Assembly: GCF_900107455.1 (NCBI RefSeq)
Contig: NZ_FNQB01000002.1
Coordinates: forward strand, 248,001 to 312,000
DNA length: 64,000 nucleotides
Direction: 5' to 3'
Source: Asanoa ishikariensis
Lineage (GTDB): Bacteria; Actinomycetota; Actinomycetes; Mycobacteriales; Micromonosporaceae
Below are positions 1 to 64,000 of this stretch, one piece after another. The position numbers and the translations under genes were made by a program. The first letter of the stretch is position 1, and each line of letters begins with the position of its first letter. The notes under the pieces are model-generated. The model was not told the origin of the DNA. It worked only from the letters and a program-made list of their open reading frames with translations, and did not search any database.

Positions 1-1133
1 GCGAGGGTCAGCAGCAGTGCGGTGAAGCCGAGGAAGGACGCCAGCACCACACCGCCGCTGATCGGGCTGACGGCGTCTTCGACCTTGAGCAGCCCGTACG
101 CCGCCCAGGGTTGCCGGCCGCCCTCGCGGGTGAGCCAGCCGAGGATCGCGGCGACGAACGGCAGCGGCAGACAGAGGCCGACGATGACGAGCGGGAACTT
201 CAGCCGGACGATCCAGTCGCGGTAGAAGAGCGGCAGCATCACGAAGGACCAGGCCAGCGTGAAGCCGATCAGGATCATGAAGCCGAGGCTGACGTTGGCG
301 TACGCCGGTGGCAGGTAGTCGCCCGGTCCGAACCGCGCGGTGAAGTCGGCGACCGCCTGCGCCTTGGCCGCGTCGTCGCCGAACTTGGTCGGCTGCACCG
401 GGCCGACGGCGCCGAACTGCGCGAAGCCGAAGCCCATCAGCGGTACGCCGGCGACGGTCACCGTGACGAGGCCGATCCACAGCGACTTGCGCAGCAGCTC
501 GTAGTCGGGGCTGCGGCGCAGCATGAGCCAGGCGCTGATGCTCGCGAGCACCATCCCGCCCGTCAGCAGCGCGGCGGACGTCACGTGGCCGAGCGCCATC
601 GTGAAGGTCGGGTTGGTCAGCAGCGCGGTGAAGTCGGTGAGGTGGGCGATCCCGTCGCGGACCTCGTAGCCGACCGGGTGCTGCAGCCAGGCGTTGGCGG
701 CCATGATGAAGAACGCCGAGAGGTACGCCGTGATCGCCACGCCGTAGAGCAGTGCCAGGTGCGCGCCGCGGCGCAGCCGGTGCCAGCCGAAGATCCACAT
801 GCCGAGCAGGGTCGACTCGAGGAAGAACGCGAGCAGGGTCTCCAGCGCGATCGGCGCGCCGAACACGTTGCCGGTGTAGCGCGACAGACCGCTCCAGTTC
901 AGGCCGAACTGGAACTCCATCACGATGCCGGTCGCGATGCCGAGCACGTAGTTGATCAAGTAGATGGTGCCCCAGAAGCGGACCATCCGCTCGTAGACGG
1001 GCTTGCGGGTGATGAACGCGGCGGTCTGGAGGTAGACCAGCAGCGTCACCAGCCCGAGCGTCACGAGGACGAACAGGAAGTGGATCGAGGTCGTCGTGGC
1101 GAACTGCAGACGGGCGAGCGGCAAGGGGTCCAT
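1..1133 (-). CDS. cydA: Cytochrome bd ubiquinol oxidase subunit I (partial, C-terminus off the window)
   Basis: CydA is the heme-bearing membrane subunit of the bd-type terminal oxidase, which oxidises quinol and reduces O2 to water. The frame is open from an ATG at 1133 to the window edge, about 377 codons. Visible are the N-terminal SIHFLF with His18 (high-spin heme ligand in the family), Glu98 and Glu106 in ALETLLAFFLESTLLG, several membrane helices, and GRQPW near residue 338. That GRQP block lies about 110 residues earlier than in E. coli CydA, so this is the short Q-loop form typical of Gram-positives. A GGAGGGG ribosome site sits 7 nt before the ATG. The upstream gap carries a BlaI-type palindrome and the next gene upstream is an M56 peptidase, so BlaI-type control is likely. 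cydB would lie beyond the left edge. Confidence 0.95.
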   Translation of the reverse strand, partial: MDPLPLARLQFATTTSIHFLFVLVTLGLVTLLVYLQTAAFITRKPVYERMVRFWGTIYLINYVLGIATGIVMEFQFGLNWSGLSRYTGNVFGAPIALETLLAFFLESTLLGMWIFGWHRLRRGAHLALLYGVAITAYLSAFFIMAANAWLQHPVGYEVRDGIAHLTDFTALLTNPTFTMALGHVTSAALLTGGMVLASISAWLMLRRSPDYELLRKSLWIGLVTVTVAGVPLMGFGFAQFGAVGPVQPTKFGDDAAKAQAVADFTARFGPGDYLPPAYANVSLGFMILIGFTLAWSFVMLPLFYRDWIVRLKFPLVIVGLCLPLPFVAAILGWLTREGGRQPWAAYGLLKVEDAVSPISGGVVLASFLGFTALLLTL

Positions 1134-1215
1134 GACCAAGCCCCTCCGAGGGGATAGTGAGGTTCGCTTGTTATAGCGACTCTACACGTAGCATCCCTAC
1201 CTATTAGTCCTACGG

Positions 1216-1249
1216 CTTGTAGTAGTCATGGATATGACTCTACTACAAG
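1216..1249. promoter_or_regulatory. BlaI-type operator palindrome upstream of cydA
   Basis: Two perfect 10-bp arms, CTTGTAGTAG (1216-1225) and CTACTACAAG (1240-1249), flank a 14-bp centre that itself starts TCAT and ends ATGACT. A weaker related motif, CTACACGTAG, lies at 1182-1191, closer to cydA. The TGTAGTAG half-site recurs just upstream of blaI at 2544-2552. BlaI/MecI repressors bind TACA/TGTA dyads, so this is the likely target of the neighbouring BlaI. The assignment to BlaI is inference from motif and context. Confidence 0.6.
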
Positions 1250-1264
1250 CGGTCGTAGACGTGC

Positions 1265-2170
1265 TCAGGAGAGGAAGAGCGCGACCGGCAGCGCGGCCAG
1301 TGCGGTGGTGCTCGCCAGGGCGACCAGGGCCGCCAGCGGCGTGGGGCCGAGCGGTGCGCGGAGCCGGCGTACCCGGGCGACGATGTCGTGATCGGCGGCG
1401 GCGAGCATGCCCGCGGGGGTGACCCGCGACGGCGCGGTCGCGAACCGGGCCAGCGCGGCCGCCAGCAACTCGTCGGTGTGCAGGCGGCGGGCCCGGTCGT
1501 CGGCGCGCATCTCGACCAGCAGCGCGACGGCGGCCATGGCGCGGACCATCCAGCTCACCCCGGGCAGCGCGCGGACCAGCGCGGAGAACGGGAGCAGGAC
1601 GAGGTCGTGCCGCTCCTTGGCGTGTGCGTGCTCGTGGCTGAGCACCGCCGCGAGCTCGTCGCGGGGGAGCAGGCTGAGCGCGCCGGCACTGATCACGACG
1701 CGCGGGCGCAGCCCAGGCACGCAGTAGGCCGCGGCGCTCGGGTGGTCGAGCACCAGCGCGCCGGGTGCGGCCGGATCGGCGCGGGCGACCAGGGCGAGCA
1801 GGTCACGCTGGCGCTGGCGGGCCTTGGCGGCGTGCCGGAGGCTGGCGCCGGTCGACCAGAACAGCACGACGCCGATGCCGAGCCCGACGCTGATCAGCGC
1901 GAGGTGGCCGACGCCGAGCTCGGCTGGGAGTCGGCCGCCGGCGAGGTCGTTCACCAGGATCCGGAAGGCGGTGCCCGGCGGACGGCCGTAGGGAGCCAGG
2001 CCCAAGGAGATCGGGATGCCGATCGCGGACAGGCCGACCGCCAGACCGATGCCCTGCCAGCAGAGGATCGCGACCGTCGGACTGGTCGCCGGCCAGCGGG
2101 ACTTGAGCATCACCCAGGCCACCAGATAGCAGCCCAGCACCGCCGCGCCGAAGTGTGCGGTGTAGAACAT
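1265..2170 (-). CDS. M56 family metallopeptidase (BlaR1/MecR1-type), probable partner of BlaI
   Basis: This 301-residue membrane protein is predicted to be the zinc protease that inactivates the neighbouring BlaI repressor when signalled. It has hydrophobic segments around residues 5-22, 33-55 and 88-107, a cytosolic region with the zinc motif HEHAH at 179-183 (HExxH), a helix near 210-220 and a C-terminal hydrophobic tail. It lacks the extracellular penicillin-binding sensor domain of staphylococcal BlaR1, as is usual for the short actinobacterial forms, so its signal is unknown. It lies 3 nt downstream of blaI in the same direction. The 131-bp gap before cydA holds the operator palindrome. 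Confidence 0.85.
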   Translation of the reverse strand: MFYTAHFGAAVLGCYLVAWVMLKSRWPATSPTVAILCWQGIGLAVGLSAIGIPISLGLAPYGRPPGTAFRILVNDLAGGRLPAELGVGHLALISVGLGIGVVLFWSTGASLRHAAKARQRQRDLLALVARADPAAPGALVLDHPSAAAYCVPGLRPRVVISAGALSLLPRDELAAVLSHEHAHAKERHDLVLLPFSALVRALPGVSWMVRAMAAVALLVEMRADDRARRLHTDELLAAALARFATAPSRVTPAGMLAAADHDIVARVRRLRAPLGPTPLAALVALASTTALAALPVALFLS

Positions 2171-2173
2171 CGG

Positions 2174-2527
2174 TCAAGCCTTGTCTTTGTCCAGAGCGGC
2201 GCGGAGCACCTCGGCCTCGTCGCCGGTCACCGACCGGGCGAACCGCACGAGCGCCGCGTCTTTCTCCCCGGCCATCTCGAGAGCATCGAGCATGAGCTGC
2301 GCGATGTACGCGTCGCGACCGGCGACCGGCTGGTAGCTCCAGGCCCGGCCGGTGCGCTCACGCCCGACCATGCCCTTGCCGGCGAGCCGGTCGAGCACCG
2401 TCATTACGGTGGTGTACGCCAGGTCACGCCCGTCGAGCGCATCGACGACTTCGCGAACCGTGGCCGGGCCGGACCGATCCCAGAGGACGTCCATCACCGC
2501 CCGCTCGAGATCTCCCAACCGCGTCAC
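2174..2527 (-). CDS. BlaI/MecI family winged-helix repressor
   Basis: A 117-residue winged-helix protein of usual BlaI length. The N-terminal LGDLERAVMDVLW and the recognition helix region AYTTVMTVLDRLAGKG are characteristic, and the C-terminal half is the helical dimerisation part. The start is a GTG at 2527 placed 6 nt after a TAGGAT -10 box on the minus strand, which suggests a leaderless transcript. A CTAC/GTAG dyad lies just upstream, so autorepression is likely. It forms an operon with the M56 peptidase. The operator-like palindrome before cydA makes cydA a probable target. In M. tuberculosis, BlaI is known (from memory) to control respiration-linked genes as well as blaC. Confidence 0.9.
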   Translation of the reverse strand: MTRLGDLERAVMDVLWDRSGPATVREVVDALDGRDLAYTTVMTVLDRLAGKGMVGRERTGRAWSYQPVAGRDAYIAQLMLDALEMAGEKDAALVRFARSVTGDEAEVLRAALDKDKA

Positions 2528-2532
2528 GCGTC

Positions 2533-2552
2533 GATCCTACCCTGTGTAGTAG
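2533..2552 (-). promoter_or_regulatory. blaI promoter with overlapping BlaI-type half-sites
   Basis: On the minus strand TAGGAT (2533-2538) lies 6 nt before the GTG start of blaI and can serve as a -10 box for a leaderless mRNA. Immediately upstream is CTACACAGGGTAG, a CTAC/GTAG dyad, plus the TGTAGTAG half-site that also forms the arms of the cydA palindrome. A repressor bound here would block the promoter. Confidence 0.5.
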
Positions 2553-2618
2553 CCCACCGTGATGGTGCGGCGGTCACGTCGGAGATCATCGATCGCACCG
2601 ATCAACTACGTTGTCCCC

Positions 2619-4319
2619 GTGGCTGGCGACGGCGTGCGGTTGGGCATCGACTACGGCACGTCCAACACCGTCGCGGTGTTGGTCCAGGCGGGCCGGGAGC
2701 CACGGACCGTGCTGTTCGACGGTTCGCCGCTGCTGCCCAGCGGAGTCTGCGTGGACGGCACGGGCCGGCTGCTGGTCGGCCGGGACGCGTGGCACACCGC
2801 GTTGTCGGTGCCGGCCGCGTTCGAGCCCTTTCCCAAACAGCGCATCGGTGACGGAGCCGTCCTGCTCGGCGACCGGGAGGTGCCGGTCGGGGAGCTGATC
2901 GCCGCCACGCTGTCGCGGGTGGGCCAGGAGGCGTCCCGGATCGCGGGCTCGCCGGTTACCTCGGTGACGCTGAGCTTCCCGGCGGCTTGGGGCACGCAGC
3001 GGCGGCGCGTGCTGTCGGAGGCCGCGGAACAGGTGTTCCCGGTGGTCGAGCTGGTCGCGGAGCCGGTGGCGGCGGCCAAGTTGTTCGCGGGTGTGGCCGG
3101 CCAGGCGGTGCCGGTCGGGCGGTCCGCGGTCGTCTACGACTTCGGCGCCGGAACGTTCGACGTGTCCGTGGTCCGCCGTGGGCCGGCCGGTTTCGAGGTC
3201 CTGGCCAGCGAGGGGCGCGCCGACTGCGGCGGGCTGGATCTCGACGCCGCCATCGTGCGCCGGCTGGGTTCGACCGTCGGGCTGTTGTCCCCGGAGATCT
3301 GGTCGCGGCTGGTCGACCCGTCGTCGACCGCCGACCGCCGGGCCAGTCGGCAGCTATGGGAGAACGCGCGTACGGCCAAGGAGATGTTGTCGCGGGCCAC
3401 GTCCGCACTTCTGCACGTGCCGTTGCTCGACACCGACGTGACGCTCGGCCGGGAAGAGCTCGACGAGCTGACCGCGCCGCTGCTGGCCTCGACCGTCGAG
3501 GCGACCCACGCGGCGATCTCTTCGGCCGGGATCGTCGCGGCGGATCTGGCGGCCATCTATCTCACCGGCGGGTCCAGCCGGATGCCGGCGGTCAGCACGG
3601 CGCTGCACCGAGCCTTCGCGGTCGTGCCTCTCCTGGTGGAGCAGCCGGAACTGGTGGTGGCCGAGGGCAGCGTGCGCGCGATCGAGGCTGCCCCTGCTGT
3701 CCCGTCGGTGGTCGTGCGCGCGCCGTCGCGTACCCGCCGGGTCGCTTTGCTTTCCGGCCTGGTGGTGTTGATGGCCGCGGGGGCGGTCGCCGTGGTGCCG
3801 TTGTTGGGCTCGGGCGGTGCTGGCTCCGACCGCACCGTCGGGGCGCCATCGCCGTCGCCGTCCCTCTCGGCTTCGCCGGTGCGGTCGACTTCACCCACGC
3901 CGGCCGCACTGGTCGACCCGTGTGTGGTGGGCCGTTGGCGGTCAACCAGCGGCAAGCGAACCTTGAAGATCGACGGCAGCTCGACGATCTTCAGCGGCGG
4001 GACCGGTGTCGTCATGACGTACAGGCCGGACGGGCGCCTGACGGTCGTCTGGAAGAACGCGACCTGGACGGCGACCGTCAAAGGTACGAAGTGGACGGAG
4101 CGCATCAACGGCACGGTGACCGCCAACGTGTATCACGCGGGCCGGCAGGAATACGTCACTGGCAGCGACGGCAAGGGCGAGGTCGTGCTCTACCGGGGCG
4201 GCAGCCGGAACAGCTCCGTCGACCTGGACCTGGTCCCCGGACACGACCCGTACCTCTGCGTCGGCAACTCCCTGCGCTTCGTCGGCGACGACTACTCCTC
4301 GGAGTGGGTCAGGCTCTGA
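2619..4319 (+). CDS. Hsp70-family actin-like ATPase with a C-terminal transmembrane anchor and extracytoplasmic domain
   Basis: From GTG 2619 this is 566 residues. The nucleotide-binding core shows phosphate-1 GIDYGTSNT (residues 9-17), phosphate-2 DFGAGTFDVSVV and the adenosine motif YLTGGSSRMPAV. There is no Hsp70 substrate-binding domain. Instead a hydrophobic helix (about residues 374-398) is followed by a Ser/Pro/Thr-rich stretch and a beta-rich domain of about 140 residues with two cysteines (PCVVGRW and YLCVG). The layout suggests a cytosolic ATPase tethered to an outside sensor or binding domain. GTG 2619 is chosen because TACGTT (2607-2612) ends 6 nt before it, fitting leaderless transcription; an upstream in-frame ATG at 2559 would only add a basic non-homologous tail. 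The 3' end overlaps the convergent gene by 28 nt. Function is unknown beyond ATP binding. Confidence 0.8.
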   Translation: MAGDGVRLGIDYGTSNTVAVLVQAGREPRTVLFDGSPLLPSGVCVDGTGRLLVGRDAWHTALSVPAAFEPFPKQRIGDGAVLLGDREVPVGELIAATLSRVGQEASRIAGSPVTSVTLSFPAAWGTQRRRVLSEAAEQVFPVVELVAEPVAAAKLFAGVAGQAVPVGRSAVVYDFGAGTFDVSVVRRGPAGFEVLASEGRADCGGLDLDAAIVRRLGSTVGLLSPEIWSRLVDPSSTADRRASRQLWENARTAKEMLSRATSALLHVPLLDTDVTLGREELDELTAPLLASTVEATHAAISSAGIVAADLAAIYLTGGSSRMPAVSTALHRAFAVVPLLVEQPELVVAEGSVRAIEAAPAVPSVVVRAPSRTRRVALLSGLVVLMAAGAVAVVPLLGSGGAGSDRTVGAPSPSPSLSASPVRSTSPTPAALVDPCVVGRWRSTSGKRTLKIDGSSTIFSGGTGVVMTYRPDGRLTVVWKNATWTATVKGTKWTERINGTVTANVYHAGRQEYVTGSDGKGEVVLYRGGSRNSSVDLDLVPGHDPYLCVGNSLRFVGDDYSSEWVRL

Positions 4320-4858
4320 TCGTCCGTGGGCGGGTCGAAGGTCTCGACCGTCTGCCGGTAGTCGGCGTGCCCACTCTCGGGGTTGATCAGCACCACGAAG
4401 TCCGGCAGCGCGCCCATTTTCGGGGCACCGTCGTCGTCCTGCTGACCCGGTTCGGCCGTCCAGTCGATGAGTGCGACGGTCGCCTGCCAGCGGCCCGGTT
4501 CCAGCGAGATGCGCAGACCGATGTCCGGATCGTCGCCGACGTGCTCGATCCCGCTGATGACAGCGCCCGCCGTGGCGACGAACAGATAGGGCTCCGACGT
4601 GACGATGAGGTACTTGCGCTCGCGCTCGGTCAACTCCGCCGGCGCGGACATGGAACCGACCCGGGCGACGAACTGGTAGGCACCGTCGCCGCCGATATTG
4701 ATCGGGACGAACGCCCCGATGGCGATGTGCCGGACGATGTCCTCGTCCTCCAGCAGCGCGGCCTCCCAGGTCTCGTAGTCCACGACGTCGTGGAACGACG
4801 TCGGTGACCACAGCCCGAACAGACCCGCGTCGGTGGCCAGGGCCTCGGTGATATCCAC
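4292..4858 (-). CDS. Hypothetical protein
   Basis: 188 residues from a GTG at 4858. I do not recognise the family. The sequence is acidic and soluble-looking, has no signal peptide or membrane helix, and alternates short beta-prone segments (RHIAIGAFVPI, KYLIVTSEPYLFV) with loops, ending in a charged Asp/Glu/Gln-rich tail. It converges on the Hsp70-like gene and overlaps its last 28 nt, and it is followed by the SDR gene on the same strand side after a 33-bp gap. The adjacency to the membrane ATPase may be incidental. Confidence 0.65.
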   Translation of the reverse strand: MDITEALATDAGLFGLWSPTSFHDVVDYETWEAALLEDEDIVRHIAIGAFVPINIGGDGAYQFVARVGSMSAPAELTERERKYLIVTSEPYLFVATAGAVISGIEHVGDDPDIGLRISLEPGRWQATVALIDWTAEPGQQDDDGAPKMGALPDFVVLINPESGHADYRQTVETFDPPTDDQSLTHSEE

Positions 4859-4891
4859 GTGTTTTCCGCCTTCCGGGTAGCGCCCCGGAAG

Positions 4892-5644
4892 CTACACCCG
4901 GGCGGCCAGGTCCGTGAGGACGGCCTCGAGGCGTTCTGCGGTGCCGGGATCGAACTCGCTGCGGTCCAGGGACACCGGCTTCCCGCGGCGCAGCGCGGTC
5001 AGGGGCGCATCCGGCGGATCGGCGAGCAGGCCGGCCAGCGGTTCGGCGGCATTGTCCACTGTGGTCCCGAACGTCGCCGCGGCGGCGCCCACCAGCGTGC
5101 GCAGCGGTTGTCTGAGCTGCCGGTGCATGCCGCTGTTGACGAGCAGCGGGTTGTAGAGGACGTAACGGATGCGACTTTCCCGGGCCGCGAAGGCGACGCC
5201 GAGCAGGTCGTTGGCCCGTGCGCCCTGCATGGTCGCCTTGAACATCGTGTAGCCGTGTCTGAGTTGAAGGTCGTCCCAGTGGATCCGGCCGGCCCTGATC
5301 CCGCCTGTACCGCTCAGGTTGAGCACCACCGGGGTCGATGCCGCCTTTGCCAACGCGGGCCGCAGCCCTTCGGTCAGCAGGTAGCGGCTCAGCACGCCGA
5401 TCGCGAACGTCTGCTCCAGGCCTTCGGCCGTGACCACGCGCCGCTGGTCGAAGCGGCCGGCCGCGAGCACCAGCGCGTCGATCCGATCGGGCAGCCGGCT
5501 GATCAGCTCCGTTGTCTGGCGTACTGATGTCAGGTCGGCGTCTTCGCTGCCGAGCGCGAGGACCTGGTCGCCCGCCTGTCGTAGCCGGGCCGCGAGAGCC
5601 CCGCCGATGCCACGTGTCCCGCCCGCGATAACCACTGTGCGCAT
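4892..5644 (-). CDS. Short-chain dehydrogenase/reductase (SDR)
   Basis: 250 residues, single Rossmann domain. The cofactor motif GGTRGIG is at residues 8-14, a Ser in NLSGTGG is near 111, and the catalytic YTMFK (Tyr132, Lys136) follows the YxxxK pattern. The C-terminal substrate region resembles retinol dehydrogenase-type SDRs, but the substrate is not deducible. It is divergent from an HxlR regulator with a 47-bp intergenic region, the usual layout for a redox enzyme controlled by its neighbour. Confidence 0.85.
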   Translation of the reverse strand: MRTVVIAGGTRGIGGALAARLRQAGDQVLALGSEDADLTSVRQTTELISRLPDRIDALVLAAGRFDQRRVVTAEGLEQTFAIGVLSRYLLTEGLRPALAKAASTPVVLNLSGTGGIRAGRIHWDDLQLRHGYTMFKATMQGARANDLLGVAFAARESRIRYVLYNPLLVNSGMHRQLRQPLRTLVGAAAATFGTTVDNAAEPLAGLLADPPDAPLTALRRGKPVSLDRSEFDPGTAERLEAVLTDLAARV

Positions 5645-5691
5645 ACTCGATCCTGGGCATCATCCGGGGTCGTCGGAAAGAAGGCACATTG

Positions 5692-6069
5692 ATGTCACCG
5701 CTACTGCCGCTCCCCGTGACCGACTCCGACCGCACCACCTGCGCCGCGACGGATGTGCTGCGCCGGGTAGGGGAGAAATGGAGCGTGCTGGTCCTGGCTT
5801 TGCTGCGCGAGCGCCCGTACGGCTTCAACGAGCTAGATCGCGCCATCCACGGCCTGAGCCGGCGAATCCTGACCCGCACACTGCGGACCTTGGAGAGCGA
5901 CGGCCTGGTGAGCCGCAGCGAGACTCCGCAACGGGTGGAGTACGCCCTGACCGACCTCGGCCGATCGTTGTTGCCCCTGGTGATCGCGATCGGCGAGTGG
6001 GCGGTGACCCACGCCCCCGAGATCAACGCCGCCCGCGCACGCGCGGTTTCTGTCGGTGGCAGCCGGTAG
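5692..6069 (+). CDS. HxlR family winged-helix transcriptional regulator
   Basis: 125 residues starting at ATG 5692, with AAGAAGG upstream; a TTG three bases earlier is a less likely start. The core CAATDVLRRVGEKWSVLVL, the recognition segment LSRRILTRTLRTLESDGLV and the wing RVEYALTDLG are diagnostic for HxlR. One cysteine (residue 17, in DRTTCAATDVL) lies at the usual N-terminal position, where it acts as an electrophile or redox sensor in several family members. It is divergent from the SDR gene and so is the probable repressor or activator of that enzyme. Confidence 0.9.
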   Translation: MSPLLPLPVTDSDRTTCAATDVLRRVGEKWSVLVLALLRERPYGFNELDRAIHGLSRRILTRTLRTLESDGLVSRSETPQRVEYALTDLGRSLLPLVIAIGEWAVTHAPEINAARARAVSVGGSR

Positions 6070-6097
6070 TTTCCGCCTGACCCGGGAGGTGGTTGTG

Positions 6098-6245
6098 GTG
6101 GGAGCCAAGGACTGGATCGTCTTCTACGCGGACGTCGAGGTGGCGCCGCCTCTTGTCAGGCTTCGACTACGCCGCCTACGAACCAGACGGCGACCACGAC
6201 CAGCCGGCCACCGCGCGGGCAGGCTGCCGCCCGAAGCGCCGCAAT
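6098..6245 (+). pseudogene. Remnant of a DUF6928-like gene (internal deletion and frameshift)
   Basis: A strong ribosome site (GGGAGGT, 6084-6090) precedes GTG 6098, which begins VGAKDWIVFYADVEV, an N-terminus I recall from DUF6928 proteins (MGAKDWxLFYADGDV). After about 17 codons the frame degenerates into Arg-rich sequence. In the +1 frame, about 6155-6215, a segment SGFDYAAYEPDGDHDQ resembles the family's C-terminal GFNYExxxxDDDPD block. The roughly 200-residue body between these ends is missing. This reads as a gene collapsed by deletion. The family assignment is from memory and needs an alignment. Confidence 0.4.
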
Positions 6246-6249
6246 AGTG

Positions 6250-6270
6250 GGCCGCCGTGGTGCGGCGGCC
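6250..6270. terminator. Short GC hairpin
   Basis: GGCCGCCG (6250-6257) and CGGCGGCC (6263-6270) form an 8-bp perfect stem with a 5-nt loop, just downstream of the gene remnant. There is no T-tract, as is common for actinobacterial terminators. It stands in tandem with the larger hairpin that follows. Confidence 0.45.
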
Positions 6271-6281
6271 TGAAGAGCAAA

Positions 6282-6331
6282 CGCGTCCGGGTGCGGCGGC
6301 CCTGTTCGTCGGGCCGCCGCACCCGGACGCG
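6282..6331. terminator. Large perfect hairpin, bidirectional terminator
   Basis: A perfect 21-bp inverted repeat, 6282-6302 and 6311-6331, with an 8-nt loop (TGTTCGTC), lies between the remnant gene and the convergent 3' end of the deoC operon at 6346. Position and strength suit bidirectional termination without a U-tract. Confidence 0.65.
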
Positions 6332-6345
6332 GCGATGCGGACCGG

Positions 6346-7167
6346 TCAGATGCCCTTCGGGTGCCAGACGGTCTTGGTTTCCAGGAAGGCCGTCATGCGG
6401 GTCAGGCCTGGGTCGTCGGACCAGTTGGGGGTCGACGCGGCCGGGCGGATGACGCGCTTGAGGTTGCCTGCGGCGGCTTCTTCCAGCGACGTGGCCAGGG
6501 TCTGGTCGGTGACGCCGGCCAGGTCGATGGCGTTTACATCCATGTGGGCGGCCAGCCACGGCGCGGTTTCGGCCGGGTCGCCCGTCAGGATGTTGACGAC
6601 GCCGCCGGGTAGGTCGGAGGTGGCCAGGACCTCGGCGAGCGTCACCGCGGCCAAGGGGGCGTCGTGCGCGGTCAGGGCGACCACCGTGTTGCCGGTGACG
6701 ATGGCCGGGGCGATGACGCTGACCAGGCCGAGGAACGACGGCGGGGTGACCAGGCCGACCACGCCGGTCGGCTCGGGCGACGACAGGTTGAAGTAGGGGC
6801 CGGCGACCGGGTTGGCGCCGCCGTAGACCTGGCTGATCTTGTCGGACCAGCCCGCGTACCAGACCCAGCGGTCGATCGCCTCGTCGACCTCGGCGGCGGG
6901 CAGGCCCAGGCCGATGAACTGGTCGCGGCGGCCTTCGAGCATCTCGGCCACGCGGTAGAGGATCTGGCCGCGGTTGTAGGCGGTCGCGCCCGACCAGCCC
7001 TTCACCGCGGCACGGGCGGCGACGACCGCGTCGCGGACGTCCTTGCGGGAGGCCAGGGCCACGTTGGCGTCCTGTGCGATGTAGGAGCGGCCGGACTCGC
7101 TGCGCGGGAACTTGCCGCCGATGAACAGTTTGTAGGTCTTGCGGACCGCCACGCGTGCGTCAGACAT
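6346..7167 (-). CDS. Short aldehyde dehydrogenase family protein lacking catalytic residues
   Basis: 273 residues from ATG 7167, compared with about 480 for a full ALDH. It keeps the N-terminal cofactor-binding fold: IGGKFPRSESGRSY, the bundle region GWSGATAYNRGQILYRVAEML, and an analogue of the Rossmann strand (GVVNILTGDPAETAPW). The motif equivalent to ELGGK with its catalytic Glu, and the catalytic Cys region, are absent, and the chain ends where the catalytic domain should begin. It is translationally coupled to the complete ALDH upstream (8-nt overlap) in the deoC operon. It is probably a regulatory or structural partner of that enzyme, or a decayed duplicate. The upstream start at 7338 would lie inside the preceding gene and is rejected. 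Confidence 0.8.
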   Translation of the reverse strand: MSDARVAVRKTYKLFIGGKFPRSESGRSYIAQDANVALASRKDVRDAVVAARAAVKGWSGATAYNRGQILYRVAEMLEGRRDQFIGLGLPAAEVDEAIDRWVWYAGWSDKISQVYGGANPVAGPYFNLSSPEPTGVVGLVTPPSFLGLVSVIAPAIVTGNTVVALTAHDAPLAAVTLAEVLATSDLPGGVVNILTGDPAETAPWLAAHMDVNAIDLAGVTDQTLATSLEEAAAGNLKRVIRPAASTPNWSDDPGLTRMTAFLETKTVWHPKGI

Positions 7168-8590
7168 CGAGGTATGCCTCCAGCCCGTGGCGGCCGCCTT
7201 CGCGACCGTAGCCGGACTCCTTGTAGCCGCCGAACGGCGAAGTCGGGTCGAACTTGTTGAACGTGTTGGCCCAGACCACGCCGGCGCGCAGCCGGTCGGC
7301 CATCCAGAGGATCCGGGAGCCCTTGTCGGTCCAGACACCCGCGGACAGGCCGTAAGGCGTGTTGTTGGCCTTCTCGACCGCCTCAGCCGGCGTGCGGAAG
7401 GTCAGCACCGACAGCACCGGACCGAAGATCTCCTCGCGGGCGATGCGGTGGGCCTGGGTGACGCCGGTGAAGATGGTCGGCGCGAACCAGAAGCCGTTCT
7501 CGGGCAGGTCGCACGGCGGCGACCAGCGCTCGGCGCCCTCTTCGCCGCCGATGTCGGACAGCGTGCGGATCCGCTCGAGCTGCGCGGCCGAGTTGATCGC
7601 GCCGATGTCGGTGTTCTTGTCGAGCGGGTCACCGACCCGCAGCCGGGCCATCCGCCGCTTGAGCGAGGCGAGCACGGGCTCGTAGACCGACTCCTGGACC
7701 AGCAGCCGTGAACCCGCACAGCACACGTGGCCCTGGTTGAAGAAGATGCCGTTGACGATGCCCTCGACGGCCTGGTCGATGGGCGCGTCTTCGAAGACCA
7801 CGTTGGCGGCCTTGCCGCCGAGCTCGAGCGTGACCTTCTTTCGCGAGCCGGCCACCGAACGGGCGATCGCCTTGCCGACGTCGGTCGAGCCGGTGAACGC
7901 GATCTTGTCGACGCCGGCGTGCTCGACCAGCGCGCGGCCGGTCTCGCCGGCGCCGGTGACGATGTTGACCACGCCCGGCGGCAGGTCGGCCTGCTGGCAG
8001 ATCTCGGCGAAGAGCAGCGCGGTCAGCGGCGTGGTCTCCGCCGGCTTGAGGACCACGGTGTTGCCGGCCGCGAGCGCCGGCGCGATCTTCCACGCGAGCA
8101 TGAGCAGCGGGAAGTTCCACGGGATGACCTGGGCGGCGACGCCCAGCGGGCGCGGCGCCGGGCCGAACCCGGCGTGCGACAGCTTGTCGGCCCAGCCGGC
8201 GTAGTAGAAGAAATGCGCCGCGACCAGCGGGATGTCGACGTCACGGGACTCGCGGATCGGCTTGCCGTTGTCGAGCGACTCCAGGACGGCCAGCTCGCGG
8301 CCGCGCTCCTGGATGATGCGGGCGATCCGGTAGAGGTATTTGGCGCGGTCGCGACCCGGCATCCGGGACCAGACCTTGTCGTAGGCCTTCCGGGCCGCCG
8401 CGACCGCACGGTCGACGTCGGCGGGACCGGCCTCGGCGACCTCCGAGAGCACCTCTTCGGAGGCGGGGTTGATCGTCTTGAAGTACGCACCGTCGGCGGG
8501 GTCGACGAAGGCGCCGTCGACAAACAGGCCGTAGGACGGCTTGATGTCGACGACCGCGCGGGATTCGGGGGCGGGGGCGTATTCGAACAT
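7160..8590 (-). CDS. Aldehyde dehydrogenase of the deoxyribose operon
   Basis: 476 residues, full-length NAD(P)-dependent ALDH. Visible motifs: QVIPWNFPLLMLAWK, GNTVVLKPAETTP, FTGSTDVGKAI, the general base Glu in LELGGKAANVV, and the nucleophile Cys in NQGHVCCAGSR. It lies 2 nt downstream of deoC, so it very likely oxidises the acetaldehyde released from deoxyribose 5-phosphate to acetate; that role is inferred from context, since the sequence alone does not give substrate. The next gene is a truncated ALDH overlapping by 8 nt. Confidence 0.92.
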   Translation of the reverse strand: MFEYAPAPESRAVVDIKPSYGLFVDGAFVDPADGAYFKTINPASEEVLSEVAEAGPADVDRAVAAARKAYDKVWSRMPGRDRAKYLYRIARIIQERGRELAVLESLDNGKPIRESRDVDIPLVAAHFFYYAGWADKLSHAGFGPAPRPLGVAAQVIPWNFPLLMLAWKIAPALAAGNTVVLKPAETTPLTALLFAEICQQADLPPGVVNIVTGAGETGRALVEHAGVDKIAFTGSTDVGKAIARSVAGSRKKVTLELGGKAANVVFEDAPIDQAVEGIVNGIFFNQGHVCCAGSRLLVQESVYEPVLASLKRRMARLRVGDPLDKNTDIGAINSAAQLERIRTLSDIGGEEGAERWSPPCDLPENGFWFAPTIFTGVTQAHRIAREEIFGPVLSVLTFRTPAEAVEKANNTPYGLSAGVWTDKGSRILWMADRLRAGVVWANTFNKFDPTSPFGGYKESGYGREGGRHGLEAYLDV

Positions 8591-8592
8591 CG

Positions 8593-9543
8593 TCAGTCCA
8601 GCGTGAAGTAGTCGGGACCGGCGTAGACACCGGTCGTGAGCTTGGTGCGCTGCATCAGCAGGTCGTTGAGCAGCGTCGAGGCGCCGAAGCGGAACCAGTC
8701 GGGATCGAGCCAGTCGTCACCGGCCGTCTCGTTGACCAGCACCAGGTATTTGATCGCGTCCTTGGTGGTGCGGATGCCGCCGGCGGGCTTGACCCCGACC
8801 TGACGCCCGGTCAGGTCACGGAAGTCGCGCACCGCCTCGATCATCACCAGCGTCACGGGCAGCGTCGCCGCGACCGGGACCTTGCCGGTCGAGGTCTTGA
8901 TGAAGTCGCCACCGGCCAACATGCCGATCCAGGAGGCGCGGCGGACGTTGTCGTAGGTCGACAGCTCGCCGGTCTCCAGGATGACCTTGAGGTGGGCCGG
9001 GCCGCAGGCCTGCTTGACCGCGGCGATCTCCTCGTAGACCTCGAGGTAGCGACCCGACAGGAAGGCACCCCGGTTGATCACCATGTCGATCTCGTCGGCA
9101 CCGGCCGCGACGGCGGCCCGGGTGTCGGCGAGCTTGATCTCGAGCGGCGCCTGGCCGGACGGGAAGGCCGTCGCGACGCTCGCCGTGTGGACGCCGGAAC
9201 CGGCCAGCGCCTCGGTGGCCACCGGGACCATCGCCGGGTAGACGCAGATCGCGGCCACCGACGGGCAGGTCGGGTCGGCCGGGTCGGGCCGCCGGGCCTT
9301 CGCGCAGAGCGCGCGCACCTTGCCGGGGGTATCGGCGCCTTCGAGCGTGGTCAGGTCGACCATGCGGATCGCCAGATCGATCGCCCATGCCTTGGCGGTC
9401 GTCTTGATCGACCGGGTGCCGAGCATGGCGGCGCGTTGTTCCGCGCCAACCTGGTCGACCCCGGGCAGACCGTGCAAAAATGCCCGAAGGGCCGCGTCGG
9501 AGCTTGTTACCGAGGACAGGTCCGACGCCGTCGTCGCTGTCAT
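8593..9543 (-). CDS. deoC: Deoxyribose-phosphate aldolase
   Basis: 316 residues, class I aldolase cleaving 2-deoxy-D-ribose 5-phosphate to glyceraldehyde 3-phosphate and acetaldehyde. The Schiff-base lysine lies in DFIKTSTGK, the second lysine in GVKPAGGIRT, and the catalytic Asp in EIDMVIN. It carries an N-terminal extension of about 70 residues relative to E. coli DeoC, as seen in actinobacterial forms. A TACACT -10 box ends 7 nt before the ATG on the minus strand, which suggests a leaderless mRNA. It is the first gene of an operon with two ALDH genes, and is divergent from upp, so nucleoside salvage genes are grouped here. The shared 106-bp upstream region holds DnaA-box-like sequences. 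Confidence 0.95.
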   Translation of the reverse strand: MTATTASDLSSVTSSDAALRAFLHGLPGVDQVGAEQRAAMLGTRSIKTTAKAWAIDLAIRMVDLTTLEGADTPGKVRALCAKARRPDPADPTCPSVAAICVYPAMVPVATEALAGSGVHTASVATAFPSGQAPLEIKLADTRAAVAAGADEIDMVINRGAFLSGRYLEVYEEIAAVKQACGPAHLKVILETGELSTYDNVRRASWIGMLAGGDFIKTSTGKVPVAATLPVTLVMIEAVRDFRDLTGRQVGVKPAGGIRTTKDAIKYLVLVNETAGDDWLDPDWFRFGASTLLNDLLMQRTKLTTGVYAGPDYFTLD

Positions 9544-9580
9544 GCGGACGAGTGTACGGGTGCCGTGCGGGGTCGATTAG

Positions 9581-9619
9581 TTATCCACAGGTGGGGCGCT
9601 GTCCACAGGCCTGCCCACA
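9581..9619. promoter_or_regulatory. Cluster of DnaA-box-like sequences in the deoC/upp intergenic region
   Basis: TTATCCACA at 9581-9589 matches the consensus DnaA box exactly. CTGTCCACA at 9599-9607 and CTGCCCACA at 9611-9619 are close to the actinobacterial form (TTGTCCACA). All three are on the same strand within 39 bp. They could let DnaA influence deoC or upp, or titrate DnaA. No dnaA, dnaN or AT-rich unwinding element is present, so this is not oriC. Confidence 0.5.
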
Positions 9620-9649
9620 GATCACGACCGACCGGTACCTTGACCAACC

Positions 9650-10282
9650 GTGGACGTACAAGTTGTGAATCATCCCCTCGCGCAGAGCCGCCTGACGGCG
9701 ATGCGGGAAGTGGGCACCGAACCCGGCAGCTTCCGGGCAGCACTGCACGAGCTCACCACCATGCTGGTGTACGAGGCCGCGCGCGCCTTCCCGATCGAGC
9801 AGTACCCCATCGAGACCCCGGTCGCCCCGACCCACGGCACCCGGCTGGCCAACCCGCCGCTGCTGGTGCCGGTCCTGCGCGCCGGGTTGGGCATGGCCGA
9901 CTCCGCCCTGGCGCTGCTACCCGAGTCGTCGATGGGCTTCGTCGGCCTGGCCCGCGACGAGGAGACCTTCGAGCCCCGGGCCTACCTCGAGTCGCTGCCG
10001 GCCGACCTGAGCGGCATCCCGGTGCTGGTGCTCGACCCGATGCTGGCCACGGGAGGCTCGCTGGAGCACTGCTGCCGGCTCCTGGCCGACCGCGGCTGCA
10101 CCGACATCACCGTGATCTGTGTCCTCGCCGCCCCGGAGGGCGTCGCCCGGCTGGAGCGCTCCGGGCTGCCGCTGCGCCTGGTCACGGCATCGATCGACGA
10201 CGAGCTCAACAACAAGAAGTACATCGTTCCCGGCCTAGGTGACGCGGGTGACCGCCAGTTCGGCGGAATGCCCCGTTTTTGA
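9650..10282 (+). CDS. upp: Uracil phosphoribosyltransferase
   Basis: 210 residues. It converts uracil and PRPP to UMP in pyrimidine salvage. The PRPP-binding loop DPMLATGGS, the uracil-site segment near the C-terminus ([11 protein letters not shown]), and PVLRAGLGM are all present and length is standard. The start is GTG 9650, 8 nt after a TACCTT box (9636-9641), consistent with leaderless transcription. It is divergent from deoC. In M. tuberculosis upp (Rv3309c) begins the same gene order that follows here. Confidence 0.96.
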
Positions 10283-10337
10283 CGCATGGGCGACCGGTGA
10301 GTGCGACGCGGGCGCGGAGCGGCTACCGTTCCGGGCC

Positions 10338-11027
10338 ATGACCACTGTTCCGATCGCCGAGGAGCTTCTGCTGCTCGCCTACGACAACGAGTCCGGGAAG
10401 GCGACCGGTTCGCGCATCGGGCTCGACCTCGGCATGGCCGCGGCAGTGTTGGTGGAGTTGGCCCTCGCCGGCCGGATCGCGTACGCGGACGGCAACATCG
10501 TGGTGGTCGACGCGACACCGACGGGCGTGCCCGTGGCCGACGAAGTGCTTGCCAAGATCGAGTCGAACGTGCCGCACACCCCGGCCTCCTGGGTCCAGCG
10601 GCTCCGCCACGGGCTGCGCGACCGCGTCCTCTCGGACCTGGTCGGCCGCGGCGTGATCCGCGACGTCGACGAGGTCGAGCTCGAGTTCATCCACGTCCAC
10701 CGCTACCCCTCGGTGGACGCGACGGTCGAGGACGAGACCCGCGGTCGCCTTGCCGCCGCCCTGGCCGGCGAGGGCGCCCCCGACGAGCGCACCGCCGCCC
10801 TGGCGACGCTGATCGTCGCGAGCCGCATGGAGGCCGCCCTGGGCCTGACCGGCGACGCGGCCGCGACCGCACACGAGAAGCTCGAGCGCATCGCCAGCGG
10901 CGCCGGCTTCTCCGGCGGCGTCAGCCTCGACCAGTCGACGGTCCGCCCGTCGGTCGCCCTGGTCGTCATCGCCCTGGGCAAGGCCATCCAGGCCGCCCTG
11001 GGCACCCCGCGCCCGGTCACCCACTAG
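10338..11027 (+). CDS. GPP34 (GOLPH3/Vps74-like) family phosphoprotein
   Basis: 229 residues from ATG 10338, which follows TACCGT (10324-10329) by 8 nt. The N-terminal IAEELLLLAYDNESGK and GLDLGMAAAVLVELALAGRI are typical of the GPP34 fold, which in eukaryotes binds PI4P at the Golgi. Bacterial members are common in actinobacteria and have no established role, though lipid or membrane binding is plausible. It is followed by a terminator hairpin. An earlier in-frame start at 10239 would overlap upp and lacks family sequence. Confidence 0.88.
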   Translation: MTTVPIAEELLLLAYDNESGKATGSRIGLDLGMAAAVLVELALAGRIAYADGNIVVVDATPTGVPVADEVLAKIESNVPHTPASWVQRLRHGLRDRVLSDLVGRGVIRDVDEVELEFIHVHRYPSVDATVEDETRGRLAAALAGEGAPDERTAALATLIVASRMEAALGLTGDAAATAHEKLERIASGAGFSGGVSLDQSTVRPSVALVVIALGKAIQAALGTPRPVTH

Positions 11028-11048
11028 CCCCCGGTCCGGGCCGGGGGC
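11027..11048 (+). terminator. Intrinsic-type terminator after the GPP34 gene
   Basis: GCCCCCGG (11027-11034) and CCGGGGGC (11041-11048) form an 8-bp stem with a 6-nt loop, starting at the stop codon of the GPP34 gene and followed by TT. Confidence 0.6.
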
Positions 11049-11112
11049 TTCGGTGTCGTGGCGCGGCCGAAGATGACCTCGGAGCGCGATCGCGCCACTA
11101 CGCTGTGAAAGC

Positions 11113-12921
11113 GTGGCCTCTGCCGTCAGCGATCAAACAGGACCGCCGGCCGGGGCAGAGCGGCTCGCACGGCCCACGTGGGTCGGGCCGGTCAGCACCG
11201 TCGCCGTGGCCCTGCTCTACCTCGGCGCCGCCTTCGCCGTCACCGGGCGTCTGTGGGTCGATCTGAGCACCGCCACCCCCGCCGTCAACCCGCAGGACCA
11301 CGTCTTCTTCCAGTGGGTGCTGGCGCACGGTGCGCAGGTGGCCGAGCACGGGATCTACCCCTTCACCACCAAGTCGCTCAACATGCCCGACGGCGTCAAC
11401 CTCATGGCCAACACGTCGGTGCTCGGGCTGGGCATCCCCATGTCGCCGATCACCCTGCTCTGGGGACCGCAGACGGCGTTCGCGGTGCTTCTGGTGATCG
11501 GGCTCGCCGGCACGGCCTTCGGCTGGTACTGGGTGTTCAGTCGCCATCTGGTCGACAACCGCCTGGTGGCGTTCGCCGCCGGTGCCCTCTGCGGCTTCGC
11601 TCCGGGGCTCATCAGCCACGCCCAGGGCCACGTCAACTGGACCGCCCAGTTCGTCGTCCCCTGGCTCGTCGTCGCGGTCATCAGGCTCGCGAGACCGGGC
11701 CGGGCGATCCGGCGGGGGATCTGGCTCGGCCTCCTCGTCACGTACCAGGCCTTCGTCAACGAGGAGGTCCTGCTCTACACCGCCCTCGGTCTGTTCGTCT
11801 TCGTCCTCTGCTACGTCGTCTTCAACCCCCGCGAGAGCAAGACCAAGATCCCGAGCTTCCTCGGCGGACTGGCCATCGCCATCGCAACAGCCGGAGCCCT
11901 GCTGGCCTACCCGCTCTGGGTGCAGTTCTACGGGCCGCAGAGCTACGAGGGCGTGCCCACCGCGGTCAAAGACGTCAGCACGGACCTCGCCGCCTACCCC
12001 GCCTTCGCCCGGCTCTCGATCGCCGGCAGCACCGAAACGGCCGAGCGGCTCACCCAGGGCCCGGCCGAGGAGAACAGCTTCCTCGGCTGGCCCCTGCTGA
12101 TCGCCTGTGTGATCGGCATCGGGCTCACCTGGAAAAGCAGGACGACCTGGGCGCTGGTCGTCACCGCGTTCGTCTTCGGCGCCCTCTCGCTCGGGCCGGA
12201 GATCATGATCGACCAGGACGGCACCGGCGTCGAAGGCCCATGGCGCTGGCTGGAGAACCTGCCCGTCTTCAACTCGGTCGTCCCGACCAGGCTCTCGCTG
12301 ATCGTGGTGCCCGTCGCGGCCGCGCTGCTTGCCCTCGGCGCCGACCAGGCACTCAAAATGGCCCGAAGAACGAGGAACGAGAAGCTGAGGATCGCCATCA
12401 GGACCGTGACGGCCGCGGCCGTCCTGGGTGCGCTGGTCCCGCTGGCACCGCAACAGCTCCCGACCGTCGACGTCCCCAAAACCCCGGCGTTCGTCACCCA
12501 GGGCCTCTGGCGCGACTACGCGAGCGACGGCCAGAGCCTGGTGTTCGTGCCGGTCACCGACAACATCTACCTCGACGGGATGCGCTGGGCCGCCCAGGCG
12601 CAGATCGGCTTCGCCATCGCCGGCGGGTACTTCCTCGGCCCGGCCACCGAGGGCGCCGACAACCGGGCCATCTTCAACGCGCCGACCCGGTTCACCGGCG
12701 CCCTGTTCGACCAGACCAGTCGCACCGGCGACCTGCCACCGGTCACCGACGAGACCCGCGCCAAGTTCGCCGACGACCTGGCCTTCTGGCGCGCGGACGC
12801 GCTGATCCTGCCGCAGACGGAGACGAACGCCGGCCAGCTCCGCTTCCTGGTGATCGAGCTGACCGGCGAGATCCCCGACGAGGTCGGCGGCGCCTGGGTC
12901 TGGCGAACAAAGACCAGCTAA
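11113..12921 (+). CDS. Polytopic membrane protein, GT-C-like
   Basis: 602 residues from GTG 11113, which follows TACGCT (11099-11104) by 8 nt. About ten hydrophobic segments fill residues 22-440, followed by an extracytoplasmic domain of about 150 residues (from LWRDYASDGQSLVFVP on). An acidic first loop (NPQDHVFFQWVL) and conserved HAQGHVNW recall GT-C membrane glycosyltransferases that use polyprenyl-phosphate sugars, but I cannot confirm a catalytic pair. It converges on the phosphomannomutase gene with a 4-bp gap. That neighbour makes sugar 1-phosphates, so a cell-envelope glycan role is possible but unproven. Confidence 0.75.
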   Translation: MASAVSDQTGPPAGAERLARPTWVGPVSTVAVALLYLGAAFAVTGRLWVDLSTATPAVNPQDHVFFQWVLAHGAQVAEHGIYPFTTKSLNMPDGVNLMANTSVLGLGIPMSPITLLWGPQTAFAVLLVIGLAGTAFGWYWVFSRHLVDNRLVAFAAGALCGFAPGLISHAQGHVNWTAQFVVPWLVVAVIRLARPGRAIRRGIWLGLLVTYQAFVNEEVLLYTALGLFVFVLCYVVFNPRESKTKIPSFLGGLAIAIATAGALLAYPLWVQFYGPQSYEGVPTAVKDVSTDLAAYPAFARLSIAGSTETAERLTQGPAEENSFLGWPLLIACVIGIGLTWKSRTTWALVVTAFVFGALSLGPEIMIDQDGTGVEGPWRWLENLPVFNSVVPTRLSLIVVPVAAALLALGADQALKMARRTRNEKLRIAIRTVTAAAVLGALVPLAPQQLPTVDVPKTPAFVTQGLWRDYASDGQSLVFVPVTDNIYLDGMRWAAQAQIGFAIAGGYFLGPATEGADNRAIFNAPTRFTGALFDQTSRTGDLPPVTDETRAKFADDLAFWRADALILPQTETNAGQLRFLVIELTGEIPDEVGGAWVWRTKTS

Positions 12922-12925
12922 CGGC

Positions 12926-14572
12926 TCACCAGATCCCGAGCGACGCCGCCGTCTCCGTGCGCAGGGCCCGGACCGAGGCCGAAGCCCGCTCGCGCGCCGC
13001 CGCCACGTCGCCGTCCACGACGGGTTCGACCACTTCCAGGTACGCCTTCAGCTTGGGCTCCGTGCCGGACGGCCGGACCACCACCCGCGCCGACTCGGTG
13101 CGCAGGATGAGCACGTCGTTCTCCGGCGCCAGGTCCTCGACCGAGATCACCGGGTCGTCGAGCAGCGAGCCGGGCGTCTTGGTGCGGATGTAGGCCATCG
13201 CCGTGTCGATCTCCGACAGGTCGTCGACGCGGACCGAGAGCTGGTCGGTGGCGTAGACGCCGAACTCGGCGGCGATCTCGTCCAAGCGGTCGCCAATAGT
13301 GCGCAGCGAGGCCTTCAACCCCGCGGCGAGCTCGGCCACCAGCAGCGCCGCGGTGATGCCGTCCTTGTCCCGCACCATCGAGGGCGCCACGCAGTAACCC
13401 AGCGCTTCCTCGTACCCGAAAGCCAGGTCTGATCCTGCCCGCACGATCCACTTGAAGCCGGTCAGCGTCGCACCATAAGCGACCCCACGCCGCGCGCAGA
13501 GCTGCGACAGCAGTGAGGACGAGACGATCGTGGTGGCGAAGCGCCCGGTCACCCCGCGCCGTTGCAGGTGGTCGGCGAGCAGCACGCCCACCTCGTCGCC
13601 GCGCAGCATCCGCCAACCGTTCGGGCCGGGGATCGCGACCGCGCACCGGTCGGCGTCGGGGTCGTTGGCGATCGCGATGTCCGCGCCGGTCACCTTCGCG
13701 AGCTCGATCACCCGGTCGATCGCGCCGGGCTCCTCCGGGTTGGGGAACGCCACGGTCGGAAAGAGCGGGTCGGGCTCGGCCTGCTCGGCGACCTCGTGCG
13801 GCCGCGCGAACCCGGCCCGCGCGAACGCCGCCGCCAGCACGCGAGCGCCGACGCCGTGCAGCGGCGTATAGGCCACCGCCAGGTCGCGCGGCCCGTCCGG
13901 ATCGACGACCCGCGTCGCCTCCTCCACATAGGACTCGACGATGTCCTCGTCGAGGACCACCCCGATGGAGCCCAGCGGTACGGAGGACAGCGCGCCGACC
14001 GAGGCGATGGCGGCCGAGATCTCGACGTCGGCGGGCGGCACGATCTGCGCACCCGCGCCGAGCGACCCGCCAAGGCCGGCTCCCAGGTAGACCTTGTAGC
14101 CGTTGTCCTGCGGCGGGTTGTGGCTCGCGGTCACCATTACGCCGGCCGCGGCGGCCAGCTTGCGGACCGCGTACGCCAGCACCGGCGTCGGCAGGGGATG
14201 CGGCAGCAGCAGCGCCTCCCGCCCGGCACCGGTCGCGACCCGGGCGGTCCGCTCGGCGAACTCCCGCGAGCCGTGCCGCGCGTCGTACCCGATGACCAGC
14301 GGACCGGCCGCATCGCGGGCGGCGAGCCAGCCGACCAGGCCGGCCGCCGCCTGGGTGACCACGGCGAGGTTCATTCCGTTCGGTCCGGCCCGCAGCGGGC
14401 CGCGGAGCCCGGCGGTGCCGAAGGTCAGCGGCCCGGCGAACCGGTCGGCCAGATCGTCGGCGGTGTCGGGCAGCCCGTCGAGCACCCGGGCCAGTTCGGC
14501 CCGGCTCGCCTCGTCAGGGTCGTCGGCCAGCCACGCCCGCGCACGGGCCTCCAGGTCGTCGAGCTCAGTCAT
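12926..14572 (-). CDS. Phosphomannomutase/phosphoglucomutase family protein
   Basis: 548 residues, alpha-D-phosphohexomutase of the PMM/PGM superfamily. Catalytic phosphoserine Ser150 sits in TASHNPPQDNGYK, the Mg2+ loop is NDPDADRCAV, the sugar-specificity loop is RGDEVGVLL, and the phosphate-binding loop is RPSGTEPKLK. The enzyme interconverts hexose 6- and 1-phosphates for cell-wall polysaccharide or glycogen precursors. It occupies the place of pmmB (Rv3308) next to upp in the conserved actinobacterial order. Substrate preference (glucose, mannose or ribose phosphate) cannot be read from sequence alone. Confidence 0.93.
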   Translation of the reverse strand: MTELDDLEARARAWLADDPDEASRAELARVLDGLPDTADDLADRFAGPLTFGTAGLRGPLRAGPNGMNLAVVTQAAAGLVGWLAARDAAGPLVIGYDARHGSREFAERTARVATGAGREALLLPHPLPTPVLAYAVRKLAAAAGVMVTASHNPPQDNGYKVYLGAGLGGSLGAGAQIVPPADVEISAAIASVGALSSVPLGSIGVVLDEDIVESYVEEATRVVDPDGPRDLAVAYTPLHGVGARVLAAAFARAGFARPHEVAEQAEPDPLFPTVAFPNPEEPGAIDRVIELAKVTGADIAIANDPDADRCAVAIPGPNGWRMLRGDEVGVLLADHLQRRGVTGRFATTIVSSSLLSQLCARRGVAYGATLTGFKWIVRAGSDLAFGYEEALGYCVAPSMVRDKDGITAALLVAELAAGLKASLRTIGDRLDEIAAEFGVYATDQLSVRVDDLSEIDTAMAYIRTKTPGSLLDDPVISVEDLAPENDVLILRTESARVVVRPSGTEPKLKAYLEVVEPVVDGDVAAARERASASVRALRTETAASLGIW

Positions 14573-14615
14573 CCCGTTTTGATAGCACGTGTCGCGCCGG
14601 GCGGCGTCGACGGGA

Positions 14616-16460
14616 TCAGCTGAGCTGGAACGACCGGACCATCTCGTCGAAGATCGGCTTGCTGTCGGCGAACCGGTCCTCGGTGCTGGTCAGGAAGAAC
14701 GAGTACGCCTTCCCGTCCTTGACCACCGCACCCCAGACGCCGTGCCGGTCCGACTCGCCGCCGCAGGTGTACTCCAGCTCACTGGAGATCCGGCCGTCGA
14801 TCTCGCCGTCGCGCAGGTCGACCCGGCTGTAGGGCTTCGGGCAGGACTTGCCGTTGCCCTTGAGCCCGCGCTCCGCGGCCTGGAGGAAGCCGGTCGGCGT
14901 GGCCTTCGTGCTGACCGATTCGACGAGGATGCGCACCTTTCGGCCCGAGTCGTCCGGATCGATGTAGTCGAAGTAGACGGACTTCCCGCCGCCGGCCTTC
15001 TTCCAGCCCTTGGGAACGTTGACGGAGACCCCGCGCTCGGAGTGCTTCTGCGTGGGGAAGTCCGCCGCGGCGGGCGCGCCGGACGGCCCGCCGGCCTGGA
15101 CCGGCGTGTTGTTGCCGGTCGGCTCGTCGCCGCCACCGTTGAACGCGAAGAACCCGATCAGGATCAGCACGACCGCGAGGCCGCCGGCGACACCGAGCTG
15201 GAGCCGGCGCGGCCAGCCCTTGATCGTGTCGACCAGGTCGCCGCCGCGTTGCTTGAGCCCACCCAGCGACCCGCCGGACGGCGGTGCCGGTGGCGGACCC
15301 CAGCTCGGCGTGGGCATCTGGCCGGTCGGGGCCTGGAGCGAGCTGTGTGCCGGCGGGATCGGCCCGGTCGGCGCGGTGCCGAGCCGGTCCGTCAGCGACT
15401 CGCCCGGCGCCAGCATCGCCCGGCCACCGATCTGCCCGCTCGGGCGTTGTTCCGGCTGCGGCGCGGGCGCCTGCCAGGGTGAACGCTGAGCCGGCACGAC
15501 CGCGTACGGGTCGGTCATCATGTGCACCGGCGCCTTGCTGACCAACGGGCCGGCCAGCAGCTCGCGCAGCATGGCGCGGGAGGTGTTCGCGTCGAACCGG
15601 CGGGCCGGGTCCTTTTCCAGGAGGCCCATCAGCACGTCGTTGAGCACGCCCGCGCGGCTGGTCGGTGCCGGCGGGTCCTCGACGACCGCGTGCATCGTCT
15701 CGATCGGGTCGCCCCGGTCGAACGGCGGTCGCCCCTCGATGGCGGTGTAGAGCGTCACGCCCAGCGAGAACAGGTCGCTGGGTGGGCCGAAGTCCTGGCC
15801 CATGGCGCGCTCGGGCGAGATGAAGTGCGGCGAGCCGAGCACCATGCCCGGTGTCGTGAGCTGCACGTCGGTGGGCATCCGCGCGACGCCGAAGTCGGTG
15901 AGCACACAGCGGCCGTCGGAGCAGATGAGCACGTTGGCCGGCTTGACGTCACGGTGCAGCACGCCGTTGGCGTGGGCGATCTCCAGCGCGCCGAGCAGCG
16001 CGATGCCGATCTTCGCGACCGCACGCGGTGCGACCGGGCCGTCCTCGATCACCATGTCGGCGAGGCTGCGGGCGTCGAGCAGCTCCATGACGATCCACGG
16101 TCGACCGTTCTCCTGAACGACGTCGTAGACCTGCACGACCGACGGGTGCTGGAGCGCTGCCGCGGCGCGCGCCTCGCGCATCGTCCGCTCGTACATGGAG
16201 TCGCGGTCGCTGGGTGCGAGACCCGGCGGGAGCACGACCTCCTTGACCGCGACGTCGCGGCGCAGCAGCACGTCGTTGGCCCGCCAGACGGTGCCCATGC
16301 CGCCGTGGCCGACCGCGGCGCGGAGGGAGTAGCGACCGCCGATCATCGCGCCGGGGGCGGCGCGGCTGCCGGAGACAGCCGTACCCCCGGGGGCGCTGCC
16401 CGGTGCCGAGTTGTTGGATCCGGAGGTGGCGGAGCCGCTCCACGTCGGAATCTGAGTCAC
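14616..16460 (-). CDS. Transmembrane Ser/Thr protein kinase (PknB-like) with extracytoplasmic domain
   Basis: 614 residues from GTG 16460 (VTQIPTWSGS). The kinase domain, about residues 40-300, has the glycine loop VGHGGMGTVW, catalytic HRDVKPANV, DFGVAR and SPERAMGQDFGPPSDLFSLG. A Pro/Gly-rich juxtamembrane segment, one membrane helix (GVAGGLAVVLILIGFF) and an outside domain of about 150 residues with paired cysteines follow. It lacks PASTA repeats, so it is not PknB itself. An alternative TTG at 16496 would add 12 residues but lies directly against its AGGGAGG site. Divergent from the acyl-CoA mutase gene. Confidence 0.88.
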   Translation of the reverse strand: MTQIPTWSGSATSGSNNSAPGSAPGGTAVSGSRAAPGAMIGGRYSLRAAVGHGGMGTVWRANDVLLRRDVAVKEVVLPPGLAPSDRDSMYERTMREARAAAALQHPSVVQVYDVVQENGRPWIVMELLDARSLADMVIEDGPVAPRAVAKIGIALLGALEIAHANGVLHRDVKPANVLICSDGRCVLTDFGVARMPTDVQLTTPGMVLGSPHFISPERAMGQDFGPPSDLFSLGVTLYTAIEGRPPFDRGDPIETMHAVVEDPPAPTSRAGVLNDVLMGLLEKDPARRFDANTSRAMLRELLAGPLVSKAPVHMMTDPYAVVPAQRSPWQAPAPQPEQRPSGQIGGRAMLAPGESLTDRLGTAPTGPIPPAHSSLQAPTGQMPTPSWGPPPAPPSGGSLGGLKQRGGDLVDTIKGWPRRLQLGVAGGLAVVLILIGFFAFNGGGDEPTGNNTPVQAGGPSGAPAAADFPTQKHSERGVSVNVPKGWKKAGGGKSVYFDYIDPDDSGRKVRILVESVSTKATPTGFLQAAERGLKGNGKSCPKPYSRVDLRDGEIDGRISSELEYTCGGESDRHGVWGAVVKDGKAYSFFLTSTEDRFADSKPIFDEMVRSFQLS

Positions 16461-16640
16461 TGAAAAGCCGCCGGGGGGTCGAGGGCCAGTTACCAACCTC
16501 CCTATCTTGGGGGAGGCGGCCCGATAAGGGAAACCGCATCACCTGTTGTGATGGATCATCGACGTTGGGTGCTAAAGACCCGAACCGTCTGTGCCCAATG
16601 CCTCACGGTGGCGGGGGTCGGCGAGCCTTAGGATCCGTTA

Positions 16641-18221
16641 ATGGCGCAGCGAAAGACGGAGTCGGGTTTTCCGGTCAAGCCGGTCTACGACCAGTCAGAC
16701 CTTCCCGGCGATATCGACAAGCGGTCGGGCCGTCCGGGCGAATACCCGTACACCCGTGGTGTCTATCCGACGATGTACACCTCGCGCCCGTGGACGATGC
16801 GCCAGTACGCGGGTTTCGGCACCGCGACCGAGTCCAACGCTCGCTATCACCAGCTCCTCGAGCACGGCACGATGGGCCTGTCGGTGGCGTTCGACCTGCC
16901 GACCCAGATGGGCTACGACTCCGACAACCCGATCGCGCACGGCGAGGTCGGCAAGGTGGGCGTGGCGATCGACTCGCTGGCCGACATGAAGACCCTGTTC
17001 GACGGCATCCCGCTCGACAAGGTCTCGACGTCGATGACGATCAACGCTCCGGGTTCGGTGCTGCTGCTGCTCTACCAGCTCGTCGCGGAAGAGGCCGGCA
17101 TCCCGGCCAGTGCGCTCAACGGCACGATCCAGAACGACATCCTGAAGGAATACATCGCGCGGGGTACGTACATCTTCCCGCCGAAGCCGTCGTTGCGGCT
17201 GGTCGCTGACACCTTCGCGTACTGCCGTGCCGAGGTGCCGAAGTGGAACACCATCTCCATCTCCGGCTACCACATGGCGGAGGCCGGCGCGACGCCCACA
17301 CAGGAGATCGCGTTCACGCTGGCCAACGGCATCGACTACGTACGCGCCGCGATCGCCGCCGGGCTCGCCGTCGACGACTTCGCGCCCCGGTTGTCGTTCT
17401 TCTTCGTCGCGCGCACCACGCTGCTCGAAGAGGTCGCGAAGTTCCGTGCGGCCCGGCGGATCTGGGCCCGGCTGATGCGCGAGGAGTTCGGCGCGCAGGA
17501 CCCGAAGTCGATGATGCTGCGGTTCCACACCCAGACGGCCGGCGTGCAGCTCACCGCCCAGCAGCCCGAGGTCAACCTGGTCCGGGTGGCGGTGCAGGGC
17601 CTCGGCGCGGTGCTGGGCGGCACGCAGTCGCTGCACACCAACTCGTACGACGAGGCCATCGCGCTGCCGACCGAGAAGGCGGCCCGGCTGGCCCTGCGCA
17701 CCCAGCAGGTGCTCGCCTACGAGACGGACCTGACCGCCACCGTCGACCCGTTCGCCGGCTCGTACGTCGTCGAGGCGATGACCGACGAGATCGAGGCCGG
17801 GGCGCTGGCCCTGATGGAGCGCGTCGCGTCCTACGGCTCCTCGGTCGACGCGATCGAGGCCGGCTTCCAGAAGAACGAGATCGAGACCTCCGCGTACCGG
17901 GTCGCACAGGAGATCGACAGCGGCGAGCGGGTGGTGGTCGGGCTCAACCGCTTCAAGATCGCGGAGGAGGAGCCGTACGAGCCGCTGCGGGTCGACCCGG
18001 CGATCGAGGCTGCTCAGGCCAAGCGGCTGGCCGCGATCCGGGAGTCCCGGGACGGCGCCGCGGTCGAGGCGGCGTTGGCCGAGGTCAAGCGCGCGGCGCA
18101 GGGCACCGACAACGTGCTTTACCCGATGCGGGACGCGTTGCGCGCGTACGCCACAGTGGGGGAGGTTTGCGACGCCCTTCGCGAGGTATGGGGGGTCTAC
18201 CGCCCGGTCGAGCGGTTCTGA
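16641..18221 (+). CDS. Methylmalonyl-CoA mutase-type large subunit, without cobalamin-binding domain
   Basis: 526 residues: the substrate-binding TIM barrel of B12-dependent acyl-CoA mutases, ending before the B12 domain (full MutB is about 730). RPWTMRQY has Tyr56 at the position of Tyr89 of P. shermanii [14 protein letters not shown] has Arg174 at the position of Arg207, and SGYH has His211 at His244. Isobutyryl-CoA and hydroxyisobutyryl-CoA mutases change the first two, so the pocket predicts methylmalonyl-CoA (or ethylmalonyl-CoA) chemistry. A separate small B12-binding subunit is required and is not encoded here. Divergent from the kinase gene. Confidence 0.88.
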
Positions 18222-18638
18222 CCCGAAGCCTTGTTACGGTGCGTTAACCTCGCAGGGACAGCGAACGGTTACGCTCAGCAATGAAGATCTGGCGCACCCG
18301 CTGTGCGGCTTTGAGTCCCGGGAACGTGTCAGCGTAAGTCGCCTCACCCGGCAAGGTGACCACTCGCCGGGTAGATTGACGTTAGATAACCGGATTTCCT
18401 GAGCGATCCAGCGGCGTGGCCGTGTCCGCCGCCACCATCACGCGTTGTAGGAGGTGTGGGACAGTTGGCAGGTTTCAAGTCGACCGCCGACCCATCCCCG
18501 CCGCTCGACGAGGGCTCCTACCAGGGCATTCGTGACCCTGCGCGATCTGATCATCACCATAATGATGTTGCGCAGCGTCACCGTCGGAGGTCTAGGCTAG
18601 CCAAGTCCCATTCCGCCCAGAGTGATCGAGATTTTCAC
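18222..18638. other. 417-bp intergenic region with hairpins, no recognised gene
   Basis: Between the mutase and the M20 amidohydrolase. GCGTTAACC (18241-18249) pairs imperfectly with GGTTACGC (18267-18274). ATCAT (18550-18554) and ATGAT (18562-18566) form a small dyad nested within CTGCGC/GCGCAG. A strong TAGGAGG (18448-18454) stands before GTG 18456, from which the amidohydrolase frame is open, but that 61-residue extension is His/Arg-rich and without family resemblance. A 22-codon hydrophobic frame starts at GTG 18529. I matched no known riboswitch. This may be a long structured 5' leader. Confidence 0.4.
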
Positions 18639-19904
18639 GTGACGAGTGCGTTGACGCTGCCTTCCAACAGCAGCCCGATGGCGTCCTCATGGCCTGAGAC
18701 ACCGCCTGGCGCCGACCCCCTCCCAGGTCAGCTAGACCGCTGGCTGGCTGCCCGGGGCGCCGAGCTCGTAGCCGTACGTCGTCACATCCACGCCCACCCG
18801 GAGCTCTCCCACCAGGAGTTCGAGACCGCGTCCCTGGTCGCCCGGGAGCTGGCCGTCGCCGGCCTGACGCCGCGTCTCCTGCCCAAGGGCAACGGCGTGA
18901 TCTGCGACGTGGGCGAGGGTGACCGGGTGATCGCGCTGCGCGCCGACCTCGACGCGCTGCCGCTGCCGGACGGCAAGGATGTGCCCTACCGGTCCACCGT
19001 CGACGGCGTCGCGCATGCCTGCGGCCACGACGTGCACACCACGATCCTGCTGGGCACCGGCCTGGCGCTCGCCCAGCTCGCCGAGCGCGACGAGCTGCCC
19101 GGCCGGGTCCGGCTGCTGTTCCAGCCCGGCGAGGAGTGCATCCCGTCGGGTGCGCCCGAGGTGATCTCGGCCGGTGGGCTCAAGGACGTCGCGGCGATCT
19201 ACGCGTTGCACTGCGCCCCGCAGCTACCGGTCGGCCTGGTCGGGGTGCGCTCCGGTCCGTTCACCGCGGCCGCCGACACGATCGAGGTCAACCTGCGCGG
19301 CCTGGGTGGCCACACCGCTCGCCCGCACCTGACCACCGACCTGGTGCACGCGATGGGCCGAGTGATCGTCGACGTGCCGTCGCTGCTCGACCGCCGGGTG
19401 GACGCCCGCGCGGGCGTCTCGATGGTCTGGGGCCGGGCACACGCCGGCGAGGCCTACAACGCGATTCCCGCCACGGCCAACCTCAAGGGCACCGTCCGGA
19501 TCCTCAACCGCGAGGCCTGGCGCGAGGCGCCCGAGCTGATCACGAAGCTGATCCACGACGTGGTCGCCGCGACCGGCGCCGAGGTCGAGGTGAAATACAC
19601 CCGTGGCGTGCCGCCGGTGATCAACGACCGGATGGCGACCGCCGTGGTGGCCGGAGCGGCCGGCGCCGCGCTCGGCCCCGACCGGGTGGTCGAGGCCGAG
19701 ATCAGCATGGGTGGCGAAGACTTCGCCTTCTATCTCGAGCAGGTGCCCGGCGCGATGATCCGGCTCGGCACCACGCCGCAGGGCGCGGAGGTCAAGCCCG
19801 ACATCCACCAGTCGACCTTCGACGTCGACGAGAAGGCGATCGGGTACGGCGTGCGCGTCATGGTGCACACCGCCCTGGCCGCCCTCGCCGCCGGCACCTT
19901 CTAG
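18639..19904 (+). CDS. M20 family amidohydrolase (AmiA1/AmiB1-like)
   Basis: 421 residues from GTG 18639; ATG 18678 is an alternative. Dinuclear metal-dependent hydrolase of the M20D group that removes acyl groups from amino acids or related amides. Metal ligands show in HACGHDVHTTILLG, GEECIPSG, YALHCAP and the C-terminal DIHQSTFDVDE. The lid domain follows GGHTARPH. Synteny places it where amiA1/amiB1 stand in mycobacteria. The exact substrate is unknown. It ends 4 bp into the convergent DUF4349 gene. Confidence 0.9.
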   Translation: MTSALTLPSNSSPMASSWPETPPGADPLPGQLDRWLAARGAELVAVRRHIHAHPELSHQEFETASLVARELAVAGLTPRLLPKGNGVICDVGEGDRVIALRADLDALPLPDGKDVPYRSTVDGVAHACGHDVHTTILLGTGLALAQLAERDELPGRVRLLFQPGEECIPSGAPEVISAGGLKDVAAIYALHCAPQLPVGLVGVRSGPFTAAADTIEVNLRGLGGHTARPHLTTDLVHAMGRVIVDVPSLLDRRVDARAGVSMVWGRAHAGEAYNAIPATANLKGTVRILNREAWREAPELITKLIHDVVAATGAEVEVKYTRGVPPVINDRMATAVVAGAAGAALGPDRVVEAEISMGGEDFAFYLEQVPGAMIRLGTTPQGAEVKPDIHQSTFDVDEKAIGYGVRVMVHTALAALAAGTF

Positions 19905-20914
19905 ACCTTTTCCGTTTCGTCGGCCGCGACCGGCTGGGTCGGTATCGCCGGCCCGGCCAGTGCCGCCGCCGGCCGGGGGCGCCGGCGTCGCACGTAGACG
20001 AACACCAGCAGGCCCAGCCCGACCAGGACCAGCCACGGCACCAGCGCGCCGAGCACGGTCAGTGCGACACCCAGGGTGGCGGTGAAGGCGTTCCAGCCGC
20101 CCCGTAGGCCGGTCAGGAAGCCGGTGTTGTCGTCGTCCGGCGGCGGTGGTGGCGCCTGCGCGTCCGGGCCGAGCAGGGTCGCCGTGATCGTCGACAGCGC
20201 GGTCAGGTCGGCCAGCCGGCGCTTCTTGCCCTCCAGCGACGCCAGGTCAGCTTCGCGCCGGCCCAGCTCGTTCTCCAGCGAGACCAGGTCGTTGATCGTC
20301 TTGGCCTGGCCCAGCAGCCGCCGGGCGCTCTCCACCCGGGCGCGCTGGGTGATGATCCGGGCGTCGAGGTCGACCACGTCCTCCGTGACGTCCTGGGTGC
20401 TGATCTCGCGCCGGTCGTCCGTGCCCTTGCCGGCGATCTCGTCGACGACCGAGGTGAACCGGTTGGCCGGCACCCGCAGGGTCAGCACCGCCTCGGAACG
20501 GCCGCCGTCGTCGGTGCGCTTGTCGCCACCGATGAACCCGCCCGCGCCGGCGACCAGCGAGGTGATCTCGGCAGCCGTGCGCTCCACGTTCTCCACGCGG
20601 ACCATGATCGAACCGGTGTAGATGATCTGGCGCTGGTCGACGACGAGATCCACATCGCCGGCGCCGCCCTGGGCCTGAGTCTGATTGGGTGCGCCCTCGG
20701 CCGCCTTGGCCTGGTCCGGTGCGCTGGCGTCGCCGCCGGCGTTCGTCTGTTCCCTGGCGACCGAACCGCCACCCTCGGCGGCCGCGGGTGCGACCGCGTC
20801 GCCGCTGCTCCCCGAATCGTTCGCGCTGGCGCCGCAACCGGCCAACGCCAACCCGGCCGCGAGACCACCGGCCGCCAGAGCGGCCATTGCCCGCCCCCGT
20901 CGTACGCTGCCCAT
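19901..20914 (-). CDS. DUF4349 lipoprotein
   Basis: 337 residues from ATG 20914, with GGAGGGG 7 nt upstream. The N-terminus is a lipoprotein signal ending LAGC (Cys about residue 28). A Ser/Gly/Ala/Gln-rich linker follows, then the DUF4349 core (IIYTGSIMVRVENVE and LRVPANRFTSVVDEIAGKG), a coiled coil near residues 195-260, a membrane helix near the C-terminus, and a basic cytosolic tail. Members are envelope proteins of unknown function. The protein would thus be anchored at both ends, by lipid and by helix. A longer frame up to 21553 is open but would delete the signal peptide logic and overlap the divergent gene. Confidence 0.88.
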   Translation of the reverse strand: MGSVRRGRAMAALAAGGLAAGLALAGCGASANDSGSSGDAVAPAAAEGGGSVAREQTNAGGDASAPDQAKAAEGAPNQTQAQGGAGDVDLVVDQRQIIYTGSIMVRVENVERTAAEITSLVAGAGGFIGGDKRTDDGGRSEAVLTLRVPANRFTSVVDEIAGKGTDDRREISTQDVTEDVVDLDARIITQRARVESARRLLGQAKTINDLVSLENELGRREADLASLEGKKRRLADLTALSTITATLLGPDAQAPPPPPDDDNTGFLTGLRGGWNAFTATLGVALTVLGALVPWLVLVGLGLLVFVYVRRRRPRPAAALAGPAIPTQPVAADETEKV

Positions 20915-21028
20915 ATCTGTCCCCTCCGAATCGTGTGCGAGTTCGTCGGTCAGACGCGCAGCGTGCGCGCGCCGGTTCCGGCAGACTCGCCAGGGGACAT
21001 CACGATTCGGCACCCAGGGGGTCACGAG

Positions 21029-21661
21029 ATGCGACTGACCAAATTTGGCCATTCCTGTGTACGCATCGAGCAGGACGGCGCCGTTCTGGTCATCGATCCG
21101 GGAGGCTTCAGCGAACGGGCGGCGCTCGACGGTGTCGACGCCGTGCTGATCACGCACGAGCATCCCGACCATCTCGACGTCGACGCGGTCTCCGATGCCC
21201 TCGCCAAGCGTCCGAACGCGACCATCCACACCAACGCCGACGTCGCCGGCAAGCTCGCCGCGCTCGGTGACATGGTGACCGCCGTCGAGACTGGACAGTC
21301 CTTCTCGGCCGCCGGTGTGCCGGTGCGCGCGTTCGGTGGCATCCACGCCGAGATCCACCCGGACGTCCCGCGGATCGCCAACCTCGGCTTCCTGGTCAAC
21401 GAGTCCGTCTACCACCCGGGCGACTCGTTCGACGTGCCCGAGGGTGCCCGGGTCGAGACGCTCTTCGTGCCGGTGTCGGCGCCCTGGCTCAAGATCAGCG
21501 AGTCGGTCGACTTCGTCCGGGCGGTCGCACCGCGCCACGCGTACGCGCTGCACGACGGGATCGTCAACGAGGCGGGCGGCAAGCTCGTCGACGGTGTTCT
21601 CGGGCGTCTGCTCAAGGTCGACTACCAGCGCCTGGCCCCGGGTACGAGCGTCGATGCCTGA
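21029..21661 (+). CDS. Metallo-beta-lactamase-fold metal-dependent hydrolase
   Basis: 210 residues from ATG 21029. The metal-binding motif THEHPDHLD lies near residue 42, with further ligand candidates HPGDSF and YALHDG. The opening MRLTKFGHSCVRI is typical of the UlaG/YtnP-like single-domain group. No substrate can be inferred. It is divergent from the DUF4349 lipoprotein and overlaps the next gene by 8 nt, starting a likely three-gene operon with two uncharacterised proteins. Confidence 0.88.
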   Translation: MRLTKFGHSCVRIEQDGAVLVIDPGGFSERAALDGVDAVLITHEHPDHLDVDAVSDALAKRPNATIHTNADVAGKLAALGDMVTAVETGQSFSAAGVPVRAFGGIHAEIHPDVPRIANLGFLVNESVYHPGDSFDVPEGARVETLFVPVSAPWLKISESVDFVRAVAPRHAYALHDGIVNEAGGKLVDGVLGRLLKVDYQRLAPGTSVDA

Positions 21662-22520
21662 CCCGGTCGCCGAGCTCTACACCGCACCACCGGACGGGTT
21701 CGTCGCCGCCCGTGCCGAACTGGTCGCCGCGGCCAAGGCCGCGGGACAGACCGACCGCGCCAAGCAGTTGGGCAAGTTGCGCAAGCCCACCGTCGCCGCG
21801 TGGGTGGTCAACCTCCTCGCGCTCCGCCGGCCGGAGCTAGTCGACCAGCTCGTCGAGCTGTCCGCCGCGTTGCGCTCGGCGCAGCGCCAGCTCAAGGGCG
21901 ACGCGCTGCGGGAGCTGACCAAGCAGCGCCGCGAGGCCGTCGGCGCGCTCGTCAAGGAGGCGGTGGCGCTGGCCACCAAGGCCGACCCCGGCAACCGCGG
22001 CAAGCTGCCGGTGGCCGAGGTCGAGGCGACCTTGACCGCCGCCGTGTCCGACGCCGAGGTCGCCGAGCAGGTCCGCTCGGGCCGCCTGGTCCGGGCCGCC
22101 AGCTACGCCGGGTTCGGCGAGGTGCCGCGCCCCAACCTGCGCCTGGTCACCGACGAACAGCCCGAGCCCCTGGACGCGGCCGATGACGGTGACGGTGACG
22201 GCGCCGGCTCGAAGCGGGCGGCCGAGGCCGAGCGAGCGGCGCGCCGGCGGGCGGTCGAGCGGGAGCTGACCACGGCCCTGGCCGCGCAGAAGAGCACCGC
22301 GAAGGACCTGGACAAGGCCGGCAAGGCGGAGACCGACGGTGAGGCCGTGGTCGAGCGGGCCGAAGCCGCACTGCAGGAGGCGGAGCGCGCCCGCGCCGAC
22401 GCGGACGCCGCGCTCGGCCGGCTACGAGCGGCCCGCAAGGCCGCCGAACGCGCAGCCGCACAGGCCCGCCGCCGCGTCGGCGAGGTAGAGGCGGCCCTAG
22501 AGGCGATGGACGAAGAATGA
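21654..22520 (+). CDS. Conserved coiled-coil protein of unknown function
   Basis: 288 residues from ATG 21654, overlapping the metallohydrolase by 8 nt. Residues 1-150 are helical with a conserved-looking KQLGKLRKPTVAAWVVNLLA. After an Asp-rich spacer, residues 195-285 form a long Ala/Glu/Arg coiled coil. There is no membrane segment. I recall this type as common in actinobacteria without a known function. The stop overlaps the next start (ATGA), so the three genes are translationally coupled. Confidence 0.78.
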   Translation: MPDPVAELYTAPPDGFVAARAELVAAAKAAGQTDRAKQLGKLRKPTVAAWVVNLLALRRPELVDQLVELSAALRSAQRQLKGDALRELTKQRREAVGALVKEAVALATKADPGNRGKLPVAEVEATLTAAVSDAEVAEQVRSGRLVRAASYAGFGEVPRPNLRLVTDEQPEPLDAADDGDGDGAGSKRAAEAERAARRRAVERELTTALAAQKSTAKDLDKAGKAETDGEAVVERAEAALQEAERARADADAALGRLRAARKAAERAAAQARRRVGEVEAALEAMDEE

Positions 22521-23305
22521 CTCCGGAGCAGACCGCGCAGGCGTCCCGCGACGCGGTGTTGGAGCTGGGTGGGGCGTACGCCGAATGCCCGCGGACCCTG
22601 CGCCGGGCGCGCCAGCTCGGCCTTTCCGGCTGGGCCTTCTACGTGGCCGGCCGGGGCGGTGCGCTCGGCGACGTGCGGTCCGACACGGTCGCGGCGGCAC
22701 TCGGCTTCATCGCGCCCGAGGCGGTCGCCGACGGCTGGGACGGTGCCCGCAGGGTGCTGCCGCCCACCGAGGTGGCGGCCGTGCACCTGGCCGAGTGCTG
22801 CCGGTGGGGTGTCGAGCAGCTCGGCGGCTTCCCTCGGGTGGAACGGCTGGTCGACCTGACCCAACGGGTGGTGCTCGCCGCCGACGCGTCCGCGCTGCCA
22901 CTGTTCGCCGCCTGGCGGGCCATGCCCGTGCCGGACGACGACCTGGGCGCGCAGGCCGCCGTGCTGTTGCACCTGCTGCGCGAGCACCGTGCCGGAGCGC
23001 ACCTGCTCGCGGTGCGGGCCAGTGGGCTCAGCCCGGTGGAAGCGATCATCTCCGGGCCCGAGGGCGAGGCGGGCGCGGTGGCCTGGGGCTGGCAGCCGCC
23101 GTACCCGGGTGTCGGCCCGCTGCTCCGGCGCCGGGTCTGGGCCGAGGCGGTGACCGACCGGATCACCTCGTCGGCGTACGCGGTGCTGGCCATCGACGAA
23201 CGGATCGAGCTGCTCGGGCTGCTGGACAGCGCGCGCAAAGGTCTGCGCCCGCCCGGCAGCGAACCGAACCGGAGCCCGGATCCCGACGGCGCCGCCCGGG
23301 GCTAA
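22517..23305 (+). CDS. SCO6745-like protein of unknown function
   Basis: 262 residues. The segment ALGFIAPEAVADGWDGAR recalls the SCO6745 family, helical proteins of about 280 residues widespread in actinobacteria and of unknown activity. Conserved features include WRAMPVP and HLLREHRAGAHLLAV. No membrane helix or signal. It overlaps the upstream gene by 4 nt, so it is in the operon with the metallohydrolase and the coiled-coil protein. Confidence 0.75.
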   Translation: MTPEQTAQASRDAVLELGGAYAECPRTLRRARQLGLSGWAFYVAGRGGALGDVRSDTVAAALGFIAPEAVADGWDGARRVLPPTEVAAVHLAECCRWGVEQLGGFPRVERLVDLTQRVVLAADASALPLFAAWRAMPVPDDDLGAQAAVLLHLLREHRAGAHLLAVRASGLSPVEAIISGPEGEAGAVAWGWQPPYPGVGPLLRRRVWAEAVTDRITSSAYAVLAIDERIELLGLLDSARKGLRPPGSEPNRSPDPDGAARG

Positions 23306-23346
23306 TTCGTTGGCATCGCTGCCGCTGGGTGTGAGACAAACGTCGG

Positions 23347-24303
23347 GTGGCGTTCCCTGATGGCTGGACCACGCGCCGGCCTACCCTCGACGACCTGCCG
23401 GCGATCCTCGACCTGATGCGGGCGAGTGACATCGCCGCCACAGGGGAGCCGGAGACCAGTGCCGACGACATCAAGGCGGCGCTCACCTCGCCGCATGTCG
23501 ACCCGGCGCGCGACTGCTGGCTGGCCTATCAGCCCGACGGGCGGCTCGGCGGCTGGGCCTACATCGACAACGAGAACGGCGGCGACAACGAGTTCGTCGA
23601 GGTCTACGTGCACCCCGACGGCGGTGCGCCGAGCCGGGCACCGTTGATCGACCTGCTGGTGCGCCGGGTCGCCGAGCGGGCCACCGAGCGCGGCTTCGCC
23701 GAGGTGACCGCCAAGGCCGGCGCGCTGCCCGCCGAGACCGACTACATCGCCGAGATCCAGGCGGCCGGTTTCCAGTTCGTCAAGCGCTTTGCCCGCATGC
23801 GGCGCGCGCTCGACGACGTCACCCCGACGCCACTGCCGCCGGGCGTGACGATCCGGCTGGTCCGGCCGGACGACGACGAAGACCTGCGGCTGTTCCACCG
23901 GATCTACGACACGGGCTTCCGCGACGCGTACGACTACCAGCCGCGCGACTACGACTCCTGGCGCACCTACGTCGCCGGGCTGACCACGGTCTCGTGGGAC
24001 GAGTGGTTCGTGGCCGAGGTCGACGGCGTGCCCGCGGGCGTGCTCATGTCGGCCGACCAGCAGCTCGAGCAGAACGAGGGCTGGATCAAGAACCTCGCGG
24101 TGCTGCGCGAGTTCCGCAAGCGTGGGGTCGGCGGCGCCCTGCTGCGGCACGCGTTCACCGTCTACGCGGCCAAGGGACGCACGCAGGCCGGCCTCGGCGT
24201 CGACCTGTCCAGCCCGACCGGCGCCGCCAACGTCTACCTCGCCGCGGGGATGACCGCGATCTACGAGGCGGACATCTTCGAGCAGCAGATCAAGGCGGCC
24301 TAG
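23347..24303 (+). CDS. Tandem-domain GNAT N-acetyltransferase
   Basis: 318 residues from GTG 23347, with two GNAT folds like mycothiol synthase and related enzymes. The first (residues 1-155) is degenerate; the second (160-318) has the acetyl-CoA loop RKRGVGGALLRHA and a usual beta-bulge NLAVLREF. Length matches mycothiol synthase (about 300), but I cannot claim mshD from the sequence alone. The stop codon forms part of a 30-bp tandem duplication. The downstream gamma-glutamylcyclotransferase gene is convergent. Confidence 0.83.
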   Translation: MAFPDGWTTRRPTLDDLPAILDLMRASDIAATGEPETSADDIKAALTSPHVDPARDCWLAYQPDGRLGGWAYIDNENGGDNEFVEVYVHPDGGAPSRAPLIDLLVRRVAERATERGFAEVTAKAGALPAETDYIAEIQAAGFQFVKRFARMRRALDDVTPTPLPPGVTIRLVRPDDDEDLRLFHRIYDTGFRDAYDYQPRDYDSWRTYVAGLTTVSWDEWFVAEVDGVPAGVLMSADQQLEQNEGWIKNLAVLREFRKRGVGGALLRHAFTVYAAKGRTQAGLGVDLSSPTGAANVYLAAGMTAIYEADIFEQQIKAA

Positions 24304-24360
24304 GCCGCCGTGATCGGCAGGACAGTGGCCTAGGCCGCCATGATCGGCAGGACAGTGGCT
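24301..24360. repeat. 30-bp tandem duplication between convergent genes
   Basis: Units 24301-24330 and 24331-24360 are identical except at two positions. The first unit begins with the GNAT stop codon and the second ends at the stop codon of the convergent gene, so the duplication fills the whole intergenic space. Confidence 0.85.
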
Positions 24361-24821
24361 TAGACCTCGGGCGACGAGGTCTTCGTCGGGCGGCCGCGTA
24401 GCTCTGTCACGTAGTCGTCCGGGGCGCCGGCCTTCTCGGCCGCGTTGGCGATCTCCGAGAGATACCACGCGGTCGGCAGGCCGCCCTCGTAGCCGTTGAA
24501 GATGTACACCCAGACGGTCTCCTCGCCGTCCAGGGTGACCGCCCGCATGTGCAGCTTGCGGTAGGTCTCCCCGGTGACTCCCTCGACCTCGTCGAGCTGG
24601 GAGGCATCCCACGGGTGCACGTCGTAGAGCGCGACGAAGACCCGATCGCCCGGTGATTCGACGATCGTGGTGACCGCGCCCTCCCAGCCGATGACATCTT
24701 CGCCCGCGAAGGTGAGTCGCCAGCCTTCCAGCCAGCCGGTGCCCACCATCGGCGAATGCGGACAGTAAGCACGCATTCGGGCGGGATCAAGGTTTGAGCC
24801 GTACGCGGCGTAATGACGCAC
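24360..24821 (-). CDS. Gamma-glutamylcyclotransferase (AIG2-like) family protein
   Basis: 153 residues from GTG 24821, the family-like start VRHYAAYGSNLDPARM, and 7 nt after a TATCGT box on the minus strand. The YGSNL loop and the acidic EVEGVTGETYRK segment, with a Glu in the catalytic position, are typical. Family members cyclise gamma-glutamyl dipeptides to 5-oxoproline, though many bacterial members have other small-molecule roles. It is divergent from lpdA, the same arrangement I recall for Rv3304 and lpdA (Rv3303c). Confidence 0.82.
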   Translation of the reverse strand: MRHYAAYGSNLDPARMRAYCPHSPMVGTGWLEGWRLTFAGEDVIGWEGAVTTIVESPGDRVFVALYDVHPWDASQLDEVEGVTGETYRKLHMRAVTLDGEETVWVYIFNGYEGGLPTAWYLSEIANAAEKAGAPDDYVTELRGRPTKTSSPEV

Positions 24822-24866
24822 GGCGATGACGATAGCCCGGTTGGCGGGTCGTGGAGAATACGACAC

Positions 24867-26270
24867 GTGACACGAATCGTTATCGTGGGTGGCGGCCCGG
24901 CTGGTTACGAAGCAGCACTGGTCGCCGCGCAGCTCGACGCCGACGTGACGGTGGTCGAGGCGGACGGCGCCGGCGGCGCCTGTGTGCTGTCGGACTGCGT
25001 ACCCTCAAAGACCTTTATTGCCAGCTCAGACGTGGTGACCGGCTACCGGGACACGGACCGCTTCGGCGTCCACTCCGGCGGTCTGGAGGCGGTCACCGTC
25101 GATGCCAGGGCCGTCAACGAGCGGGTGAAGAATCTCGCACAGGCCCAGTCGAATGACATCCACAACAAGCTCCTCAAGGCCGGCGTCACCTTCGTGGCAG
25201 GCACCGCTCGGCTCGGTGCTGACACGTTGGGTCACACCCACCAGGTCGAGATCACCCCGGCGAGCGGTGACACGCCGTACTCGGTCGATGCGAGCACTGT
25301 GCTGATCGCCACTGGGGCGACCCCCCGGGTGCTGCCCAGCGCCGTGCCGGACGGCGAGCGGATCCTCGACTGGCGGCAGCTCTACGACCTGCCGGAGCTG
25401 CCGGAGCACCTGATCGTGATCGGCTCGGGGGTGACCGGCGCCGAGTTCGCCAGCGCGTACCTGGCGATGGGCGTGCGGGTGACCCTGGTCTCCAGCCGTG
25501 ACCGGGTGATGCCGCACGAGGACGCCGACGCCGCCCAGGCGATCGAGCGGGTGTTCCGCTCGCGGGGCATGACCATACTCAACAACGCCCGGGGCAACGC
25601 GGTCCGCCGCACCGCCGACGGCGTCGAGGTCGAGCTCAGCGGCGGCGGCACGGTCACCGGCTCACACGCCCTGATCGCGGTCGGCTCGGTGCCGAACACC
25701 GCGGGCCTGGGCCTCGAGGAATACGGGGTGGCGGTCGCGAAGGGCGGCTACGTCACCGTCGACCGGGTCAGCCGCACCAACGTCCCCGGGATCTACGCGG
25801 CCGGCGACTGCACGGGCGTGCTGGCGCTGGCCAGCGTCGCGGCGATGCAGGGCCGGATCGCGATGTGGCACGCGCTCGGCGAGGCCGTCCAGCCGCTGCG
25901 GTTGCGCACGGTGGCCGCCAACGCGTTCACCGATCCGGAGCTCGCGACCGTCGGGGTCAGCCAGAACGACGTCGACGCCGGCGTGGTGCCGGCCCGCGAG
26001 GTGATGTTGACGCTCGCCGGCAACGCCCGCGCGAAGATGGCCGACCTGGGCGACGGCTTCGTCAAGCTGTTCTGCCGACCGGCCAGTGGTCAGGTCGTGG
26101 GCGGTGTCGTGGTGTCGCCGAAGGCGTCGGAGCTGATCCTGCCGATCACCCTGGCGGTGGAGAACAACATGACCGTCGACCAGCTCGCGCACACGATCAC
26201 GATCTATCCCTCGCTGTCGGGATCGATCACTGAGGCGGCGCGTCAGCTGATGCTGCACGAACCGGAGTGA
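24867..26270 (+). CDS. lpdA: NAD(P)H-quinone dehydrogenase (LpdA), a lipoamide dehydrogenase-like flavoprotein
   Basis: 467 residues from GTG 24867. It has the FAD motif GGGPAGYEAA, the redox-type pair CVLSDCVPSK, the NAD(P) motif GSGVTGAEFA, and a second FAD site YAAGDCTGV. The C-terminal interface has TITIYPSLSGS where true lipoamide dehydrogenases have the catalytic His-x4-Glu, so dihydrolipoamide activity is unlikely. This matches M. tuberculosis LpdA (Rv3303c), a quinone reductase. Its 3' end overlaps the convergent DedA gene by 44 nt. Confidence 0.88.
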   Translation: MTRIVIVGGGPAGYEAALVAAQLDADVTVVEADGAGGACVLSDCVPSKTFIASSDVVTGYRDTDRFGVHSGGLEAVTVDARAVNERVKNLAQAQSNDIHNKLLKAGVTFVAGTARLGADTLGHTHQVEITPASGDTPYSVDASTVLIATGATPRVLPSAVPDGERILDWRQLYDLPELPEHLIVIGSGVTGAEFASAYLAMGVRVTLVSSRDRVMPHEDADAAQAIERVFRSRGMTILNNARGNAVRRTADGVEVELSGGGTVTGSHALIAVGSVPNTAGLGLEEYGVAVAKGGYVTVDRVSRTNVPGIYAAGDCTGVLALASVAAMQGRIAMWHALGEAVQPLRLRTVAANAFTDPELATVGVSQNDVDAGVVPAREVMLTLAGNARAKMADLGDGFVKLFCRPASGQVVGGVVVSPKASELILPITLAVENNMTVDQLAHTITIYPSLSGSITEAARQLMLHEPE

Positions 26271-26943
26271 CCTCGATCGGCGCCGGCTCGGTCGGGCCGG
26301 CGCCGCGGAGCGCGGCGGGACCCCACATGGCCAGGCCCCAGCCGGCGCCGGCGAACACCGCCGCCGCGATGACGGCCACCACGATCAGGCGCCAGCCCGA
26401 CGAGGTGAGCGCCGCGCCGCCGAGGTGGCCGACCAGCGTGCCGTAGGTGGCCCAGCCCACCGCGGCCAGCGCCTGGTAGAGCAGGAAGTGCTTGTAGGGA
26501 TAGCGGGCGCGGCCGGCGGAGAAGCAGGCGGCCATCCGCCCACCCGGGACGAACCGGCAGATCAGGATGACCAGCGGGCCGGGCTCGCGCAGGCCGCGGG
26601 TCAGCCGGCGGGCCGCCTGCCGGGCACGACCGGTGCGGGCCGCCGCCTTCGCGACGTCGTCGGTCTGCACGCCGCAGCGCCTGCGCAACCGGGCGATGGG
26701 TCCGGTGCGGTGGTGGGTCGAGCGGCCCAGCAGGTAGCACGCCCAGTCGCCGACGATCACGCCCAAAGTGCCGACCACGATGGTGGTCGGTAAACTCAGA
26801 TGGCCGTAGGCGGTCAATGCGCCGCCCGTGATCATGATGGCCTGAGTGGGTATGACAGGCACGAAGGCGTCGACGATCAGCAGGCCAAGGAGCAGCAGGT
26901 AGGCGGACACGGGTGATGTCACCGTGCCTAGCACGTCGGCCAT
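26227..26943 (-). CDS. DedA family membrane protein
   Basis: 238 residues from ATG 26943, with GGAGG 9 nt upstream; a TTG at 26952 is less likely. There are four to five hydrophobic segments. The DedA hallmarks are the re-entrant segment with PVIPTQAIMITGGAL, GDWACYLLGR with its acidic residue, and CRFVPGGRMAACFSAG with the conserved Arg and Gly. Bacterial DedA proteins act in membrane lipid transport and envelope homeostasis. The last 44 nt overlap lpdA on the opposite strand, so coding constraint acts on both strands there. Confidence 0.9.
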   Translation of the reverse strand: MADVLGTVTSPVSAYLLLLGLLIVDAFVPVIPTQAIMITGGALTAYGHLSLPTTIVVGTLGVIVGDWACYLLGRSTHHRTGPIARLRRRCGVQTDDVAKAAARTGRARQAARRLTRGLREPGPLVILICRFVPGGRMAACFSAGRARYPYKHFLLYQALAAVGWATYGTLVGHLGGAALTSSGWRLIVVAVIAAAVFAGAGWGLAMWGPAALRGAGPTEPAPIEVTPVRAASADAPPQ

Positions 26944-27136
26944 CCGCGCCAACCTCCATCCCCGCCGGGCTCAGGATAGTTTCCGCAAAGCCCTGATGGG
27001 GGACACTTCGGCGGCGGCCCCCAACCGCTGTCCGGCATTCGACCCTACAGACGTCAAGGGGCTGGCGGCGTACCGTAGAAATGTGCGGTCCGGCACGTCG
27101 GGTCCCCCGTTCTCGGTGTGCCGGGCCGTCGCCTCT

Positions 27137-27167
27137 GGGCCGTCGGCAGGTCCCGTGCCGACGGCCC
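27137..27167 (+). terminator. Strong hairpin upstream of the ATP-grasp operon
   Basis: GGGCCGTCGGCA (27137-27148) pairs perfectly with TGCCGACGGCCC (27156-27167) around a 7-nt loop. It lies inside the 270-bp divergent gap between DedA and the ATP-grasp gene, ahead of the latter's TAGCGT -10 box at 27202-27207. It could insulate the two units or be an attenuator of a longer leader. The rest of the gap holds nothing I recognise. Confidence 0.4.
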
Positions 27168-27213
27168 CCGCACGTGTTACGAGACCGCAACGAGTGCGGC
27201 GTAGCGTGCGCCC

Positions 27214-28782
27214 ATGGCGGACCTGTTCGAGGACTATCGGCTGGGCCCGGGCTGGGACGAGATGTTCGCGGCGGCGGGCATGCCGCGGGAGACCTACGAG
27301 ACCCTGCACGCCACTCTTCAGCCACTTTCCAGCGCGGACCTCGGCGTCCGGGCCGACGTGCTGGCGCGGGCCTTCCTCGACCAGGGCATCACCTTCGCAC
27401 TCAAGGGCATCGAACGGCCGTTCCCGCTCGACATCGTGCCGCGGATCATCGCCGCCGGGGAGTGGGCGGTGGTCGAGGCCGGTGTCGCGCAACGGATCCG
27501 GGCGCTGGAGGCCTTTCTCGCCGATGTGTACGGAGCCGGCGAAGTGCTCGCGGCCGGTGTGGTGCCACGTTCGGTGGTGGTGACCAGCGCTCACTTCCAT
27601 CGCGAGGCAGCCGGGATCGTCCCGCACAACGGCGTCCGCGTGCACGTCGCCGGAGTCGACCTCGTCCGTGACGAAGCGGGCACCTTCCGGGTGCTCGAGG
27701 ACAACGTGCGGGTGCCGTCCGGGGTCAGCTACGTCATGGAGAACCGGCGGGCGATGAGCCACGTGCTGCCCGAGGTGTTCGCCTCGACCCGGATCCGCCC
27801 GGTCGAGTCGTACCCCAGCCAGCTCCTGCGCGCCCTGCGGGCCGCCGCCCCGGGCGGGGCGACCGGCGAGCCGACTGTGGTGGTGCTCACCCCGGGCGTC
27901 CACAACTCGGCCTACTTCGAGCACGCGCTGCTCGCCCGCGAGATGGGTGTCGAACTCGTCGAAGGGCGGGACCTGATCTGTGCGGGCAACCGCGTCGCCA
28001 TGCGGACCACCGCCGGCGAGCAGCGGGTCGACGTGATCTACCGGCGGATCGACGACGAGTTCCTCGACCCGGTGCAGTTCCGGACCGACTCGATCCTCGG
28101 CGTGGCCGGGCTGCTCAACGCCGCGCGGGCCGGGCAGGTGACGATCGCCAACGCGGTCGGCAACGGGGTCGCCGACGACAAGCTGCTCTACACGTACGTC
28201 CCGGACCTGATCCGCTTCTATCTCGGCGAGGATCCGGTGTTGCCCAACGTCGAGACCTACCGGCTGGCCGACCGCGACGTGCTGGCACACGTCCTGGACC
28301 GGCTGGACACCCTGGTGGTCAAGCCGGTCGACGGCTCGGGCGGTGCCGGCATCGTGATCGGCTCGCAGGCCACCGACGCCGAGTTGGCCGAGGTGCGGGC
28401 CCGGCTGACCCGCGACCCGCGCGGCTGGATCGCACAGCGCGAGGTGAAACTGTCGATGGTGCCCACGCTGATCGGCAACCGGCTCCGACCGCGGCACGTC
28501 GACCTGCGGCCGTTCGCCGTCAACGACGGCACCCAGATCTCCGTGCTGCCCGGCGGGCTCACCCGGGTAGCGCTGCCGGAGGGCGCGCTGGTCGTCAACT
28601 CGAGCCAGGGCGGCGGCTCGAAGGACACCTGGGTGCTGGCCGCACCGCTGGGGCCGGCCGAGCCGGTGCCGGTGCGCCGGCCCGCGCCGCAGGCCGACCC
28701 GGCGCCACGCCCGGACCCCGGCCCGGGTGTCACGTCGGCGCAGGAACAGCAACAGCAGCAGCAGGGTGGTGCGTCATGCTGA
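27214..28782 (+). CDS. Circularly permuted type 2 ATP-grasp protein
   Basis: 522 residues from ATG 27214, 6 nt after TAGCGT. ATP-grasp ligase-like enzyme with permuted order; visible are RVLEDNVRVPSGVSYVMENR, the ATP loop VVKPVDGSGGAGIVIG, and RPFAVNDG with its metal-binding acid region. Such proteins occur with alpha-E and transglutaminase-like partners in a conserved trio thought to make or modify a peptide. The C-terminus ends in a Pro-rich stretch and a run of glutamines encoded by CAG/CAA codons (28741-28768). It overlaps the alpha-E gene by 7 nt. Confidence 0.9.
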   Translation: MADLFEDYRLGPGWDEMFAAAGMPRETYETLHATLQPLSSADLGVRADVLARAFLDQGITFALKGIERPFPLDIVPRIIAAGEWAVVEAGVAQRIRALEAFLADVYGAGEVLAAGVVPRSVVVTSAHFHREAAGIVPHNGVRVHVAGVDLVRDEAGTFRVLEDNVRVPSGVSYVMENRRAMSHVLPEVFASTRIRPVESYPSQLLRALRAAAPGGATGEPTVVVLTPGVHNSAYFEHALLAREMGVELVEGRDLICAGNRVAMRTTAGEQRVDVIYRRIDDEFLDPVQFRTDSILGVAGLLNAARAGQVTIANAVGNGVADDKLLYTYVPDLIRFYLGEDPVLPNVETYRLADRDVLAHVLDRLDTLVVKPVDGSGGAGIVIGSQATDAELAEVRARLTRDPRGWIAQREVKLSMVPTLIGNRLRPRHVDLRPFAVNDGTQISVLPGGLTRVALPEGALVVNSSQGGGSKDTWVLAAPLGPAEPVPVRRPAPQADPAPRPDPGPGVTSAQEQQQQQQGGASC

Positions 28783-29717
28783 GCCGGATCGCCGAGTCGC
28801 TCTACTGGATCGGCCGCTACGTGGAGCGGGCCGAGGACACGGCCCGCATCCTCGACGTGCACCTGCACCAGATGCTCGCCGACCCGTGGGTGGCCGAGGA
28901 TGCCGCCTGCCGCGCGCTGCTCTCGGTGATGGGCACGCCCAGCGACGACGTCACCCCGTTGTCCGCCGCCCGGGTCGTCACGTTGCTCGGACTCGACATC
29001 GCCAACCCGAGCTCGGTGGTCGGCGCGCTGGCCGCCGCGCGGGAGAACGCCCGCGGTGCCCGCGAGACGGTGTCGTCGGAGATGTGGGAGTGCCTCAACG
29101 CCACCTGGCTCGGCCTGCCGGACGCCCAGGCGCGGGTCGAGCAGCAGGGCGTGCACGCGTTCTTCGGCTGGGTGCGGGAACGTTGCGCGGTCCTGGCCGG
29201 CCTGGCCGACGCCACGATGAGCCGCGACGAGGGCTGGCATTTCCTGGTGTTGGGGCGCAGCGTCGAACGCGTCGACATGTCGGCCCGGCTGCTGTCCACC
29301 CACGCCCGGGCCGGCGGTTCGATCCCGTCGTGGCTCACCCTGCTGCGCTCGTGCGGCGCCTGGGAGACGTTCCTGCGCACGTACCGTGGCTCCCTGGACG
29401 ACCGGCACGCGGCGGAGTTCCTGCTGCTCGACCGGCTCTTCCCGCGCTCGGTGTTCGCGGCGCTGTCGATCGCCGAGTCGTGCCTGTCCGAGCTGGCACC
29501 GGGGCCGGGGCGGGCCGGCGTCGCGACCGACGCCCAACGGATCCTCGGCCGCTCCCGCACCAACCTCGAGTTCCGGGGCGCCGACGAGTTGCTCGACGAC
29601 CTGGCCGGCGTCCTCGACGGGCTGGAACGCACGTGCTCACAGGTCAACGAAGCGGTGTCGCGACGCTACTTCCGGCAGACCTCCGCGGTGACCTGGGTTT
29701 CGGAGGCGGTCGCGTGA
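28776..29717 (+). CDS. Alpha-E domain-containing protein
   Basis: 313 residues, all-helical. The opening MLSRIAESLYWIGRYVERAE is the hallmark of the alpha-E family, and the later EGWHFLVLGRSVERVDM repeats the Trp/Arg pattern. The biochemical role is unknown, but alpha-E proteins are always seen with the permuted ATP-grasp and transglutaminase-like proteins, suggesting a complex. It overlaps both neighbours (7 nt upstream, 4 nt downstream), so expression is coupled. Confidence 0.92.
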   Translation: MLSRIAESLYWIGRYVERAEDTARILDVHLHQMLADPWVAEDAACRALLSVMGTPSDDVTPLSAARVVTLLGLDIANPSSVVGALAAARENARGARETVSSEMWECLNATWLGLPDAQARVEQQGVHAFFGWVRERCAVLAGLADATMSRDEGWHFLVLGRSVERVDMSARLLSTHARAGGSIPSWLTLLRSCGAWETFLRTYRGSLDDRHAAEFLLLDRLFPRSVFAALSIAESCLSELAPGPGRAGVATDAQRILGRSRTNLEFRGADELLDDLAGVLDGLERTCSQVNEAVSRRYFRQTSAVTWVSEAVA

Positions 29718-30562
29718 ACAGTTGGCGGCTGGAGATCTCACACGAGACCGGGTTCAGCTACGACGGGCGGGTCGGCGCGTCCTACAACGAGGCCCGGATG
29801 ACCCCCCGGGACGAGCCGCACCAAGCGGTGCTCGACGCGCGGGTCACGGTGCGGCCGGCCGCCAGCACCCATCGGTACGTCGACTACTGGGGCACCGTCG
29901 TGACGGTGTTCGACGTGCACACCCCGCACGAGCGACTGGCGGTGACCGCCTCGGCGACGGTGGAGACGCTGCCGCCGGGCGACCTGCTGGCCAACGCGTC
30001 CTGGGCCGACCTCGCCGAGCCGGACACCGTCGACCGCTGGCACGAGCTGCTGCTGCCGACCCCGCGTACCGCGCTCGACGAGGAGCTGACGGCGCTGGCC
30101 GAGGGGCTCCGCGGTGATCATCGCACCCCGCACGCCGCCGCCCTCGCGGCCTGTGAACAGGTCCGCGCCGAGGTCGCCTACGTGACTGGTTCGACCGGAG
30201 TGCAGACCGACGCCGTGCAGGCCTGGCGCCAGCGCAGCGGGGTCTGCCAGGACCTCAGCCATCTGAGCGTCGGGCTGCTACGGGCGATGGGCGTGCCGGC
30301 GCGGTACGTCTCCGGCTACCTGCATCCGACGCCGGACGCGCCGGTCGGCGAGACCGTGGTCGGCCAGAGCCACGCCTGGGTCGAGTGGTGGGCCGGCCGG
30401 TGGGTCGGGTTCGACCCGACCAATGGCGTGCCGATCGGCGAGCGCCACGTCAGCGTCGGGCGCGGCCGGGAGTACGGCGACGTGCCGCCGCTCAAGGGCG
30501 TCTACGCCGGCCCGCCGAACACCGGCCAGGGCGTCGAGGTCAAGATCACCCGGCGGCGTTAG
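29714..30562 (+). CDS. Transglutaminase-like cysteine protease-fold protein
   Basis: 282 residues from GTG 29714, overlapping the alpha-E stop as GTGA. It has an N-terminal beta domain (residues 1-100, with SWRLEISHETGFSYDG) followed by the transglutaminase core. The catalytic triad is visible: Cys in SGVCQDLSHL, His in QSHAWVEWW, Asp in GFDPTNG. This class usually hydrolyses or transfers peptide amide bonds. As part of the ATP-grasp/alpha-E trio it may cleave or cross-link the peptide product. No signal peptide, so it is cytosolic. Its last 4 bp overlap the convergent lipid kinase gene. Confidence 0.92.
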   Translation: MNSWRLEISHETGFSYDGRVGASYNEARMTPRDEPHQAVLDARVTVRPAASTHRYVDYWGTVVTVFDVHTPHERLAVTASATVETLPPGDLLANASWADLAEPDTVDRWHELLLPTPRTALDEELTALAEGLRGDHRTPHAAALAACEQVRAEVAYVTGSTGVQTDAVQAWRQRSGVCQDLSHLSVGLLRAMGVPARYVSGYLHPTPDAPVGETVVGQSHAWVEWWAGRWVGFDPTNGVPIGERHVSVGRGREYGDVPPLKGVYAGPPNTGQGVEVKITRRR

Positions 30563-31488
30563 CGGTCGATCGCATCCAGCGCCGCCATCACCCGCAACGC
30601 GTTGGGCGCCAAGCCGATCCGCAGCGGTGTGTAGCCCCGCGGCTCGCCGTCGACCTCGACCGGCACCGGCCGGTCAGTCTCCAGCCAGATCTCGTCGGTG
30701 GCCAGGAACGGCTCCTCGCCGTGGGACCGCAGATGGCCGGTCGCCGCGTTGCGCGCCGTCTCCCGCAACAGCCGCACCCGGTTGGCGTCGCCGACGGGGT
30801 ACGCCACCAGCAGCCGATCGTCGGCGTCGGAATCCGCGGTGATCGGGCGGCCGGCGTGGAACCCGCCGTTGGCGACGTAGAGCTGGTGCGTCACGTACTC
30901 GTGCGAGCGCCCGTCCGCCCGCACGGTGACCCGCATCGGCCGGTGCCGGGTCAGCAGTGCCAGCGCGGTCGCCGGATAGGCGAACCGGCCGACCACCTTC
31001 TTCAACCGGGGCGGTGCGGTCGCGAAGATCTCCGCGGACATACCCACACCGACGTGGTTGGCGAACGGCATCTCGCCCGCCAGCCCGAGGTCGACGTCGA
31101 TCACCTTGCCGCCGGTCAGGATCGCCACCGACGCGTCCAGGTCGAGCGGGATGCCGAGCGTACGGGCGAAGTTGTTGGTCGTGCCGAGCGGCAGCAGCCC
31201 GAGCGCGACGTCCCGGTGCGCCAGATGCCGGGCGGCGGCGCCGATCGTGCCGTCGCCGCCACCGACGATCAGCACGTCGGGGCCGAGCTCGGTGGCCGAC
31301 TCGAGGCTGCCGCGCAGTTCGCGGGGGTCCTCGACGGGGAACCGGCCGAGCAGGTCGAAACCGGCCGCCTCGATGCGGCGCAGCACCTCCGGATAGAGCC
31401 GCCGGCCGCGGCGGGAGTGGGCGTTGACCAGCAGCACGGCCCGGCGTCCCTCGCGGATCGCCGCGGTCAGCTCCGGCTTCGTACGCAT
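30559..31488 (-). CDS. Diacylglycerol kinase-family lipid kinase
   Basis: 309 residues of the DagK/YegS/sphingosine kinase fold. The nucleotide motif GGGDGTIGAAARHL and the second motif LPLGTTNNFARTLGIP are clear, followed by the beta-sandwich domain with DADDRLLVAYPVGDANR. The enzyme phosphorylates a lipid hydroxyl such as diacylglycerol at the membrane, and the exact lipid is unknown. The start is ATG 31488. Divergent from the threonine leader/ThrRS unit. Confidence 0.88.
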   Translation of the reverse strand: MRTKPELTAAIREGRRAVLLVNAHSRRGRRLYPEVLRRIEAAGFDLLGRFPVEDPRELRGSLESATELGPDVLIVGGGDGTIGAAARHLAHRDVALGLLPLGTTNNFARTLGIPLDLDASVAILTGGKVIDVDLGLAGEMPFANHVGVGMSAEIFATAPPRLKKVVGRFAYPATALALLTRHRPMRVTVRADGRSHEYVTHQLYVANGGFHAGRPITADSDADDRLLVAYPVGDANRVRLLRETARNAATGHLRSHGEEPFLATDEIWLETDRPVPVEVDGEPRGYTPLRIGLAPNALRVMAALDAIDR

Positions 31489-31549
31489 GGAAAGTCCTCG
31501 GGGTCTTATTGGAGTGCGGCCGGGGCGGCGTCCTCGCTAGCCTGGCGGC

Positions 31550-31603
31550 ATGGTTGGGCCTGCACGCACGACGACGCCGGGATGTCCCGGCGTGCTGCGC
31601 TGA
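31550..31603 (+). CDS. Thr-rich leader peptide
   Basis: MVGPARTTTPGCPGVLR, 17 residues, with three consecutive Thr codons (ACG) at positions 7-9. The ATG lies 6 nt after the TAGCCT -10 box, the spacing seen for other leaderless genes here, so it can be translated without a ribosome site. The stop (TGA 31601-31603) falls just beyond hairpin 1. It precedes a threonyl-tRNA synthetase gene, so it probably senses charged tRNA-Thr. A peptide this short could arise by chance; the combination of features argues against that. Confidence 0.6.
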   Translation: MVGPARTTTPGCPGVLR

Positions 31604-31621
31604 CCCTACCGTCATCGATCC

Positions 31622-31650
31622 AGCCCCGGGCGACTCCGCTCGGGGCTTTC
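31622..31650 (+). terminator. Attenuator terminator hairpin before the ThrRS gene
   Basis: AGCCCCG (31622-31628) pairs with CGGGGCT (31641-31647), with an inner GCG/CGC helix around ACTC, and is followed by TTTC. It lies 47 bp before the ThrRS start and inside its leader, so it would end transcription prematurely unless the upstream sequence competes. Confidence 0.6.
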
Positions 31651-31696
31651 CGCTGCTCGCCGATGGGGTCGCCGCCCTATCTGTCAGGAGCAGACA

Positions 31697-32905
31697 ATGA
31701 TCGACCATCGCAAGCTCGGGCGTGAGCTCGGGATCTTCCACTCGGACCCGCGGTCCGGTGCGGGCCTGCCGATCTGGCTGCCCGCCGGCGCCACCGCCCG
31801 GCACGCCGTCGAGGAATACCTGCGTGACCTGGAACGGTGCAACGGATACCAGCATGTCTACTCACCACCGTTGGGCCGGCGCGAGCTGTTCGAGCTGTCC
31901 GGGCACCTGGACCACTTCGAGGACGACATGTTCCCGCCGATGCGCGTCTCCGAGGACGACGAGCTCTTACTGCGGCCGGCGCTGTGTCCACATCACTGTC
32001 TGGTCTATCTCGCGCGCGGGCGTTCGTACCGTGAGCTGCCGTTGCGGGTCGCCGAGATCGGTGGCATGTACCGCAGCGAGCGGTCGGGGGTGCTGGGCGG
32101 CCTGAGCCGGGTACGCGCGATCCATCTCAACGACTCACACATCTTCTGCGCTCTGGCCGACGTGGGTGCCGAGGTGGCGTCGGTGCTCCGCCTGGTCGAC
32201 GTGGCCCATGCCGCGCTCGGCGTGCGGGTCAGCGGCCTGCGGTTGGCGCTGCGCGGGCCGGGGGAGAAGTACGTGGGCTCGGACTCGTCGTGGGACCTGG
32301 CCGAGTCCCTGCTGCGGGAGGCGCTCGGCGACCGGTCCTATGTCGAGGCACCCGGCGAGGCGGCGTTCTACGGTCCGAAGATCGACATCCAGGTGGCGGA
32401 CGCGGCCGGGCGGGAATGGACCCTGTCGACCGTGCAGCTCGACTTCGACAAGCCGGCCCGGTTCGACCTGTCTTATGTGGACGCCGGCGGTGCTCGGGAA
32501 CGTCCGGTACTCATCCACCGCAGCCTGGTCGGCAGTATGGAGCGGCTCTTCGGCTACCTGATCGAGGCGCACGAGGGCGCGTTCCCGGTCTGGTACGCGC
32601 CACTGCAACTGCGGGTGCTGCCGGTGTCGGCCGACGCCGCCGCGGCGGCTTCGTCCTTCGCGGCCGCCGCCGTCGAGGCCGGGCTGCGCGCCGACGTCGC
32701 GGTCGAGGGCGGTTCGCTGGGCGCCCGCGTACGCGATGCCGCCGCGCTGCGGGTCCCGTACGTGGCGGTGATCGGCGCACGGGAGGCTTTGTCGGGCGAG
32801 GTGGCCCTGCGCGAGCGCGGCGGCCGCGAGCTCCCGCCGATGCCGGCAGCCGACGCGCTGCGCCTGATCACCGCCGCCGTAACCGAAGGAAGGGGCCCTT
32901 GTTAA
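31697..32905 (+). CDS. Short threonyl-tRNA synthetase (catalytic core plus anticodon domain)
   Basis: 402 residues, where a full ThrRS is about 680. It lacks the N-terminal TGS and editing domains and begins near the catalytic core (GRELGIFHSDPRSGAGLPIW). Zinc ligands are conserved: Cys in RPALCPHH, His in NDSHIFC, and His in PVLIHRSLVGSMERL. Motif 2 is present (GGMYRSERSG), as is a C-terminal anticodon-binding domain (about residues 300-395). It should charge tRNA-Thr without correcting Ser-tRNA-Thr, unless editing is supplied elsewhere. AGGAG (31686-31690) precedes the ATG. The end of the gene, including the stop, lies in a repeat element. Likely a second, inducible ThrRS; the housekeeping thrS is not in this window. 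Confidence 0.88.
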   Translation: MIDHRKLGRELGIFHSDPRSGAGLPIWLPAGATARHAVEEYLRDLERCNGYQHVYSPPLGRRELFELSGHLDHFEDDMFPPMRVSEDDELLLRPALCPHHCLVYLARGRSYRELPLRVAEIGGMYRSERSGVLGGLSRVRAIHLNDSHIFCALADVGAEVASVLRLVDVAHAALGVRVSGLRLALRGPGEKYVGSDSSWDLAESLLREALGDRSYVEAPGEAAFYGPKIDIQVADAAGREWTLSTVQLDFDKPARFDLSYVDAGGARERPVLIHRSLVGSMERLFGYLIEAHEGAFPVWYAPLQLRVLPVSADAAAAASSFAAAAVEAGLRADVAVEGGSLGARVRDAAALRVPYVAVIGAREALSGEVALRERGGRELPPMPAADALRLITAAVTEGRGPC

Positions 32906-32939
32906 CGCTTTCCGCATAGGAAGGGTCCCTTGTTAACGC
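32887..32939. repeat. Two direct copies of a GGAAGGG/CCCTTGTTAACGC repeat
   Basis: A 22-bp unit occurs at 32887-32908 and again at 32918-32939 with one difference (GGGGCCC versus GGGTCCC at the centre). Each contains a small palindrome, AAGGGNCCCTT. The first copy encodes the last residues and stop codon of the ThrRS gene. The same AGGAAGGGTCCCTTG core builds the large inverted repeat at 53543-53595, so this is a dispersed intergenic repeat placed at convergent gene ends. Confidence 0.8.
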
Positions 32940-32942
32940 CGG

Positions 32943-34244
32943 TCAGTCCCCGCGCTGGTAGACGTCGGGGATGCCGTCGGCGTCGTCGTCGCGGCGTTCT
33001 TCCTCGACGAGTTCGCGGTAGTGGCGGTTGCGCGCCCGCAGCAGGACGGTCGCCGCCGCCGCGGCGAGCACCGAGCCGACCAGGATGCCGAGTTTGGCGT
33101 CGGCATCCCGGTCGGTGCCGGCGCCGAAGGCGAGCTCGCCGATCAGCAACGAGACGGTGAAGCCGACCCCGGCCAGCATGGCCAGCCCGAGCACGTCCCA
33201 CCAGGAGAGCCCTTTCGCGAGCTCGGCCCGGGTGAAGCGCTGCACGAGCCAGGTCGACCCGAGCACCCCGATCGTCTTGCCGGCGACCAGACCCGCGACG
33301 ACGCCGATGGTGACGGGTGCCCAGAGCTCGGCGTCGGCCACGGTGACACCGGCGGCGAAGAAGGCGAACAGCGGGACGGCGATGCCCGCCGACACCGGGC
33401 GCCACCGGTGCTCGAAGTGCTCGGCCAGGCCGGGTCCGTCGTCACCCGGCTCGCGGCGGCGCACGGGCACGGTGAAGGCGAGCAGCACACCGGCGACGGT
33501 CGCGTGCACGCCGGACGCGTGCACCAGCGCCCAGGCGGTGAGGGCGAGGGGAAGCAGCAGCCACCAGGAACGTACGCGGCGCTGCACCAGGACCCCGAAA
33601 GCCGCGACGGGCAGCAACGCCAGCAACAGCGGCAGCAGGTGCAGGGCGCTGGTGTAGAACACGGCGATGATCGTGATGGCCAGCAGGTCGTCGACCACGG
33701 CCAAGGTGAGCAGGAAGGTACGTAACGCGGCCGGCAGGTGAGTGTTGATCAGCCCGAGCACGGCGAGCGCGAAGGCGATGTCGGTGGCGGTCGGTATCGC
33801 CCAACCGCTCGGCGCGCCGTCGGCCATGGTGGCGTTGACCGCGACGTAGATGACCGCCGGCACGATCATCCCACCGACCGCGGCCGCCACCGGCAGAGCG
33901 GCCCGGCGCGGATCACGCAGGTCACCGGCGACGAACTCGCGCTTGAGCTCGAGCCCCGCGACGAAGAAGAAGATCGCCAACAGCCCGTCGGCGGCCCATT
34001 GCGCCACGGACAGGTCAAGGTGCAGCGCAGCCGGCCCGAAGCTGGCGTCGGAGATCGTCTCGTAAGCGCTGGACCAGGGCGAGTTGGCCCAAACAAGGGC
34101 GACCACCGCGGCGCCGACGAGCAACAGACCGCCAGCGGTCTCGGTGCGCAGAATCTCGGCGATGCGGGTGGTCTCGACCAAGCTGCCGCGGCCGAAGAGC
34201 TTGTTCTTGTCGGCCACGGGCGGCACCTCCGGGACGGACGACAT
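32943..34244 (-). CDS. nhaA: Na+/H+ antiporter NhaA
   Basis: 433 residues from ATG 34244; GTG 34217 (VADKNKLFG) has the better GGAGG site and would give 424. About eleven to twelve membrane helices. The ion-binding pair Asp-Asp is in [10 protein letters not shown], the unwound-helix motif in [10 protein letters not shown], and a conserved Lys in GKTIGVLG. It exports Na+ or Li+ in exchange for H+ under alkaline or saline stress. A hydrophilic Asp-rich tail ends the protein. It converges on the ThrRS gene with the repeat element between them. Confidence 0.94.
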
Positions 34245-34392
34245 CGGCCGCCGACCAGTCTTCCCGGCACACCCTGAAAACCCACTCTACCGGCGGGTTC
34301 GCTCCGTACAGGGCACGGCAACGATTGCCCCATCCGGCGTGACAAGATCGGCAACGCATTTCCCCCGACACGCATGGGACTGGACGGACGCG

Positions 34393-34839
34393 ATGTCGAA
34401 TCAGCTAGCGCACTCTCTCCTCGCCACGCTGCACGCCTGCCACTTCGAGGTGGAGGATCACGCCATCTGGCTGGGGATGGCCTACGACTTCGGTGGCGAG
34501 AGCCAGCAACGCACCTATCTCGAGACGAGCCGGGTCGATGACGAACTCCGCGCGGAGATCCGAAGCACGCTGGAGGTGGATCACGGCTCGGGAGTGGACC
34601 AGGCCTTCAGCATCCGGCTGCTGCTCTACTTCGATCCGGCCAACGCGCGGGTCGAGTCGTTCATCGAAGCGCACCTCGGCGTGGCTATCGGTGACTACCA
34701 GCCCGGGACGCACGTCCTCTATCAACATCGGACCGAGAACCTCGATCCCGAGGGCGCGCTCCGCGCGGCTCGGGAGCACGTGCAGGCCCTGGTCGAGATC
34801 GACGACTACCCGGAGACGCTCGGCCTGAGTCGGCGTTGA
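34393..34839 (+). CDS. Hypothetical protein
   Basis: 148 residues from ATG 34393. I do not recognise it. The sequence is acidic and soluble-looking, with a beta-rich pattern (RLLLYFDPANARVESFIEAHLG, split as RLLLYFDPANA and VESFIEAHLG) and single Cys in HACHFEVEDHAIW. No signal or membrane segment. It stands alone between the divergent nhaA and a large inverted repeat that probably terminates it. A longer in-frame reading from 34084 would overlap nhaA on the opposite strand and is not supported. Confidence 0.6.
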   Translation: MSNQLAHSLLATLHACHFEVEDHAIWLGMAYDFGGESQQRTYLETSRVDDELRAEIRSTLEVDHGSGVDQAFSIRLLLYFDPANARVESFIEAHLGVAIGDYQPGTHVLYQHRTENLDPEGALRAAREHVQALVEIDDYPETLGLSRR

Positions 34840-34914
34840 ACCGAGTTGCCCCGGCCCTGAGCTGCGGGTAGGTAGTTCGAACCGGCGAAGCCAGCCCGGT
34901 CAGCTCCACCGGCT

Positions 34915-34979
34915 TTGCTCTGCACCCATATACGCACCACCCCCGTCGCGAGGTTGGTGCGTATATGGGTGCAGAGCAA
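34915..34979. terminator. Large inverted repeat, probable bidirectional terminator
   Basis: Perfect 25-bp arms at 34915-34939 and 34955-34979 surround a 15-nt loop. The arm includes CTGCACCCATATACGCACC, which is much less GC-rich than the surroundings. It lies between the convergent hypothetical gene and the DoxX gene. The size and perfect symmetry exceed what termination needs and suggest a dispersed repeat or small mobile palindrome. Confidence 0.7.
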
Positions 34980-34989
34980 GGGGAGATCA

Positions 34990-35436
34990 TCAAGCGGCGA
35001 ACGCAACGGCGGCCGCCAGGCCGACCCAGAGCAGCTGGAGGGCTGTGCGGGGTCCGATCGGCGGGACCGGGCGACCACCCAGGGACAGCTTGCGCCGGGC
35101 CGCCGAGACGTTGGCCGGGAACATCGCGATCATCAGCAGGGCCAGGGCCCCCGCGGCCAGTCGGGCGGTCGCCGGGATCAGCAGGCCGATCGCGCCGGCG
35201 AGTTCCAACACGCCCGTCGCGGTGACCAGCAGGTCGGGACGGGGCAGCCGGGGCGGGACCATCGCGATCATGTCGGCCCGCATCCGAGGCGCGAAGTGGG
35301 CCAGGCCGGTGACCACGAACATGAGGGCGAGTCCGACCCGCAGCGCGGGCTGCCACCCGTCGAGGGCGTCAACTCCGGCGAGGCCGGTGAGGCGGGCGAG
35401 GACGAAACCGACGACGAGGAAAACGAGAGGCATCAT
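34990..35436 (-). CDS. DoxX family membrane protein
   Basis: 148 residues, four predicted membrane helices (near residues 3-20, 33-48, 70-88 and 92-107, with a further hydrophobic C-terminus). RVGLALMFVVTGLAHF and FPANVSAARRKLSLGG are family-like. DoxX-like proteins are small quinone- or redox-linked membrane proteins; in mycobacteria one forms a complex with SodA and SseA. Start at ATG 35436 or 35433, with GGAG upstream. It is divergent from a TetR regulator across a 69-bp region with paired operators, so it is probably the regulated gene. Confidence 0.83.
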   Translation of the reverse strand: MMPLVFLVVGFVLARLTGLAGVDALDGWQPALRVGLALMFVVTGLAHFAPRMRADMIAMVPPRLPRPDLLVTATGVLELAGAIGLLIPATARLAAGALALLMIAMFPANVSAARRKLSLGGRPVPPIGPRTALQLLWVGLAAAVAFAA

Positions 35437-35450
35437 GGCGGCGCTCCAAT

Positions 35451-35496
35451 CTTGTCGGTGTCAAGTTAGCAGCGAAACTTGTCAGTGGCAAGTTAG
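35451..35496. promoter_or_regulatory. Two TetR-type operator repeats between doxX and tetR
   Basis: CTTGTCGGTGTCAAGTTAG (35451-35469) and CTTGTCAGTGGCAAGTTAG (35478-35496) are near-identical, 27 bp apart start to start, and each contains an ACTTG/CAAGT dyad. The second overlaps the TAGAGT box (35494-35499) that lies 6 nt before the tetR start. They would let the TetR protein repress both divergent genes. Confidence 0.6.
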
Positions 35497-35505
35497 AGTG
35501 GACCT

Positions 35506-36084
35506 ATGAGAGACACGCGGCCGTATCACCACGGCGATCTACGACGGACCCTGCTGGCCGCGGCGGCTGAGGCGATCACCGAGAGCGGGCCGGCCGCGCT
35601 GAGCCTGCGTGACCTGGCTCGGCGGGCCGGTGTTTCGCACGCCGCGCCGGCACACCATTTCGGCGACAAGGCGGGGCTGCTCACCGCGCTCGCGGCCGAG
35701 GGCTTCGGGCTGCTCGCCGACGAGCTCGACAGCACCCGTGCGGCCGGCGGCGGCGTGTTGGACGCGGGCGTGGGCTACGTGCGGTTCGCCGTCGGGCACC
35801 GCGCGCACTTCTCCGTGATGTTCCAGCCCGAGCTGCTCAACGACACCGACCCGGAGCTGCGGGCGGCGAAGGACCGAGCCTCGGATGCGCTGGCCGACGC
35901 CGTCGCGAGCGTCCAGGAGCCGCAGCGGCGCGGCGCCGACACCCGGATCGCCGGCCTGTCCGCCTGGTCGATCGTGCACGGCTTCGCGACCCTGTGGGTC
36001 AGCGGGGCGCTGCCGGAGGACCTGGGCACCGACCCGGAGGCGGCGGCCCGCCAGGTGATCCGCCCACTGTTCGCGCCCGGCTAG
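35506..36084 (+). CDS. TetR family transcriptional regulator
   Basis: 192 residues. The N-terminal HTH is clear: HHGDLRRTLLAAAAEAI, then LSLRDLARRAGVSHAAPAHHFGDKAGLL. The C-terminal ligand domain includes GYVRFAVGHRAHFSVMF and a WSIVHGFATLWVSGALP segment typical of the WHG-domain TetR group. Effector unknown. It is divergent from doxX with tandem dyads in between, so it likely represses doxX and itself. A leaderless start at ATG 35506 fits the TAGAGT box. Confidence 0.9.
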   Translation: MRDTRPYHHGDLRRTLLAAAAEAITESGPAALSLRDLARRAGVSHAAPAHHFGDKAGLLTALAAEGFGLLADELDSTRAAGGGVLDAGVGYVRFAVGHRAHFSVMFQPELLNDTDPELRAAKDRASDALADAVASVQEPQRRGADTRIAGLSAWSIVHGFATLWVSGALPEDLGTDPEAAARQVIRPLFAPG

Positions 36085-36102
36085 GCACGACGGAAGAGGC
36101 CG

Positions 36103-39329
<3,227 letters not shown>

Positions 39330-39399
39330 ATTCGGGAGTGTATCGGCGCGGATGATCAACTTACCTAAGAGTAGCTGTGGGATGTGCAACGCTTGTCAC

Positions 39400-40017
39400 G
39401 TGTCGGCAACCCGGATGATGATCCTCGGCGCGGTGCGCTTGATGCAGCCCGTTCACGGCTACGACGTGCGGCGTGAGCTGCTGAGTTGGGGTGCCGACCG
39501 CTGGGCGAACGTACAACCTGGATCGATCTATCACGGCCTGCGCAAGCTGACCGAGGAAGAGATGCTGCGCGAGGTCGGCACCGACCAGGTCGGCGGGCGA
39601 CCGGCCCGCACGTCGTACGAGATCACGGCGAAGGGCTCGGCTGAGTTCGAGACGCTGTTGCGAGATTTGTGGTGGAACGCGGCGCCGCCGACCGACCCCT
39701 TCTTCGCGGCCCTCTCCTTCCTTCCTTCTCTGCCGCGTTCCGAGGCCTCGTCCGCGTTGCGGCACCGGGCGACCATGCTGCGGGCGACGGTCGACGGCAT
39801 GAAGGCCTCGCTGGAGTCCCGGTGGATCAGTGAGCTCAAGCCGACGCACGTCGCGTGGATGTTCGAGCTCAGCATCGCGCGGATGGCGGGAGAGATCGAC
39901 TGGTGTGAGCGCATCGCCGACTTGATCGACTCAGGAGTGTCATACACCCCCGATACCCTCCGTGAGTCTCCCGAGTTCGCTGAATATCTCGAAAGGTCAA
40001 GCAATACTCAACGTTGA
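39400..40017 (+). CDS. PadR family transcriptional regulator
   Basis: 205 residues from GTG 39400 (VSATRMMILGAVRLMQ), the family-like start. The winged helix (LMQPVHGYDVRRELL, WANVQPGSIYHGLRKL, GRPARTSYEITAKG) is followed by a helical C-terminal domain of about 100 residues, so it is the longer PadR subtype. It stands 59 bp upstream of a drug-type ABC transporter in the same direction and is its likely repressor. A longer frame from 39280 overlaps the accA3 promoter and is rejected. Confidence 0.9.
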   Translation: MSATRMMILGAVRLMQPVHGYDVRRELLSWGADRWANVQPGSIYHGLRKLTEEEMLREVGTDQVGGRPARTSYEITAKGSAEFETLLRDLWWNAAPPTDPFFAALSFLPSLPRSEASSALRHRATMLRATVDGMKASLESRWISELKPTHVAWMFELSIARMAGEIDWCERIADLIDSGVSYTPDTLRESPEFAEYLERSSNTQR

Positions 40018-40076
40018 CCAGTCGAGTTATATCGCGTTAGAGTCCCGGGTGACATCAGTCGATCCGGGGGTGCTTC

Positions 40077-41039
<963 letters not shown>

Positions 41040-41044
41040 TTCTC

Positions 41045-41809
41045 ATGAAATTCTTCCGAGACACTTGGCTGATCTTCGCGCGGCAGATGCAACTGCTGCT
41101 CCGCAACCCGGTGTGGGTGTTCGTCGGCGTCTTCCAACCGGTGATGTACCTATTGCTTTTCGCCCCCTTGTTGAAGCCGGCGCTGTCCCCGCTCGGCGTG
41201 ACCAGCGACGCCGAGGCCTACCAGGTGTTCGTGCCGGGTCTGTTGGTCCTGCTGGCGATCTTCGGTGGGCTGTTCCAGGGCTTCGGCCTGATCGCCGAGC
41301 TACGGGCGGGCGTGATCGAGCGGTCCCGGGTGACCCCGGTCAGCCGCTTCGCGCTGCTGCTCGGCCGGTCGCTGCGCGACGTGGTGTCGCTGATCGCCCA
41401 GGCCGGCATCATCACGATCCTGGCGCTCTTCTTCGACCTGCGGGTGTTCATCGGCGACCTGCTGCTGGCCTACCTGATGCTGGCACTGATCGCGCTGATG
41501 ACCTCGTCGGTCTCCTACGGCGTGGCGCTCGCGGTCAAGAGCGAAGACGCCCTGGCGCCGCTGATGAACACGGTCGCCCAGCCGGTGCTGCTGCTATCGG
41601 GCATCCTGCTACCCCTGCAGTTCGCACCGGGCTGGCTCGAAGACGTCGCCAAGTGGAACCCCTTCTCCTGGGCGGTCGACGGCACCCGCGCCCTGTTCGC
41701 GGGAGACATCGGCAACGACCGCGTCTGGCAGGGCCTGTTGATCGTCTCGGTCCTGACCGTGCTGTCGGTCTGGTGGGCCGCGCGCGAGTTCGCCCGCAGC
41801 GTCCGCTGA
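41045..41809 (+). CDS. ABC transporter permease (DrrB/ABC-2 type)
   Basis: 254 residues with six predicted membrane helices, typical for DrrB-like ABC-2 permeases. Visible are FARQMQLLLRNPVWVFVGVF, the re-entrant ERSRVTPVSR segment, and FAPGWLEDVAKWNPFSW near the last helices. It pairs with the ATPase 5 bp upstream to form a 2+2 exporter. A hairpin terminator follows directly. Confidence 0.92.
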   Translation: MKFFRDTWLIFARQMQLLLRNPVWVFVGVFQPVMYLLLFAPLLKPALSPLGVTSDAEAYQVFVPGLLVLLAIFGGLFQGFGLIAELRAGVIERSRVTPVSRFALLLGRSLRDVVSLIAQAGIITILALFFDLRVFIGDLLLAYLMLALIALMTSSVSYGVALAVKSEDALAPLMNTVAQPVLLLSGILLPLQFAPGWLEDVAKWNPFSWAVDGTRALFAGDIGNDRVWQGLLIVSVLTVLSVWWAAREFARSVR

Positions 41810-41818
41810 GTTTCTGGG

Positions 41819-41851
41819 GGGTGCCCGCGGACCACGGGGTCGCGGGCACCC
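41819..41851 (+). terminator. Terminator after the ABC permease
   Basis: GGGTGCCCGCG (41819-41829) pairs perfectly with CGCGGGCACCC (41841-41851) around an 11-nt loop, followed by TTCTC. Confidence 0.75.
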
Positions 41852-41926
41852 TTCTCGGGTTGAGACGTAGGCCACCCCCGATTTCCGGCGATCTGTGAGA
41901 GCGCATTCTCCGCGTAACGTGAGGCC

Positions 41927-43126
41927 GTGCCGCGTCTCGTCCACGACCGCCTGACCCTCCTGCTCTATGCGCAGCTAGGCGTCTGGGGCTTTTTCCTCTA
42001 TGGCTTCGGCCCGGTCGTGCCGCTGCTCCGCGACGAGCAGGGGGTCAGCGCCGCGCTGGCCAGCCTGCACGGCACGGGCCTCGCGGTCGGCGTCCTGATC
42101 GCGGGCTTCGTCTTCTCGCCGTTGTCCCGCCGAATCGGCCGCGGCCCCACCATCTGGACGGGCCTCGTGGGCGTGGCCTTGGTGATCGGCGTCCTGTGGC
42201 TGGCCCGCCCACTGCCCCTGACGATCGGGGCCGCCGTGCTGGCCTCGATCTTCGGCTCGTTCATCGTCAACGGCGTCAACGCCGCGCTCTCGGACCACCA
42301 GGGCGCCGCCGCACCAGCGGCCCTGAGCGAGGCGAACGCGGCCGCCGCCTTCACCGGCGTCGTGTCACCGCTGGTGGTGGGCGCCTTCGTCGCGGCGGGC
42401 CTGGGCTGGCGCCCGGCCCTGTCGCTGGTGGTCCTACTCATCCTGGGCGTCCTGCTGCTAACGGCGTTCTGGCGGGTGCCGATCCCGGTGCGCCCTAGCG
42501 TCACGTCGTCCGCCCCTGTCGCCGGGCGCCTGCCCCGGCCGTACTGGATCACCCTGATCCTGCTCGCCGCCACCTCGTCGATCGAGGTCTGCTTCTCGCT
42601 GTGGGCGGTCGACGTACTTCGCACCCACGCCGGCATGAGCTCGGGCCCGGCCGCGGCCGGCTTCGCCGCGGTTCTGGCCGGCATGTTCGCGGGCCGCCTG
42701 GCCGCGGGCCGGATAGCACTGCACGTGCCGACGATCCGCCTGCTGTTGCTGTCGCTGGGCGTCACCCTGGCGGGCTTCGCGCTGTTCTGGGTGGGAACCG
42801 CGCCCTGGCTGGCGGTATTCGGCCTGTTCGTGGTGGGCCTGGGCATAGCGGTCCAGTACCCGCTGGTGATCTCGCTGGCCCTGGCCGCGGCCCCAGGCCA
42901 GGCCGACCGAGCGGCGGGCCTGACGAGCTACCCGGTAGCCCTGGGCTTCGGCGTAGCCCCGGTTCTCCTGGGCGCGCTGGCCGACCGCTCAGGAACCCAC
43001 GAGGCGTTCCTGGTACTGCCGGCCTTCATAGCGGCCGCGGTGGTCCTGACGGTGTGGCTGGCCAGGTCGCTAGCTCTTCCAAAGGTCGGTGAGCCGCACA
43101 CCGAGATCGTCGAGCAGGTGGCGTAG
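41927..43126 (+). CDS. MFS transporter
   Basis: 399 residues from GTG 41927, 6 nt after TAACGT (leaderless pattern). Twelve predicted membrane helices and the first-loop motif SPLSRRIGRGPTI fit a major facilitator drug/metabolite exporter. No substrate signature. Its last 57 nt overlap the convergent maf gene, so both C-termini are constrained by the other strand. Part of the accessory efflux block between maf and accA3. Confidence 0.88.
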   Translation: MPRLVHDRLTLLLYAQLGVWGFFLYGFGPVVPLLRDEQGVSAALASLHGTGLAVGVLIAGFVFSPLSRRIGRGPTIWTGLVGVALVIGVLWLARPLPLTIGAAVLASIFGSFIVNGVNAALSDHQGAAAPAALSEANAAAAFTGVVSPLVVGAFVAAGLGWRPALSLVVLLILGVLLLTAFWRVPIPVRPSVTSSAPVAGRLPRPYWITLILLAATSSIEVCFSLWAVDVLRTHAGMSSGPAAAGFAAVLAGMFAGRLAAGRIALHVPTIRLLLLSLGVTLAGFALFWVGTAPWLAVFGLFVVGLGIAVQYPLVISLALAAAPGQADRAAGLTSYPVALGFGVAPVLLGALADRSGTHEAFLVLPAFIAAAVVLTVWLARSLALPKVGEPHTEIVEQVA

Positions 43127-43702
43127 CAGCGGAAGCGAAAGCCCCACGACATTCCCGTGGTCACCCTCGATGCGCTCGACAAACGGCCCACCAAGCCCGT
43201 CGATGGTGAACGCCCCGGCCACGTGGAGCGGCTCGCCGGTCCCGACGTAAGCGGCGATCTCCTCGTCAGTGAGCTCAGCAAACTCGACCTTGGTAGACCC
43301 AACGGCGCCGACGGTCACCCCAGCGAGATCGATCAGGTAGTGCCCGGTGTGCAACACACCGGTCCGCCCCCGCATGCTCTGCCAACGCCGAACCGCGTCA
43401 TCGGCATCGGTCGGCTTCCCGAGCACCTGCCCGTCGAACTCAAGGACGGAGTCGCACCCAAGCACCAGAAGCCGCCCACCAGGGCTGACCACGATGCCCT
43501 CGGCCCCGAGCCGCCTCGCGACCTCGGTCGCCTTGAGTCTCGCAAGGGTCAGGCAGAGCTCCTCCGCAGTCGGCTCCTGTACTGCCGATTCGTCGACCCC
43601 GCTGACCACCACTTCCACGTCAATCCCAGCCGAGTTGAGCAAAGCCCGCCGGGCTGGGCTCGCCGACGCCAACACCAAGGTTGTAGATCCAGCCGTCCGC
43701 AC
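43070..43702 (-). CDS. maf: Maf family nucleotide pyrophosphatase
   Basis: 210 residues from GTG 43702. The N-terminal LVLASASPARRALL with its phosphate-binding loop, the GCDSVLEFDGQVLGKP block, and GAFTIDGLGGPFVERIEGD are diagnostic. Maf proteins hydrolyse non-canonical or modified nucleoside triphosphates to monophosphates. In the usual actinobacterial order (accD, accE, maf, accA3) maf follows accE directly; here the secretion-type cassette is interposed. Its 3' end overlaps the MFS gene by 57 nt. 6 bp downstream of the mycosin gene. Confidence 0.92.
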   Translation of the reverse strand: MRTAGSTTLVLASASPARRALLNSAGIDVEVVVSGVDESAVQEPTAEELCLTLARLKATEVARRLGAEGIVVSPGGRLLVLGCDSVLEFDGQVLGKPTDADDAVRRWQSMRGRTGVLHTGHYLIDLAGVTVGAVGSTKVEFAELTDEEIAAYVGTGEPLHVAGAFTIDGLGGPFVERIEGDHGNVVGLSLPLLRHLLDDLGVRLTDLWKS

Positions 43703-43708
43703 GGGGAG

Positions 43709-44821
43709 CTACGGTACCGGTCGCCTTCCCACGCGATGCCGACGGGCAAGCACGATGAGTATGAAGACACCGATAACAACCCCAGCCCCAACCAAAGCCG
43801 CAATCCAGATGGCCGACCCGTCCGCTCGATGGCCATCGACGGGCGGCAGCGCGTCGCCCGCGGAGCTGGGCGTGGCGGCGGAAGCCGAGGGGGAGAGCGG
43901 CGGAACGTCAGCGGTAAGCGCGGCCACGATGTTGAGCACGCCGAAGCCGTACTCATCATCCCGCCCAGGGGAGCCCCTGTCGGTTGCGGTCGCGGTTAGT
44001 CGGTGCACCACCTCCTCTGCCGGAAGCTCCGGAAAGCGGCTTCGCACCAACGCGACAGCCCCAGAAACGATGGCAGCGGCATCCGATGTCCCGTCGGCGC
44101 GTTGGTACTGGTCGCGACGACTTGTTGAGTGAATGTCGACACCCGGCGCGGTCAGCACGACCCCTTGCCCTGTGACGGATATGTCCGCTATGGACCCACT
44201 CTTGTCGACCGCGCCGACGGCGAGAACCCCGGGATACATCGCAGGAAATTCCACGCCCCTAGACGGACGGTTTCCCACTGCTGCTACGACGACGATATCT
44301 TCCTCGATCGCTCTTTCGACCGCCTCGCGGAGGCTGGACGAAGGGCCTCCGCTGTACGAGAGATTGATGACCTCAACGTGTCGAGTGGTTGCCCATTCGA
44401 TGCCGGCCGCCGCGACATCGGGACTTACCGGTTCCCCAGAAGAACTGATGGTCACAGGAACTATTTGGGATCTCGGTGCGATGCCGAGCGCCCCGTCCGG
44501 GCCTCGACCGTGCGCGGCAATCAATCCGGCCATTGCGGTGCCGTGCCCGTCGCTGTCAGTCCTCCCATCGCCAGTGGGCGATCTTGGATCAACAACCGCG
44601 CCAGGGCGCAGGTTGTTGTCTAAATCGCGGTGAGGGTCAACGCCTGTGTCAACGATGGCCACCTCGACGCCATCGCCTTTGGAGACTTGTTGGGCCGCCT
44701 CGACGTTGAGGAAGCGAAGGTGCCATTGGCTACTGCGCACTGTGTCCGCGTCTTGGCGCATGCCAAAGACCACGGTAGTCAGCAGCGCTGCGAGGCTTAT
44801 CGCTCTGTAGTAAGGCGTCAA
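43709..44821 (-). CDS. S8 serine protease, mycosin (MycP)-like, membrane anchored
   Basis: 370 residues from TTG 44821, which overlaps the stop of the upstream gene (TTGA). The triad is visible: Asp in AIVDTGVDPHR, His in DGHGTAMAG, Ser in DGTSDAAAIVSG. An N-terminal hydrophobic segment (YYRAISLAALLTTVVFG) acts as a signal, and a C-terminal helix (IWIAALVGAGVVIGVFILIV) ending in basic residues anchors it, the layout of type VII secretion mycosins. Partner genes for two helical secreted-type proteins lie directly upstream; EccB, EccC, EccD and EccE are absent. Lower GC than flanks. A start at 44911 would overlap the upstream gene by 94 nt. Confidence 0.85.
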   Translation of the reverse strand: MTPYYRAISLAALLTTVVFGMRQDADTVRSSQWHLRFLNVEAAQQVSKGDGVEVAIVDTGVDPHRDLDNNLRPGAVVDPRSPTGDGRTDSDGHGTAMAGLIAAHGRGPDGALGIAPRSQIVPVTISSSGEPVSPDVAAAGIEWATTRHVEVINLSYSGGPSSSLREAVERAIEEDIVVVAAVGNRPSRGVEFPAMYPGVLAVGAVDKSGSIADISVTGQGVVLTAPGVDIHSTSRRDQYQRADGTSDAAAIVSGAVALVRSRFPELPAEEVVHRLTATATDRGSPGRDDEYGFGVLNIVAALTADVPPLSPSASAATPSSAGDALPPVDGHRADGSAIWIAALVGAGVVIGVFILIVLARRHRVGRRPVP

Positions 44822-46023
44822 TGGTCTATACCGATCGCCGGACCGGGGTCGTGCGTCGATATGGCGGTCGATGGTGCGATGACCGGTGGCACCCCTACGG
44901 CCATGATCCACGATTCCTGGAGAACGGACTGAGTGGAGGGGTTATCCGCCGCGTGCCTTCGTGATGGGTGACCAGAGACCGCTCCGGGACTGCCGGCGGA
45001 TGAATTGGGCGGTGGTGCGCTGATGACGCCACCCGTGGGATTGATGATCGGTCCGGATCTTGCACCGGACTGTCCTGGCGTAGTCGGCGGGCCGATGATC
45101 CCACCGGTCGGCATGGCCGGCGTTACATGGCCGACGACAGCGGCGGCAACAGCACCTGTAGAGCGCCCGGAAGTTCCAAGACCAACGGCGTTCGATCGAC
45201 GCGACTCAACCTCGTTGCTCGAACGTTTGGGGAGCCCCTCCGCCGTTAGCGATCTTGGAAGGATCGAAGTCGGGCCGCCGGCTGGCGCCGCAGGTGCGGG
45301 ATAAGGCGTGGCCCGGAAGCCACCTGACGATCCGTCTAGGGCGGGGCTCGGAGGAGTAGGCGCAGCGATCATCGCTCGGATCGTTGGCTTGTTTCCCCGT
45401 GATCCATAAATGGTAGTTGGATCGTCGCGGTGTCCCACGGGTGCGTAGGGCGCGGGACGTTGAAGTCGGGTCTGAGCCTCGACCAAGGCGCTGCTGAGAC
45501 CCGACATTGCTAAACGAGCGCGGAGATTGATCCGTTCTAGGTCGGCGCTGGTTGCCGGCGGAGGGCCGATGGTAGTGCCAGGAAGTTGGCTGGCTCGTTC
45601 GGTTTGGGCCAGATTTTCGTAGGTCCTCAGAGCTTGAAGCTTTGCCTGGTACTCGGCGTGGATCTTCTCCATGTCGCTGCGGGTGGCTTGTACGGCTGCC
45701 GTGGCAGTGGACACGGTGCTGTAGTTGGCCGCGGCTACTTGATGGGTGCCGCGCACGTGCTCGATCAGATAGTCCAGACGGGAGATGAATGCCTGCGAGG
45801 CCTTGCTCCGCTCTGGCGGCCAAGCCTCCGCGAGACCATCTCGGTACCGCTGGAGTCGGCCAAGGTGGGTGGCGGTCAGCTCCGCCATTCTTCGTAGGCC
45901 GGACACGTGGCGCCAATGGGCGTCGGTTTGTTGCGGTTCGATCATTCGCCACATCGACGGGGTGTCGTGCGCCTGCCAGTTCGTTGTCGACTCGCGCTGT
46001 GGGATGCCGTCGTTGTCACGCAT
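44818..46023 (-). CDS. Putative type VII secretion substrate, PPE/WXG-like with long proline-rich tail
   Basis: 401 residues. Residues 20-190 are almost entirely helical, with SMWRMIEPQQTDAHWRHV, AEAWPPERSKASQAF (a Trp turn in the WXG position) and heptad-like stretches, resembling LXG/PPE-like ESX substrates. From about residue 200 it is disordered, rich in Pro, Gly, Ser and Thr. No signal peptide. It overlaps the upstream small partner by 8 nt and the mycosin gene by 4 nt (TTGA), so the three are one translational unit. GC is lower than that of the acc genes around it. Family assignment is by architecture, not by a clear signature. Confidence 0.6.
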   Translation of the reverse strand: MRDNDGIPQRESTTNWQAHDTPSMWRMIEPQQTDAHWRHVSGLRRMAELTATHLGRLQRYRDGLAEAWPPERSKASQAFISRLDYLIEHVRGTHQVAAANYSTVSTATAAVQATRSDMEKIHAEYQAKLQALRTYENLAQTERASQLPGTTIGPPPATSADLERINLRARLAMSGLSSALVEAQTRLQRPAPYAPVGHRDDPTTIYGSRGNKPTIRAMIAAPTPPSPALDGSSGGFRATPYPAPAAPAGGPTSILPRSLTAEGLPKRSSNEVESRRSNAVGLGTSGRSTGAVAAAVVGHVTPAMPTGGIIGPPTTPGQSGARSGPIINPTGGVISAPPPNSSAGSPGAVSGHPSRRHAADNPSTQSVLQESWIMAVGVPPVIAPSTAISTHDPGPAIGIDH

Positions 46024-46438
46024 CTGGGGGTCTCCACCCAGCCTCGGGCGTGGCGGCGGACGTCGCGTTCAAAGCCTCTTTGACGTCGCTCACCCGTGCG
46101 GTGGCGAATGCGTCCGCGTCTCGGTACTGGGCACTGACGGTTCCTGCCGCGGTTGCGAACGCCCCGGTGGCTTCGCGGTAGAAATAGATCAGGTCGGCGG
46201 TGTCCAGGGCCGAGGCCTGGTGCGCGTCCACAAATGACGCTAGCTCGGGGAAGTCGGTGTAGACCTCAGGTAGGTCAACTGACATGTCGTCATAAATGCG
46301 GGCGACGTGGGGCGTGAAGTTGTCGCGGACCTCGGCGTCTAGCTTCGCGGCGAACTCTTCCATTCGCCCTATGTCCGCCTCGATCGTGGCGTAGTCGCGG
46401 AGCCAGGCCGGTGGGAGGTCCTCGTTGGACAGAGCCAC
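46016..46438 (-). CDS. Putative small helical ESX-type partner protein
   Basis: 140 residues from GTG 46438, with GAGGAGGGG 6 nt upstream. Predicted two long amphipathic helices (IEADIGRMEEFAAKLDAEV and ASALDTADLIYFYREATG) separated by a turn, without signal peptide, the general shape of WXG100/PE-like secretion partners, although the central WxG is not obvious. A C-terminal YRDADAFATARV segment might serve as a YxxxD/E secretion signal (YRDAD). Overlaps the PPE-like gene by 8 nt, which suggests a heterodimer. Confidence 0.6.
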   Translation of the reverse strand: MALSNEDLPPAWLRDYATIEADIGRMEEFAAKLDAEVRDNFTPHVARIYDDMSVDLPEVYTDFPELASFVDAHQASALDTADLIYFYREATGAFATAAGTVSAQYRDADAFATARVSDVKEALNATSAATPEAGWRPPDA

Positions 46439-46491
46439 ACGCCACCCCTCCTCGTGGTCACCGAGTCGTTGCTGACCGTGAGGCTAGCGCC

Positions 46492-46511
46492 GCTGCGCCA
46501 AAGGGCGCAGC
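46492..46511 (-). terminator. Hairpin between accE and the secretion cassette
   Basis: GCTGCGCC (46492-46499) pairs with GGCGCAGC (46504-46511) around a 4-nt loop. It sits in the 87-bp gap after accE, suggesting that the cassette is transcribed separately from accE. Confidence 0.5.
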
Positions 46512-46525
46512 CCTGATTGTGCGAT

Positions 46526-46729
46526 TTAGTGGGGCAAGCCTGAGGCTCGCCAGGCGCCTGGGCCGGCAGCCAGAAAACCAGGGCGGGCTGATCGGGTCCA
46601 ATGTGATGAAACGGGCGTCGGGACCGCAGTGGCCGGGCGGAGGCGGACGGACAGCACGCCGACCAGCGCGGCCAGCTCTTCGGCTGTTGGCGCTCCGCGG
46701 GTGACCTTGAACAGGGGTTCCTCCGACAT
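46526..46729 (-). CDS. accE: Acyl-CoA carboxylase epsilon subunit
   Basis: 67 residues from ATG 46729. The motif MSEEPLFKVTRGAPTAEELAALV, seen as FKVTRGAPTAEELAAL, and the C-terminal WRASGLP are the two conserved blocks of actinobacterial AccE subunits. AccE stabilises the AccA3-AccD complex. It is usually the gene right after accD; here accD lies 6.8 kb upstream on the same strand. Between them stand kinase, sigma and oxidoreductase genes. It is small and easily missed. Confidence 0.85.
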   Translation of the reverse strand: MSEEPLFKVTRGAPTAEELAALVGVLSVRLRPATAVPTPVSSHWTRSARPGFLAAGPGAWRASGLPH

Positions 46730-46812
46730 CCCACCAGCGTACGGCCGGTGTACGTCACACGAGTAACTGCCGCCCGTGTGGCTGTCGGGGGGCACAGGTA
46801 CGGTTTTGGGTG

Positions 46813-48861
46813 ATGTCGATGACTCAGCCCCAGCTCGTCGCCGACCGGTATCGGCTTCTCGAACCGCTCGGTCAAGGCGGCATGGGCCGGGTTTGGCGGG
46901 CCCTCGACGAGGTGTTGCACCGCGAGGTGGCGATCAAGGAACTTGTCCCGCCGCCGGGGCTCACCGACGACGAGCGTCGGGAGATGCGCGAGCGGTCGTT
47001 GCGCGAGGCCCGCGCGATCGCCCGGCTCAACCACATCAACGTGGTACGTATCTTCGACGTCCTGCGCACCGACGGTGATCCGTGGATCGTCATGGAATAC
47101 GTGGCGTCCCGGTCGCTCCAGGACGTGATCGCCAACGACGGGCCGCTTCCGGTTGTTCGGGTCGCGGAGATCGGGCTCGGCATGCTGGCCGCCCTCCGCA
47201 CCGCGCACCGGGCCGGGGTCGTGCACCGCGACGTCAAGCCCGCCAACGTGTTACTGGCCGACGACGGCCGGGTCGTGCTCACCGACTGGGGGTTGGCCAC
47301 CATTCCGGGTGACCCCACGGTCACCCGCACGGGGCTGGTGCTGGGCTCTCCTGCTTACATCGCGCCCGAGCGGGCCCGCGACGGCACCTCCGGTCCCCGC
47401 ACCGACATGTGGTCGTTCGGCGCCACGCTCTACGCCGCGGTCGAAGGGCAGTCGCCGTTCGCCCGGCCGTCCGCGCTGGCCACCCTGGCCGCTCTCGCCA
47501 CCGAGCCCCCGGCACCTGCCCGCCGGGCCGGCGCGCTCCGGCCCGTCCTCAGTGGACTGTTGCGCAAGGAAGCCGCCGACCGGATCGACCCCGACGAGGC
47601 CGACCGACTATTGCGCCGCGCGTCCGGCCGCAAGAACGTCGCGCGTCGCCCGCTTCTGGACGGGGTACGCCGGACCACCGCGCTCCGCGACCGCCAAGGC
47701 TTCCCACCCCTCCCCGCCGCCCCCGCCTCGCCGGCCGGCCCGGCCCCGGTAAGCCCAGCCGCTCCCCAGAGCCCAGCGCCGCCGCAGAGCCAAGCGGCGT
47801 CGCAAAGCCCGGCCGCACCGGCGAACCCGACACCGCGCCAGCGCACCCCGCACAACCCGCCCGGCGCCGGCGTCTGGCCGATCTCGCCCGCCGCTCCCAC
47901 CGCCGCACCGACCAGCCCGGCGGCACCCGTCCCACCCGACGCCGACGCCGTGGGCGCCGCCTCGGCCCCGGCACCGACCTCGCCCGCCCCGCCGGCGGAC
48001 GAAACCCGCCCGGTCGTCGTCCCGGGCGGCCCGACCGCCCGCCCGATCTCACCGGCGGCGCGCCCGGTCTCGCCCAGCGGCCCCACCGCCCGCCCGGTCT
48101 CCCCGGCCGGCCGCGCCTCGGTCCCGCCGCCACCACCCGTCAACCAGGGCCGGATCCACCAGGGCGGCGCCAACCCTCCACGCCGGACAGACCGGCGGAC
48201 CAGGTCCCTCGCCGTCGTGGCCGCGGGGCTCGCAGCCGTCGTACTCCTGATGGCCGTCGTCCTGCTCCTCCTCCGCGACGATCCGGACAGTAAGAAGGCC
48301 GCGAACCCGCCCGGCCCCAACCAGGCCCAGCCGGCGACCACCGACGCGGCCACAAAGCCGGCGCCGACGACCAAGCCACCGGCGCCGACCGCGACCCCGA
48401 CGCCGCAGGGCTTCACGCTCCCGGCCGGTTGGCGGATGCGCGACAACGGCAGCGGGTTCCAGGTGCCTGTGCCGGAAGGCTGGACGTACCGCAACGACGG
48501 CGGCGGCCGCGCCCGCTGGACCGAGCCCAACGGCAACCGGTTCCTGCTGATCGACCAGACCCGCAACCCGAAGCCCAACCCGCGCCAGGACTGGCTCAAC
48601 AACGAGGCGGCGCGGAAGAGCGGCTACGGGAACTACCAGCGGGTTCAGATCAAGACCGTCAAGTACTGGCGTGCGGCGGCCGACTGGGAGTTCATCTACA
48701 CCACCGACAGCGGCAACAGGCAGCACGTGCTCAACCGCGGCTTCGTCACCGCACGCGATCAGGCCTACTCGATCTACTGGAGTACGCCCGACAGCCAGTG
48801 GGCGGCCAGCAAGCCGATGCTCGACATCATCATCGAAGGATTCAAGCCGGCCCGGCGATAA
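46813..48861 (+). CDS. Transmembrane Ser/Thr protein kinase with long Pro-rich linker
   Basis: 682 residues from ATG 46813, 8 nt after TACGGT. Kinase domain (residues 8-280): glycine loop GQGGMGRVW, HRDVKPANV near 136, then TDWG near 157 where most kinases have DFG, and APERARDGTSGPRTDMWSFG. A Pro/Ala/Ser linker of about 170 residues, a membrane helix (VVAAGLAAVVLLMAVVLLLL) and an outside domain of about 150 residues follow. The D of D-W-G is kept, so Mg binding and activity remain likely. Same architecture as the kinase at 14616, but the outside domains differ. Confidence 0.88.
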   Translation: MSMTQPQLVADRYRLLEPLGQGGMGRVWRALDEVLHREVAIKELVPPPGLTDDERREMRERSLREARAIARLNHINVVRIFDVLRTDGDPWIVMEYVASRSLQDVIANDGPLPVVRVAEIGLGMLAALRTAHRAGVVHRDVKPANVLLADDGRVVLTDWGLATIPGDPTVTRTGLVLGSPAYIAPERARDGTSGPRTDMWSFGATLYAAVEGQSPFARPSALATLAALATEPPAPARRAGALRPVLSGLLRKEAADRIDPDEADRLLRRASGRKNVARRPLLDGVRRTTALRDRQGFPPLPAAPASPAGPAPVSPAAPQSPAPPQSQAASQSPAAPANPTPRQRTPHNPPGAGVWPISPAAPTAAPTSPAAPVPPDADAVGAASAPAPTSPAPPADETRPVVVPGGPTARPISPAARPVSPSGPTARPVSPAGRASVPPPPPVNQGRIHQGGANPPRRTDRRTRSLAVVAAGLAAVVLLMAVVLLLLRDDPDSKKAANPPGPNQAQPATTDAATKPAPTTKPPAPTATPTPQGFTLPAGWRMRDNGSGFQVPVPEGWTYRNDGGGRARWTEPNGNRFLLIDQTRNPKPNPRQDWLNNEAARKSGYGNYQRVQIKTVKYWRAAADWEFIYTTDSGNRQHVLNRGFVTARDQAYSIYWSTPDSQWAASKPMLDIIIEGFKPARR

Positions 48862-48923
48862 AAGCCGGATTGCCTCCGGTCCCGTTGGGTAATGACACCC
48901 GCGGAACGGAAGGAGGTGACGAG

Positions 48924-49133
48924 ATGGTTCACCGGCGACACGGCTCGATTCCGAGTTACCTGCTCTGGGCGTTGGTCGCGATCGGCGACCTCATGCTCGT
49001 CGTGATCAACGCGGGACTCACCGTGCTGATCACCCTCCTGTGCGTAGCGACCGGCGGGGCGATGTTCGGCTGCGCTACGCGGATGCGGCGTGCGCACGCC
49101 ACCGCGGCCGTGCCTGTTGAGCGCGACGCGTAG
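48924..49133 (+). CDS. Small two-helix membrane protein
   Basis: 69 residues from ATG 48924, preceded by a near-perfect AAGGAGGT site 6 nt away. Two hydrophobic segments (YLLWALVAIGDLMLVVI and LTVLITLLCVATGGAMF), with basic residues at both ends. Function unknown. It lies just upstream of an M50 protease gene (14-bp gap), whose own TACTGT box lies right after this stop codon. Confidence 0.7.
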   Translation: MVHRRHGSIPSYLLWALVAIGDLMLVVINAGLTVLITLLCVATGGAMFGCATRMRRAHATAAVPVERDA

Positions 49134-49147
49134 TACTGTCGCGGGCC

Positions 49148-49888
49148 ATGCAGCTAGACGAGGTGACGGACATCTGGGATCGCCTGTTCGGCGCCCAACC
49201 TGACCCACCTTCCTGGCTGGTCGTGGTGACCGCCCTGTTGGCGCTCGCGGTGGTCGCCGTGCGCGGCCCGTGGCGGGTGGCGCGCAACGCGGTCACCATT
49301 GCCCACGAGGGCGGCCACGCCCTGGCCGCGCTGCTCACCGGACGAAGGCTGCGCGGTGTGCGGCTGCACTCCGACACGTCGGGGCTGACCTTGTCGGCCG
49401 GGCGGCCGACCGGTCCGGGCATGGCGATAACCCTGTTCAGCGGGTACGTGGCACCGTCGCTGCTGGGGTTGGGCGGTGCGCTGCTGCTCGGCGGCAACCA
49501 CATCACGCTGCTGCTCTGGGTCACCGTCGTGTTGCTGCTGGCGATGCTGATGCTGATCCGCAACCCGTACGGCGTCTTCTCGGTCGTGCTTACCGGCGCC
49601 GTGGTGTTCGCGGTCTCCTGGTTCGGCTCGCCACAGGTGCAGGCGATCTTCGCGTACCTCGCGGTCTGGTTCCTGTTGATCGGTGGCGTGCGCCCGGTCG
49701 GCGAGCTCCAGACGTTGCGCAGCCGGGGCCGGATGCCCGACTCGGACGCCGACCAACTCGCCCGGGTCACCCATGTGCCGGCGCTGCTCTGGGTCACGCT
49801 GTTCGGCGCGGTCGCGCTCGTCGCCCTGCTGGTCGGCGGCTACCTGCTCGCCGAGCCGGTCATCAGAGCTGCGGGAATCGCCACTTAG
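49148..49888 (+). CDS. M50 family (site-2 protease-like) membrane metalloprotease
   Basis: 246 residues from ATG 49148, 8 nt after TACTGT (49134-49139). The zinc motif HEGGH (about residues 53-57, in IAHEGGHALAAL) lies in the first membrane region, and NPYG in the later helix resembles the third ligand region of the M50B group. About six hydrophobic segments. Such proteases cut membrane-embedded regulators, often anti-sigma factors. A sigma-factor gene begins 26 nt downstream and is followed by a single-pass membrane protein, so a regulated-proteolysis module is plausible. Confidence 0.82.
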   Translation: MQLDEVTDIWDRLFGAQPDPPSWLVVVTALLALAVVAVRGPWRVARNAVTIAHEGGHALAALLTGRRLRGVRLHSDTSGLTLSAGRPTGPGMAITLFSGYVAPSLLGLGGALLLGGNHITLLLWVTVVLLLAMLMLIRNPYGVFSVVLTGAVVFAVSWFGSPQVQAIFAYLAVWFLLIGGVRPVGELQTLRSRGRMPDSDADQLARVTHVPALLWVTLFGAVALVALLVGGYLLAEPVIRAAGIAT

Positions 49889-49913
49889 CGGCAACCAACC
49901 GCGCCGCCCGTGC

Positions 49914-50420
49914 GTGTTGCCTTTCGTGGACGGCACGGACTTCGACGAGTTCTACCGGGCCAGCCGGCAGCGGCTGCTCGGTTTCGTCTATGTGCTGACC
50001 GGCGACCTGTCCGAGGCACAGGACGCGGTGCAGGAGGCCTACATCAAGGCCTGGCAGCGCTGGTCGACGGTGCGTGACTACGACGACCCCGAGGCGTGGA
50101 TGCGGGTGGTGGCCGCCCGGATCGCGGTCAGTCGCTGGCGGAGCCTGCGCAGCCGGGCCCGCGCCTACCTGCGGCACGGCGCGGTCGAGTCGGTGCCGCC
50201 GCCGAACACCGACACGGTCGAGGTGGTCGCGGCGCTGCGCCGGCTGCCGGAGGAGCAGCGCACCGCGATCGCGCTCTACTACCTGATGGGCATGCCGGTG
50301 GCCGAGGTCGCCCGGGAGACCGGGGCGCCGGAGGGCACGGTGAAGGCCCGGCTCGCACGGGGCCGGGTCGCGCTGGCCGGGCTGCTCGCCGTCGAGCTGG
50401 GGGAGGTGGCGGATGCGTGA
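49914..50420 (+). CDS. SigE-type ECF sigma factor
   Basis: 168 residues from GTG 49914; GTG 49926 is also possible. Region 2 is DAVQEAYIKAWQRW and region 4 is LRRLPEEQRTAIALYYLMGMPVAEV followed by GTVKARLARGR, shown as LRRLPEEQRTAIALYY and GTVKARLARGR. It would direct transcription of an envelope or stress regulon. It overlaps the next gene, a single-pass membrane protein, by 8 nt, the usual layout for a sigma/anti-sigma pair, and follows an M50 protease gene. Confidence 0.88.
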   Translation: MLPFVDGTDFDEFYRASRQRLLGFVYVLTGDLSEAQDAVQEAYIKAWQRWSTVRDYDDPEAWMRVVAARIAVSRWRSLRSRARAYLRHGAVESVPPPNTDTVEVVAALRRLPEEQRTAIALYYLMGMPVAEVARETGAPEGTVKARLARGRVALAGLLAVELGEVADA

Positions 50421-51321
50421 CCCGGACCTGACCCATCGCCTGGCCTCCGAGCTCGGCCGGGTCGAGTGGCCCGAGGGCGAGGAGCTGCGCGGGATCGCCC
50501 GCCGCCGCACCCGCCGGTCCGCCCTGGCCGCATCGCTGTCCGTACTCCTGCTGCTCTCCGGTGTGTGGGTGGTGTCCTCGCGGCCGTTCCAGCCGCGGCC
50601 CGAGCAGGCCGACCTCTTCGGCGCCGCAGCGGCCCCGCCCCTCGCCATGACCGTGGCGCCGGTGCCGGCGCCGACCACCATCGGCCCGCACGACCCGGCC
50701 TGGATTCCGCCCGAGGCGTTGCTGAGCCCCGAGGACGTCGGCCCCGGGCTGGTGGCGGCCCGGGTCTCGGTCGACGAGAACCGGCCCGTCGGCAACTGGG
50801 CGTTCACCCTCGCGCCCTGCCCGGAGTACCCGAAGGTGCGCAGGTACCAAGGCGACTACCAGTTCCGCCGGCAGCAGACGGTGGAGTACCCGCCGAAGAT
50901 CGAGGGGCGTCCCGAGACCGCGGTGGCGGTGCTGCACCAGACGGTGATGCGGCTGCCCGGCACGGGTGCACGGCAGCTCGTGGACGAGGCCGAACAAGCC
51001 GCTCAGGCATGCCCGAAATACCTCGCCTCAGTCGGTGACGAGGCGGCCAAGCGGACCAAGGTCCGCACCTCACACGTGTGGGTGCTGATCGACCGGGACT
51101 TCGCGGGCGACGACTCCCTGCTGTTCGAGCACCGGATGACCGCCTTGACCGGCACGCAGGACACCGACCTCAGCGCGTCGGCGGTGCTGGTGGTCCGGGT
51201 CGGAGACCTGGTCGCGACCGTCGAGGAGGTCGACGTCTCCAAGGCCGATCCCGCCGCCACCCGCAAGCTCGGCACCCGGGCCGCAGCCTGGCTGTGCGCC
51301 GCCGCGACACCGCCCTGCTGA
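50413..51321 (+). CDS. Single-pass membrane protein, candidate anti-sigma factor
   Basis: 302 residues. A short cytosolic N-terminus (about 35 residues, EWPEGEELRGIARRRTRRS) precedes one membrane helix (ALAASLSVLLLLSGVWVV), and the remaining 245 residues lie outside the membrane, with four cysteines. The cytosolic part has no zinc-finger motif, so anti-sigma function is inferred only from gene order (8-nt overlap with the ECF gene). The outside region resembles the sensor domains attached to the kinases in this window in general style but I cannot align them. Confidence 0.65.
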   Translation: MRDPDLTHRLASELGRVEWPEGEELRGIARRRTRRSALAASLSVLLLLSGVWVVSSRPFQPRPEQADLFGAAAAPPLAMTVAPVPAPTTIGPHDPAWIPPEALLSPEDVGPGLVAARVSVDENRPVGNWAFTLAPCPEYPKVRRYQGDYQFRRQQTVEYPPKIEGRPETAVAVLHQTVMRLPGTGARQLVDEAEQAAQACPKYLASVGDEAAKRTKVRTSHVWVLIDRDFAGDDSLLFEHRMTALTGTQDTDLSASAVLVVRVGDLVATVEEVDVSKADPAATRKLGTRAAAWLCAAATPPC

Positions 51322-51324
51322 GCC

Positions 51325-51831
51325 TCAGACGCCGCGCGCCAACTCCGCGACCGCGCGCCGGTGCGGGTCGTCCTGGGCCAGCCGCGCCAGCACGGCGCCG
51401 CTGATCTCCGTGAGCGCGTCGAGCTGCTCGGGGGTGAGCAGGTCGAGCAGGTACGTCCGGACGGCGGCGACCCGGTCGTCGGTGGCGGCCTCGACCGCAG
51501 CGCGGCCGGCCTCGGTGAGCCGGAACACGGCGCCGCGGGAGTCCTCGAGGCAGTCCTCCCGCAACACCAGCCCGCGGGTCTGCATTCGGCCGAGGTGGTG
51601 GGAGAGCCGGCTCTTCTCCCACTGCACCTCACAGCGCAGCGCCATCCCACGCAGGCGGTGGTCCGGGGCGGTGAGCAGCGCGGACAGGATCGCGTAGTCC
51701 GCGTCGGAGAGCCCAGTCTCCTGGATCAACTGGCGGTTGAGCTGGCTGGAGAGCAGTGACTGCATCCGGCGGTAGCCGTCCCAGGCACGCTCCTCGCGCG
51801 CGGTGAGGGCCTGGGTCGCGTTGATGGCCAT
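51325..51831 (-). CDS. MarR family transcriptional regulator
   Basis: 168 residues. Typical winged helix: AILSALLTAPDHRLRG, EKSRLSHHLGRMQTRGLV and the wing EDSRGAVFRLTEAG. It is divergent from the LLM-hemerythrin gene across an 83-bp region with two 16-bp dyads, so it very probably represses that gene and itself. No Cys-based sensing is obvious; effector unknown. Confidence 0.92.
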   Translation of the reverse strand: MAINATQALTAREERAWDGYRRMQSLLSSQLNRQLIQETGLSDADYAILSALLTAPDHRLRGMALRCEVQWEKSRLSHHLGRMQTRGLVLREDCLEDSRGAVFRLTEAGRAAVEAATDDRVAAVRTYLLDLLTPEQLDALTEISGAVLARLAQDDPHRRAVAELARGV

Positions 51832-51849
51832 CCTGTGACGATAGCCATT

Positions 51850-51892
51850 GGTTGACGTATCAGCCAGTTGCGTTATGGTTGACGCGTCAACC
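51850..51892. promoter_or_regulatory. Paired MarR operator dyads
   Basis: GGTTGACGCGTCAACC (51877-51892) is a perfect 16-bp palindrome. GGTTGACGTATCAGCC (51850-51865) is the same dyad with a few mismatches, 27 bp away start to start. Both lie between the divergent marR and LLM-hemerythrin starts. The half-site TTGACG also looks like a -35 box, so binding would compete with RNA polymerase. Confidence 0.7.
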
Positions 51893-51914
51893 GTGTCTTC
51901 CGGAGGTACCCCCA

Positions 51915-53537
51915 GTGGCCGACTACGGGCATGAGCTCTTGTTCGGAACGTTCGTCACCCCGCGCGCCGACGCGCCCGAGCGGGTCGTCGCGCTTGCCCA
52001 GATCGCCGACCAGGCCGGCCTCGACCTGGTGACCGCGCAGGACCACCCGTACCAGGCCGGGTTCCTGGACACCTGGACGCTGCTGTCGATGATCGTCGGC
52101 CGCACCGAGCGGATCCGGGTCTCGCCCAACGTCGCCAACCTGCCGCTGCGCCCGCCGGCCGTGCTGGCCCGCTCCGCCGCGAGCCTTGACCTGCTCAGCG
52201 GCGGCCGGGTCGAGCTGGGCCTCGGTGCCGGCGCGTTCTGGGACGCGATCGCCGCCAACGGCGGCCCGCGCCGCACCCCGGCCGAGTCGGTCGAGGCGCT
52301 CGAAGAGGGCATCGCGGTGATCCGCGGGATCTGGGGCCAGGCCGGGCCGTCGGTACGCGTCGACGGCAAGCACTACCAGGTGCGCGGGGCCAAGGTCGGT
52401 CCGGAACCGGCGCACGACATCGGCATCTGGGTCGGCGCCTACAAGCCGCGGATGCTGCGCCTGATCGGCCGGCTCGCGGACGGCTGGCTGCCGACGCTCG
52501 GCTACGTCCAGACCGACCAGTTGCCGGAGATGAACAAGCTGATCGACGACGCGGCGGTCAAGGCCGGCCGCGCGCCCGAGGCGATCCGTCGGCTGGCCAA
52601 CTTCAGCGGCGTGTTCGGCCAGGCGGCCGGTGGCGGCGGGTTCGGCGGTGGTGGCGGCGCGATCTCCGGCTCGTCGGCCGACTGGGCCGAGCAGCTCGCC
52701 GAGTTGGCGCTGACCCACGGCCTGAGCACGTTCCTCCTGGCCACCGACGACGCCACGCAGACGCAGCGGTTCGCGGTCGAGGTCGCGCCGGCGGTACGCG
52801 AGCTGGTCGCGGCGGAACGCGCTCGTCCCGAGAAGCCGGCCCACGACCCGGCACCGACCCAGGAGACAGTGCCGGCCCAGGAGACAGTGCCGACCCAGGA
52901 GACAGTGCCGGCCCGGATCGTGGTGTCCGGCGAGATCCCAGGTCTGGGCCTGACACCGACTCCCGACGACGGCACGCGGCTCTCCGACCGCGCGCTCTGG
53001 GACGAGAGTGAGCGCCCGGTCGCGCCGCGGATCGACGAGGAACGCAAGTACAGCCGGCACGAGCGGGCCAGGGGCCAGCAGCTCATCGACATCCACGACC
53101 ACCTCCGGCAGGAGCTGGCCCAGGTGCGCGACCTGATCGACCAGGTCGAGGCCGGCATGCTCGGGATCGGCGAGGCCCGCTCGGCGATCAACGAGATGAC
53201 GTTGCGGCAGAACAACTGGACGCTCGGCACCTACTGCGAGTCGTACTGCCGGTTGGTCACCACGCACCACACCATCGAGGACGCCTCGATGCTGCCCAAG
53301 CTGCGGCAGAGCGACGCCCGGCTGGCTCCGGTGACCCTCCGCCTCGAAGAGGAGCACAAGGTCATCCACGAGGTGATCGAGAACGTCGACCGGGCGCTGG
53401 TCGCGCTGGTCGCCGGCGAAGGCGACCTCAAGGGCCTGCGCTCCGAGGTCGACCTGCTGACCGACACGCTACTGAGCCATCTGTCCTATGAGGAGCGCTC
53501 GCTGGTCGAGCCGCTCGCCGCCTACGGCATGCACTAA
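51915..53537 (+). CDS. LLM-class flavin/F420-dependent oxidoreductase fused to a hemerythrin-like domain
   Basis: 540 residues from GTG 51915 (GGAGG 8 nt upstream). Residues 1-300 form a luciferase-like TIM barrel (RIRVSPNVANLPLRPPAVLA and GLGAGAFWDAI), which in actinobacteria usually binds F420. A linker (300-385) with three PTQETV-type repeats joins residues 388-535, a hemerythrin HHE domain with all usual iron-ligand positions: HDHLRQEL, THHTIED, EEHKVIHE, HLSYEE. The fusion suggests an O2-, NO- or iron-sensing or detoxifying oxidoreductase. It is controlled by the divergent MarR and is followed by a large terminator palindrome. Confidence 0.9.
   Translation: MADYGHELLFGTFVTPRADAPERVVALAQIADQAGLDLVTAQDHPYQAGFLDTWTLLSMIVGRTERIRVSPNVANLPLRPPAVLARSAASLDLLSGGRVELGLGAGAFWDAIAANGGPRRTPAESVEALEEGIAVIRGIWGQAGPSVRVDGKHYQVRGAKVGPEPAHDIGIWVGAYKPRMLRLIGRLADGWLPTLGYVQTDQLPEMNKLIDDAAVKAGRAPEAIRRLANFSGVFGQAAGGGGFGGGGGAISGSSADWAEQLAELALTHGLSTFLLATDDATQTQRFAVEVAPAVRELVAAERARPEKPAHDPAPTQETVPAQETVPTQETVPARIVVSGEIPGLGLTPTPDDGTRLSDRALWDESERPVAPRIDEERKYSRHERARGQQLIDIHDHLRQELAQVRDLIDQVEAGMLGIGEARSAINEMTLRQNNWTLGTYCESYCRLVTTHHTIEDASMLPKLRQSDARLAPVTLRLEEEHKVIHEVIENVDRALVALVAGEGDLKGLRSEVDLLTDTLLSHLSYEERSLVEPLAAYGMH
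52854..52907 (+). repeat. Three tandem 18-bp repeats in the LLM-hemerythrin linker
   Basis: Units at 52854-52871, 52872-52889 and 52890-52907 differ only at one base (CCGACCC versus CCGGCCC) and encode PTQETV/PAQETV hexapeptides. The linker length could change easily by slippage. Confidence 0.9.
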
Positions 53538-53542
53538 CGCAT

Positions 53543-53595
53543 GTTAGGAAGGGTCCCTTGCAATCGGAATCCGATTGCAAGGGACCCTTCCTAAC
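53543..53595. terminator. Perfect 25-bp inverted repeat, bidirectional terminator and dispersed repeat
   Basis: Arms 53543-53567 and 53571-53595 are perfectly complementary with only a 3-nt centre. The outer part (AGGAAGGGTCCCTTG) is the same sequence that forms the direct repeats at 32887-32939. It lies between the convergent LLM-hemerythrin and accD genes and would terminate both. Confidence 0.85.
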
Positions 53596-53600
53596 ACAAC

Positions 53601-55190
53601 TCAGAGCGGGATGTTGCCGTGCTTCTTCGGCGGCAACGTCTCGCGCTTGGTGCGCAACGCCCGCAGCCCACGGACGATCGCAACGCGGGTCTCGTGCGGC
53701 GGGATGACCGCGTCGACATAACCGCGCTCCGCCGCGACGTACGGGTTGGCCAGCGTGTCCTCGTACTCCTGGATCTTCGCGGCGCGCAGCGCGGCCGGGT
53801 CCTCGGCCTCGGCGAGCTCGCCCCGGTACAGGATGTTGACCGCGCCCTGCGCACCCATCACGGCGATCTGCGCGGTCGGCCAGGCGAAGTTGAGATCCGC
53901 GCCGAGGTGCTTCGAGCCCATCACGTCGTACGCGCCGCCGTAGGCCTTGCGGGTGATGACCGTGAGCTTCGGGACGGTCGCCTCGGCGTACGCGTAGATG
54001 AGCTTGGCACCGCGCCGGATGATGCCGTCCCACTCCTGGCCGGTGCCGGGCAGGAACCCGGGAACGTCCACAAAGGTCAGCACCGGGATGTTGAACGCGT
54101 CGCAGGTGCGCACGAACCGGGCGGCCTTCTCGGACGCGGCGATGTCGAGCGTGCCGGCGAAGTGCTGCGGCTGGTTGGCGACCACGCCGACCGGCCGGCC
54201 CTCGACCCGGCCGTAGCCGACCACGATGTTCTGCGCGTAGAGCGGCATCACCTCGAGGAACTCGCCGTCGTCGAGCACGTGGGCGATGACGGTCTGCATG
54301 TCGTAGGGCTGGTTCGCGGAATCCGGCACCAGTGTGTCGAGCTCGCGGTCCTCGTCGGTGACGGACAGCGTCGCGGGATTCGGGACGACCGGCGGCTCGT
54401 CGAAGTTGTTCGACGGCAGGTAGGACAGCAGGGCCTTGACGTAGTCGATCGCGTCGTCCTCGTCGGTGGCGAGGTAGTGGGCGTTGCCGCTGCGGGTGTT
54501 GTGGGTGCGCGCCCCGCCCAGCTCCTCCATACCTACGTCCTCGCCGGTGACGGTCTTGATCACGTCGGGACCGGTGATGAACATGTGCGAGGTCTGGTCG
54601 ACCATGACGGTGAAGTCGGTGACCGCGGGCGAGTAGACCGCGCCACCCGCGCAGGGACCCATGACCAGGGAGATCTGGGGTACGACGCCGGACGCCCGGA
54701 CGTTGCGGAAGAAGATCTCGCCGTACAGGCCGAGGGAGACCACGCCCTCCTGGATCCGCGCGCCGCCCGAGTCGTTGATGCCGATCACCGGGCAGCCGGT
54801 CTTCATCGCGAGGTCCATCACCTTGACGATCTTCTGGCCGAAGACCTCGCCGAGCGAGCCGCCGAAGACGGTGAAGTCCTGTGCGAAGACGCAGACCGGG
54901 CGGCCGTCGACGGTGCCGTAACCGGTGATCACGCCGTCGCCGTACGGGCGGGTCCGCTCGAGTCCGAACGCGACCGACCGATGCCGCGCCAGCTCGTCCA
55001 GCTCCACGAAGCTGCCCTCGTCGAGCAGCATCTCGATCCGTTCGCGAGCGGTCTTCTTGCCGCGCGCGTGCTGCTTCTCGACCGCGCGCGCCGAACCCGC
55101 GTGGGTGGCGTCATCGCTCCTGGCCGCGAGGTCAGCGAGCCGACCGGCGGTGGTGTGGATGTCGACCTCGGCGCTGCGTTGATCTGTCAC
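53601..55190 (-). CDS. accD: Acyl-CoA carboxylase beta subunit (carboxyltransferase)
   Basis: 529 residues from GTG 55190, 6 nt after TACGAT on the minus strand (leaderless pattern). The carboxyltransferase fold has [41 protein letters not shown] and [19 protein letters not shown], all typical of AccD4/5-type propionyl-CoA carboxylases. It transfers CO2 from biotinyl AccA3 to acetyl- or propionyl-CoA. birA lies divergently upstream as in M. tuberculosis accD5. accE is unusually far downstream (46526-46729). Confidence 0.95.
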
Positions 55191-55292
55191 GGCCCGATCG
55201 TAACGACGGTTCAGGTGGTCGGGGTTGTGCGGTTGGTCTCGACACAGCCGTAGCGTTTCGCGACGAATGCCCCATTCGTTATAGCTCACGTG

Positions 55293-55913
55293 ATGATGGT
55301 CGTCGGGCTGTTCTTCCTGATCGGAGGCGTCGGCGTCCTCCTCACGATGAACCGGCTGCTGTGGCCGCTCTCCGAGAGCGCCCCGGCCGGTGGCCCGGGT
55401 CAGCCCGGGCGTACGCCGGTGGCGGGCGGCCGGCCGGGGTCGGCCCGCCACCCGCGCGAACGCGCCGCGACCCGGTCGTCGACCGACCGGCCGCAACGAC
55501 AGGCGCAGCCGACCGAACCAGCGCCGCCGCCATCGGGCCAACGTGCCCGCAAGGCGGACCGGCGCACCACACCACCGCCGCCCGCACGCCGCGCCCGCGC
55601 CGCGGAGCCCGAACACAAGACGCCCCCGCCGGGCCGCCGTGCCAGCGCGGCGGAGGCCGAGCTCAGGACGCCCCCGCCGGGTCGCCGCGCCCGCGCCGCG
55701 GAGGTCGAACGCACTACGCCACCCCCGGGACGCCGCCGCCGCGCGGCCGAACCCGAACGCGCCGTCACCCCACCCCCGACCAAGCAGCAACGCGGCGCAC
55801 CGGCCCAGCAGCCCCCGTCCCGGGCTCGGGTCCGGGTGGTCACCGTGCCCGACCCGGCACCGGCCCGAGGCGCCGCCGGCGGACGGGTCTACGGCGGCGA
55901 CCGGCGCGCGTGA
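55293..55913 (+). CDS. Short membrane-anchored protein with Pro/Arg tandem repeats
   Basis: 206 residues from ATG 55293, 7 nt after TATAGC (55280-55285). One N-terminal hydrophobic segment ([17 protein letters not shown]), then a highly basic, Pro-rich region. A repeat of about 16 residues, [12 protein letters not shown] plus four variable residues, occurs at least three times with degenerate copies on both sides (about 55560-55770). Cytosolic tail by the positive-inside rule. No family recognised; possible nucleic-acid or membrane-surface binding. The coding nature is supported by start signals and codon bias but repeats and shadow frames leave doubt. Confidence 0.6.
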
Positions 55914-55935
55914 TCGCGGGTCGTAGGCTTGCCGG

Positions 55936-56817
55936 GTGCCCCGCTCGCCGTACACCGACCTGGACCGCCCGCCCCTCAACGCGCGGGCGCTCGAACGGGC
56001 GTTGATCGGGCCTGGCGAGCTGTGGACCAGCCTGGACGTGCGCACGGAGACCGCGTCCACCAACGCCGACGTGGTCGAGGCCGCCCGGGCCGGAGCCCCC
56101 GAAGGGCTGGTCGAGGTCGCCGAGCGGCAGACCGCCGGCCGGGGCCGACTGGGCCGTGCGTGGCAGTCCCCGCCGCGCGCCGGGATCGCCGTGAGCGTGC
56201 TGCTGCGTCCGGGTGCCGCGGACCCCGAGCGGGGTTGGCAGCCGTTGCCGCCGAAGGCGTACGCCTGGTTGCCGCTGCTGGCCGGTGTCGCGGTCGCCGA
56301 GGCGGTGATCCGCCTGGCCGAGCTTCCGGACGGCGTGCTGCCCGCCCTCAAATGGCCCAACGACCTGCTGGTCGGTGACGCGAAGTGCGCCGGCATCCTG
56401 GCCGAGGGCGTGCCGGACGGCGGCGGCGGCCCGGCGGTCGTGGTCGGCATCGGGCTCAACGTGACACTGCGCGCCGACGAGCTTCCCGAGCGGCCGAGCG
56501 GCCTGCCGGCCACCTCGCTGCGGTTGGCCGGCGCCGAGGTGACCGACCGCGACCCCCTGCTGCGGGCCACGCTGCGCGGGCTGGCGACCTGGTACGAGCG
56601 TTGGCGCGAGGCGGGCGGCGACGCGTCGGCCAGCGGGCTGCGCGGCGCCTATCTCAGCCGCTGCGCCACGGTGGGCCGCGAGGTGCGGGTGCTGCTGCCG
56701 GGCGGAGCCGAGTTCACCGGCGAGGCGACCGGCGTCGACGACAGCGGCCGGTTGATCGTGCGTACCCCGGAAGGCGACCGGACCGTCGCCGCGGGTGACG
56801 TGCTGCATCTGCGCTGA
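55936..56817 (+). CDS. birA: Biotin-[acetyl-CoA-carboxylase] ligase
   Basis: 293 residues from GTG 55936, 6 nt after TAGGCT. Class I BirA without an N-terminal DNA-binding domain, so it is only a ligase. Visible: [10 protein letters not shown] biotin/AMP loop, [14 protein letters not shown], and the small C-terminal SH3-like domain ([19 protein letters not shown]). It attaches biotin to the LEAMKMEQ lysine of AccA3. Divergent from accD, as in mycobacteria, with a short repeat-protein gene in between. Confidence 0.94.
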
Positions 56818-56897
56818 CACCCGACACATCCGGGACTACGCCGCCCCGCGGCGAGGCAGTAGGTTCACCCCGACAAAAGTGTGCGCGGAGGTGTGCC

Positions 56898-57458
56898 GTG
56901 GCTTTTCCCGACGATGTGTTGACCAGTGAGGAACGCGTGGTGCTGCACGTGCACCCGCACTGGAAGACGCTCGCCCGCCCGATCCTGCTGGCCATCCTGG
57001 TGATCGCCGCGGCCGTGGTCGCGCTGATCTTCGTGCCGAGCGGCATCGGACAGATCATCATCGGCGCCGCCGCGCTGGTCGTGTTGGTCTGGTTGCTGCT
57101 GCGCCCGGTGCTGGTCCGGCAGACCACCCACTACGTGTTCACCGACCAGCGGATCCTGCTCCAGGTCGGCATCTTCAACCGCGACCGGCACGACATCCCG
57201 CTGAGCCGGGTCAACGACCACTCCATGAACCAGCACTTCGTCGAGCGCCTGCTCGGCACCGGCACGCTGGTCATCGAGTCGGCGGGGGAGCGCGGTCAGC
57301 AGGTGCTGCACGACATCCCGCACGTGGAGAAGGTGCAGACGCTGCTCTACGAGCTCGTCGAGGCCGACCACGACAAGGGCACCCTCGACGAGGGCGAGAT
57401 GCGGGAGATCATGAAGGAACACCGCGAAGCCACGGCCGACGGCGCCGAGACGGTCTAG
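56898..57458 (+). CDS. PH domain-containing membrane protein
   Basis: 186 residues from GTG 56898, GGAGG 6 nt upstream. Two membrane helices near residues 27-47 and 54-70, then a bacterial PH-like (bPH2) domain beginning VFTDQRILLQVG and ending near VQTLLYELVE. It corresponds in place and type to Rv3278c, which follows birA in M. tuberculosis. Role unknown. It converges on the Eis-like gene with a 4-bp overlap. Confidence 0.88.
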   Translation: MAFPDDVLTSEERVVLHVHPHWKTLARPILLAILVIAAAVVALIFVPSGIGQIIIGAAALVVLVWLLLRPVLVRQTTHYVFTDQRILLQVGIFNRDRHDIPLSRVNDHSMNQHFVERLLGTGTLVIESAGERGQQVLHDIPHVEKVQTLLYELVEADHDKGTLDEGEMREIMKEHREATADGAETV

Positions 57459-58636
57459 AACTCCGCGCAGACGTACGGCGGCAAGACGGGGAACAGGTCC
57501 CGCAGCGCCTCGGCGGCTTCCAGCGGGATGGTGCCGAGGCCGCGCAGGCCGATCTCGACCGGGTCGAGCACGCCGTAGACCAGCGCCGACAGTCCCGCCG
57601 CGGACAGCGAGGCGGCGGCCGGCGCGTCGGTGCGGTCGACCAGCAGCGTCCCGCCGGTGCCGTCCAGGTGATAGCGGCCGGCCAGCAGCGCGTCGTCGAC
57701 CACGTCGACGGTGATCGCCACCGGGCCGGCCGCGATGCCCTCGAGGCCCTCCAGCGAGAGCACCCGGGCCATCGGGGCGTGCGCGCCGACGCTCCGCACG
57801 TCGGCCGTGGTCTCGACCTTCAGGTCGTCGGCCCACAGCTCGGGCGTGTCGCCGGGCAGCAGCGCGAGCTTGATCCGGTCGACCTGGTCGGCGTGCCGGG
57901 CCAGGAAGCTGAGCAGCAGCGCCCGGCCGTGCGGGCCGGTGTGCAGCAGCGTGTCCGCCGACAGCTCACCGAGGTGCTCCTCGATCCGGTACGGCAGCGA
58001 GCCCACCACCTCGCCGTCGACGTGCGCGGTGACCACCCACTTGGTGTCGTCGCGCAGGGAGACCGCCCGGTAGTCGGGGAACGTCGCGAACCCATGGAGC
58101 TGATCTCGCAGCCGCAGGGTCAGCGCCCGGTGGTCCTCGTAACCGTCGGCGATCCGCCGCCAGCGCAGCTCGCCCGGCAGGTCGGCGCGCAGGAGGCTGC
58201 CGAGGCCGTCGGGGGAGAACGTGGCGGTGCGGTGCTGCGGCAGGGTCACGTAGCCGAACCGGGCGTAGAACGACGGCCGGAACGGGTAGAGCGTGGAGAC
58301 CGGGTTGCCGTCGTCGCGCATCTCTTCGAGAAGCTGGTTGAGCAGCGTGCGGACGAGACCACGGCGGCGGGCCAGCGGGTGCGTCGCGATGCTGGCGACA
58401 CCGGCCATGGGCACGACCGCGCCGCGTACGTTCTGCTGCATCGGAATCGCCGCGACGGTCGCCAGGGTGGCGCCGTCCTCCTCAGCGACCAGGGTGTGGT
58501 TGCCCGAGTGGTACGGCAGGAAGTCCCGGTAGTGCTGGGAGACGGCGTGCTCGGTCGGCGACTTGTCGAAGGCGTACGACTGGAGCGGGAACGACGTGGT
58601 CAGCCGCTCGTCGCCGCTGATTCGGCGGATTCTCAA
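57455..58636 (-). CDS. Eis-like GNAT acetyltransferase
   Basis: 393 residues from TTG 58636, overlapping the gtrA stop codon (TTGA). The N-terminal GNAT domain has MAGVASIATHPLARRRGLV (acetyl-CoA loop), followed by a second GNAT-like and a sterol carrier-like domain. YPFRPSFYARFGY contains the Tyr used as general acid in Eis, and the chain ends in CAEF with a free C-terminal Phe carboxylate, the general base in Eis. M. tuberculosis Eis acetylates aminoglycosides; this homologue's substrate is unknown. Longer readings upstream overlap gtrA and are rejected. Confidence 0.85.
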   Translation of the reverse strand: MRIRRISGDERLTTSFPLQSYAFDKSPTEHAVSQHYRDFLPYHSGNHTLVAEEDGATLATVAAIPMQQNVRGAVVPMAGVASIATHPLARRRGLVRTLLNQLLEEMRDDGNPVSTLYPFRPSFYARFGYVTLPQHRTATFSPDGLGSLLRADLPGELRWRRIADGYEDHRALTLRLRDQLHGFATFPDYRAVSLRDDTKWVVTAHVDGEVVGSLPYRIEEHLGELSADTLLHTGPHGRALLLSFLARHADQVDRIKLALLPGDTPELWADDLKVETTADVRSVGAHAPMARVLSLEGLEGIAAGPVAITVDVVDDALLAGRYHLDGTGGTLLVDRTDAPAAASLSAAGLSALVYGVLDPVEIGLRGLGTIPLEAAEALRDLFPVLPPYVCAEF

Positions 58637-59226
58637 CGGTGGCGGCGCGCGGAACCGGCGGACTCGAACTCTTCGACCACTTCGGCGAGCTCGGCCACCG
58701 GGTCGAAGGTCGCGATCACGTCGCCGTCGAGGTGGTGGCCGTTCTGCCTGACCGGCGCGACCGCGGTGGGCTGGGCCGGCTCGGCGGCCTCGGGCGCGGG
58801 CCGGAAGACGAAGGTCCGGTAGGTGTAGAACCGGAAGATCGTGGCCAGGCCGAGGCCGAGGAACTTGAAGACGTTGAGCCACAGCAGGCTGTGCATGTCC
58901 AGGCCGTACTTGGCGATGCCCAGCACGCCGAGCTCGATCACCAGGCCGGTCGCATTGAAGATCACGAACAGCGTCGTTTCGCGCCGGATGGCCGACTTCG
59001 GGCGATCACGATAGGTCCAGTGCCGGTTCATGAAGTACGACGTGATCGTCGCGAAAACCGTCGCGATCACGTTCGCCTTGAGCTGCCCGTTATGGAAGAT
59101 CGTGAGCGCGAGGGCGTTGAACACCACGAAGTTGATCACGGTGTTGATGCCACCGACGATGCCGAACTTCAGCGCCTCGCGGAGAAGCTTGTTCCACCGC
59201 TCGGGCATGATTCGGTCCGCGCGCAT
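58633..59226 (-). CDS. GtrA family membrane protein
   Basis: 197 residues with four membrane helices. FGIVGGINTVINFVVFNAL and YFMNRHWTYR are family signatures. GtrA proteins flip or carry polyprenyl-linked sugars for cell-surface glycosylation. A hydrophilic C-terminal tail of 50 residues is added. Overlaps the Eis-like gene by 4 nt (TTGA). Equivalent in location to Rv3277 next to Rv3278c-birA. Confidence 0.9.
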   Translation of the reverse strand: MRADRIMPERWNKLLREALKFGIVGGINTVINFVVFNALALTIFHNGQLKANVIATVFATITSYFMNRHWTYRDRPKSAIRRETTLFVIFNATGLVIELGVLGIAKYGLDMHSLLWLNVFKFLGLGLATIFRFYTYRTFVFRPAPEAAEPAQPTAVAPVRQNGHHLDGDVIATFDPVAELAEVVEEFESAGSARRHR

Positions 59227-59296
59227 TGGGCCACCTTACGGGAGACGGGTGATTCAGTTCGTGCCATCGGCGGGCGCTGGGTGCGAAGTCACTCCC

Positions 59297-59848
59297 TCAG
59301 TCACCCTTGGTCACCGGGACCGACGCGGACGGTGTTCGTGCTGGTGCCGCCGCATCGACGAAAACGAACCGCCGGTAGGACCAGAAACGGAAAAACGTGC
59401 CGAAGGCGGTGCCGATGAACTGGCCGGAAATGTTGTCGGCCAGTGTGGTCTGGAAGACGGCCGGCCAGATACTGCCCAGTGCGTAATGGCTGATACCCAG
59501 GCAGGCCAGTCCTATGCCGAGACCGACGGCGTTGAAGAAGAAATAGAGCAGGTATTCGCGGCGCAGGCCGTTGCGCTCACGAGCTCGCCAGGTCCAGAAG
59601 CGGTTGCCGACGAATGCGAGCGTCGCCGCGATCACCGTGGAGATCGTCTTCGCCAGCAGCGGCGGGGTGCCGTCCCCGGAGATCAGCAGGTTGAAGATCA
59701 GCAGATCGAAGAGGAACGCGATGCCGCCGACCGTGCCGAACTTGCCCAGCTCTTTGACCAGATGGCCGAAGCGGTCGCGCAACCTTGCCACCGTCCCCGA
59801 AGGGGCGGCCGAAGAAGACGACTCGTCGTCGGCAACGGTTGCGGACAC
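59297..59848 (-). CDS. GtrA family membrane protein (second copy)
   Basis: 183 residues from GTG 59848, four predicted membrane helices, with FGTVGGIAFLFDLLIFNLL and FVGNRFWTWR as signatures and RFWSYRRFVF in the last helix. It is a paralogue of the downstream GtrA (70-bp gap), similar in helix layout but clearly diverged. Probably transports or flips a lipid-linked sugar. Confidence 0.9.
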   Translation of the reverse strand: MSATVADDESSSSAAPSGTVARLRDRFGHLVKELGKFGTVGGIAFLFDLLIFNLLISGDGTPPLLAKTISTVIAATLAFVGNRFWTWRARERNGLRREYLLYFFFNAVGLGIGLACLGISHYALGSIWPAVFQTTLADNISGQFIGTAFGTFFRFWSYRRFVFVDAAAPARTPSASVPVTKGD

Positions 59849-59971
59849 GGGCCGAGACTACCGTCTGTGTGCACGCCCCGTTCGCGACGTCCGAAACGTG
59901 TAACCAGACGGTGATCGTCCCGAGGCTTGCCGGCGCGGTCGGTGACCACGCCGGCATCGCCCGTGATTATC

Positions 59972-60730
59972 TCAGCCCGCGGCTGGCAGATCCGCCAGTT
60001 CGTCGAGCGCCGCCCGGCAGTCCGCGCACGTGGCCAGGTGGCCGTCGACCGTGCTGCGGGCTCGCCGGGCCAGCCGCCCGCGCAGGTAACCGGCCAGCCG
60101 TGCGGCGACCTGGCGGCAGGCCGGCGCGTCGGCGGGTGTCACGTGCTCCTGCAGATAGATCTGCCGCAGGCGCTCCCGGGCCCGGAAGGCCAGCGCGGCG
60201 ACCCCGCCCGGGGTCAGGCCGAGCCGGCCGGCCACCTGGGCCGGCGACTCACCCTGCACCGCCGTGTGCCAGAGCACGGCCCGCCAGCGCTCGGGTAGCC
60301 GGGCGAAGGCGCGGGCGGCGTAGAGCCGGTCGAGTTGGGCCACTGTGGGATCGGCGAACGGCACGCCGGCCTCGTAGCGGCTGAGGTCGTCGGTGAACTC
60401 CACGCGCTGCTCCGACCGGAGCCGGTCGTACCGCAGGTGCTTGAGCGTCGTGTAGAGGTAGGGCCGGAAGGCTCGGGCCGGGCCGCGGCCCGCACGGAGC
60501 GTGGCGAGCACCTTCGCGAACGTCTCGGCGACGAGATCGTCCGCGTCGGCGCGGTCCCGGGTGAGCGTGCCGGCGAGGCGGCGGGCCCCTCCGGCATGTC
60601 GGACATACAGGGTGCCGTACGCCCCGGTGTCTCCGGAGCGGACGGCCTCGACGAGATCCGCGTCGGACGGCTCGTCGTCGCCGTCAGCGGGTTCCGGTCG
60701 CTGGTCGGTGGTGGTCGTCGGGCTGGTCAT
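59972..60730 (-). CDS. ECF sigma factor with a C-terminal zinc-finger (zf-HC2-like) domain
   Basis: 252 residues from ATG 60730. Region 2 (DADDLVAETFAKVLATL) and region 4 (LPERWRAVLWHTAVQGESPAQVA, shown in part as LPERWRAVLWHTAVQ) are followed by a C-terminal extension with the HxxxCxxC motif HLATCADC, the metal site of anti-sigma zinc fingers; an additional Cys at ACRQVAARL completes it. So the sigma factor carries its own zf-HC2 module in cis. That suggests self-inhibition by a redox or metal signal. No separate anti-sigma gene is adjacent; GGAGG precedes the ATG. Confidence 0.88.
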   Translation of the reverse strand: MTSPTTTTDQRPEPADGDDEPSDADLVEAVRSGDTGAYGTLYVRHAGGARRLAGTLTRDRADADDLVAETFAKVLATLRAGRGPARAFRPYLYTTLKHLRYDRLRSEQRVEFTDDLSRYEAGVPFADPTVAQLDRLYAARAFARLPERWRAVLWHTAVQGESPAQVAGRLGLTPGGVAALAFRARERLRQIYLQEHVTPADAPACRQVAARLAGYLRGRLARRARSTVDGHLATCADCRAALDELADLPAAG

Positions 60731-61133
60731 GCCGCCTCCAGGGGGAGGAATGGGGCGGAAATGCCTATTAGGAACGTGAGGGAGAAAACCCTCGTTATGA
60801 GGAAAAGCGTAGGTCACTCCGTAGCGTGAGGGAAGAGGCGTTTTGGCAGCCCGGGGCGCCGATGGGTGGGTCTGCGTCCTGCCGAGCGCCCAGGTGTCAC
60901 CGACCCGGAAGAGGGATGTCGATGGACGAGGTGCGCGAATCTGCGCGGGAGAGCGTGACATCCATCGGGGAAAGCCAAACCCACCGTCCCTTGTGCAGAT
61001 TTTCACAACCGGCCGCGCTGCCCTTAACGCTCATTCGGTTTAGTCTGAGTTGAACCCCGAGATGCACTGGCGTGGCGTGAGCCCGCCCTGGTTTGTGCAC
61101 CCATAGGTCAGCGTCGACCGCGAGGAGTTCACA
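60731..61133. other. 403-bp intergenic region between an ECF sigma gene and pckG
   Basis: Divergent region. GGAAC (60771-60775) and CGTT (60793-60796), 17 nt apart on the + strand, match the ECF (SigR/SigE-type) promoter pattern. GAGGG AGAAAA CCCTC forms a small hairpin between them. TAGTCT (61041-61046) may be the -10 box of pckG. I find no convincing gene; a 75-codon frame at 60826 has no ribosome site or family likeness. Confidence 0.4.
60771..60796 (+). promoter_or_regulatory. Candidate ECF-type promoter
   Basis: GGAAC-N17-CGTT on the + strand, reading toward pckG and away from the ECF gene. The consensus fits many ECF factors, so a link to the adjacent sigma gene is only suggestive. Confidence 0.35.
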
Positions 61134-62963
61134 ATGACTGCAAGTCCGGCCACCCTTCCCGGCGCCGATGAAGCGCCGACTTCACATCCCAGACTTCTTG
61201 CCTGGGTCAACGAGGTTGCCGAGCTCACCGCACCCGACCGCGTGGTGTGGGTCGACGGTTCCGATGAGGAATGGACCCGCCTGACCGACGACCTCGTCGC
61301 GGCCGGCACGCTCGTGCGTCTCAACGACTCGAAGCGCCCGAACTCCTTCTGGGCGCGCACCGACCCGACGGACGTCGCGCGGGTCGAGGAGCGCACCTTC
61401 ATCTGCTCGGTCGACGAGGCCGACGCCGGGCCGACCAACAACTGGATGGCCCCCGCCGAGATGAAGCGGGAGATGACCGAGCTCTACCGCGGGTCGATGC
61501 GCGGCCGGACGATGTACGTCATCCCGTTCTGCATGGGCCCGATCGAGGCCGAGAACCCGATGTTCGGTGTCGAGCTCACCGACAGCGCGTACGTGGTCGC
61601 CTCGATGCGCATCATGACCCGGATGGGCACCACGGTGCTGGACGCGATGGGCGACGACGCCGACTTCGTGCCGGCGCTGCACTCGCTGGGCGCACCGCTG
61701 TCGTCGCATTCCGCCGACGTGCCCTGGCCGTGCAACGAGACGAAGTACATCTCGCACTTCCCGGAGACCCGGGAGATCTGGTCGTACGGCTCCGGCTACG
61801 GCGGCAATTCGCTGCTTGGCAAGAAGTGCTACTCGTTGCGCATCGCCAGCGTCATGGCCCGCGACGAGGGCTGGCTCGCCGAGCACATGCTCATCATGAA
61901 GCTGACCTCACCGGAGGGCGTGGTCAAGTACGTGGCCGGGGCGTTCCCGTCGGCCTGCGGCAAGACCAACCTCGCGATGCTGGAGCCGACCATCCCCGGC
62001 TGGAAGGTCGAGACGATCGGCGACGACATCGCCTGGATGCGGTTCGGCGAGGACGGTCGGCTGTACGCGGTCAACCCGGAGTTCGGCCTGTTCGGTGTCG
62101 CGCCGGGCACCGACTACCGGACCAACCCCAACGCGATGCGTACGCTCGCCCGAGGCAACTCGGTGTTCACCAACGTCGCGCTGACCGACGACGGCGACAT
62201 CTGGTGGGAGGGCATGGGCGAGCCGCCCGCGCACCTCACCGACTGGAAGGGCCAGTCGTGGACCCCGGAGAGCGGCGAGCTGTCGTCGCACCCCAACAGC
62301 CGGTTCTGCACGCCGATCTCGCAGTGCCCGATCATCGCGCCGGAGTACACCGACCCGGCGGGCGTGCCGATCGACGCGATCCTGTTCGGCGGCCGGCGCA
62401 AGACGACGATCCCGCTGGTGACCGAGGCCCGCGACTGGGTGCACGGGGTCTACCTGGGCGCGACGCTGTCCTCGGAGACCACGGCCGCCGCGGCCGGCCA
62501 GGTCGGCGTGGTCCGTCGCGACCCGATGGCGATGCTGCCGTTCATCGGCTACAACGCCGGCGACTACTTCGCCCACTGGATCGAGATGGGCAAGGGCAAC
62601 GGGGCCGACACGGCGCGGCTGCCGAAGATCTTCTACGTCAACTGGTTCCGGCGCGACGCCGACGGCGGCTTCCTCTGGCCGGGCTTCGGCGAGAACTCCC
62701 GGGTTCTCAAGTGGATCGTCGAGCGGCTCGACGGCCGGGGCGAAGCCGTGGAGACCGCGATCGGGCACGTGCCGACGCCGGACGCGCTCGACCTGACCGG
62801 GCTCGACGTCTCTCCGGAAGCGGTGGCGGCCGCCCTGCGCGTGGACGCCGACGAGTGGCGGGCGGAGCTCCCGCAGGTCACGGAGTGGTTCGAGAAGTTC
62901 GGCGACAAGCTGCCCGGCGTGCTCTGGGCCGAGCTAGACGCGCTCAAGGCCCGCCTGAGCTGA
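61134..62963 (+). CDS. pckG: Phosphoenolpyruvate carboxykinase (GTP)
   Basis: 609 residues. Converts oxaloacetate and GTP to phosphoenolpyruvate, CO2 and GDP in gluconeogenesis. The P-loop with the hyper-reactive Cys is [26 protein letters not shown] near the N-terminus, [20 protein letters not shown], split as NETKYISHF and REIWSYG, and [10 protein letters not shown] are GTP-type signatures. Standard length and complete. Followed by a strong terminator. Confidence 0.96.
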
Positions 62964-62977
62964 CGTCGCATCGCTTC

Positions 62978-63003
62978 GGGAGGCCCGAGGGGACGGGCCT
63001 CCC
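62978..63003 (+). terminator. Terminator after pckG
   Basis: GGGAGGCCCG (62978-62987) pairs perfectly with CGGGCCTCCC (62994-63003) around a 6-nt loop. It ends one base before the TACACT -10 box of the next gene. Confidence 0.75.
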
Positions 63004-63016
63004 TACACTCACGTTC

Positions 63017-63874
63017 ATGCCCCCGACGGTCCGCGCGTTGGTCGCGCTCCTCTACGCGACGGCCGCCGCCACCGTCGTGGTCGAGCTAGTCAATTGGGCG
63101 TACGCGCCGGAGCACGGCTTCGGGCTGGCGGTGCGCACCGGCTGGGCGCTGGTCCGCTCGTTCGGCTTCCTGATCCTGGTCTGGCACGTGCGCCGGGGCC
63201 GGGCCGGCGCCAAGCCGCTCGGGCTGATCCTCGCCGTCACCACCGTCTTCGCCGTCGGCCGGCTGGTCGTGCCGCGCTCCGGCGTGCCGCCGCTGCCCGG
63301 CGCGATCGGCTTCGCAGTGCTCACCGCGCTCTGCCTGGCGGTGGTCGTGCTGCTCTACCGGGCGCCGACGGTAGGCACCCATCTCGTCCGGCACCCCAAC
63401 CGGCTCGTTCTCGACCGACGCGGCATCGGCTGGCAGGAGGGCGTGCCGCGCCGGCCACCGGTCGCCGCCTGGACGCTGACCGCCCGGGTCGCCTCCTTCA
63501 CCTTTCCGGCACTGATGGTGGTGCCGGCGTTGGTGGCGCTGGGTCAGGGCGAACTGAGCCGGCTGCCGCTGGTGCTCGGCTGGCTGCTGTTCGCGATCGT
63601 CGTCGGCAACGTTCTGCTGCCGATCGGCATCTTTCTGCTCCGCGACCAGGCCTGGGCACGCGTCTCGCTGGTCGTCGTCACGGTCGTGGTGCTGCTGGTC
63701 GACCTGCCGATGTGCTTCTACCTGCTCGGCCTCGACGGGCTCATCCGCGACGGCGGCCCGCTGCTCGCCGCCGCGGCGGTGACCCTCTGGGGCGTCGCCC
63801 GCTCGCGGACCACAACCGATGCCCGCGTGCCGAGGCCGCGCGCGGAGTCCCCTCTCCCGGATACGGTTCGGTGA
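63017..63874 (+). CDS. Multi-pass membrane protein of unknown function
   Basis: 285 residues from ATG 63017, 7 nt after TACACT (63004-63009). About eight hydrophobic segments over the whole length, with a basic middle loop (RHPNRLVLDRRGIGWQEG) and a short hydrophilic C-terminus. No recognised family or catalytic motif. Its last codon overlaps the ATG of the flavoprotein gene, though that start also has its own TACGGT box. Confidence 0.7.
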   Translation: MPPTVRALVALLYATAAATVVVELVNWAYAPEHGFGLAVRTGWALVRSFGFLILVWHVRRGRAGAKPLGLILAVTTVFAVGRLVVPRSGVPPLPGAIGFAVLTALCLAVVVLLYRAPTVGTHLVRHPNRLVLDRRGIGWQEGVPRRPPVAAWTLTARVASFTFPALMVVPALVALGQGELSRLPLVLGWLLFAIVVGNVLLPIGIFLLRDQAWARVSLVVVTVVVLLVDLPMCFYLLGLDGLIRDGGPLLAAAAVTLWGVARSRTTTDARVPRPRAESPLPDTVR

Positions 63875-64000
63875 TGATCGATTACGACGTGCTCGTCGTC
63901 GGCGCCGGTCCCGCCGGTGCCACGGCGGCGGTGGCCGCGCGCCGGGCCGGCGCCAGCGTGCTGCTGCTCGACCGGTCCAGCTTCCCGCGCGACAAGACCT
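63874..64000 (+). CDS. Geranylgeranyl reductase family flavoprotein (partial, C-terminus off the window)
   Basis: 42 codons visible from ATG 63874, 6 nt after TACGGT (63862-63867); GTG 63871 is also in frame. The N-terminus is an FAD-binding Rossmann motif, VVGAGPAGATAA, followed by ASVLLLDRSSFPRDKT, the pattern at the start of geranylgeranyl reductase and related FAD mono-oxygenase-fold proteins. The sequence available does not decide between these. The stop is beyond the window. Confidence 0.8.
   Translation, partial: MIDYDVLVVGAGPAGATAAVAARRAGASVLLLDRSSFPRDKT

Follow-up and report, generated by a model that had tools for sequence, protein, structure and literature searches.

The auxiliary threonyl-tRNA synthetase (ThrRS) gene of Asanoa ishikariensis described here is preceded by a short open reading frame with three threonine codons in a row, which raises the question of whether the gene is controlled through translation of a leader peptide and, if so, at what level. 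We analysed the locus within a stretch of 64,000 nucleotides, hereafter the window, and compared it with the corresponding regions of related genomes. An earlier note on this DNA had proposed a threonine attenuator. The promoter-like box, the ATG, the 17 codons, the Thr run, both hairpins, the TTT and the ThrRS reading frame all lie where that note placed them (Table 1), and its reading is well supported by the comparison with relatives. We put the probability at roughly 85% that the locus works by leader-peptide attenuation and turns on a spare ThrRS in response to a shortage of charged tRNA-Thr.

Table 1. Features of the ThrRS leader region and gene (coordinates within the window)
Feature	Position	Strand	Remarks
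TAGCCT, -10-like box	31538..31543	+	puts the predicted start of a leaderless transcript at or beside the leader ATG
Leader ORF MVGPARTTTPGCPGVLR, 17 codons	31550..31603	+	ATG at 31550; stop UGA at 31601-31603
Three Thr codons ACG ACG ACG, proposed stalling site	31568..31576	+	conserved Thr run
Hairpin 1 (1:2), 8 bp, 4-nt loop	31574..31593	+	-15.7 kcal/mol; starts at the third ACG
Strand 2 of the proposed antiterminator	31584..31599	+	CCCGG 31586-31590 with CCGGG 31626-31630; GCUG 31594-31597 with CAGC 31621-31624
Hairpin 2 (3:4), 11 bp, terminator-like	31622..31647	+	-22.7 kcal/mol for 31622-31649; TTT at 31647-31649
Predicted long-range helix, 5' strand, GGCGACTCCG	31629..31638	+	loop and inner 5' arm of hairpin 2
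Predicted long-range helix, 3' strand, TGGGGTCGCC	31664..31673	+	12 nt 5' of the Shine-Dalgarno sequence
Shine-Dalgarno (SD) sequence AGGAG of the ThrRS gene	31686..31690	+	from sequence
Auxiliary threonyl-tRNA synthetase, 402 aa	31697..32905	+	catalytic and anticodon-binding domains only

An auxiliary ThrRS gene

The 402-aa product matched the Pfam families PF00587 (class II core) and PF03129 (anticodon-binding) and nothing else, and it matched the NCBIfam model TIGR00418 (thrS) above cut-off, from model position 172 on. The same genome encodes a second, longer ThrRS (matched part G000:C4:1914341-1915519) with 42% identity to the window's enzyme. Because the window's product has the core and anticodon-binding domains only and a longer ThrRS lies elsewhere in the genome, we assign the gene, by its predicted domains, as a spare ThrRS without N-terminal domains in a genome that also encodes the full-length enzyme. 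No run of three Thr codons was found within 300 nt before the longest reading frame of the full-length ThrRS. The FYGPK motif and the Cys/His/His positions, whose roles and numbering in ThrRS we presume, look intact in the spare enzyme, which speaks neither for nor against inhibitor resistance.

Matches to the window's ThrRS were found in 225 of 300 genomes of its own family (E <= 1e-100), 61 of 394 genomes of the class (E <= 1e-105), 75 of 150 genomes of the genus of G660 (E <= 1e-115) and 41 of 120 genomes of the family of G386 (E <= 1e-115). The genus of G660 is probably Streptomyces, judging from the identity of one leader (L225) with that of S. lividans. Named relatives among the best 8 of 80 loci belong to Micromonospora and Plantactinospora, which are the closest, and to Nocardia, Allokutzneria, Nocardiopsis and Nonomuraea; the remaining loci of those 80 show identities of 46% or less and look like ordinary ThrRS.

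Conservation of the leader peptide and its promoter box

A leader reading frame with Thr-Thr-(Thr)-Pro stands before ThrRS in 183 of 185 loci, the window included, a total that slightly overstates the number of independent genomes because L006/L112 and L011/L203 each look like the same strain. The first set accounts for 136 of 137 upstream regions, the window's own among them, and its single exception (L209) is a contig end. The hold-out set, whose regions were fetched later, contributes 47 of 48, five fetched loci having been dropped before counting as repeats of genomes already used. Its exception, L214 (G730), has an intact upstream region with no Thr leader, and hairpin 2 is present. Conservation on this scale removes chance as an explanation of the leader. 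Thr occupies all three positions of the run in 177 of the 183 leaders and two of the three in the other 6, and the third position is encoded by ACG in 136 of 136 loci. Residues preceding the run are variable across leaders. Those conserved after it coincide with hairpin 1, and we therefore read their conservation as a constraint on the RNA.

The start codon is preceded by TAnnnT at a distance of 6-9 nt in 183 of 183 leaders (most often 7 nt, in 126 leaders, followed by 6 nt in 53, with 8 nt in 3 and 9 nt in 1), a count to be read with the fact that the in-frame start of each leader was chosen by the presence of this box. As background, 194 of the 1916 ATG or GTG triplets in the same regions have TAnnnT, which by subtraction gives 11 of 1733 non-leader starts. 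The spacing fits a leaderless transcript.

Within the window, a scan for the layout (TAnnnT, 6-7 nt, ATG or GTG, and a 10-30-codon reading frame with three identical residues in a row) gave one match per strand, with 0.37 expected by chance per window on both strands together; a Thr run arose in none of 60 first-order Markov resamplings. The second match, on the minus strand, encodes MTTTSRRTNR and thus has a Thr run too. We rejected it as a leader, as it lies within a palindrome before a cydA-like gene, behind a BlaR1/BlaI-like pair, and looks like a repressor operator. We also considered a wider Thr regulon and rejected it: the Thr codons with the hairpin 1 motif occur at one other site in the genome, where no leader layout is apparent by eye, and that site lies inside mechanically called reading frames, two of them (415 and 489 aa) on its own strand and one (435 aa) on the other.

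Hairpins and the proposed antiterminator

Pairing was assessed in three alignments. The 50-leader set is a sequence-only alignment from outside the window's family, with 12 of 62 rows dropped as over the length limit or identical; the set from the window's family comprises 73 sequences, 1 of 74 rows having been dropped on the same grounds; and the hold-out alignment comprises 41 sequences, with 6 of 47 rows dropped (five too long, and L235 identical to another row) and its genomes belonging to families already represented in the first set.

The 6-bp core of hairpin 1 is paired in 100% of cells in the 50 relatives and in 99.6% in the 41, with no doubly changed cell in either; in the window's family, double changes are no more frequent than in shuffles. 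The 2:3 antiterminator behaves alike, being paired in 95.7% (50 set) and 100% (41 set) of cells, again with no doubly changed cell. Since both pairings hardly vary, covariation support for them is unobtainable. The comparison of relatives that the earlier note had suggested thus bore out the Thr codons, and it found hairpin 1 and the antiterminator invariant rather than covarying. Hairpin 2 is paired in 87.1% of cells in the 50-leader set and has 23 doubly changed cells (shuffle mean 7.0, reached in 0 of 500 shuffles), a number that the same alignment slid by one column also gives; in the hold-out set it has 6, reached in 0 of 500 shuffles.

The leader RNA from 31550 to 31660 folds at -54.4 kcal/mol, compared with a shuffled mean of -45.4 kcal/mol, and 1 of 200 dinucleotide shuffles was as good. 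The segments CCCGG and CCGGG, which the earlier note had proposed to pair, are indeed present. For the 2:3 duplex of the window, 22 of 60 shuffled partners gave an energy as good, and the duplex ranks within the best 3 of 60 shuffled partners in 30 of 136 loci. When the RNA from 31581 or 31584 to 31634 was folded, mimicking a ribosome on the Thr codons with strand 4 not yet made, the 2:3 helix formed at -20.4 and -20.6 kcal/mol. Once strand 4 was added, hairpin 2 always had the lowest computed energy, and the 2:3 switch must therefore be kinetic. In these models the 1:2, 2:3 and 3:4 pairings are all foldable, and a kinetic switch like that of known attenuators could operate.

The run of T at the 3' end of hairpin 2 has at least three residues in 26 of 136 loci, 4-7 in 8 of the 136 and fewer than three in 110, which makes classical intrinsic termination doubtful for much of the family. 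The earlier note's description of the layout as classical is thus not well supported: its parts can fold, but the antiterminator lacks any doubly changed cell and the T runs are short in much of the family. When the read-through RNA (31604-31720) is folded, CUGCUC at 31653-31658, just after hairpin 2, pairs with 31689-31694 in the SD region.

A conserved long-range complementarity

A second structural element, absent from the features listed in the earlier note, is a predicted helix between hairpin 2 and a segment near the SD sequence. In the window it comprises 10 bp, including two G-U pairs, and 2 of 100 shuffles were as good. Outside the window's family, the consensus GGGCGAGTG, which covers the hairpin 2 loop and inner 5' arm, is complementary to CACTCGCCC. 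A first per-locus test covered 128 of 136 loci, 8 with too little downstream sequence having been dropped, and placed the helix within the best 5 of 100 of the locus's own shuffles in 60 and outside the best 5% in 68. Between the end of the 3' strand and the ThrRS start lie 15-31 nt in 88 of these 128 loci, among them 48 of the 60 that ranked best. Because the loop window of this test had been picked after viewing the sequences, the test was repeated on new genomes, those of the hold-out set.

The 50-leader set has 94.2% of helix cells paired, as against 43-58% in slid controls, and 22 doubly changed cells (shuffle mean 5.9, reached in 0 of 500; slid 0-7). The 41 hold-out sequences, which had not been used in finding the helix, gave closely similar values, with 92.1% paired against 42-53% and 17 doubly changed cells (shuffle mean 5.3, reached in 0 of 500; slid 0-5). 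For the 73 sequences of the window's family, pairing was 77.9% against 34-54%; 16 doubly changed cells were reached in none of 500 shuffles, but slid versions gave 8 to 23. Double changes fall on 4, 4 and 6 helix pairs in the 50, 41 and 73 sets; of 500 shuffles, 39, 47 and 29 did as well. For the number of pair types, the corresponding figures were 53, 74 and 62 of 500. As the pair and type counts are less inflated by relatedness and stand out only moderately, we regard the shuffle support for the helix as moderate.

The double changes recur across labelled groups. The groups f19 and f21 show all three kinds of change, A-T to G-C, G-C to A-T and T-A to C-G; Nocardia shares the first two, Nonomuraea the last two and f20 the first, which gives four, four and three groups, with the caveat on these counts that Nonomuraea may belong to f19. 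All nine helix positions are paired in 59 of the 91 sequences of the two sets from outside the window's family, and variants include GGGTG/CACCC and GCAAGTG/CACTTGC. Three loci (L229, L230 and L231) carry the latter as a clean double change, GCAAGTG in the hairpin 2 loop and CACTTGC before the SD. Among 35 sequences with a non-consensus loop, the loop paired better with its own segment than with the consensus segment in 18, worse in 4 and equally well in 13. The predicted helix is not universal, several loci (e.g. L117, L159, L173 and L179) having no such pairing. In L214, which has no Thr leader, the segment before the SD is by eye complementary as in the long-range helix.

The helix may be knotted with the outer stem of hairpin 2, as a pseudoknot, or it may replace hairpin 2. 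It can form only once RNA polymerase is past hairpin 2, and so it cannot stop termination there; it could affect translation, or decide which of the structures lasts. Alternatively, it might hold the RNA in the antiterminated form.

Proposed mechanism

The leader reading frame, Thr run, promoter box, both hairpins and long-range complementarity, as brought out by the comparison, suggest the following course of events. Transcription would start at the leader AUG. When Thr-tRNA is plentiful, the ribosome would reach the UGA, hairpin 2 would form and expression would be off, through premature termination and possibly, in read-through molecules, through the helix of the hairpin 2 loop with the segment near the SD. 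When Thr-tRNA is short, the ribosome would halt on ACG ACG ACG and cover the 5' arm of hairpin 1; strand 2 would then pair with strand 3, hairpin 2 would not form and ThrRS would be made. Stalling, the 2:3 switch, the level of control (transcription or translation) and the signal are what we infer here.

Control of transcription, of translation or of both

The level of control can be read in two main ways. The first is attenuation of transcription only, as in the enterobacterial trp and thr operons, in which hairpin 2 would be an intrinsic terminator and the downstream helix irrelevant. We judge this reading plausible, at somewhat less than even odds. It agrees with the strength of hairpin 2 and the TTT that follows it in the window, with the longest T runs of the family, with a three-strand layout that can fold and with the moderate shuffle support for the helix on pair and type counts; the scarcity of runs of at least three T speaks against it, and so does the conserved complementarity downstream of the hairpin, which has no role in such a model.

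That scarcity of T runs is also the reason why control may act on translation besides transcription. In a mainly translational or dual mode, the hairpin 2 loop would pair 5' of the SD, forming either a pseudoknot on the outer stem or a helix in its place, and would limit ribosome entry at ThrRS; stalling at the Thr codons would remove hairpin 2 and with it the block. We hold this reading tentatively and, in view of the pair and type measures, rate it slightly below the first. The helix is highly paired relative to slid controls in three alignments, its double changes recur across families, its 3' strand ends at a confined distance from the ThrRS start in most loci and U-tracts are few; a leader peptide with a pseudoknot also has a precedent in the LEU element before leuA (PMC1262725, as excerpted). 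Against these points, the SD itself lies outside the helix, the inner GGGG cannot pair fully while the whole hairpin stands, so that more than one topology is conceivable, the helix could equally lock an ON state, and several loci lack it while the pair and type measures remain moderate. If control is translational or dual, its persistence in loci without a U-tract would be explained. In a more general form, which is no less tentative, the thrL elements of Actinobacteria may be two-level switches, in which the same ribosome-controlled hairpin may end transcription and present its loop to the segment before the SD, with a conserved pseudoknot or replacement helix setting translation of the spare ThrRS, and lineages could then lose the U-tract and keep control.

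Two further explanations would do without a stalled ribosome. In Escherichia coli, thrS is under feedback by the ThrRS protein itself, which binds a tRNA-like operator and needs its N-terminal domains to do so. A ThrRS gene with a structured leader invites the same explanation here; we consider it very improbable, as what is conserved is a run of codons that lies in frame within a translated leader, and the window's ThrRS lacks the N-terminal domains. A T-box riboswitch, although many aminoacyl-tRNA synthetase genes of Firmicutes are under T-box control, as are some actinobacterial genes (PMC9413887 and PMC1262725, as excerpted), can be set aside almost entirely, since no Rfam family was matched at its gathering threshold anywhere in the window and a search up to E 5 in 31450-31720 gave three matches, to unrelated sRNA families far below their thresholds.

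Relation to known leader peptides

The leader-peptide attenuator that we favour has a published counterpart. In S. lividans TK24, thrL lies before thrS (SLIV_19412-SLIV_19410), is leaderless by RNA-seq, encodes the peptide MKRVRPFLETTPGFVPAR and is described with one hairpin and no uridine-rich stretch (PMC8079986, as excerpted). The L225 leader encodes an 18-residue peptide identical to it, and the L225 ThrRS is 61% identical to the window's. By sequence, we assign the window's element as homologous to S. lividans thrL and as a further member of the known actinobacterial thrL-type leader-peptide attenuators. The two share a leader peptide before thrS, a Thr-Thr-Pro run and a downstream hairpin, and the leaderless start of thrL has a predicted counterpart in the window. 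They differ in that thrL has two Thr codons, against three in the window, where hairpin 2 is moreover followed by TTT. The excerpted account of thrL (PMC8079986), with its one hairpin, mentions no antiterminator and does not contain the word pseudoknot.

Leader peptides are also listed before alaS, trpS and leuS in S. lividans (PMC8079986, as excerpted), and a survey published in 2005 described classical attenuators before trpS and leuS and T-boxes before ileS in the genomes studied, with nothing for threonine in the excerpted text (PMC1262725). The expectation in the earlier note that ribosome-stalling control of a ThrRS would be unusual therefore does not hold. Its companion remark, that actinobacterial synthetase genes are better known for T-box control, was not wrong, T-boxes being more widespread in Actinobacteria than the 2005 survey had found (PMC9413887, as excerpted); it is the implied rarity of leader peptides that fails. 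The candidate Streptomyces leuS and trpS attenuators resemble the window's element in placing a leader peptide before an aminoacyl-tRNA synthetase gene, and they differ in amino acid and sequence (PMC1262725, as excerpted).

The LEU element, found before leuA in Actinobacteria with a leader peptide and a pseudoknot, is similar in having a short leader reading frame with a run of cognate codons, and its pseudoknot has a possible counterpart in the window's conserved long-range complementarity before the gene. Its base stem, however, forms between the codon run and the SD, whereas the Thr run ACGACGACG and the SD AGGAG of the window are not complementary, and the window has a strong terminator-like hairpin, unlike the LEU element (PMC1262725, as excerpted).

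Our comparison shows that the leader reported from S. lividans belongs to a conserved group found in several actinobacterial families and linked to a spare ThrRS that lacks N-terminal domains. The predicted long-range helix offers a testable idea of why such a leader can do without a proper terminator, a point that the S. lividans authors left unclear in the excerpted text (PMC8079986). It is the conserved helix that would set the window's leader apart as a variant worth testing. A ribosome-mediated attenuator reportedly also controls the auxiliary TrpRS of S. coelicolor, a spare enzyme like the window's ThrRS, with another amino acid and sequence. Among the matches listed for the literature on actinobacterial leader peptides and pseudoknots, thrL/thrS leaders and Actinoplanes attenuators, we found no report of long-range pairing in a thr leader and recognised no other description of the thr element; subscription work (on S. 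coelicolor TrpRS, and the Actinoplanes re-annotation cited in PMC8079986, as excerpted) could contain either.

Other features of the window

Between a BlaR1/BlaI-like pair (1265-2527) and a minus-strand cydA-like start, both named from a reading of their translations, lies the palindrome CTTGTAGTAG...CTACTACAAG (about 1200-1260, minus strand). It is a possible BlaI-type operator, and from its position before the cydA-like start the cyd genes may be under such a repressor. At and just past the ThrRS stop codon, direct repeats GGAAGGGnCCCTTGTTAACGC occupy 32888-32908 and 32919-32939. The repeat is a dispersed one, its 19-base core occurring in 67 copies in the genome (29 forward and 38 reverse, with 0 for a reversed-pattern control), often as nearby inverted pairs.
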